From Aptenodytes patagonicus (Eukaryota > Chordata > Aves > Sphenisciformes > Spheniscidae), in assembly GCF_965638725.1 (NCBI RefSeq), contig NC_134961.1:7036641-7100640 (forward strand): DNA of 64,000 nt, in the 5' to 3' direction. Position numbers and translations under genes: made by a program. This document shows, piece by piece, positions 1-64,000 of this stretch (within the stretch, counting starts at the first letter, position 1; each line of letters begins with the position of its first letter). The notes under the pieces are model-generated. The model was not told where the DNA came from. It did no database searches and saw only the letters and a program-made list of their open reading frames with translations.

Positions 1-214
1 CACTTCTCACCCCAAGGCCGTGCCAGGCTCTGACTGTGCCCATCTCACTCCCAAGTGAGGTCCCCCCCCACCCCAATCCTGCCCCACCACAGCTTGGGGG
101 GGGGGGGCGGGGGGGGAGGCTCCGGCACCCACCCGGCTCTCCTGGAGGGGTGGCGGAGGTCAGGGCCCCACAGCCCCAAGCCCAGCGCCAAGGTTCCCCG
201 AACACCTGCAGCCC
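1..214. other. intergenic, 3' of LLGL1
   Basis: No coding exon is recognised here. In human the neighbour on this side is FLII, transcribed towards LLGL1; no FLII C-terminal coding sequence and no plus-strand AATAAA were seen, so FLII must end left of the window. The stretch holds C- and G-runs (about 61-120), which are error-prone in assemblies. Confidence 0.5.
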
Positions 215-1711
215 AGGCAGTTGATATTAAATGCTTTATTTTCAATATTAAAAACCAGTATTTTTAATAACTAAACAATGCTAAATTCATCTTACCAAAA
301 AAAAAGGATGAGGTGGGGGGGGGGGTTCTACCAGGGACACTACAGCCCCAGCCCCGGCAGGCAGCGACGGAGCCCGGGGCAGCACTGCCTCGCCCGGCTC
401 CCCCCCCCAGCCTCACACGTACCGCAAGAGAGCCCGGGGGGGTCTGAAACAGCCCCGGATCCCCAAAAGGAGAGGGGCAGGTACCAGGCTGAGCCCCAGA
501 GCCATGTAGGGACAGCCACTGGGGGACAGAGCCAGTGTCACCACAGCCCCCTGCGAGGACGAGGCCGGGCTGGGGAGCCCAGGGGGGATTTGGCACAGTG
601 AGTGGTGGGGAAGCCCAGCCTGGGGCAGGAGGGGGCTGGGGCAGCCCCACGGCCCCGTCCGCCCCCCACGCCAGCCCGGACCAGGGCCAGGAGCCCACGT
701 GTCCGTCCCCCACCCTGCGCGATCCCATCCCGAACCCACCCGTGGCAGGAATTAGTGTCAGAAAGGAGCAGCAGGCACAGAGCCCAACCTGGAGAATAGC
801 CCTTGGAGAAGCCACTAAGAGAAAAAGGCCACCTGTGACCCCCCCCCCCCTTCCCCAGGGTTGCTGAAGCCCTCCGGTGCCCGCCTGGGAGCCAGGGGGT
901 CCACGCTGGGCCCCCCCCCGGGAAGGGGACAGTCCCTGTGCGGCAGCCGGAGCCTCCCGGCAGGCGGGGGACAGGGCTGTAAACTGCCGGGAGCCGGGCA
1001 TGTAAACACAGACCAGGGTACAGGGGGGCCGTGCCCGGGGGCTCCCGGCCCCCCACCTCCCCGAGGGACCAAAACCGGGCGACAATGCGGGGGGGGTGGT
1101 GTCCATAAGCCCCAGCCCTCCCCGTGGAGCCGGGGAAGCAGCAGCATCCTCTGGGAAGGGGGCTCTGGAGCAGTGGACAGTGACACTCGACCGTGTATAA
1201 AAAAGAAAATTATCTTCCCCGGGAAGAGTTTGTGCACCACGGCCCCCGGCTCGGGGCCGGCGGCGGGGGCCGGGGCCGCCGGCCGGGCAGGGAGGCACTG
1301 GGGGGGAGCGTGCCGGAGCCGGGGCGCGCCGGCAGCCGGCGCGGATGTTAGAGAAGAGGCGAGTCTACGTTACGCGGGGAGGGGGCGCGGGGGGGTCCAG
1401 TCGAGTCGCGCGTCCCGGGAATCCGAGCACTGAGATGGGCGGGGGAGGCCGGCGATGCCTGTGGGTGACGCAGCCCCTGAGAAGGGGACCTGGGGGGGGG
1501 CCCCCAGGACATGCTGCCTCTCCGCTCCCCCCTCCTCTACAAGCCCCAGCGACCACAGCCCCATCCTCCCCGTGATGGATGGGGATGCCAGGGTGCTGCA
1601 TTGGGGTCCCAGCTCCGAACCCTGCGGCACCCTGGGGTTTGCGGCCGGAGCCGCGGCCCCACCACAGTTGCAGGGCCACCCACCCTGGGGACCACCGACC
1701 CCTCACACACC
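215..1711 (-). other. LLGL1: LLGL1 3' UTR region
   Basis: This is the sequence between the LLGL1 stop codon and the poly(A) signal. It is GC-rich, has no conserved reading frame, and is taken as 3' UTR. The stop codon is followed by a donor-like sequence (AAGTGAGG), so part of this region could be an intron with a separate 3' UTR exon; transcript data would decide. Confidence 0.55.
235..240 (-). promoter_or_regulatory. LLGL1: poly(A) signal, LLGL1
   Basis: The plus strand reads TTTATT, which is AATAAA on the minus strand. It is the only canonical signal on that strand between the LLGL1 stop codon and the window edge, and it lies in a short AT-rich island (about 222-300) within GC-rich DNA. 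Cleavage is expected near 210-220. Confidence 0.7.
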
Positions 1712-4700
1712 TCACTTGATGAGGATCCCCGTGGGCCGGGCCTCGTCCTCGCTGGCGTTCCTCAGGTTCCTCTCTGCTTCCTCCGAGGACCTGGGGCAGA
1801 GCAGGGTGAGAGGCAGCCGGGGGCACCGTCGCGGCCCCTCGGCGCCGGCAGCAGCAGCCATGGGTGCTGGTTACACCGTTCCCCCCCCCTCGACTCACGC
1901 CAGGAAATCCTTCACTTCCTCCACGGTGATGTCCCCGGTGGTGTCCAGCGGGTTCTCCATGCTGCTGTTGGGGGAGTCGATGGGGCCAGGCGAGAAGGCA
2001 GCCGGGTGCTCCTCGGGGGACCCTGGGGAGCCACGGAGATGGGAGGGCTGGGGGGCAGCCGTGACACGGGGCCGGCCCCGGAGCAGGGCCCACGGGGACA
2101 CGGTGCGCATGGCAGGGACAGGGTGATCACTCACGGTCGCTGTCGGCAGGGGAGCGTTGGCCCTCGGGGCTGCACGGAACGTGGGTGCCGTTCGCCTGCG
2201 GCAGCTTTGGCGTCGCCGTCGAGCTGTTGCTGGAAGGAAACACGGGGAGAAATTACTGCCAGAGCCGGTGCCACGGGGCAGGTGTACAGGGGTGCTGCTG
2301 CAGCAAAGCCCCCATGCCCCCCCGGGGCACGTCCCACCTGAGGCAGGAGGTGTCCTGGAGCCGGGCGACCTCCAGCCGGCACAGCGGCTCCGTCACATTC
2401 CTGGCACTCAGCGAGAAGCGCTCGAACTCGGACGGCGAAATTAGGTAGAAACCTGGAATGGGGGGGAGGGGAACAACAAAAAGCCTCAGGGACCCCCCCG
2501 TGGGGCTGCAGCCAGAGATGATGTCCCATCTACAAGGGACATCGCCCCCCCGGCCAGGTCTGGTGCCCTCACCCTGGCCGTGCTTGGTGAAGACACAGGA
2601 GGCGATGCCGCTGATGTCCTCCTTGCGGATGCAGCCGTAGTGGACCTGGGGCCGCAGGCCGGGCACGGTGAAGATGTGGATGTCGCCCAGGTTGGTGAGA
2701 CAGGCCAGGCAGTTCTCCAGCCGCTCCTCGGAGCCGGCGCTGGCCAGGCTCACCAGGGCCACCTTCCGCACCCGGCAGCCCTCGTGCGCTGTCAGCTTGA
2801 ACTTGGTCTTGGCACTCACTTTGGGCAGCGTGAAGACCTGGGGAGGGGGGAGAGGAGCCAGGTGCCCTAGGGGAACAGGAACCTGCGGGGTTTCGGGGGG
2901 CACCCAAGCAGCCTCCCACCGCAGGAGCCAAGGGCAAAGGGCAGCACGTTCCCCTCGGAGCCACCACCCTGGGGACAGGCAGGAGTGCCCCAGGACCTGG
3001 CCAGTCACCTCCAGCCCCATCCCTGCGCCCAGGGTGATGGGGACACGCAAGAGAGGACATGGGACATGTTGTGGGTGGCGGGTCCCACACCCGCCACAGG
3101 GGTACCCCCGAGCCCCTGCCACGCTCACCTTGAACTGCTCCTCGGAGGAGATGAGCATGGAGTGGCTGCCCTGCATGTCGGGGGCCTTGGCCAGGTCCCG
3201 CGAGACCTCGTAGGGCTCGGGCAAGGGGTTCCCCCGCCCATCCAGCACCGCGATAGCCACCACTGGCGCCCGGTGCATCAGCTGGATCTCCTTCCCCAGC
3301 ACCGCCTCTACCGCCCGCTCCGAAAACTTCTCCTGCGACGGCACCTCCAGGGCGTAGGCGAACACCGAGCCAGAGTTGGTCCCTGCCCACATCGTGGGGC
3401 CGTGGTGGGCGGCTGTGGGGATGGGAGCAGCGTCAGAGCCCCCTCCCCCACAGCGCAGCACCAGCCAGTCCCAGCTCGGGGGCTTTTCCTGGGGAGGGGG
3501 GGGGGGGTCTCACCGTCTCGAAGGAAGGTGTCGGCGAAGTAGAGGCACCGCACCACCCCCGAGAGCGAGTCGTCGGCCGAGCGGGGCTCGATCCGCCGCT
3601 GCACGGGCGTCATCTCCACCTCGGGGGGTCCCGCCTGCTCGGCCAGCTGCGCGTTGGCCTCCTGCACCTGGACAGGGAGACACAGGGGTCAAGCCCTGCC
3701 CGGCGGGGAGGAGGAGCAGCCATGGCGGCCCCCGCTCCCTGCCCACCTTGCTGGAGGGGCTGCTGGCATTGAGCCTTTTCTTGCCGGACACCCGGCTCTT
3801 GCGGATGCGGCGGAAGGACTGCCGCAGGGACTTCTTGAGGGACTTCACGCGGGACAGGGGCCCCTCCATGGCCAGCGAGTCGTTGGGGTGCAGCGTACAC
3901 CTGCGGGCACCGACATCGCTCAGCGTCCGGACCCCCGCCACGTTGCTCCGCGGTGGAGGGGTCCCCCCAGCACCGAGAACCGCCCCCATACCTGGCCAGC
4001 ACAGGGTTGCGCCGGTAATAGTCAAAGAGTCCGAAGCCGTGGCTGGTGCCGAAGGCCACGAGGTTCCACTCGGAGTGGAGAGTGACGGCGGTGACGGCAG
4101 CGGGGGGCACACACTGCACCAGCACGCTGGGCTGGAAGCCGGGGGCAAAGGGCAGGGGCCCGTTCCTAGGGGCCAGCCGGTCGTGGCCCTTCCAGGTGAA
4201 GCCCTCGCGGTCCTGCAGCAGGTCCACCGTGGCCACGCTGACCACGTGCTCCGACTTCTCGTCACTCAGCTCCATCACCAGCACCTGCAGGGGACAAGCA
4301 CGGATGGCGGGGGATGCATGCTGGACCCCCCTCAGGAAAGCCTGCCCTACCGCGGGCCGGGAGCTAAACCCTGCGGGTAGGAGCCCTTCACGGACGGGCA
4401 CAGGGGTCCGCAGGGTCTGAAGCCCCCCGCTGTGCCGTGTCTCCCCAACGGGGGAGCCGAGCGGTGCCTGGCAGCCCCTGCTCTGCCCCCCGCCGCCCTA
4501 CCTGCCCCGCCGTGCCGGCCACCACCATCTTGGCCGTGTACTTGCAGAGAGCGATCTTCTGCACGCCCAGGCGCGGGTCATCGCTGTAGGGATCAAAGCA
4601 GCCCACCTACGGGAAGGAGCGGTGGGGAGCCAGGCGCCTTCATGCAGCTGCAGGGCAGCCCCCCGGTGCACCCCCACGTCCCCCCACCAGCTGGCGGGTA

Positions 4701-7700
4701 CCAGCTGCGGTGCACGGGCTGCTCCGGGCATCACGCCCGGCAAAGGTCTGTCCCCACGCGTCCCCCAGCTCTCCCCCCGCACTGGGGCAGACCCGCGAGA
4801 CGGGGCACGCGGAACAAGCGTCCCTTGTGTCCCCACGGGGCGTCACGCAGCAGCTGTGCCCTGAGCCAGGGGACACGTCCCCAGGGCGCAGCCGGGACGG
4901 CTCCAGCGGGTGCATCCTCCGTGCCCAGCTCTCCGGGCTTACCCGCACCCGGTGCCAGCGGAGGCAGGGGGGTGCTGGGGTCCGCAGCAACGTCCCCTCC
5001 ACCCTGGGGATCTCACCTTGCGGAAAGGCGGCCACTCCTCCTCGCCCGCCTGGTTGAGGCTGTCGTGCTCGCAGTCCGTCTGGAAGATGCTGGCAGTGCC
5101 CAGCTTGTAGAGGGGCTTCAGGGAGACCCCCGAGGCATCCCAGAACCGCACCGTGCCATCCTCATGCCTGGAGGGGGGACGACGGGGAGGCCCTCTTAGC
5201 GTGGGGCCCTGACATCTGCCCGGCTAACAAGAGCCGCCTGTGTGCTGGCAGCCACCGTGCCAGAAAGGGGTGGGACGACAAGGGGGGACAACGCAACGGG
5301 TGACACACTCCTGCCCGGCCGTCAAGCTGAACGAGAGGGGAGCAGCCCACCCAACAAGAGTGGCTGGACCCCCCACCCCACCCCACCCCATCCCACTCCC
5401 CCACCGCAGGAAGGGGCTGAGGATGTGTGCGTCCCCACCCCGCCCCGGCGCGTTTCGGGTTTCCCAGGCCCCCCTCCCCACTGCCAGGCCACTCACCCGG
5501 TGAGGAGAAGCCCCCTCTGCGTGGGCTCCTGGGCCAGGTTCTTCCCCCCGTCGATGGGCCAAGCCTGGAGGGAGGGATGGAGGGAGCCCACCCGCAGGGA
5601 GCGGGAGCAAGCGTCACCCCTCTGCCAGCCTGTCCTGGGGGGCTTGGGGACCCCCCCCGCCATCCCTATCACTCACAGCAGAGGAAAGCCGGGGGCTCTG
5701 CTGCTCGCCGGCACTGATGATCCTCTCCCAGAGCTTGAGGGGCATGTTGGAGATGTGGCAGGAGCAGGTGATGGCGGAGGAGTGGAGCGGCGCCAGGTAC
5801 GGGGCAGGGATGGTGGGCCAGCCCGGCGTCTGGAGGTCGATGGCCACCAGCTCTTCCTCCACCAGCACCACGAGGGCACGCGGGTTCTCAAAGCCTGGGG
5901 AGGGGGGGGAGGACATAGCTGCTGCTAGCAGAGACACACACACACACACACACACACACCCCAGCCCCCGGCTGGACGTACCTCCCTCGGCCGCCTCGGT
6001 GCTCTGCACGGTGAAGAAGTCGATGACGCGGGAGGTGAAGTCGAGCGTGGCCAGGGTCTGGCCCTGCAGCACGCTGACGCAGTGCCGGTCGCCGTAGCTG
6101 GCCCGCGGCATCCCCCCGTTGAAGATGATGAAGGGGTTCCTGGGGGGGGGGGGGGGGGATGAAACAGCCTCCATCAGACCCCGGACCTCACAGGGCATCT
6201 TCCCCGCAGCCCAGGTCCCCCCCACCCCGTGCCCATCACCAGCCCAGCCCAGCTGCGGGGGGGGACATGCCGGAGCAGCCCCCCCGTGCTGCAGGGACGT
6301 ACCCCGACTCGCAGGTCCGCCAGAGGATTTTGCTGATGGCTTTGCAGGGGAACGGACCTGAAACAAAAATATCAAGCCCGCGGTTGCAGCACCGGCACCG
6401 GGGTGGGGCGATCTCCCCCCAACCCCGCGCCCCCCGCCCCCATACCGTAGGGGATGGTGGACATGACAGGCTGCTGGGTCCTCTGGCTGGCGCCGCTCAC
6501 CGCCCACACCATGTACCCGCCGTCGCTGTGGGAGCTGACGATGCTCTTCCCACTCTGCTCCCAGGCCAGGCTCTCCAGCTGCTGCGGGGGCACACGGGGG
6601 GCTCGACACGCGGGATGGGGGGGGGGGACGGGGACACAGGAGGCCACGGCCCCGCCAGTCCCCCCACCAGCTCCGGTACCTGGTTCCCCAGGAAGAGGTG
6701 CTGGACGGCGCGCGTGCTCTGCTCCCAGAGGACCACCAGCCCCCGGCTGTACCCGATGAGGAGCCGGCTGCTGTCGCGCGGGTGCTCCTGGATGGACTCC
6801 ACCGGCCCCAGCGCCTTCCCGCAGCGGTAGTCATCGGGGACGCTGCATGGAGAGGGGACACAGGGGGGTCAGGGGGAGCTGGGGGCGGCAGGGAGGACGC
6901 GCAGGGCCGGCGGGGCTCACCTCTGCAGGATTTCATCCGGGAAGAGGGTTTTGTCCTCCAGCAGCACCAGGGCGGGCAGGGCGAGGAAGTACACCGCGCC
7001 GCCCTCGGTGCCCAGGCAGGCCACCGCGCAGGCAGACGTCGGCAGGACCACTGTCACCCGTGTGATGCTGGGGGAGCAGCTGGAGGGGGGAGCAAGGGGG
7101 CTGCGTCAGCCCCGTGCTGGGTCTGGGGGAGCGGCAGAGCGACCCCAAACCTCCCCTGCCCCGACGCTGCACCCCCATCCCCATCGGCCCAGGAGGATGG
7201 GGACAGGGACAGTCTCGGCGCTAACAGCAATTAGAGCCATTAATCACCCCCGGGCCCTGCCAGCACCTATAAAAAGCCCAGGGCTGCGGTTTCCCCCCCC
7301 CCCCGCAACATCCCAGTCAGGATCGGAGGAGCATCCCAGCAGGGAAACCACCGCCACCGAGGGGACCTTGGCCACCATCCCGCCTGAGCGGGGACGGCTG
7401 CTCCCACGCGCCGTTCCCAGCCAGCAGCGATATTGCTCCCGGCCGCAGCCGCAGGAGGGGGCGGCTGGGGACCCCCCCCCCCAGGCAAGTACTTAGCGCT
7501 GTCGGACCCTGGGCGTCCCGGGAGGCCGAAGCTGCGGGTCTCCTCCAGGTGGGAGCAGCCCTCCTTCTGGCAGACCTCCCAGAGGTGCAGCGTGTTGTCG
7601 TCCAGCAGGGAGAGAAGCCAGCCCTGGGGAGGAGGGGACAGCAGTGGGGTGGGTGGGGGGCCGGGGGGACTGCTGCCAGGCCCCCCCCCCCCCGAGGGAC

Positions 7701-10700
7701 ACCCACCTACCTGGCCGGGGAGAAAGTGCAGCTGGGTGACAGTGGCCGCCTCCTTGTGCAAGCCCGTCAGCTCCACGCCCGGCGCGCCGTATCTGGGGGG
7801 GCCGTCAAAGAAGCAACGAGGGTAGAGCCCCCCCCCCCCCCCCAGCACCGCGGCAAACCTCTGGACCCCTCAAATTCCCCCCAGGTCACAGTTCGGCAGG
7901 CAGGAGCCAGTTTAGCCCCGTGCCCCCCGGGGAGAGCCAGGGCTGAGCATCCCTGGCAGCACCCCACGCCGGAGCCAGCCTCGGTACCACCATCCCAGGC
8001 ACCAGCTGGGATCCACCGAGCACCTCCAACCGGGATGCCCTGGGTCAGGATGCGGCCGACATGTGTGCGAGGGTCGGGCCAGCTCCTGCCCTCTGCCACC
8101 CACTTCTTCCTCAGCTGCAGGGCCGTGGCCGTGCAGAGGCGCCGGCAGCCCCGGCCAGCCTGGCATGCACCGGCAACAGGGTGGGGTTCGGCATGCGCCG
8201 GCACAGCCTCACTCACCCGACTGGTCCCGGCTCCTCCGCTGGCGACGCTGCTCAGCAGGAACCGGGGCAGGACCCGCGCAGCACCTCCAGCATCGCACGG
8301 TGCACCCCGACCCGGTGTCTCCCTGACACCCTCTGGGTCCGGCGAGCTGCTTCCCCCTAGCCCGGTGTTGCCGGTGCACGGCGCGGCTACGGCTCGGCAC
8401 ACTGCGTGCCAGGGGTTTCCACCCACCGGCCCCCATGGTCCTCGCCCGTGGCCACCCCCACCCCCGGTGCCCTTGGCGTGGGGAACCGGCCCAGCGGCTC
8501 TGCCCAGACCGACAGGCGGGAGCTGTCTGGCAGCGCCGGGCACAGCCAAGCCGGTAGAGCCAGGCCAGAGCCGCCGAGGCTTTGAGGGGGGCCAGACAAC
8601 GGGGCGTGCGAGGGGGAGCATGCAAGGGGGCTCTGGGCACTGTGGGGATGGGGGATACCACCCGTCCTCACTCGTCCTGGGGCCTTTCTCCACCCGAAAC
8701 CATGCCGCTGGCTGAAAGACAGGCAGCCCTTGGGGCAAGCGGCCAGGGAACGCCGGTGGCACCGGCTCAACGCGATGGGGGTCCGAGCCCAGGGACCCCC
8801 AGCTGCCCTGGGGGATCCCCTGGGCAGCGGCATCCCCTCAATGCCGGGCAGATCCATCCAGCCCGGCCGGGGAGCACCCATGGGTGCCCCCACTAACCAG
8901 TAGCACCAGTCAGGCCAGCTCCGGCTGCCGCCTCACCCGGCCCCGGCTTCCCCGACACCGTGAACCTCCAGAAGCATCTTCTCGGTGGCGGCCAGAGCGG
9001 GGCCGGGTGGGCACCAGCTGCAGTGCTGGCACCGGGTGCAGTGCCACGGGCAGGATCGTGCCGCCCCGCTGCCAGCCCCGAGCCGGGTACCACCCCAAAA
9101 ACATCCCCGCAGAAGATGCGCAGGGCACCGCAGCCCACCGCAACGGTGGCTCCACGGCCCCCGGGGGGGGTTTAACCTGGGGGTGGCCGGAGCCAGTGCC
9201 CCGCGGCAAGGCAGCCGAACGGAGCAGCCGGCGACATCGCAGCCGGGCTGGCATCGGGGCGGCCCCGGCAGAAAAAAAATAAAAACGCCATCTTTGTGCT
9301 CGGGAGGCAGCGAGCCGCCGGCCTGGGGGAGGGGGAGCGCAGCGGCCCCCCACCCCGACCCTGCAGCCGCCCCCACGCCCCCCCCGTACGCCCACCCCGC
9401 ATTCCTGCGGCGCGGGGCCCCCCGACCGCGGGCCGCATCCAGCCCTGGCCGCCCGCCAGCAGCCCTCTGAAGTCTCCCTGCACGCCACCGGCAACAAAGC
9501 CCGGCCGGGCCCCGCGTCGTCGTCGTCCCCGGCCCCCCACCCGGGACCGGGCTCAGCGCCCGCCACAGCCCCCCACCCCGGCGCTGGGCCGGCCAGAGGC
9601 CCCGCTGCCCCCCCGAAGGCTGCGCGGACGAGGCCAGGACGGACAGGAGCCCCCCCGGGATAAGGGGGGGTGACACCAGGAAGCACCCCCCGCCTGGGAT
9701 GCCACCCGGGACGGCCGAGCCCCTTTGCTCCCCCAGAGTTTCGGGCAAGGCGGGGGTTTCCTCCGGCCACCCCCTCCCCACCCGGCCCAGCTGCAGCCCA
9801 GCTGGACGGAGGGACAGACGGACAGGCGCCGGCAGAGCGGGGGGGACAGGGCGCTGCCGGATGGGCCAGCAGCGGCACGGCCACGTCTCCCGGCACCCCC
9901 CGGGAATGGGGGCAGCCAGGAGGGGTGTGTGGGGGTCCTTACCTCCTGCCCTCGGGGAGGGGGGAAAAGGATACAGCTTCACGGCTCCCGCCTTGGTGCC
10001 GATGGCCATCACGCGCAGGGCAGGGTCGTAGGCCAGGGCGCTGGGCTGGCTGGGGAAGCCGTGCTCCACCGTCTGCCGCGGGGGACAGGCAGGTCAGAGC
10101 TGGGACCCCCCCACCCCTGACCCCTCTCAAACCCCCCACGGCCCCCTCTCGCCCCCACACCAGCCTGAGCTTCACTCCTGCGATGGAGGACCGTGAACAT
10201 GCTGCCTCGTCCCCCACTGCCACCAAAGGGGTCCTTGGGGAGGGGGGACATCACTCCTCACCCATTTTCCACCTGACACCCCAAAACAGACCAAACCCCA
10301 CAGCCACACCAAGGACCGGGGTAGGTCTGAGCTTCCACAAGCCGCCCCACCACCTGCCGGCACTTTGGGGAAGGGACCCCCCAACCCTAAACTCCCTGCC
10401 CGAGGTGCGGATGCCCCAGGAGGGGTGAGCGGGGTCCACCTCGCCCCCACAGGCAGGCGGGACCCCCACCGCGACATCCCCGGGGGTCCGCGGTGCCGGG
10501 TGGCAGAACCAGGCGAGCGGGACCCACCAGCACCAGGGACGTCCCCGCTGGAGCCGCGTGCCGCCCGCGGGCACCTTCCCAAGGAAGTCCCGGCCGGCGA
10601 CAGCATGCCCGGGCTCGCTGGTTGGGGAGGGGCTGCCTGCCTGGCAGTGGGGGGACGCGGGGGGCACCCGCCGCCCCGGCCTGCGGCAAGGGGACCGCAG

Positions 10701-13002
10701 GGCTCCCGGGGGAGCAGCCCCAGGGGCAGCTCGGCTGAGCGGCGACGGCGCGATCAGACGATATGGAGGCCGCCGGAGCCAGACTGGCCGGATCCTGACC
10801 CGCTCCCTTTGTCTGAGGCGGCCGAGAGGCGCACCGGGGCGGCTTTTCGCACCCGCCGGCGTAGCCACCGTCACCCTCCTGGCTCCCGCTCCCCTCCAAA
10901 GGGCCACCTTCAGGAGCGTGCCAGCATCCCCAGCCCATCCAGGGAGTCCCAGCCCAGCTCGGGGGCAAGTTAGTGGATGCTTGTGGGTCCCGGTCCCTGT
11001 GGCAGCCCCACGCAGGGTCACCCCGAGTCTCCCCAGGGGTGATCCCCACGCTGCACCGGAGGATGGTGGCAGCAGCTGGGACAGAAGCAGCGCGGGGACG
11101 CCCTGGTGATGCTTTGGGCCAGGGACCAATATGACGACAACAGCAAAGACACCCCCCCCCCCCCCGCCCCCAGCGCTCCCCCAAAAGCGCCCTCCCAGCT
11201 CCCCAGCGCCCCGCGCGCAGCCCTTCCTCCCGCCCGGCAGCGGGGCCGCATCCGGCAGGCTGTGCCGGCCCGGCCAAGGCGCGCTCACGGCCAAATGACA
11301 GCAAATCCCAGGCAGATCTGGAGCTCGGGAGGAAAAACAACCGTTAATGGGAGGCAGGTGGGCAGTCGGCAGCCCCAGCGCCGGGCCGGACGGAGCAGGG
11401 CGGCTCCCCAGCCCCCCAGGACGTCCCGCCGGGCACAGACCCCCCAGGGCGCCTGCTCAGGCAGGATCCGACCGTGGGACCATCCTCTCCAAAATCGGGG
11501 GGCTCCGGCTGGGCTGAGCCTTGTGCTCCGGCCAGACCCTTGCCCGCAGCGGTGAGTCTGGAGGGACAGGGCTGTGCCGGGGCGGTGGGTGTTGGCTCTG
11601 ACCCGCCCCCCCCTCCACGGCACACCCCAACACCTCCCAGCCCGGCCCCGCTGTGGGGCAATCCGGGGGTCCCCCCCGGCGCATGCCACAGTCCCCACTG
11701 TGAGTTTGGGCAAGCGCCCGACGCCGGTGCCAGGATGCTGCCGAAGGACGGACGGACAGACACGGCCTGGGCTCAGCCAGGGGCCGCTGCCGGCGCACTC
11801 CTGCCCCCAGGGCCAGGGCAGGAGGATGGTCCCAACGCCGCGGAGCACCCGGGACAAGGTGCACCAAGCCCCAGGCAGGCACCCGCCGACACACCCCGTC
11901 CTGCCGACGCGCCGAGGGAAGGGTCCGGCACCCGAGGGCTCACAGGGTCGTTTGACGAGCCCGGGGGGGGGGGGCCTCCCCATCCCACATGAGGGGGCCG
12001 AGTGGGAAACCTCCCCGGTGCCGGTGGGGGGGCCAAGCTCTGGGCTTCTGACACCCCCAGGTCCCCCAGAGACACATCTTTGGGGTGCAAGGGGATCCCA
12101 AGTCCCCAACCCCAGGGGTCATTGCCACAGCCCTTCCTGCTGACATGGGGGGTTCAGCCCCCCCATATCCCACCCCTGGGGGGGCTGGGGTGAGCGGCTG
12201 AGCCCCCCCATGGGGCATGGGGGTTGCAGCCGGGGATGCTCCGGGGCTGGATGGGGTGGGGGGCCGCGGGGCACCCCGAAACGCCGTTGCCAGTGAGCGA
12301 GGCCTGAGGGAAACCACAGGGCAGGAGCAGTGCGGGAACCGGGGCACTCGGGGGAGCCCCCGCCCCGGTGGGGCTGGGGAAGGGGGACGTCACGCCTGCG
12401 GTGGGGGGGGTCGCATCCTGCCCCAGGGTGCCCCTCGGGTGCGGGAGGGGGTGCCCCCTGAGGCGGGGGTGTCCGCTGCACCCCAGGGAGGAGCGCAGCC
12501 CCCCAGCCTGCCCCCCCGGGGGGCATCCTGCATCTGGGGGTCCCGGTAGCCACCCGCGGGGGGTGCATCCCCCCCTCGGGGCGCCCGCCTCGCCTGCACC
12601 CGGGGTGCGCCCGCACCCGGAGGCGTCCCCTCCCCGGGCCCAGACCTGCTCCCCGGGCAGCCGGGGGTCCCGGTGCGTGGATCCCCACCGCGGCCGCCCC
12701 CCCGGGGCTGCACTCCGGTCGCGGGGGGGGGGGGGCGGTGCCCCGCGCACTGCTCCCCTCCCCGGGGGCGGCATCCCGCTCGGGGGGTGCCGGAGCCTGC
12801 GCCACCGGGGGGACTGCCCGCACCCCGCTCCCGGGGCCCCGCCCGACACCCCCGGTGGCTCCCGATGGTCGTGCCCCCCCCACCCCGGGGTCCGTCGCCG
12901 CGCCCCCCGCCCCGGACGCACCTTGCTGAAGGCGAAGAGGTCGTGCCGGAGGCGGTCGCGGTGCGGGTCGGCACCCTGCCGCCGGAACCGAAACTTCATC
13001 AT
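1712..13002 (-). CDS. LLGL1: LLGL scribble cell polarity complex component 1 (lethal giant larvae homolog 1)
   Basis: Cortical WD40 scaffold that opposes aPKC/PAR6 and sets basolateral identity with Scribble and Dlg. Twenty-two coding exons: 12922-13002, 9975-10072, 7711-7792, 7493-7623, 6921-7079, 6680-6842, 6446-6581, 6303-6357, 5982-6139, 5677-5894, 5497-5564, 5017-5167, 4502-4606, 3992-4284, 3747-3900, 3514-3667, 3129-3412, 2573-2837, 2338-2452, 2135-2229, 1899-2022, 1712-1790. Joined they give 3168 nt, 1055 aa plus TGA (human about 1064). The start is a double ATG ([10 protein letters not shown]) and the C-terminus is GILIK; both ends match vertebrate LLGL1. The LLGL block ([17 protein letters not shown], exon 9), the aPKC-target basic segment (exon 15) and the acidic tail ([16 protein letters not shown]) are conserved. 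LLGL1 rather than LLGL2 is supported by synteny with ALKBH5. The exon 2 donor (GTATCC) is weak but is fixed by phase and by the KLYGAPG junction. Confidence 0.97.
3747..3900 (-). other. LLGL1: LLGL1 exon 15: aPKC-regulated membrane-binding segment
   Basis: This exon encodes [20 protein letters not shown], the basic serine-rich stretch which in the Lgl family binds acidic phospholipids and is released from the membrane when aPKC phosphorylates its serines. The serines and surrounding lysine/arginine residues are intact, so regulation by aPKC is expected to be the same. Role from family knowledge; residues read directly. Confidence 0.9.
5933..5959. repeat. (CA)n microsatellite in an LLGL1 intron
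   Basis: About 13 CA/AC dinucleotide units lie in the 87-bp intron between LLGL1 exons 9 and 10, so the microsatellite fills about a third of a very small intron. Confidence 0.95.
7793..9974 (-). other. LLGL1: LLGL1 intron 2
   Basis: A 2.2-kb intron bounded by GTATCC at its 5' end and CCCCCCCAG at its 3' end. It is GC-rich with many open frames on both strands; none resembles a known protein and I see no repeat family or RNA gene. Confidence 0.8.
10073..12921 (-). other. LLGL1: LLGL1 intron 1
   Basis: A 2.85-kb first intron, GC-rich next to the promoter, with several C/G homopolymers. No exon, RNA gene or recognisable transposon was found. First-intron enhancers are possible but nothing specific is visible. 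Confidence 0.8.
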
Positions 13003-13322
13003 GGTGGGGCCGGTGGCGGCGCGGTACCGGGCGGGGCGGGAGGGGCCGGCGATCCCGGGGCCGGTACCGGGGCGGGCGGTGCCGGTGCCGCTCCCGGGGC
13101 GGGCGGTGCCGGTCCCGGCGGGGGGCGGTGCCGGTGCGGGTCCCGGTCCCGGTCCCGGTCCCGGTACGGGTCCCGGTGCGCGCGCCGAGCGCCGAGCGCC
13201 GCGCGCCGAGCCCGGGCAGGCACCGCCGCGGCGGGGCGGAGCGCGGCCCTGACGGACAGCCCTCGCCGCCAATCACCGCACGACCGCGCGCACCGCGCGG
13301 CGCGGCCCCTCCCATCGGCGTT

Positions 13323-13332
13323 GCGCATGCGC
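13323..13332. promoter_or_regulatory. NRF1 binding motif
   Basis: GCGCATGCGC, the perfect palindromic core bound by NRF1, located about 320 bp upstream of the LLGL1 ATG inside the CpG island. Confidence 0.7.
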
Positions 13333-13348
13333 CGCCGCGGGGGACGAC

Positions 13349-13361
13349 GGGATTTGTAGTT
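13349..13361 (-). promoter_or_regulatory. ZNF143/THAP11-type promoter element
   Basis: On the minus strand the sequence is AACTACAAATCCC, close to the ACTACAATTCCC core of the ZNF143-associated promoter element. It sits 17 bp from the NRF1 palindrome, a pairing seen in TATA-less promoters. Confidence 0.55.
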
Positions 13362-13372
13362 CCGCAGCACAG

Positions 13373-13389
13373 GCGCCCTCTGGGGGCGC
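13373..13389. promoter_or_regulatory. CTCF-like motif near the LLGL1 promoter
   Basis: GCGCCCTCTGGGGGCGC resembles the CTCF core (GCGCCCCCTGGTGGC) with two mismatches and is nearly palindromic. It is at the boundary between the CpG island and AT-rich flank. Motif match only. Confidence 0.4.
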
Positions 13390-13400
13390 TTTATTTATTT

Positions 13401-14619
13401 TTATATCTATATTTTTTTTAACCTCCTTCTTTCGTTTTTTCTCTCCCGGGTGGTGGCGGTGAGGAGGGGGACAGCGAGGGCACCCCCAGTCCGCTCATCC
13501 CGGTCCCAGGGCCCCCGCAACCATGTGGTGCCCTGGATTCAGGGCCTCATCCTGGCCCGTGGGCCCCACAGCCATGGGGTGCCTCAACGACATGGCGGCA
13601 CGCTGGCTACCGGGGCCCTGTGCCGGCAGGGTGCTGAGCACGGCCCCGCTCGGCGCATCCGCGCCGAGCGGGGCCGTGCTCAGCACCCTGCCGGCTCCCG
13701 CCATTAGTATTCGGGCCCCGTCCCCGGCTGGCGACCGATTGTTCCCGCCATGGCGCCAGGCACGGCCGTGCCCAACTCCCCCACGGCATCAGCCCAGGGT
13801 TGGGAGGGAGGCCGGGGGGGGGGGGGGGGGGGCACCCTGCCCTGCCACCCCGGTTCGGGGTGAGTCACCCCGGGCAGGGCAGGGCTTCCCCTCCCTGCTG
13901 ACTAACCCCGGCCCCGGGGAGATGCCGTGTTGGGGTGACGCAGCCTTTGGGGTGGAAGAACGCCCTCGGGGGGGGACGGGGTCCGTCGCCCTGATGCCGC
14001 AGCGATGGGCTCCCAGATGGACAGAGGGAAGGGGGTCCGACCCCACGGGCAGCCCTGGGGCACGAGGGTGGGTGATGGAGAGGACAGCGCCAGACCGGGC
14101 AGGAGCTCACGGTGGAGGAAGAGGAGGAGGAAGGCCCCCATGCGAGGCCAACAGACCCCATCCAGCCATGCCATCCCCTCTTCGGCACCGCACAACCCGT
14201 CCACCTGCCCACCGCCATCTCCCTCTCGCAGGAGGAAGGCGCAGGGCAGGGAGGGCGAGGGGCTCCACACGAGGCCGAAGCACAGGGTACAGCTTCCCCG
14301 GGCATGCTGGGGCCATTTAGGGACCAGGCAGGGGCTGCGGCAGGCCTGGGCGGTGGGGCAGGGTGGGAGCTGCAGGGGGACAGCGTCCACATTTGCTCCC
14401 CGGCCCCCCGGGGATGGAGAGCGGGAGGAGGAGGGCAGCAAGCCCCGTCTCCGCTTTCTAGGGCAGCGCAGGAGGGACAGACGATGCGTTTGGCCGCCCC
14501 GTCCCCAGGGAGCCGGAGACTCCCTTTATTTAGAAGCAGTTCCCCGCTCCCCGCAACCTCGTTTCTCCCGGCGGGGAAGCGAGGCACACATCCCAGCCGC
14601 CGGCATCACCACACAGGCA
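13401..14619. other. intergenic region between LLGL1 and ALKBH5
   Basis: Sequence between the LLGL1 promoter and the ALKBH5 poly(A) site. It begins with a T-rich patch, then carries the perfect inverted repeat at 13622-13695 and a G-run near 13817-13832. No convincing exon or RNA gene is visible; the open frames are typical of GC-rich DNA. Confidence 0.6.
13622..13695. repeat. perfect 35-bp inverted repeat with 4-nt loop
   Basis: Arms 13622-13656 and 13661-13695 are exact reverse complements, with loop ATCC at 13657-13660. Arms are about 77% GC and stop sharply at both ends (T opposite T outside). Either strand, if transcribed, would form an extremely stable hairpin. It lies about 620 bp upstream of the LLGL1 start codon. 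It belongs to no transposon family I recognise. Confidence 0.95.
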
Positions 14620-14640
14620 GGCAGAGTGATGCTTTCTGCT

Positions 14641-14646
14641 TTTATT
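14641..14646 (-). promoter_or_regulatory. ALKBH5: distal poly(A) signal, ALKBH5
   Basis: TTTATT on the plus strand is AATAAA on the minus strand, the last canonical signal before GC-rich intergenic DNA begins. Cleavage would fall near 14620-14630. Confidence 0.6.
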
Positions 14647-16348
14647 CAATTAATGCAGCAATCTATACAAGGAAAAAAAAAAAATAATAATAATGAAACC
14701 ATGAAATTCCAAACCCTGACAGTGAAGAACCAAATTCTTCCTAAGAATCAACCAGAATTAAAAGATTCCCCCCACGTCAGACTGTACATAAAATAATCTC
14801 TGCCCCATTTACAGCGTTTCACACAGTACTTCTCGTATCTCAAACTTCAGAACTGTACAACTTTGTTACAAACCACGCTTTTTCCTAGGAAAAGCTTACG
14901 GAAAAAAATATTGCCACTTTCTTTTTTATTTTTTTATTTTTATTCGTAACAAAACAAAACAAAACAAATTAGAATCTTTAAAAAACAAAATTAAAGTCAG
15001 CCAGAACTTGTAAGTGTGGGCAAGGGGCGCGGGAAGGAGCAGAGACGCGCTTCTCGGCCGAACATTTCTCCTCCCGACCGGGAAAGGGAACACTTCTGGC
15101 AGATAAAAGACTATTTGCCACTGGCAGGGGTCCGGACGCCGGCCTTCGCCCCCCCCCCCCCCCCCCCCCCGAGCCCTCCTCAAAGCATGGCAGCCATTTT
15201 GACCCGTGGGGCTCAGACCACGTAGCGGCGAGCGCTAGGTGCTAACAGCGCCGAAACCCGAAGGGCCAAGCTCTTGTCCTGGCAGACATCGGCTCACGCC
15301 GGTGCCGGCTCACCCCGAGAGCGGGTCGGCAGCTCCGCGCCCCAGCAACCTCCCCCCCCCGCCCCCCCCCGACCTCCTCGGGATGAGCCAAGCCTTTTGG
15401 GATGGGGATCGCAACTCCCGAGCGTCACAGCTCTCGTCCGACTAACGGCTGGATGAGAGTTCAGCAGGTGTGGAGCCAGATGCGGCAAAGCCGGGCGCCC
15501 CTGCTGCAGGCAGCCTGCCCGCCGAGCCCAGCCGGGCAGGGACCTGCCGGCAGAGCGACAGCCCCTCCCTAGGCCAGCTCACCTCTTACTGCCGGCAAAC
15601 AGCCCTTCCTTCTCCTCCTACGGACGTATCGAGCCCACGCGACTGACGCAAGAGCTTTAGTTCGATCGACGAGTCTTCTCGAGACACGGGTAACAGTAAC
15701 AAACCCCAGTTCCTACTGCTCCTTGCAGAAAAGCGGGGACAAACCCCACCTTCCTCCCCCTTCCTTAGGAAAGGCAGCTCTCATGGTCTGGGCTGTGGGT
15801 CTGGGCGCGTGGGGTCGTCACGCTGGACGTAGCCTTATTCCCAGTTTCGGGCTGAGCAGGTTACACGAACGACATGCTGCGGGTGGATGGAAAGGAGGTC
15901 GGACCGCACGACCGGACTAGACAGACGCGACAAAGCCGATGGGGTCAGGCCTGTGCATGAGCTCGCCCCGTGGAGAAGATGGGGAGAAGTTTTGCCTCCG
16001 AATTGGAGCTCACCACCCTCCATCCTCCGCACCAGACCCATGCCACCAGCCTGATGCAGCCGGCGACAGAGAACAGGTACGGGCATCACCGGTATTTTTG
16101 AGCCACAGTTTTACCAGACAGGTTACAGTAAGGGATCGAGACATCTGGATCCACATGAAAAATGTGTCTTCTGGTTTCGAATCAAGGTATCACTCCGATG
16201 TTGTTCAGTGCAAAAGAGTTAAAAAACCATGTTATCTACACATATACATCCGTGTGTATAGAAAACGTCTGTACAAGTGGGGAAGATGGCTTGCCTACAC
16301 GCTGGGGACTCCTTGCCCGAGAGATGCTACGGGTCAGACCGGTTGCGT

Positions 16349-16351
<3 letters not shown>

Positions 16352-16380
<29 letters not shown>
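16352..16380. repeat. (TC)n microsatellite in the ALKBH5 3' UTR
   Basis: About 14 CT/TC units. Since ALKBH5 is read on the minus strand, the mRNA would carry a purine (GA)n tract here. Confidence 0.95.
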
Positions 16381-16382
<2 letters not shown>

Positions 16383-17696
16383 GCCCCAACCAGTCAGGTT
16401 GAAAACCAAGTGCACACGAGAACAGACGGCAGCTGTAGAGCAGCTCCGGCGAGGAGCTCCTCCTGCCCCTCCAGCCACGGCTGCCAGCTCAGACCCACCG
16501 CACAGATGCGGGGCAGGGGGGGAAGGAAGGAGGAGAGAGCTCCCGACCATGGCATGCAGGAATACCGAAACAAACTGGGAGAGGAAGGATACTTGCACGC
16601 GTACAGACTGCACAAGGACCGGGATGAAGTGATGGTTGGTACGGCTAGAGGCAAGACCTCAGGGTGCCTTGTTCAGCCTTCAGTGGAGATAGAGCCAACG
16701 CCTCGTCCCATGGGAGTCCTGCTCTGGGAAGCGACCCCGCGAAGGCAGGTTGCCTCCAGTTTCGTTTTGAGTTGAGACACCAGGGTACAGCATCCGTATT
16801 GCAGAGGTAGGTGTAAAATTGGGAGCCGGTGGGGGGGGAGAGGGGGAGAGCAGGCTGCGCAGAGCCAAGACCTCTGGCAGTGACCACTGCCAGCGTTAGC
16901 AGCACCCGCAGCAGAGCCTGACACTGAGGAGGGCACGGGGCACGTCCAGGATGAATCCAGAAAGACAATTAGAAACAGCCATTGCTAGGCATCCCGCTAG
17001 CAGGTCTCTAGCTTGCCGGAGATGTTTGCACCAGCCATAAGGCAGAGAAGGGACACTGCTCCCCGCATGCGGTTTTGCTATAGGGGAAACGCCAAGCTTT
17101 CCAAAACAGGGGGTTTGTAGCCAAGAGCTGGCCCGGATTCTCTGCAGAAAGTTGGGAGGGCGAGGAACACCGCTACAAACGCTAAGCGTGGTCTGAAAAA
17201 GGCTTTTTAAAGGTTTCAGAAGCAGCAGAAGCATGAACTTTCAGATCTCTGGGCAGACAAGACAGGTTCCTTCGAAGGCTGGCCGCGAGGCTGTGCCCGT
17301 ACCTCCGCACCGAGCCGACAGGGGCTCTCGCCAGGAAAGCAATCGGATAAAGAGAATCAGAGACAGGCACTGGGGACCTCACCCATGAACCTCTCGCAGA
17401 TCAGCGGTGCTGAAAGTGATGGTAATTTCCTTTGCACTAATGTGACCGCTAGATCCAGCCTGAGCGGTAACCCCAACAACGGGCGAGCGGCAGGAGCTGC
17501 AGAAGTCAGCGGGGAAGGAAAAGGACATCGAGACCTAGATGTCAGCAAACATGCTCGATCACCAAGGAACGGCGCTTTGGGGAACAACGCCTGGGTTTTG
17601 GATTTTGTGGGGGGTTTTGTTTTTGTTTGGTTTTTTTTTTTTGACTGGGAGCCCCTCAAGACAGCAGCAAACGGGTTTCAAAATATATTACATCTT

Positions 17697-17702
17697 TTTA
17701 TT
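17697..17702 (-). promoter_or_regulatory. ALKBH5: internal poly(A) signal, ALKBH5 3' UTR
   Basis: AATAAA on the minus strand about 1.6 kb after the stop codon. The minus-strand context is AT-rich upstream. A proximal signal would give a mRNA with a UTR about 3 kb shorter. Confidence 0.45.
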
Positions 17703-19275
17703 GCCAAGCGTGCAGACCGTGAAGTGTGTGGGGGACACAACACTAAGAAAAACTACAATTTGAGGGAGGGCAAAGCGGTAAAAATTTAAAAATAAGACTA
17801 CTCCTTACAACTGCCAACACTTGGGTTCAAAGAATCAATTGGAGGAAGTTTCTTAAAAGTACAGTTCTAAATATGGTGTTGGGCCCCAAACTTTGAAAAG
17901 GCCGAGGCTTCGGTCTGGGCTAACGCAAACCGGGTGGGAGAAGAGGAGGAAGGTGGCAGACTTTCTAACACTAACTCCGCGGGGCCAAATGCCCAATTCT
18001 TCTTAGCATTTTCTGCAGCAACCAGAAAACTCCCTACCCCAGGAATACAGGGCATGAATAAGCCAGGGGGAGGCGGGCAACCGCTGCAGCGCTAGCTGCT
18101 GAATGCACTGAACTGGGGCCAAACTAGACCCTTGCAGCGTCCTCGCTCCCAGAGCCAGCCTCGGAGGGGACGGACCGCAGCCGAGCTGCGCGGCTCCCCC
18201 AGGGCCGCGGCAGCGCCCGTTCGTGCTCTGACAGAGCGCAGCTGGTCCCTCGGGATGGGATGCTGTGCCGTCTCAACTCTCTCCACCTAAAAGGGGCAGG
18301 GGGCTGAAAGCCAGTCCCCCAGGCAGTGGAGAACAGCTCTTCTCAGGGGGTCCCAAGGTAAACGTCCTCACAAGCACAGCGCCTCTCCTACTCCTCTTTG
18401 CTATCTCCAGCTCTGGGAAGCAGCATGTACTCAACGCGATCACTCACTCGGCAGCCCCGGGGCTCCAATATGGACCTCGGGTCAATGCTGGGCCAGCCTC
18501 GGTGAAGCCAGCCACGTCTCCTTCCTCCTCAACCAAAATATACCCCTGGTCAGACCAGCACTGAGAAACCAGAGCTCAAGTACATTCTTCTCAGAGAGGG
18601 CGGCACAGGCACACAAGGCTGCAAGCCCACGCTGGCTTGGGAAAATGGACTGGAAAGGAAACCTATGGCATTTAAAACTGGTACTAAAGTGCAACAAAAA
18701 CGTCCTAAACCTTTTGAAATAAATCGCAGTAAGAGGGGTCTGCAAAGCTTCAAACTTCCAGTTACTGCAGGGCACCCTTAAAACAAACCCAACAACAACT
18801 AGGTAAGAGCAGACCAAGGTGCCCTTTGGTGAAGCAAGGAATACGAAGCCGCCACAGAGAGTTTCAGCTCCTGGGGTCAAACATCATATTTAGAACATTT
18901 GGAAAGGAAGAAAGTTAAAGCAAAAAACAAAAATACAATTCTTGAATCTTGCGCAATGAAACAGTAAAACTTTTTGGTGTTTTCAAAAGAAATCCCAACA
19001 GACAGCCTGGCATAACTTTATCTGCTTCCTAAGGGAGAGATGCCCGTTTGACCCATGACTCAGGACACCATGTGCACTGGACATGTTCCATCCTTACGTA
19101 TGTCTCAGCATTCCTCCATTCATAAAAACAAATTGCTAGATCCTTCCTGTTTACTCTTCAGCCTGAAAGGAAAAACCAAAACTGAAGCTAGATGGAAGAT
19201 AGCCAGAGGGAGGAGAAAGTTTTCACAGACTGGAGGCCAATCTCATCAGCTCCACGAGCCTGGAAAGTGCAATCC

Positions 19276-34330
<15,055 letters not shown>

Positions 34331-34625
34331 CCGGGGAAGCTGAGGCGCGGGGATGGGGGAAACTGAGGCACGGGGGGCAGCACCCACCCACCCCCCCCCC
34401 CCCCCCGCAGCAGCGAGCGCAGCACATAAACCATCGACGCCGAGTCGGGCCGGGCTCGTGGGCGTGTATAAACCCCCAAGAACAACAGCGAGGTGTGAGC
34501 ACCGCGGGGGGGGGGGGGGGGGGGACGGGACGGGACAGGAGGGGGGACGGCGGCCACCGGCCGGGCTGGGGACACCCCGGGACCGATGCATCCTCTGTCC
34601 CCCAGGGCGGGGGTCGGCGGCGGGC
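34331..34625 (-). other. MYO15A: MYO15A 3' UTR / flank
   Basis: Sequence just after the MYO15A stop codon. No AATAAA or ATTAAA is present on the minus strand, so the poly(A) site cannot be placed. It contains C- and G-runs (34388-34407, 34507-34523) and GGGGAAACTGAGGCA-like copies (34330-34372) that resemble short MIR-derived fragments. Confidence 0.4.
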
Positions 34626-37066
34626 TCAGAGCAGGGTGATCTCGCTGGGCGGCAGAGTCAACCTCTTCTCCCGGGCGCCCAGCAGCCGCTCCATGTGCGC
34701 GGCCACCACGCGGCACAGCTCCAGGCCCTGCCGAGGGGGACACGCCGTCGGCGGCCGTGCCACCACCGCGGGAGCCCTGGCAGGCCCCCCCCCCCCCCCC
34801 CCCCGGAGTGTCCCCTACCTGCTCCAGCTGCAGCTGGGTGATGCCCCGGGCCAGGAGGTCTCCCAGCGTGATCTCCACGTAGGGGTAGCTGGATCCGGCC
34901 ATCGGCCGCTGCGTCCGCGTCGACTGGATCTCCTTCAGCGAGAACTTGGCGACGGGCTCCTGAGGGGGGGGACACAAGGAGGGTGGCCCGCACACCCCGG
35001 GGACCCCAGCAAGGGGACCAAGGACCAGAGCGGGTGCGGACGGGAGCAGGACGGAGGGTGCCAGCGATGCAGCCCCCCCCCCCCCCCAACCCCGCACAGG
35101 GTGGGCACAGGCAGGCAGACCTGGCCTGCTGGGGCCGAACCCGGGGACCCTGTCCCCTGCGGAGAGGGACGTCCCCCCCACCTGCCTTCACATCTCACGG
35201 TGCCGCCTGGCTCTGTCCCTGCAGCAGGAGCAAGGGGGGCCGGGTGGTGCCCACGGGACCCCGTGCCCCCCGCCGCCCCCCCACAGCCCCCCACCTACGT
35301 GGGTCTCCTTGCTAAGGAAGTTGAGGCCGTTCTGGTTGACGGCCAGGATGCAGGGCGAGACGATGGCGTTGTTGCTGCAGCTCTGGATGTAGAAGAAGGA
35401 CGAGCCAAACATGGGGTAGGCGCTCAGCAGCCCTGTGGGGAGGGGGACTGGGTCTCGGTGCCCGCTACCACCCCCTCCTGCCTGGGCCCCCGGGGTGGCC
35501 CCCGCACCCGCGGGGGCTCTGCCAAGGGTCCCAGCCAGCCCCATGCCTGGCAGGAGCTGGGTTGGCTCCCAGAGCCTTGCACCGCGTCAGGCTCTGGACC
35601 AGGAACAGAATTGGACCCAGGAGCAGCCGAGGGGCTCCTGTTGCAGCCTGCTGGGAAAATGGGTGGCCGAGCGTGGGGCCTCGGAGCAGCCTGCCCTGCC
35701 CTGCCACCGCGGTCCTGCCCTCCGTGTGCAGCAACCCACTGGCCGCGCAGCACCCCAGGCTCCACGCAGGGCCAAGGTCTGCCTGTCCCGGACTCCCCGC
35801 GGAGGAGCCACCCAGCAGCGTCGCGTCCCAGGCAGCATCTCATTTTCGTTAGCATCGCCTCCTGGGCAGCATTGCATCCCCGGCAGCATTGCATCCTCAT
35901 TAGCATTGTGTCCTTGTTAGCACCGCATCCCCGGCAGCACCGCATCCCCATCCCCGTCCTGTGCCTGCTCACCCAGGAACTGTGCCCTGGCCTGGTGGGC
36001 GCTGAGCGCCTGGGCTTGCTGCATGTGCTGGGTCACCATGTGGAGCCAGGATTGGGCCTTCAGCAGGCGGAAGAGCTGCGGGGGGACGTAGTCCTGCACC
36101 TCCCGCCTGCAGGGAGCCAGAGGTCAGGGCCAGCGCTGGCCAGCGGGTCCCACACCCCATGGGACGTGTGTCCCCCTCCCCGGGCTCCCACCCCTGGCCG
36201 TACGCGGTGGGGAGGTGGTGGCTGTCCTTGGCTCGGTGCTGGAGGGCGGCCAGCTTGGCCATGTGCGGGAAGTGCTGCTCTCCCGGCCTCGCGGGCGGCA
36301 GGACAGTGAACAGCCCCTTGAGGTAGTCGGGGAGCACCTGGGGGGGGGACAGAGTGCAGGGACACAGCTCGGGGACAGGGGATGCTTGGGGAGGGGGGCA
36401 GGGGACACAGAGGTGGCCCCGGGGACCCTGGTGGGGTGGCCCAACCTGGTTGTAGTGGACGGTGACATAGAGCTCGTTGTCGAACTTGAGGGGCTGGCTC
36501 CAGACCACGCGGCGGCACCAGAAGGTGTAGCCGGCGTCCCGGCGCTCCGCCTCGGCGGCCACATCCAGGACATACTCCCGGCGGGTCAGCGGCCGCACGC
36601 TCTGCCCTGTGCCGCCCCAGGAGCCTGAGCATGGCCACCACACGTGGCACCCGCCGGCGGCACAGCCGTCCTGTCCCCACCAGCCCCTCACCTCCGTCGG
36701 TCACCACGAAGAGGATGTACTCGTCAAAAGCCTCCGGGTGCTGCAGCCCCATCTCGCAGCACAGCTCCTTGATCACGTCCAGAGCCACCTGGGCATGGGG
36801 ACAGGCAAGCTGGGACGCTGCCATGTCCCCCCGCTGCGCTCGGGGCAGGTCCTGCATTGAGGCTCATCCCATGCAGCTCCCCAGGCCAAGGGGTGCAGCC
36901 CCCCTGCATCCGCACCCTCAGGGCACCCGCAACCGGGGGGTCACCATGAGCCCGGGGTGCGCCGAGCCTCTTGCCCCCTCCGACTCACCGAGCACGTCTT
37001 GATCTTGAGGTGCCTCTCGATGCCGCCAGGCAGGAGGAAGAGCTGGCGCTTGGCGCTGCGTCCAGC
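34626..37066 (-). other. MYO15A: MYO15A second FERM domain and C-terminal PDZ ligand
   Basis: Exons 36989-37066, 36692-36788, 36446-36606, 36204-36337, 35973-36106, 35299-35432, 34819-34959 and 34626-34727. Blocks include [68 protein letters not shown] and [20 protein letters not shown]. The protein ends [11 protein letters not shown] then TGA; the last residues are the class I-type PDZ ligand that binds whirlin. Confidence 0.94.
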
Positions 37067-40000
37067 CTGCACGGGGGGGGACATGTTGGGGTGCAGGGGG
37101 GCTCTTCGCACAACAAGACCCCAAAGGACACCCCGAATCCCCAAGCTATCCCGCAGGGGACCATCCCATGGGGATCATCCTGTATCTTGCCCATCCTGCC
37201 CGGGTGAGCCATCGTGCCCCCTGCCCCATGTGCGCAGAGCTGTGTTCCTGCTTGGGGACCCCTGAAAGTTCAGGGCACCCTCAGAGCGGTGCCCCTGGAG
37301 AGCAGACCCCAAAAAGGACTGTGCTCCCTGTGCCAGCAAGGGGCCATCAGCTCAGCTCCAGGGCAGTGTCCGGCGGAGATCCCGAGCCCATGGGAGGATC
37401 CCGAGCCCATGGGGGGGGGAATCTCAAGCTGGCACCAGCCCTGCCCCGCACCCCACGGGCACCCATGAGCACCCGGCCTCACCACCATGGCCCTGAGCTC
37501 CATGCTGCTGGGGAAGAGGCTGCGGCCGCCGAACTGCAGGGTTTTGCGCAGGTTTTGCTCGCAGGCTTTGGCGATGCCTGGCGGGGATGGGGACCGGGGT
37601 GAAGGACAGGGCTGAGCCATGATGCTGGCCCTGCTAAAGCACCTCCAGAGCCCCGTGACACCCCCCCCGGGCGTCCTTCCCCACTGTGCACCCAGCACCC
37701 TGGGGCGTGCACAGCCCCTACCCTGGAAAGGCAGCTCCGGGTGCCTGCTAGCGTCCTTCAGGAAGGCCAGGAGGAAGGGCCTGAGCACCTCGGAGCACTT
37801 GTAGTAGGCGGCGAGGATGTAGAGCAGCCTCCAGCCCTTCTGGCAGCTGTCCCTGCCGGGAAGAGCCGGGGCTGAGCCCCTGGGGAGAGTGAGGGTGCCC
37901 GCGGCGGCTGCAATGGCACCCGCCGCCCCGGGGAGCAGTGCAGCCTGCTGCGAGGGTGGGGTCCCCGGGTCTCCCCCGACATTGGGGCGGCTCAGCCCAG
38001 CCGGGGACACAAGAGTCCCCAGTGCCAGCCTCTGCTGTCCTAGCCGGGGTGGATGGCACAGGGACTCACGGCTTGGAGCTGGTGTTGTTGGTGACCTGCT
38101 TGATGATCTGGCAGTACACCTCGTCCCGCAGGACCTCGTGCTCCGCGCACAGCTGGGGGACAGGCACGGCTCGCTCTGCAGCTGGGGATGTCCCCAGCTG
38201 CCACCCTCCTGCCCAGGCCACCCCCAGGACTCACCGCCCCAGTGGGGGATTTACCTTGAGGATGGTGCAGATGGTGTCCAGCTCCGTCTGTCCCCTCAGA
38301 GGGTGGTCACCCATGAACTTCATCACGGCTGGGGATGACAAAGCCACATGGTGACACAGCTCACCCCATCCCTTCTCCGGGGACATGCTCCCCTAGGTGT
38401 GGGCAACATCCCGGGCAGTGGGACCAGAGGAGCTAAACCCCCCGCCCTGGGCCACCCCGTCTGCCCACCCCGGTCCTTCCCCCACCATCCTCCAAGGATG
38501 GGGGTGGGGATGGCCGTGGGGCAGGGGGACGGGGTGCTTGTGCCCCCCCGCCTACCTTGGAAAGCCTCGGTGGCCAGTCTGCTGATGCCACCATCCACGA
38601 ATTCGATGAGCGACTCCTGGATGGGGGTCTGGAGGGGGAGAGGGTTAGCTCCCGGGAGTAGCCAGAGGGACGGGATGGGGGTTGGGGTGGCATTCGGGGA
38701 GCTCCCGAGCACGCCAGCACCTCGGGGGGATCCGTGGATGACGGCAGGGCAGGGGCACCCCAAGGCACCCCGCTTCCCCATACCTTGGTGAACGTCAGCA
38801 TCTCCAGCACATCGGGCACGTCCCTTTTGACCTTCATCCCGCAGGAGTCCCTGGGAGAGGGACGAGGGAGCAGGTGGGCATGAGTGTCCCCACCACGGGG
38901 TGTCCCTGTCCCGCCGCCGGGCACTCACGTGGTCCCGTGCCGTGCCGCACGGTAATACCGCCGGGCGAAGGCCAGCATGGGGCAGGTCCCTGCGCCGGCC
39001 CCGAGCTGCTCGCCGCCGTCTCCCTCCGGACCCTCCGCAAAGGCAGTGTTGGCAGGGGACGCCTGCGGAGCGGGGCGGTGGGCACCGGGCACAGCCGGCA
39101 CCCATGCCAGCAACGGCCCCGGGCCAGCACCCACCTCGGTTTTCTGGTCCAGCTCCTGGGCCATGGCGGTAGAGGCTACGGCCATGGCCACGGCCGCCAA
39201 AGCTGCCACCTTGCCCTGCTTGTCCCTGGGCTCCTCTTTCCTCTCCGCCGGCAAATGGACAAAGTCGGGGGCTGTGATGGGCTGGACGTACTCGGCGGGG
39301 AAGAGCCCTGACCTGCCGTGGATGGCCCCGAACTTCCACCCTGTGCCGGGCAGATGGTGGGGATGGCCCTGGGCTGGCAGCCCCGGGAGTCACCCCCCGA
39401 AAAGTATATGCCCGCTCCCTCCTGCACCCTGCACCGCACCCCGAGCTCATTCCAAAGGGTCTGGCTGTGGGTTTTGGCTGTAAACGGCTGCAGTTTGGCA
39501 TTGCTCAAGGTAAAGGCACAGACCAGAGGCCACAAAGCCCATCACCCGCAGGGACATGGGGGCAGCACCCGGTGCCACCCAGGGTGCGAATCACAGGGGA
39601 GCATTCCCCTGCATCTGGTCGGTGCCAAAAAGAGCCCAAACCATCCTGCTGGGGGGTGACAGAGGCAGGATCCTGCCCCATGCCCCAGCTCCAGGAAGGG
39701 ACACGGCCCAGGGCAGCTGTACGCGCACCGGGGACACGCACAGGGACAGCATGGCACCCACCAAAATCCTGGGTGCCTGTCTTCAGCTCCTCCAGGTACA
39801 TCACCTTCTTGCGGACCACGCAGCCATAGTAGTGGTCTGCTGGGACACCATGGGGACACGGGGAGTCACAGGATGCGAGGCCAGGGCACGGCCACCTCCG
39901 GGGCCGGTGAAGCCGTCAGTCCTGCCGTGCCTGTTCCCCCCATCGAGGGTGTTTCGGCATGGGGGGGGCTGTGGGGGGCCGCTCACCTCTCTCAGGGCGC

Positions 40001-43000
40001 TCCAGCGGCTGCAGGTGGATGATGTCCCCTTTGTGGAAGCTGAGCTGGCCCCCGTCCTCCGGGCTGTAGTTCCTCACCGCCACCACGTACTGGGAGTCCT
40101 GGGCACAGGGTGGGTCTGGCACAGCCCGTGCATGCAGGCACATGCATGCACATCCATGCACGCTCACATCCCACTCAGCACAAGGGCTTCAAGCACCCAC
40201 AGCCGCAAGACCACCCCAGGGTGCCCCCCCCCCAACCCCCCCTCACCCCAGGCATGGTCCCATTTGCTGGGTGCCCTCCGCTGCCCACCCTGGCCTCCCA
40301 AACGCGGGCACACAGGCAGGGTCCAGCCCCCAGGACATGCCCCCAGCCGCCCCCCCCCAGCCCTGGGGCACCCCCCACCTTCCTGAGCTCCGTGATGAAG
40401 TGGTCAACCATGGCCTTGACCTGGGGGGCTTTGGGGGAGAAGAGGATGAGCTTCTCACTGTGCAGGTTGAACTCCAGCATGTTCCTGGACGGGGTCGTCA
40501 CGAACAGCACGTCGGCGTAGCTGGGGCAGGGCGAGGGGAGGCTGAAACACCCGGCACCCATGGCACCTATCCCACCCCGACTGCCCGGGCTCCTCACCCC
40601 TACCTGTATGCCCGCAGCACCCGCAGCTGCTCCCCGGGAACGTTGGTGCCCTTCACCAGCCGCAGCAGCTTGATGCCGGCGTGGGACACGGCCAGGATCT
40701 GCACGCCCGTCCCCACGCTGCCCTGCGGGCCGGGACGCTGCCTCAGCTGGGGACGCAGGGCTGCGGTCCACCCCACACCGACCTGTCCCGTGGCCAGACC
40801 CTCACCGTGGCGGGGAAGAGGCGTGAGAAATACACCTCGCAGCTGTCCCGGGCTGCGGTGATGATCTCCCTCTTGACGCTCTCGGTGGCCACAGGGCTGA
40901 AGGAGTCCAGCTTGTTTTCCGCTGTGGGGAGAAATACCCCCTGGTGAGGATCCTCCCTCCCCGGGACACAGGGTTCAAGGTGAGAGCAGGGATGCTCAGC
41001 CCCTTCCCCAGCCCAGCAGGACCGTGATGGCGAGACATCCCCCCCCGGGGCACCCCTAAGGCAGCAAGCCTAGCTGAGACCTGACACCACCCCTGACTTT
41101 GTGGAGCACTAAGTCGCAGGGGGCTTGTTGCATTTGGAGGCAAAACTACCCCGGCTTGAAGCAGAGCCGGTTGTGGCTTGGAGAGGCCCAGGAGATGAGG
41201 ATGGGCACTGGAGTGGCTGGGTGTGAGACCCCCGGGCTTGGACCCCCCAGGTGTGAGCCCCCCAACCCGGGAGCAGTGGGACGCGGGGGTGCGAGCGAGG
41301 GTTACCAAAGAGGGATTTCAAGCGGAGCCGCTCCTCCTGGCTGATTCGGATGCAGGTGTCAGAGAACGTGTCGTTGAAGATCTGGGGAAGGGGGTGAGGA
41401 GCGGCGGGGCCGTGCAGGGGGAGCGGTGTGCCCCCCAGCCCCTCTGCCCTGCCCGGCCCCCACTCCAGCTTGGGGCAGCCGATGGGGACACCCCCTGCTC
41501 CTCCACGGCAGCTCGGCAGGGGAAGACGGGACGGCCGCGGTGGGATGAGTAAACCATCATCCCGGGGGCGGGGGGGATACCCCAGCTCCCAGCGGAACCC
41601 CGGGGGGGGCTTCAGGGCCAGTTCGGTGCCTCACCTGCCGGAAGATGAGATCGAGCAGCAGCGGGTTGTTGATGCTGTCCTTGGGGTAGAAAACCTGCCA
41701 GGAGGGAGACCAGCACGGCATCGCCGGCATCGCCCTCCCCGCAGGGCCTCGGGCTCGGCGAAAAGCCCACTTTATCCCCACAGCGTTTTGACACCAGCCT
41801 GTCCCCCTCCCGCCCCCCGGCACCTCTTTGCGGATGTATATTTTCCAGGGCACGTTGTGGTAGGTGTAGAAGTCCTCGCTGCAGCTCCGGTGCAGCTGGG
41901 TCTGGACCTGCTGCGCCTCGGATGGGAGCTCCCGCGAGACAGAGACTGCGAAGGGACGGAAAGCCCTGCATGTCCCTGGGGGGGGACCACCAAGAGCCCC
42001 TCTCCACCCGGGGAAACTGAGGCACGGGGGCCAGCTGTGTGGCAGGGAGGATTTAGCCGGGCACAGCGGTTATCCCATGAGGATGCCGCAGAGCCAGACC
42101 CGTGCCTGGCCACATCAGGCATCACCCGGTGCCGCCAGGGAGGACGAGATGCCCCACTCTGCCCTGGCCCCCCCAGTGCCACAGCTCTGCCCTGCGATAC
42201 CTGGGGGCCGGGTGGCCGCCAGACGCCCCGTCGGTGCTCGCAGCTGGTACCTGCTGCTGGTGACCGGCTTCACCGTGGCCACCGTCTCCTTGGGCCCCTG
42301 CGAGGCAGAGAGCAGGCTGTGGTCGGGGCCGGTGGCTCCCCCAGCCCGGCACGGGGGGACACGGGGGGCAGCCGCATCCCTACCGCAGCTGCCGGCACCC
42401 GGCCTGCCGAGAGCTGCTCCTTCAGGATCTGCATGGCTTCCTCGTGGGGGTCCAGCTTCTTCCCAAAGAGCTTGCTGCAGAGACAGCACCCCACATCGCC
42501 TGCACCCTGGCACCGCCTGCACCCCCAGCATTGCCTGCACCCCGGCATCGCCTGCACCCCGGCATCAGGGCCGGCACACGCGTCTGCAGGCAGGAGAAGC
42601 CCACGGCTCGGCCGGGGGCCAGGGTGCGTACCTGGGGGGCTGGGAGCCGCGCGGGGCCGGCTGGCACTGCCGGATGATGTTACGGATGTCGTGCGTGGGC
42701 TGCGGGAAGTGCTCGGAGTTGAGCCGGGAATGTTGCACCAGCTCGCCTGGCCACTGCTGGCCCACGGGTGCTGCAGGGCCAAGCACGTGGCTCAGGGGGG
42801 GGCCAGGCATCACCCTCACGCCTGGGGCCTGGCTCGGTGCCACAAGCCCCCGTTGCCACCCCGTTGCACTGAGACCCCTTACCAGCTTTCTGCAGGTAGG
42901 GCCGGGGCTGGGGGGTGCAGGCTGGCATCCCCTCCGCTGCTTTGCCCTGCAAGGGACACCGTGCCGCGAGGATTTGGCACCCCCCAGCTGCCCCCATCCC

Positions 43001-46000
43001 CGGGGAGCCGCCCGGGAGAGCTGCCCCACAGTGGAGGCTGGGCAGGGCTCAACCCCTCCCGGCCCCCCGGGTCCTGCCCCACTGACCGGGGGCCCAGCGG
43101 GCTGGTTGGCATCTGCCCAGCGCTGCGGGGACGGGGCTGGCTCTGCGCCTGCGACGGCAAAGGAGGAGAGCTCAGCCAGGGCGTCCTGCAGCCCCGTACC
43201 GGGGCCATGGGGCGCTGGGTTATGGGGATGTCCCCCACACCAGGGACCAGTAATCAGGTGGGGAAACTGAGGCAAGGAGCTGGGTCGGGATGCAGGAGTG
43301 GTCGGGGTGCTCACCCCTCGGCTGACGCGTCTCCGCAGGCACGGGTGGTCTGCTCTGCTCGGCATCACCGCCGCCGTCCCCCCCTCCCACACCACCTCCT
43401 CCCTTCATCCTCTGCGAGACGGCAGCCGGCTTCTCCAGCTCCTGGGGGCAGGCATCAGGGGACGGAGGCCAAGCCACCTGCACCCTCAAAATGCTGGACT
43501 CCCTCTGCCTCGGGCAGGGGGATGCCCCTCTCACCCCATTGCCGTAGGAGAGCACGGGGTCGAAGAGGCTGTCCAGGTACCGGTCCAGACCCTTCTGGCT
43601 GCGCGGCTCCCCAAAGTCCCCGTCTGCTGGGTGATGAGAAGGGATGAGCCGGTGACAGCAGGGCTTCACCGGCACGGCAGGGCTTCACTGGCACAGCCCT
43701 GCCAGCAGCTCTGGGGGGCCGGTGGGGATGATGCCCTACCCTGGGGGGGGTACGCCTCCGTGGACGGCAGCGTGGGGGCTTTCACAGCCGGGGGAGGAGG
43801 CACTTCATCCAAATCCAATCCATGTCCCAGCACCCTGCAGAGAGGGAGGAAGTCCTCATCTCACACCCGCTGGGTGCCAGACCCCTCCTGGGACTCCGAC
43901 CCACACCTCTGCTGGCACCCATCCAGCTCAGCGCCGGCGTTTCCCCACCAGCCCCACGACAGGGGACCCGTCCCTGCCCGGATACCTACGCCTGGCTGTC
44001 CCTGCCACAGCTCTTGGCCCCCTCCCATGCGATGAGGAAGCAGGACTTCTGCTTGGGAAAGCCCCGGAGCAGCTCGAGGTCGGAGACGAGGTCCAGAACA
44101 TAGTCGTGGCCGGCCAGCTCGGCCCACTGGGCTCCCGCCTTCATGGCCACGGACCAGCCGCGCCAGCCCTCCGCCAGCCCCCTGCCGACAGCAGGACGCT
44201 GGGGACGAGCATGGGCTGCCAGCAGTGCCCCGGTTCTGTGAGGACACCCTGCCCATGAGCTGGGCATCCCGGCTCCCAGATCCTGGGGACACCCGAAATG
44301 GCCCCGGGGTGATGCTGTGCCCCGTGCTCGCCCCGCTGGGTGGGTGGGTGCCAAGCTGGTGGGTACCTGTGCTTCAGGACATCCCCTGCCAGGTCCTCGC
44401 CCGTGCTCCAGGAGTGGACAGGGCAGGAGAACTGGTCGCCTGGGGAGGGACGGGTGGTGAGCGGGTCCCACCGGTCCCCTCCTGCCCGTGACGGTGACAG
44501 GGTGGCCAAACCGGGACCAACCCTCCCCGCCACCGTGCCCCCGGCCCCGCGCCCTCCCGCACCATTGAAGCAGTGGAGGTCGAGCGCCATGCTGGCTTGC
44601 TGCCGGTTCGCCGTCCACTCCAGCAGCGAGGGTGGGTAGGCACGGGCGGCCGTGGTGCCTAGCTGCGACCGCGCCATGGCGTGCATCAGCTTGCGCTGGC
44701 ACACTGGCTTGTAGCCGGCAAAGGCGTAGTCGGAGACGAACCTGCGGGGAAGGGAGGATGCTGCAGGAGGGACCTGGGCAGCATCCCCGGGCACGTGTGC
44801 CAGGCTGGCCCAGGGGACCACGGAGGGACTAAGAGCATCCCTGGAGGGGTTTGGGCAGCATCCTGGGCACGTGTGCCAGGCTGGCCAGAGGGATCCTGGA
44901 GGGACCTGAGCATAACCCCTGGGCACGTGTGCCAGGCTGGCCCCAGGGACCATGGAGGGACCTCAGAGCATCCCCAGAGGGAGCTGGGCAGTATCCCTGG
45001 GCACGTGCGCCAGGCTGGCCAAAAGGATCCTGGAGGGACCTGGTGGGACCTGGGCAGCATCCCAGGCACGTGCGCCAGGCTGGCCTGGAGGGCCCCTGGA
45101 GAGACCCAGCAGTGTCCCCGGGCAGGCGTGCCAGGCTATCCCCCTGGGTCCCAGCCAGCCCCAGTCCCCAGCCCCGTCCACAGCCCCAGCTCACTTGAGC
45201 AGGTACTTGTCGAAGGTGGCGGAGGGGGGGAAGGCGCTGAGGCAGGCGGCCAGCAGCAGCCAGCCCCGCTCCTCGTTGTTGACGTTGGTGTTACGCCAGA
45301 CCTGGTTGGCGGCTTGTGCCAGGAGCTCATCCCGCAGCCCCGGCGCCGACAGCCCCTTCTGTACGATGTAGTTGCCGAAGAGGGTCTCCTGCGGGCCGCC
45401 CAGCCCCGGGTCCCCCATGAACCGCAGGATCTGCCGCAGGGACAGCGAGGTCCTCCCTCCAGCCCCGGGCAGGGAGCGGGCAGGGGACCGCGGTGCCGGA
45501 TCCCACGCCATCCCACCTACCAGCTGGAAGAGGCTGAGCGCCTCATGGCACAGCTCCTCGTCCAGCCGGGTGAGGGGAGCCGCCAGCGGGGCCGTCAGCA
45601 TCCCGAATGCCGGCTCCTGCGGTGACACCCGCACCCGTGGCTACCCGGGCCGCGGGGACAGCCTCAGGCCGCGAGGGGCTGGCCCCACGGCGCTGAGCGT
45701 GGTGTTGATGCTGGATGGGGACTACGGGGCTGCGAAGGGGCTGGGGTGCAGGATGGGGCCAGCAGCCTCCCAGCAGCGGGACAGGGATGGGCATGGACTG
45801 TGCTGGCAGCACCAGAGATGCCGGCACCTCGTGAGGCTGAGAGCAGGATCCGGCCCTGGAGCTGTCATTCGGGATGCCAGGGACTGGGAAACACATGGCA
45901 AAAATAGGGGGCGAGGAGGAGGAAGGGGGCAAAGTGACTGGCGGTGGGGATGGGGTCCCGGGAGCAAAGCGACCTGGTCTCCCGCCCCAGCATTTCCAGA

Positions 46001-49000
46001 TCCGCCCCACGTCAGGCATCCAGGAGGGCTCGGCCGGTCTCTCTCCAATAACCTCAGCGGGGTCCCCCCGGCCTCTGGAGATGACAGGAACCCACGGAGA
46101 GGGAGGGAGGCCGCCGCCAGCTCCCCGCAGCACCACAGCCGCCCCGGATCCAGCCCCTCTCGCACCCCGCGGCATTCCCGGGGCCGAAGCCAGGGCAGAG
46201 CCCAGTGGGATGGTGCGGGGAGCCGCCGGGCAGAGCCGCCGCGGGGACCCTGAACCTAACTGCTCAGCCACGACCGGGGCGCCGAGGACTCCCCGAAAGC
46301 TGGCTGCCCATCGGGGCAGGCTCCCCACCGCTGGGCTGCGGCGCCCACCTTACCTGGAAGTGGCCCCGCACGTACTTGGCCATGGGGTAGTCGTTGATGT
46401 CAAGCGGGAGGGTGAGCTGGGAGTCAGGCTGCAGTGCCGGCGGTGGCACCAGGACCACGCAGCCGGCGTTCACCTCCCGGGCAGCTACGGCACAGCAGGC
46501 AGCTACGGCACAGCCGCGGGGATGGGGACGAGGGGCTGGGAGTGGTGCTGGCGGCGGTGCAGGACCCGCTCACCTGCAGCAGCCTCCAGCAGCCCCATCA
46601 GCTCAGCTGGGATCTCCAGGTGGGTGACATCCACCACCTCCCTCCTCGTCAGCTCCTGCAGGCGCAGCACAGGGATGCACTCACGCACCACGCTGCTCCC
46701 TGCCCCAGCACCCATGGGTGCCTCAGCTGGCAGCATAGGGACGGGCGAGCACGTGGCAGGGATGAGGGCACAACAACACGGGTTGCACGTGCATCACACA
46801 TGCGTGCTGCCCCCAGTGCTGCATGCCTGCACCCCGTTACCTGCTTCATTCTCTTCCTCTCCTCCTCCGCCCGCCGGCGGGCATCCTCCTTCCTCTGCAA
46901 GCAGAGCAGCTGTGCTGAGGCCCCACCGGGAGGGAGGGAGACCCGGAGGCAGCAGGACCCCTCTGGGGTGCCATTGACCCCCCAGCATCTCCAGGCTTTC
47001 ACCCCAAAGAGGCACTGCCCATGCCTCATGGGGCATGGAGGAGGTGGTGGGGATGAGGTCTGGGGGAGCTCAGGGTCTGGGGGTGCCACTGTGCCCTCTC
47101 CAGACCCACCACCGAGCATGCAGCAGGGTGGGAGCGGGTGCCTGGGACCCCTGGGATGTGCCAGCCCTTGCCTCACCTTGAGGTACCGCCGGCGGTTCAC
47201 ATAGATGTGCACCAGCGACCTGAACTTGATGAGTGTGTGCCGCATGCGCCGGTACCGCTGCCTGCAGGAGGGCACCCGTCACCCTCTGCCACCCACCAGT
47301 GCCTACCCGCCACCCCCCCGGGACCCCCACCTGGCCAGGTAGCCCCGCGCCCAGCTCTGCAGGAGGACGATCTTTCGGCGGAGGGAACGGAAGCGCCTCT
47401 TGATGAAGAAGGCGCGAGCGTAGCGCTGGAGCGTGAGCGCGGCCAGGTGATGGGCACGGGCTCGCTTGCTCTCCAGCGCCTGGTACAGCTGCTCCTTCAG
47501 GAAGAGCTGGGAGGGGGGGGCGATGCCGTGAGCCCCCCGCCTCGGCCGCCCTCCCCCAGGGCATCACCGGAGCCAAGCCCCCTGCTTGGGACGGTACCTT
47601 GCTGACGCCGATGTAATACATGCTGGGGCTGACGGAGCAGAGGTTCCTCAGCATCTCCACGCAGTTGGCCCCGTTGGGAATGACGTTGGACCACATGTCG
47701 ACGAGGCAGCGGTACCTGGGTGAGCCCATGACACCGTCACCGTCACTGCACGGGACCCCGCCGGGACACCGGCGTGGACCCTCCCTCTGGTGATGAGCAC
47801 CGTGCCTGGGAAAGCAGCTGCTCCCGGTGCTGTGCACCAAAGCGGGGGGGCTCCCAGCTCCTGCCGTGGGGCAACCCCGGGCCAAACGCTGCCCCCCAAA
47901 ATACCCACAAGCTCTGTGGTCTCCCCTTGCCAGGACAGTAGTGCCCGACCCCCAGCCCCCAGGCACCTGTCGATGAAGACGAGGAAGGGGATGCGGATGG
48001 GGAAGCCCTCCTTGCGGATGCGTATGGTCTCCAGGATCCCCGAGTACCGCAGCTGGCTGCTGACCACGTCGGCCTCGAAGAGCCCCGGCTCCTGGGGAGG
48101 AGATGGGGAGAAGCCTCAGCGGCCACGCGGGCAGATCCCTGTCCACCGTGCGCCCACCGCGTCCCCTGTGCCAGTGAGGGCAGGCAGCACTGGCATCGCC
48201 GCGGGCCCGCAAGCCCCGGGCCGGCTCTCACCTTCTTGTTGTTGGGTTTGAGACAACGCACGAAGAAGGGGTTGCACCTGCGTCAGAGAGACCCCGTCAG
48301 CCATGGGGGACAGGGGACAAAGCCAGCCCAGCCACCTCAGGCTTGGGTCCGGCTGTCACCCTGCTCCCGCCAGCCCGGAGCACGGCCTTGGCTGCCTGCC
48401 CTGCCCACCCTGCCCACCCTGCCTGCCCTGACCTCTCCATCTTCTCCACCAGGTCCAGGAGCGACTGCTGGAACCGGGCAGCCACGGTGGGGGCCTTGTA
48501 CCGCCGTGTCCTGGTGCTGCTCCTCCTGACCAGGCTTCTTTGCCGGGCCATCACCTGGGCATGGCCGAAGAAGAGGTTGGCCACCACCTTGGGGAGATGA
48601 GAAGTGTTAGGGAGGAGGAAGGTGGCCGGGATGGCGCAGCTCTCCTAGCTCCTCTTCCCAGCCCGGCCACTGCCTTTTTGCCCAGCCCTGAGCGAGTTGC
48701 ATCCCCTATTTGTAGCTGGGTTCCCAGGATGGGAATGGGGATTGGGACGGGGAAGTACAAGAGCAGCCCACGTGCCCATTTGTGCCAACGCTGGAGGGGT
48801 CAAAGCCCAGACGTCCCTGTGGGAAGAGGGCACCAGGTGGAGCTGGAGGCATCCTCTGCTCCTGGTCCCCCTGGGCTTCACCGGCCGTGGGGGCACACGC
48901 TTGGGGACATGGAAAGTGGTGTGTATGGAAGGGGGATATCCGTGCCCAGCGTCCCCCCAGCATCGCAGAGCCAGGGCTGGGCAGGGCCCTACCTTGGTCC

Positions 49001-52000
49001 TGCTGCTGATGAACAGGTCCAGCACGTCCTGACGGACCTGGTCATAGTTTTTATCCAAAAACTTGTGAACCTGGCAAAGAGCAAAACCTTGCGGTGAGGA
49101 GCCCGGTGGCACAGTGTGGGGAGGCAAGGAGCTCCAGGCCAGGACATCATGGGTGGGGGGCTGCTCCCGGCCCCCAGCCAGACGCCCTGGGCTGCCCCTC
49201 ACCCACTGGTGCAGGATCAACCCCATAAACCTCCTCTTAAACCCTCCTTAAAACCCCAGGCTTGGGCATCCCACCACTGCCCACCTGGTAGGTCACCTTC
49301 CCTGCATAGTGCTTGATGGTGAACTCAGGCAGCGGCATCTTCGGCTTGGTGTACAGCGGGTTCGTCCCGTGGTGGTAGTGACACTTCTGGAGGAACGTGT
49401 GATCGGTGGCCTGAGGACGGACACAGGGGTGAGACACGGCTTGGGGGGTTCAGCAGCCCCGGGGATGCAGGCACCGGGAAGGGGATGCCTGGACAACCGG
49501 CCAGACCCCGCTCTCAGCTCTGCCACCGAGCAGCCATGTGGTCATGGACGTCTGCTGCTCTGTGCCTCAGTTTCCCCATCAGCAGAGAGGGTGCAACCAC
49601 CCTTCTCTCTTTTATAGGGCAGATAGGAGGGGTTTTTCAGTAATTCCTGCAAACGCCAGTCCTCTGGGGGAAGTCGCTCCGGTGGCACCGACCTGGGACC
49701 TCTCAGGGATTGTCCAGCCCGGAGAAACCCGAGGGGTCTCCCAGATCGTCCATGACAGCCCAGGAGCGGAGCAGCCCCGGGACACGGTGACACCCTGGGC
49801 ACGGTGACCACCCGGCGCTGCCATCCTCGCCGCCTCGGCACCAGGCAGCCCCTCACCTGGGGGAAGCAACTCTGGTCATCGAGGATCCGGAGGATGCCGT
49901 AGGGCTTCTGGGAGATGAGGTTGATGCAGGGCTGGTTGTCACTGAAGGGGATCTCCTTCCACTCAATCTGCTCCCGGAGGTACTCCTCCTGCAGGGCTGG
50001 CACTCGGTCAGCGCCCCCGTCCCCAGCTCCGCGGTGATGCTCGGCACGAGGGCAGAGCCCAGCACCGCTCGCTGGCCCACCTGCTCCTCCTGGAAGACGA
50101 TCTTGTTGAAGAAGAACTGCAGGTACTCGTTGGCGTAGTTGATGCATAGTTGCTCGAAGCTGTTGAAGTTGAGGTCCTGCGAGAAGAAGGGGCCACGGCG
50201 CCTGAGACTCCGCAGCCCCGGGGCTGGCGGCCGGGGGGATGGAGCCAGGATGGATCCTGCTCACCTCGAAGCCGTAGATGTCCAGGATGGCGATGGAGAG
50301 GGCCTCCTGCCGCGGGTACACCAGCTTGTTGATGCGGTCCGTGAGCCAGCTGAAGAGCAGGGAGTAGAGGGTCTTGGCAATGGCGTCCCTGGGGAGGGGG
50401 CAGATGAGCGGAGTGCTGGAGCTCCGGCACGGCACGGCACGGTGCACGCCCCCACCACCGTGGCCAGCACCCATCACAGCCCTGCGTCGTGCACAGGGCA
50501 GCCCTTGGGGCTGCAGTTTTAATCACCAGGAGAGCCTAATCTGCACTGGGGGACCCGACCGTCCCCTTTCCCAGCCTGGCATCTCACCTCCCGCCCCGGC
50601 CCCGGGGGCCGGACACCCCCCGGGCCCCCGTGCAGCACAGCCCCCCCCTTCCCTCTACCTGGCATCCACGGCACTTTCGACGGTCAGAGGGGTAAAAATC
50701 TTCTCCCGCAGCGTTTCCTGGTTGGGGCGCACAAGACCAACGGCGTGATGGATTTAGCAACGCCAGCCGTGGTCCCCAGGGACTAGGGACCCCCCTCCCT
50801 GCCTGTGCCCCCCCCCCCCAGCACTCACCGTCACCTTGAAGGTGATGGCTTTCTGCAGGCCCTCCGGGGAGACCTGCAGCAGCTCAGCCACCGTCCGGAT
50901 CTCCGTGGCGCTCACCACCATGGCGACCTCCTGGCAGTCGGTCTGCGGACACGGTGAAGCGGTGGGATGCGGTGACCACACCCCCCACCCCCCCCCCCAC
51001 CGCATCCCGAATTGGGCCTGAGAAGCGCAGCTTGGCTCTGCTTCGGGTACCTCGTATTTTTCGAAGTAGACGTTGCCCAGGTGGAGGACGGAGGAGAGGA
51101 TGCGGAAGATGCTGTTCTGCTCCTCCACGCTGAAGCCCAGCGCCTCCATGATGTTGAGCAGCCGACGGAAATCCTCCGCGTCGTCCTTGCCGGGAATCTC
51201 GCAGTTCCCACCCTGGCACAGCCCCCTCGGTGCCGTCAGCGGGTCCCGGGGGGCAGCACCCAGGGGTGTGGAGGGGGACACCCTGCCCTGAGCACCCTCC
51301 CCATCCACACGCCAAATCCAGGAGGACACAGGAACCCACCAGCACCCCGGACTCAGCCAGCACCCCGAAAAGCGGGCAGCGCGGGGGGGGTCGGGCGGGG
51401 GGCAAGCTACCTGGTTCAGGTAGTAGTAGGTCTCGGCGCCCTGCAGGCAGTACCGCTGCCGCTGCTGGGCGGGCAGCCCTGCCAGCATCTCGTAGAAGAT
51501 GTGGTAGTTGCGCTCCGCCTTGGCCTGGGGAGCAGAGGACCGAGCTAGGGTGGGGGCAGCGGCGGGGGAGCAGAGCCCGGGACCCCCTCGCCACCCACCT
51601 GGAAGACCACGCGGGACTTCTCCAGCAGGTACTGCGAGGTTATGGCACCGCAGATCAAGCCGCTGCAGGGGTGAGAGCGGGCACCTGCTTGGCAACCTCA
51701 GTGTGGCAGGGGCTGTGCCCCCCCCCACGGTGCCCACCCCTGCCCCGATGCTCCCCCAGCACACGGGGGGGGACGACACACACAATACCAGTCCCCAAGT
51801 GCCCCCCACCAGGGATGAGCGGGCAGGGAGAGGTGCCCACACCTGGCTCCCGAGTGAGGGCTGGAGCTGCTGGACCCCAGGGTGAAATCGGGCACCCCCC
51901 CATTGGGATCAGAGGGGCTGAGCGAGGGTGGGACAGGCCGTGGGGACAGGGACGGGGACCGGGAGTGCTCAGGGTGCCAGCCCACGGCACAGCGTCCCTG

Positions 52001-55000
52001 CCCCTACCCTGGGGACAGCAAACGCTGCCTGTCTTCAGGCGACATCGCCTTTTCCCCGCCGAGGTTTGTCCCCAAAAGTGTCCCCATGCGCATCCCACCC
52101 CAGAGCCGAGGGGCAGGGACAGCCTGGCAGTGGGGCTGGGGGCCTGGTTGGGCATCCCTGGGGCGGGGGGGGGACACAGGGGGTGGGAGCCGGCTGCGCG
52201 CAGGCGTTGCTCAGCATTACTTACTCCTCCAGAAAGATTTCCACAAATTTTCCAAACCTACTGGAATTGTTATTCCTCACGGTTTTGGCGTTACCGAAGG
52301 ATTCCAGCAAGGGGGTCGCCTCCAGGATCTGCCGTGGCAATGGGGAGAGCCGCAGGGTCAGCCCGGCCACCCCGACACGCCACGGCCAGGGGCTGTCCTC
52401 TCCTGGGACGCCCCCCTTGTCACCCTGCCACCCCTGCCACCCTCCCTGCCACCTCCTGCCCCCTGCAGACACCCATGGGTGCCAAAATTTGAAGTGTGCA
52501 CAGCGGCCAGGCTGCGTGAGGATGCAGGAGAGCGCAAGGACCCCATGCACGTGCATGCACCGAGCTCCGGCTTTCCATCCCCGCTGTCCCCCCGCAGCTG
52601 GGGTGACGTGGCAGAGATGCCACCACGATGCTCGGTCCCTTTGAACCGTCCCAGCCCACGTGTCCCCCCCGGTACCTCTATCTGCCGTGGTCCGGGTGGA
52701 AGCATGGGGACAAGGAGAGAGCGGTGGAGCCATGAGCAGGGGGTGGAGGAGAGTGCGGGGAGGTGGGACAAGGGGACAGGGATGTCCCCAGGGCAGCACC
52801 CTACCTGCGGGGCAGTGCTGCGTTTCTGGCTGACGGCTGCCAGGTAGCGCAGGATCAGCTTGGTGGCTTCGGTCTTCCCCGAGCCGCTCTCCCCACTGAA
52901 ACGCAGAGGGGAGGCACGGCCGGGGCCGTCACCAGCCGAGCAGGCGGCCAGGGGGTGCACCCATCCCAAACGCACCCAGCACCCTACCCGCAGAGGCACT
53001 CATGGGCCCCGGGGCAGGGCCAGGCTGGCGGCAGCGTCCTGGCGACTGGCAATTAGGGCAGCGCTGATTAGGGGCCACCCCGGGGAGTCATGCCAGGGGA
53101 CGGCCATGTCCCACCTGATGATGATACACTGGTTGTGTTTGGCATCCATCACTTTGGAGTAGGCGACGTTCGCGATGGCAAAGAGGTGCCTGGGGAGGGG
53201 GGGGGGAAGCAGAGGTGGGGGGTGCGTCACAGCGTCGCCCCGGCACAGGGACCCCCCGCTGCACCCCGAGCATCCCCGCGCATGGACACAGCTGCTCTAG
53301 CACCCTGCAACTGAGGGTCCTCGCGGGCCTGGGACCAGCCGGGGGCTGCTGTAGGACCCAGGGGTGGGTGACGGCGGGTAGGGGTGCCCCTGTGCCCGCA
53401 GGGCGTTCGAGGACACCCCAGTACTCACGGCGGGTTCTCGCCCAGTGCTCTGCCTTCGTACTGCAGCACCTGCTCCGTCCCGTAGATGTTGTAGAGCTGG
53501 TACGGGTTCACCGACACCAGGATGCTGCCGATGTAGGTCTGCGGGAGAGCGAGGTTTGGGGCTGCAAGCACTCGGAGAGCCATGACCCCCCCAAAGACCC
53601 CACGCCTGGGGTGTCCGGGGGATGTTGTGCGCCCCTAATCTTACGTAGATGAGCTGGCGCTCGAACCGCGTCCGGATGTTGCTCAGCACCGCGGCTTCTT
53701 GGAGGTCCCTGGAGCAGAGCAGAGGCTGCGTTAGGGGGTGGCGGGGGGACAGGAGATGTCTGCCGTCCCCGAGCGTATCCCCACCATCCCCAGCCCCGGG
53801 AGGCTGGAGCAGACCCTGTGCCGGGATGGGATGGGGAGCAGCGGGGGCCGTCAGGTGCGGGAGGGGTTGCAGTCCCGTTGGCCCCCACGGCGCTGGGTCA
53901 CGGCGGGTGGCGAAGGGGATGGGGACACTCACTCCAGCTGGGTCATGTCCTCCAGCCCGTCCTCCTCCTGCGGCTCCTGGTACCGCACGATGGGCAGGCT
54001 GCACAGCGACTGCATCTGCGTGGAGCAATCCAGCCCGGCTCCGTCACAGCAGGGCCACGTGGGCACCCTCCGGCGTCCCACCAGGTCACGGCCACTGCCC
54101 CAAAGCCACTATCTGTGACCCCAAACCAGGGAGCCCACAGCCAGCGATGGCAGGGACCCCAAGCAAGCACCCCATGGCCTTGAAACAGGTCCCCCGGCGA
54201 GAGTGTCACAGGTCAGGGGAGAGCAGTGGTGCTGGAAATGGGGACATGGGGCCACCAAGGTGTCCTTGGGGACCATCCCAGGAAAGGCTATTCCTGGTGA
54301 GCCCGGGTCCCGCTCGCCGTGGGCAGGCAGGAACAGGTGGAGGCGGCTGTGCCACCCCCACCGCAACACCCCGCAGTTCACCCAACCCCCCCCCACGGGG
54401 ACTGCAAGGGGTGGGTGACAGAGACCCCCGGGCAGGGTGGCACCTCCAGGGGAGATGATGGAAGGGGGCTGTGGTGGGGGCCGAGCTGTGGGGCTGGGGG
54501 CTGCTCCCCACGGCCGTGCCCCACAGCCACGCGCAGAGGTGACGCGGGGTGGGTGGCACGGAGGAGCCTGCGCTGGCGGCCGGCCAGGCGGCGGGCAGGA
54601 AAGCGGACACCCACGGGGTCGGCGTGCCACCCGCGCCCGTCCCGGCAGGAGATCGGGTCTCAGCATTTCCATACGCGAGAGTCAAGTGTCCCCGAGGGGG
54701 GCCGCACATGGGGGAGGGGGAGAAAAACAGGCAATGATCGCCCCCCTCCAGCCTGCTCCCTGTGGCAGGACCCCCGCCAGCACCCAGTGCACCCATAGCC
54801 ACTTACCCCCCCAACCCTGGGCGCTGCAAACCCCCCGGCACTGGTGGCTTCGTGCCCCGGTGAGCCGGCAGCCATCTCAACATGCCGCCCCATTCCAGGT
54901 CCCTCCGGCTGCCGGCTCGCCCCCCCCCCCCCGGCTCCATCCCACCGCCGGCACCCGCAGCGGGCTCCCCGCCGGTGTTACCTTGCTACGCCAGGGCTGC

Positions 55001-58000
55001 TTGGTGCCCAGGTACCCGTCCGCCCAGGGGTGCCTGTCCCGCCAGCCGCCCGCCGGCGAGCGCCGGCTCAGGTATTGAGCGATGTCGGCTCCCCGCTGGC
55101 TCCCCCACCACCGGCCGCGCTGGGTGGGCTGCCGGGGAGGACCCTGCTCGGCTGTCCAGGCATCGGGCATCTCCCGCACCCGCACGACGTGCTGCGTGGA
55201 CCAGTGCTGCTTGTACATGCGGGACGCCCGCCGGAAGGAGCCCAACCTCTGCACCTGCGGCGTCACCACCGCGTAGCGCCCCGTGCCCTCCTCCCCAGCC
55301 GCCCCGTCGCCCTCGACGGCCTCCACTGGCCCCAGGGCATGAGTGCCGCGGCGGGGGGCCACCGGTGAGCCAGGGGCTCGGCCACGGGGTGCTGGGAAAG
55401 TGGCGCGACGCTGCGGTGAGGGGCTCCGGTCACTGCGAGGAGAGGAGGGGAGGATGGGGTGTCCGGCATCAGCCCAGCCCCGGCGCCCCGTCGGTGGGCT
55501 CGGTGATCTGCGGGTGTTCCCATCCCGCCGGGATGGGCGCCGGGGCAAGGAGGGTGAGCGGGAGGAGGGACGGCGGGCAGGCGGTGGGGATGGAGGGGCT
55601 TCGGCGGGGGCCATGCTCCCCACGAGCAGTGATGCCAGGGACTGCCCCACCGAGCGCCCCGGGGAGGAACTGCGGCCCCCCGCTTCAGCCGGAGGCAGCC
55701 TCGCTGGCGGGGAGCGGGGGGCCATCCCGGCAAGGGGCTGCCCGATGCGCTGGATGAAGGTTTTGGGGGTGCCGGGAGCAGGGCTGGATGGGGGGGGCAC
55801 CCCGGCGAGACCCCGCGCGGCACCCTGCCAGGGTGGCAGCTCCTCGTCCCAGGAGGGGCAGGGGGGGCCAAGGCGGCGGCTGCCAGGGCGGGGGGTCGGT
55901 GCCAGGAAGGGGGTCCTCTGCAGCGGCTTCACAGCCTTGGTGGGGGGCTCGGGAAGCCGGGGCCAGGCCTGGGGGAGCGGCAGCCCTGGGGGGCTGCTCC
56001 GCCGTGACGGCTGTGGGGACAGGGGTCTCCCTGACCCTGCCACGGGCACCCCCAAATGCCTCCCCCCCGGCCCCGGAGAGCAGGGGGCGGCCGGGGGCGG
56101 GGCGGGAGGTTTGGGGCTGAACCCCCGGAGGCTGGCCCCGAGGGAGGGGGATCGCTGTGGCCCCTCGCCCCGCACGCTGCCGGGGCGCTGCTGGGCCAGC
56201 GGCGATGGGAAGCGCCCAGGGTTGGCAAAGGGGTTACGGAGCGACAGCCGCCGCGCAGCCCCCGGCTCTTGGGGAGGGGGCTGCCCCCAGGGCCCCACTG
56301 GTGGGGAAGGGTCCCTGGCCAGAGATGCTCGTAGCAGGGGGTCCCAGCCCCCCGAGTCGGCGCTTTCCATCCCCGCCAGCCTGTGGCCAGAGCGTCTGTA
56401 GGAGGGCTGGGGGGTGCGGGGGTTCCGAAATCCCCCCGCACCCCGAGGTGGGCAGCCAGGGGGCTGTGAGAGGGAGCGCTGGAGGAACTGCCCCAGGGGG
56501 CTCCCGCATGCACGCGCTGCCGAAACCCGGCGCCCCGGGGATGCCGTGGGGCCGGGGGCTGCCGGTGGCGGCGGCGGCGGCTCGTACTCATCGTAGTCGT
56601 CCTCGTCACGGGTGGTGGGCAGGTGGGGGGATGGGAGGAGGGGGACGTCCAGGCGGTCCCTGCCGAAAAGCTTGACCTGGGGCCGGGGGAAGAGCCTGAA
56701 TTTCCTATTGAGGGAGAGCTTGGAGGAGAGCGTCTCCCGCATGTCCCGGAGCGAGGAGGCGCTGAGGATGGAGAAAGGGTACTCCCTGTCCTCCTCCTCC
56801 TCTTCCTCCCACTCCTCGGGCTCCTCGGCCTCGGTGATCTCCTCCAGGGCCAGGGCATAGGGGTTGCAGGAGGACTGGGCGTGCGGCGCCCACCCCGCCT
56901 CGCTGTACTGGATGCGATGCTCGGGGTATTCGCCCCCCGGGTAGCCCCCGCTGAGGGGCTCCCCAAAGTCCCCCCCGTAGCCGAAGGGCCCCGCCGGCTC
57001 CTCGCCGTACTCCAGGTCGTTGCCATAAGGGTCACAGAGGGTGAGGGGGGACCCGCAGCTGAACGGTCCCTCATCCTCGAGCTCCGTGTAGCCGTAGGGG
57101 TGCCCCGGTGGGTCACCCTCCTCCCAAAACCCCCCATAGAAGCCGTCCTCCTCCTCTACCTCATAGCCGGGGTAGTCGGCGTAGGGGGTTGGCACCGCAT
57201 CCTCGAAGCCGTACCCTGCTGGGTAGGCTGGGGTTTGGATGTAGCCTTCCTCCTCCTCGGTGTAGCCACGCCAGGGGCTGTAGGCTCCATCCTCCTTGGT
57301 GTAGCCACGCTGGGAGCCGTAGGCTCCATCCTCCTCCTTGGCGTAGCCACGCCGGGGGCCGTAGGCTCCATCCTCCTCCTTGGCGTAGCCACGCCGGGGG
57401 CCGTAGGCTCCATCCTCCTCCTTGGCATAGCCACGCCGGGGGCCATGGGCTCCATCCTCCTCCTTGGTGTAGCCACGCCGGTGACCGTAGGCTCCATCCT
57501 CTTCCTTGGCCCACCCGTAGCGCGGCACCGGCGGCTCCACAGGAGCGTGCTGGGAGCGCCGCTGGGACGGACGCTGCACCGTGCTGCCATGCCTCTCCTG
57601 GCCGTGCCGCGCAGCGCCGGAGGCCGACAGCCTGCTGCCGCCGGGGATCCGCTTCATGTTGGCCCGGTGCCTGAGGATCTCGTCTTCTGCGGGGAACGGC
57701 AGCTTCCTGGCACCGATACGGGAGAGCCACGCTGTGTCAGCCGCCCGGCTGCCCCCCACCAGCCGCCCGCGCCGGGAGAGCACCTTCCTGGCCAGCCAGC
57801 CCGTGGCGGCGGCCGCTTTGCTCAGCACCTGCGCCCGCGGCTTGAATTTCCTTTCCGGGCGCCGGCGGAAGAGGGACGCACCATCCTCGGCCACCTGCCC
57901 GCCCCGCCGCAGCAGCAGGAAGGACGGCTTCGCCGGCGGGGCGCTGCCGGCCGCCTCCTTCCTCTTCTTGCCCACGTGCTTGAAACGGACCACCAGGTTG

Positions 58001-58740
58001 GAGGTGGACTTGAGCACCGCCTTGTTCTTCTTCTTCTTCCTCCTCTTGGTGCTTTGCTTCTGCAGCCCCCAGAAGAAGCGGGACGTGTTCTTGAACTGCC
58101 CCTTCTTGGGCTGACGCAACCCCAGTTTCTTGAAGCCCAGGAAGAGCTTTGAGGTGCTGCGGAGGCTCCGCTTCACCCGGGCCTTCGGCACCGCCACCTC
58201 CTCCTCCTTGGCTGGGCCGGGCTCCGCAGATGCTTTGGGTTCGTCCTTGGCCTCCGCGCCCTTGGCCCCTTTCTTCTTCTTGGCATTGTCAGCCGCCAGC
58301 CCCATCACCAGCTTGGAGGTGCCCTTCAGGTTCTTCTTGGCTGGCGCGGCATTGCTCTTGCCCTCCTCCGCCTCTGGCTCCAGCTGCACCTTCTTTCCCC
58401 GGCCCGGCTTCTTTGCCACCACCCCCTTGAGCACCCCCTTCTTCTCCTTCTCCTTCCCCTTCTTGGGCTCCGCCACAGCCGCCTCCTCCTTGTCCTTCTC
58501 CTCCTTCCCCTTCCCCTTCTTGGGCTCCGCCACAGCCGCCTCCTCCTCGTCCTTCTTCTCCTCCTCCTCCACCACCTCTGTCTCCTCGTTCTCCTCTGCC
58601 TTCAGCAGCTCTGCATCCGAAGTCTCCTCCGACTCGCTGGGCACCTCCTTCTTGCCCTTCTTGCCATCTTTCCCTTTCCCTTTGCCCCCCTTCCCCTTGG
58701 CCTCCACATCCTTTTTGGGCTCCCCCTTCTTGCCGACCAT
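34626..58740 (-). CDS. MYO15A: myosin XVA (unconventional myosin-15)
   Basis: Actin motor that carries whirlin, EPS8 and partners to the tips of inner-ear hair-cell stereocilia; loss causes DFNB3 deafness in people. Sixty-four coding exons joined by phase give 10545 nt, 3514 aa (human 3530). Order: N-terminal extension 1-1253; motor about 1254-1935; IQ neck about 1950-2025; MyTH4 about 2080-2240; a FERM domain split by a proline-rich insert (about 2240-2837); SH3 about 2838-2930; second MyTH4 about 3010-3180; second FERM about 3189-3510; C-terminal ITLL, the whirlin PDZ ligand. Exon coordinates are given with the domain entries. The start is the ATG at 58738-58740 ([18 protein letters not shown] context); an in-frame GTG and an out-of-frame ATG lie just upstream. 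No frameshift or stop was found. Confidence 0.97.
37483..39062 (-). other. MYO15A: MYO15A second MyTH4 domain exons
   Basis: Exons 38929-39062, 38784-38850, 38556-38628, 38255-38328, 38070-38152, 37722-37852 and 37483-37577. Blocks read include [90 protein letters not shown]. All match the canonical MyTH4 pattern. Confidence 0.92.
39135..40098 (-). other. MYO15A: MYO15A SH3 domain exons
   Basis: Exons 39987-40098, 39762-39839 and 39135-39340. The SH3 fold is read in [44 protein letters not shown]-type (here [14 protein letters not shown]), [20 protein letters not shown]. An alanine/valine-rich linker ([16 protein letters not shown]) follows, as in mammals. Confidence 0.9.
40379..41945 (-). 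other. MYO15A: MYO15A first FERM domain, F2/F3 part
   Basis: Exons 41824-41945, 41635-41694, 41306-41381, 40806-40921, 40604-40722 and 40379-40520. Conserved blocks are [74 protein letters not shown] and [11 protein letters not shown]. They complete the FERM fold begun by the F1 exons on the far side of the insert. Confidence 0.88.
42201..43834 (-). other. MYO15A: MYO15A proline-rich insert within the first FERM domain
   Basis: Eight short exons: 43740-43834, 43535-43626, 43315-43441, 43087-43148, 42883-42946, 42632-42770, 42384-42474, 42201-42297. They encode about 255 residues rich in proline, alanine and glutamine, poorly conserved except for [53 protein letters not shown] and VKPVTSS, which align to mammalian MYO15A. 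This is the least certain part of the model, though phases close exactly. Confidence 0.75.
43990..44741 (-). other. MYO15A: MYO15A first FERM domain, F1 part
   Basis: Exons 44563-44741 (3' part), 44367-44439 and 43990-44181. They encode [29 protein letters not shown] and [19 protein letters not shown], the ubiquitin-like F1 lobe. The last exon ends at a GTAGGT donor; reading on would meet a TAG straight away, which fixes this boundary. Confidence 0.85.
44563..46655 (-). other. MYO15A: MYO15A first MyTH4 domain exons
   Basis: Exons 46574-46655, 46354-46484 (or up to 46502), 45521-45616, 45195-45430 and 44563-44741. Signature blocks are [59 protein letters not shown] and KYLLKFVSDYAF. MyTH4 domains bind microtubules or partner peptides together with the following FERM lobes. 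The acceptor of the second exon is duplicated, see findings. Confidence 0.9.
44768..45145. repeat. minisatellite in a MYO15A intron
   Basis: At least six imperfect units sharing GCACGTGTGCCAGGCTGGCC and GGAGGGACCT, starting near 44791, 44867, 44923, 45001, 45066 and 45122, so unit spacing is 56-78 bp. It fills most of the intron between exons 45195-45430 and 44563-44741. The core contains the E-box palindrome CACGTG in five copies (45122 lacks it). Confidence 0.9.
46841..47506 (-). other. MYO15A: MYO15A neck: IQ motifs
   Basis: Exons 47331-47506, 47177-47261 and 46841-46894. They encode the lever arm with about three light-chain/calmodulin-binding IQ-like motifs: [34 protein letters not shown] and a third degenerate one ending [10 protein letters not shown] short charged stretch ([18 protein letters not shown]) follows before the tail. 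Confidence 0.88.
49511..49593 (+). mobile_element. MIR-type SINE fragment
   Basis: GCTCTGCCACCGAGCAGCCA followed by TCTGTGCCTCAGTTTCCCC (about 49517-49578) matches the MIR consensus order (ggctctgccacttactagctgtgtg...ctctgtgcctcagtttcctcatc). An old copy on the plus strand in the intron between motor exons 49857-49988 and 49285-49410. Confidence 0.7.
52676..52681 (-). other. MYO15A: MYO15A 6-nt microexon
   Basis: ATAGAG (Ile-Glu) flanked by GGCAG and GTACCG. It is required to bridge QKRSTAPQ (exon 52805-52895) and [10 protein letters not shown] (exon 52225-52328): human has two residues (Ile-Lys) at the same place. Removing it would keep the frame but delete two residues next to the P-loop helix. 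It sits in a 476-bp gap between its neighbours. Confidence 0.85.
54982..58740 (-). other. MYO15A: MYO15A giant first coding exon: N-terminal extension
   Basis: A single 3759-nt exon (1253 codons), equal to human exon 2, which makes the long isoform needed for stereocilia maintenance. Residues 1 to about 115 are lysine/glutamate-rich. Then come repeated KxTSKL-type motifs (for example [35 protein letters not shown]), the 14-residue tandem repeat, tyrosine/glycine/acidic sequence, the conserved block [20 protein letters not shown], a long proline/serine/arginine-rich stretch, and a final [15 protein letters not shown] block. Both blocks match mammalian MYO15A. The donor GTAACA at 54976-54981 joins PWRSK to MQSL of the motor. 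Confidence 0.93.
57262..57510 (-). repeat. MYO15A: coding tandem repeat, 42 nt / 14 residues, in the MYO15A extension
   Basis: The phrase GTAGCCACGCC recurs on the plus strand at about 57262, 57301, 57343, 57385, 57427 and 57469, a period of exactly 42 nt (39 for the last). The encoded unit is [14 protein letters not shown] with small changes ([26 protein letters not shown]). Copies at 57343 and 57385 are almost identical, showing recent unit duplication. Confidence 0.95.
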
Positions 58741-59100
58741 CCCGGCGGTGGCGGGCACTCATGCTCTGGTAGGGCCCTGGGAGACGATGCCCCGCGCCGG
58801 CGCAAGGCGGCTCCCGGCACACCGTCCGGCTCCCGACCCCGCAGCTTGCCCCAGGGGGGTATTTACCTGCGCCCGGTTTCGGCGAGGCACGTGCCCATGC
58901 GTGGCTCCCTCGGCCGCCGCCGGCCCCCCGCTTGGCATGGCGCTGGGGCAGCGGGACGGCAGCCTCGGCGTGGCCCGGCGGGAGCTGCCTCCTGCCTCCC
59001 ACGGCACCCCGCGAGTTAGGCAGTGTGGTGCTGGCGGCTGGGCTCCGGCTGTAACCCAACCGCCGGGGCTCGCAGGGGCATGAATAATGTAAGGGATGCG
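58741..59100 (-). other. MYO15A: 5' flank or 5' UTR/intron boundary of MYO15A
   Basis: GC-rich sequence directly upstream of the MYO15A start. Possible splice acceptors on the minus strand are CTCCCAG (exon would begin at 58776) and CTACCAG (58765); a donor-like GCAG/GTAAAT is at 58861-58866. In human the 5' exon is non-coding and several kilobases away; here it cannot be located by eye. Confidence 0.4.
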
Positions 59101-62100
59101 CTGCTCCGGCCCCGAGTCTTTTCCGAAGCAGCAGGAAAGGGTCCCCATGGCAGGGAGCGTTCCACCGGGGGGGGGAACGCTGCGGGGGACGGCACAGAGC
59201 ACCGTCACCACCCCAAAACCGGACCCTGCCACCTCCCCACGCCTCGGGGCTCCCTGTGCTCTCCCCTGGGGAATCAACCTCTTCCCCTGGCCAGCACGGA
59301 GGGGGATGAAGCCCAGGGACCCGTTTGGCCCCATAAAGCCAAACTGCGGCACCACGAAGAGAGAATTTTGCAGAGCCCGAGGCACGCGCCGCCCCGGCAC
59401 TGGGAGCACGGCCAAGGGGAGCGCCACGGAGGAGGAACCCAACACCAGACTAAATCCCACAGCCCCGCTGAGAAGCGGAGAGGAGCCAGGAGCCCGCGGG
59501 GGTACCCCCCCCATGCCACGCCACGCACGTTGCGTGTGCGTGCAGGTTGCCACGCGTGCCCATACGCAGCTGGCGAGGGGGTTTGCGTGTGCCACACCTG
59601 TGCCCCGTGGGGGTGCCGGCGGCGTGTTTGCACACACACGTGCCCAGGTGCAGGGTGACCTCATCAAATGTTAACACCAAGGCTGGATTCCTGTGGCTGC
59701 AGGTTCATGAAAGTTTAAGCAGCGGCGGTGGGAACTTGCTGCCCCGTGCGGATCACCTGCGGGCAGCGGCAGGACCAGCACGGGCAGGGGCAGCACCCAC
59801 TCCACCCCCTCGCAGGGGGTATTTGGGGAGACCCAGGGGAGGAGCAGCAGCAGCAGCAGCATCCAGCTGTGCAGCAGCTGGGGGAACTCAAGAACCAGCA
59901 GCAGTTGCTGGACCGAACCCACTGGCCTCCCCCAGGACCAGGAGAGCCCCGTGGCTGGCACCCCATGGCGCTGTCTTCTCCCCAGCCCAGTCCCTCCCTG
60001 CCACGTTTGCAGCAGAGGAGATATCAGCCAAGATCTTTGATCTATCAGCCAGGAGCTTTGGCCTCCTCCCTGCATTAATTTCTGGGCCAGAAACACCCCG
60101 GTGGGGTGTGCACAGAGGGAGGTCGCCCCAGAGCTGCAGGGAGAGCAGAGGGACGGAGCGGAAGGAGAGGCCCCCGGCAGGTATCGGGAGAGGCTCCATG
60201 GGGTGACACAAACATGGGATCAGCGGGAAAGAGCTTCAGCGGAGCCCGAACCACGCGGGGAGCTTTGCCTCGCAGGAGCCCCGTCGCGGCATTGGCACGG
60301 TCCTTGCACAGGTCTGCCTTTGCCACCGTGCCGTATGGGGCTGATGCAGCCTGCCCTGCCCGCGGCACAGGCGCCTGGCCCACGCCACCGCACCATCCCT
60401 CTTCCCGGCACGGGTGCACAGAGCGATGCCTGGGCACCACGATGTGGCAGGGAACCACCTCGGACACGGACACGACCCCTCCCTCGGCTGCTGGCAGCAA
60501 GCAAGGGGGTACCCAGCTGGTGAGAAGCTGCTGCTGGTCCCCACCTCCGTCCCACCACCTGCGCAATCCCCACCTCCATCCCACTGCCCTCGACGGTCCC
60601 TACCTCTGTCCCCGCCACCCTTGGCTGAGCTGGGCAGGGCAGAGGAGGGACCGGCGGTGCCCTCTGTGCCCTGCGGCGCTGGCACAGCTCCCCATGCCGT
60701 TGCCATGGCTGTGCCTGCGGTGCCTGCCCGTGATAAGGGCTCTCTGAGAGGAGACACGGAGGAAGGGAGAGCAAGAGGGAGAGGGCAGCCTGGCCTCAGC
60801 CCAGTGGGCTTCATCCCACACAGGGGCTGCCTTCGACGGTCCCAGCCCCCATACTGGACCCCCACACACACACTTCCCAGGGTTCTTCATCCATGGGCAC
60901 AGCGTTCACCTGCCTTTGGCACGGCAGACCTGGGGAAGGGGCATTCGTGCCCGGGTGCAGGGGGATGGTGGCAGATGCTGGGGGTCGGAGGGGGAACCCA
61001 TGGCCACGAACCCCAAACCTTGGGGCACCCACACTTGGCAGCTGTTTCCAGGGTGTCTGGGCACAGCCACATCCAGCAGCAGGACAGGGGAGGGACCCTG
61101 GGTGCAAAACCTGGCAGTGACGGGTTCCCGGGGGGGGGGAGGCGACGGGGACCAGGGCTCTGGGAGAAGATGCCCAGAGCATCCTCCGACCCCATCACCC
61201 TGAACGGCTCCAGCCACTTGGCTGAGCCAGGGAAAGCCACCTCGCCCCAGAGACACGGCCCAGGGCAGCCCCTGTCCCACCACCGCAGCCCGGAGCCGTG
61301 CCAGGGCTGGGTGCAGAAAGGGGAAGGAGGCTTTGCCCGCCCCAGCCCGGCCCGACACGCGGCTGCCCAGGACTGTACCTTTGGTGCACCGGCATTGGCG
61401 GGGCAGAGCTCCCAGGGCGGCAGCTCCGCTGTCTCCCGGCACGTCTGTGGTCACCAGCCAGCCCCGGGTCCACTTACAGCCTGTTTCCAGTTACAGCCGG
61501 AGCGGGGCCCCGTGGCACCGTACCCCGGTGCTACCGCACCGTACCATGCTGGCCCCACCGCCGCCGTGCCTCGCGGGAGCTCTGCGCCCCAGCCCCATGG
61601 AACCGGCCCAGCTGGCCAGACACCTCCCGGGTGCGGCACCTCTCATCACATCCCATTCCCCATCATCAGTTCTGTATCATTGTGCATCCACTTTTAAACA
61701 CCCGTGTGCAGGTGGGGCAGCTCTGCCACAGCTCTTGGTGCTCCAGCCACAAGCCCCAGGGATGCCAGGAGCACGGGGACAGGCTGGACCCTTCCAGCAA
61801 CGGGCAATGTGACAGCAGCGTGGTCCTCCAAGCACCTGAGGCACCGGGGGGGGTCTCTCCCTGCCATCCCAAGCACCCATCACACCCCTGAACTGGCTTG
61901 CTGATTTCCACCCCCTCCAGTTCCCCCCCCACCAAACTGAGGAGGGGGACCCAGCATCTCCCAGGGGATGCACACCGTGTCCCTGCCCGCCGGCTGCTGC
62001 CCAACACCGAGAGCTGCCCGTGAGGGAGGCGTTACCGGGAAGAGAGAGGCCGGAGCAGACGCTGGAAGCAGAGACCAGTCTGGCGCGAGGCGCCCTGGGC

Positions 62101-63484
62101 TTAGTGCTGGCGTGCACCCAGGAACGCTGGCTGGTGGCCTTGGAGCCAGGTCACAGCCCCATGTCATCATCTTGGCCCCGGAGCCGAGCCCAGGGGCCCC
62201 GCAGAGCTCAGCTGCAGAGCCAGGCAGCTTTCCCGGGGTAAAACAGCCCCAAGGTAAAAGGAATTTGGGGATGGGGTGGTAGGAGACCTGGGGCAGAGGC
62301 TCCTGGGGAAGGAGGGGGCGTTTAGGGGAGGAAGCTCTGCTCTGGAGGGCAGCAGGAACGCTGGGACTGTAGGGAAGGTGCGAGTCGGAAGGTGAGATAA
62401 GGGGCCTAAAGGCAGCAAGCAAACTGACAGGGACAACCAGAGACGAGAGGACACCGTACGCCCTGACCCGGAGGAGCCAAGCCCCACGGCGCAGCGTTTG
62501 CGTAAGGACCAACATTGCACACAAAGGTCCCTCCCTGGTCCTTCCCATTGTGGCCTCCGCGAGCCCAAGGGACGTGCCACCCAGCTGGGGGACTTGCAGC
62601 CACTCACCTGGGGTAGCCTAGCTCGCCCGCATGGCACCGGGCCGGCTCGGTGCTGCCCGAAGCCCCCAGGCTCTGCTGGCGTCATGCTCTTGGCCTCGCT
62701 CTCCGCCGGGGACCGTCACTCCCCCGGCAGCCGCAGGACCATATTCGCTGCACGGCAGCTGCAGGCTGCTGCTATCCAATGCATATTTGATGACTGCTAT
62801 TATCCTCATCTCCACTCGTGAGCAGAGGGACAGGAGCTAATCTTCCCTCTGCAGAGCTGGGGAACGTCAGGGAGGGAGCGGCTGGAGGGGCGAGGGGCAG
62901 CCAGCTCTGGTCCCCGTCCCTGTCCCCTTCCTTCCCCAGTGACGCGGCTGGACAGTCCCGCAGCCCCTTCCCTCCCGGGACGTGGACCTGCGCCACCTCT
63001 CAGTGTCACGAACCCCAGATACGAACAGCCGGTGGAGGGCCCTGAGCCACTCCTGCCCCCAAACCAATGCAAGTTTAGGAGGAGAAATCACAGGGACACG
63101 GGGGTGGACACACACCGACAGACACGCACCCTCACACCCCTCTCCGAAGTAGGGCTGGGACCAACCGGCTCCCGAGGCCGGGCACAGAGAAGGGATCTAG
63201 ACACCCATCATCCCGACGATACCAGACCGCCCTCTCCTCCTCGGGGCGAGCAGGGCATTTCCACCTGCCTCCACAAAGCATCCGGGATGAGCAGGGCAAA
63301 GAGCCTCAGGAAAAGCTCCATCCTCCCGGCTCCAGCACCGGGTTCCTGCGTCACACCAAACTGGGGACCAGTTTATCCCGCGGCGGCGGAGCCCGCAGCT
63401 CTTCCCAAACCCAGGGACAGCGAGAGCATCCTGCTGCAGGCGCTGCGCCGCCCGAGCCGGGAAAACCTCCGCTCCCTTCTCCTC
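59101..63484. other. non-coding, upstream or first intron of MYO15A
   Basis: No exon of MYO15A or of DRG2, the next gene in human, was recognised on either strand. The region contains a short CAG/GCA run (59846-59861) and, at 62776-62793, an AT-rich CCAATGCATATTTGATGA element. The open frames lack similarity to proteins I know. Confidence 0.5.
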
Positions 63485-64000
63485 CATGCAGACACGTCCC
63501 CGCCGTAATGCGGTGGGTATTTATTATGCCGATTCCTCAGAAAGCGAGGGCTTAACTGCAAATTACAATCAATAGCCCCAATCCCCAAGGGGCAGGTTCA
63601 TCATTTAGCAGGCGCAACCAGAGGAATTCGAAACTATTTGCCAGCCATAAATCCTCCTCTCCGCAGGCTCCCGAGCCAGCCCCGCACGATGCGCGATGGC
63701 TGGTTGGGGTGACCCTTGTCAGCATTTGAAACAATTAAGCTGTCACTGCAGATCGTGACTCTTATATACAGCCCTGAGCAGCGCTTTAAGCTGTCAGCGT
63801 GATGGGGTGAGGGGAGCCGGCTGAGGCGAGCCCGCCGCGGTAACTGTCTCTCATTGAATTAAATGAATGTATTTGGAGTCAGAGTCTCTTTTTATTACCT
63901 TGCGAACAATTCCCGACTAAATTAAATTATAAAAGGAGCGTTCAGCCAATCAAACCTGCTTGATTGCCTGGAACAGGCGTTTTAAACAGAGCACGCCTCG
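63485..64000. promoter_or_regulatory. AT-rich block, candidate conserved regulatory element
   Basis: Abrupt switch from GC-rich to AT-rich, low-CpG sequence with clustered homeodomain-type cores (TTTATTA at 63510-63516, CAATTAAG near 63731, GAATTAAATGAAT near 63857, AAATTAAATTATA near 63919), CAGCTG-like half sites, a TATAAAAG at 63928-63935 and CCAAT at 63946-63950. No open frame. It runs to the window edge. Interpretation as an enhancer is inference. Confidence 0.4.

Follow-up and report, generated by a model that had tools for sequence, protein, structure and literature searches.

Short-range template switching is a mutation process in which the polymerase leaves its template for a complementary or nascent strand close by, runs backwards along it for a short tract and then resumes on the original template. 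Copied tracts in 1503 gold-standard great-ape events had a median length of 12 nt and reached at most 128 nt; 65.0% of these events lengthened the sequence (PMC7954356, in extract). Template-switch events often yield perfect inverted repeats, and some may be hairpin-mediated (PMC7954356, in extract). For some microRNA hairpins, MIR633 among them, an origin in single events of this type has been inferred, and priming from a loop of the nascent strand has been discussed (PMC8794818, in extract). No title among the matches listed for the template-switch and inverted-repeat literature named a bird.

Here we analyzed a perfect hairpin in a 64-kb stretch of penguin DNA (the window), located in the gap that separates two minus-strand genes, ALKBH5 and LLGL1. 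We consider it likely to be a recent scar of a short-range template switch (fold-back), which is a known type of mutation. The hairpin comprises the following parts:

13622..13656, plus strand: left arm of the perfect hairpin, 35 nt, read from the sequence
13657..13660, plus strand: loop ATCC, 4 nt, read from the sequence
13661..13695, plus strand: right arm, 35 nt, exact reverse complement of the left arm, read from the sequence
13652..13665, plus strand: hairpin centre GGCGC-ATCC-GCGCC, read from the sequence, a putative fold-back seed

The first-pass annotation had reported a perfect, GC-rich 35-nt inverted repeat with an ATCC loop, and its length, loop and coordinates were all exact, with arms that are 100% complementary and have a GC content of 83%. 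Each arm contains 5 CpG. The perfect match ends sharply because the next outer pair is T-T.

The rarity of the hairpin was assessed in the window plus 100 kb on either side (fetched as 20 stretches), a set of 264 kb from one chromosome. This analysis revealed 12 perfect hairpins with arms of at least 12 bp (one of 35, one of 13 and ten of 12 bp), and the 35-bp hairpin was the only perfect one with arms longer than 13 bp and a loop of up to 60 nt. A relaxed scan of the same 264 kb (24-bp arms, up to 3 mismatches, loop up to 12 nt) returned five matches, all of which were registers of this one hairpin. Within the window, the next-longest perfect hairpin (loop up to 60 nt) had 12-bp arms; second-order Markov modelling of the local 2 kb (60 simulations) gave longest arms of 9-12 bp in every run. 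The analytic expectation for arms of at least 35 bp with loops of 0-60 nt, given the local composition, was 9e-12 per window and 1.9e-7 per genome, where the genome, here and in the searches described below, is an assembly of 1.352 Gb in 618 contigs. A chance origin of the hairpin is excluded. Since there is no other such hairpin in the 264 kb, the template-switch reading has no local rate in its support.

We also searched the whole genome for other copies. Allowing up to 3 mismatches, the 35-nt arm was found solely as the two arms of the hairpin, with 0 control matches, and a 121-nt query across the hairpin matched its own locus alone, once per orientation; simple repeats and the most frequent words fall outside this search, whose counts are lower bounds. 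Elsewhere in the 264 kb, no stretch of at least 13 nt matched the arm exactly. As the arm was found at its own two places only, the most likely origin of one arm is a local copy of the other. Inspection of the hairpin flanks by eye revealed no target-site duplication. A dispersed repeat or transposon was rejected on the same lower-bound counts, with the arm and the 121-nt query matching this locus only, and a known RNA family was rejected on 0 matches to Rfam 15 at the gathering score across the whole window. A viral or bacterial origin was rejected on 0 matches to an exact 24-mer of the arm in the viral collection and 0 in the prokaryote collection, a weak test that covers exact matching only. 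The hairpin was absent from the output of a bacterial-type promoter and terminator scan, a type of scan that is not meaningful for this genome. The earlier statement that neither a gene nor a transposon explains the hairpin thus holds as tested with the arm (up to 3 mismatches) and the 121-nt query, and the hairpin is most likely not a gene and not a mobile element.

These data also bear on a sequencing or assembly artefact, in which a fold-back copy would have been introduced by library preparation or consensus polishing in a very GC-rich stretch. The 83% GC of the arms and a 19-base run of G at 13814-13832, about 120 nt away, are consistent with such an error, as is the recovery of a single locus, and thus a single haplotype, from the assembly with the 121-nt query. 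A simple fold-back read would be expected to carry on along the inverted strand. In contrast, the 74-nt palindrome is flanked on either side by sequence that matched no second locus, inside a contig of 20.26 Mb, and the hairpin is the only one of its kind in the surrounding 264 kb. We regard an artefact as unlikely.

The setting of the hairpin is defined by the following features:

12922..13002, minus strand: first coding exon of LLGL1, 27 codons, with the ATG at 13002 and the 3' end set at GT by eye
13322..13332, plus strand: NRF1-like motif TGCGCATGCGC, 1 match in the window against 0.06 expected
13349..13360, minus strand: ZNF143-like motif ACTACAAATCCC, 1 match in the window against 0.03 expected
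13372..13386, minus strand: CTCF-like core motif, 1 match in the window against 0.86 expected by chance, weak alone
14525-14530, minus strand: second AATAAA, taken as a putative ALKBH5 poly(A) signal
14641..14646, minus strand: AATAAA, likely ALKBH5 poly(A) signal
32386..33102, minus strand: first coding exon of ALKBH5, with the ATG at 33102; 32386 is the end of the open frame, and the true exon end is approximate

ALKBH5 is upstream of LLGL1 on the same strand, and both are ordinary vertebrate genes. The hand-joined peptides of LLGL1 exons 1 and 2 match LLGL1 in 8r3y (E 2.7e-18), and the open frame at 32386-33183 matches the RNA demethylase ALKBH5 in the PDB (best E 2.6e-113). The hairpin had been placed upstream of LLGL1, and the minus-strand gene with its ATG at 13002 bears this out: the hairpin is 620-693 nt from the ATG, on the upstream side. 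In the direction of ALKBH5 transcription, it follows the likely poly(A) signals of that gene; three further AATAAA are present near 14925-14944 in the likely ALKBH5 3' UTR. The motifs at 13322-13386, labelled CTCF-, ZNF143- and NRF1-like by the names and consensuses that we presume for them, form a predicted core promoter of LLGL1, and the hairpin is 236 nt upstream of the near edge of this cluster.

Several other features of the region were observed. Between the promoter-like motifs and the hairpin, at 13390-13399 on the minus strand, are two overlapping AATAAA (AATAAATAAA); their use by an ALKBH5 read-through RNA would place the hairpin within an extended ALKBH5 3' UTR. The CTCF-like site is contained in a short inverted repeat at 13371-13391 (9 pairs counting G-T), which is adjoined by an AT-rich tract in sequence that is otherwise about 75% GC. 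Short tandem repeats rich in GC, with periods of 6, 7, 15, 22 and 27, are densely packed at 13010-13211, just upstream of the LLGL1 ATG. Elsewhere in the window, tandem repeats of 42 nt (57248-57510) and 57 nt (58437-58568) both fall inside the bounds of a minus-strand open frame of 1293 aa (54877-58758), which, from the gene order that we assume, is perhaps a large low-complexity exon of MYO15A.

RNA from both strands was folded, as the first-pass annotation had proposed. The segment 13590-13727 gave -112.3 kcal/mol on the plus strand and -114.4 kcal/mol on the minus strand (z about -11), and 0 of 200 shuffles on each strand folded equally well. Such a fold could point to an element kept perfect by selection, either a cruciform or hairpin that regulates LLGL1 or a signal for terminating or processing the ALKBH5 read-through RNA, and would be joined in this by the location 236 nt upstream of the CTCF-, ZNF143- and NRF1-like cluster and past the likely poly(A) signals of ALKBH5. 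However, the extreme energy arises because any long perfect inverted repeat yields such stability, whatever its origin; stability is automatic here and therefore not itself evidence of function, and position is the sole point in favour. The cruciform promoter-upstream element offered previously keeps its proximity to the promoter, and nothing beyond proximity speaks for it. We consider a selected element of either type decidedly unlikely. Searches of the literature on perfect inverted repeats or cruciforms at bird promoters, or on the LLGL1-ALKBH5 promoter in chicken, found none.

The hairpin was also compared with the precursors of small RNAs, since a hairpin-RNA precursor had been among the options raised. 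With the exact spacing of microRNA motifs assumed here, the plus strand carries a UG at its basal junction, and on the minus strand, from which both genes are read, a CNNC begins 7 nt beyond the stem. One motif can suffice, and the 35-bp stem has the stated optimal length of 35 +/- 1 (PMC10954719, in extract). The stem length of this option is thus right, but the 4-nt loop falls short of the optimal >10 (PMC10954719, in extract). In addition, neither strand carries an apical-junction UGU, each strand has part of the motif set only, and there were 0 Rfam matches. A young microRNA or siRNA precursor is extremely unlikely. It is also very unlikely that a single template switch has just made a 35-bp stem in an ALKBH5-LLGL1 read-through RNA that is already cut by Drosha or Dicer; if true, the locus would have only just begun to yield small RNA or to act in RNA processing, before any mismatch had arisen in the stem.

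A short-range template switch is the reading that we prefer. The switch itself, its seed, its template arm and its recency are each proposed from the sequence. The growing DNA end would fold back on the small GGCGC/GCGCC inverted repeat, or the polymerase would switch to the opposite strand, and about 30-35 bases would be copied backwards. The polymerase would then return to its own template, leaving a perfect reverse-complement copy and the 4-nt loop. The centre GGCGC-ATCC-GCGCC is a possible fold-back seed for the nascent 3' end. Arm likelihoods under nine local Markov models differed by no more than 1.2 bits, in both directions, and for this reason do not identify the template arm. An 8-bp outer helix was equalled at 23/340, 64/340 and 121/340 control centres (flanks of 25, 40 and 60 nt, respectively), and is not special as a trace of an older imperfect palindrome. 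The 35-nt tract counts against a template switch in being long compared with the great-ape median of 12 (median absolute deviation 4.5); nevertheless, it fits, because tracts in great apes reach 128 nt and 65.0% of events lengthen the sequence (PMC7954356, in extract). Among the options originally offered, a fold-back origin of recent date fits best, given the perfect arms, the sharp ends, the lack of any other copy found and a length beyond chance.

The perfection of the arms had been taken to need selection or a very recent origin. This stands as an either/or, but selection adds nothing to it: at 2e-9 changes per site per year, a rate assumed rather than measured, 70 paired bases would on average go about 7 million years before one of them changed. 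The 95% upper age bound at this assumed rate is about 21 million years, and it is 43 million years at an assumed 1e-9 and 9 million years at 5e-9. Selection is not required, because youth suffices at the assumed neutral rate. Re-correction of the stem by later switching would weaken the age bound. The hairpin is most likely a neutral mutation scar without function. It represents a clean, apparently undecayed case of one replication error making a long perfect hairpin. Hairpins of this type can be dated by looking at sister species, and they supply the raw material from which new hairpin RNAs can form. For LLGL1 and ALKBH5 themselves, the hairpin brings no new insight unless RNA from it is found.

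Comparison with known systems places the hairpin closest to the short-range template-switch mutations of the four-point model of Loytynoja and Goldman, with which, as far as the extracts of PMC7954356 and PMC8794818 describe them, it shares a perfect local reverse-complement copy of tens of bases, a short spacer and no outside donor found. It differs from those cases in being known from its present sequence alone, while scoring under that model draws on the ancestral one. Template-switch-born microRNA hairpins such as MIR633 share with it a long stem from a single event (PMC8794818, in extract), whereas the loop here is 4 nt and the hairpin is known from sequence alone. The conversion of quasipalindromes to palindromes in bacteria likewise ends in a perfect inverted repeat around a small loop (described in PMC7954356, in extract); in contrast, no older imperfect palindrome around the penguin hairpin stood out significantly against the 340 control centres. 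Finally, the perfect palindromes of nematomorph mitochondria are numerous, reach 284 bp and occur in coding genes (PMC6649704, in extract), whereas the hairpin described here is single and intergenic.
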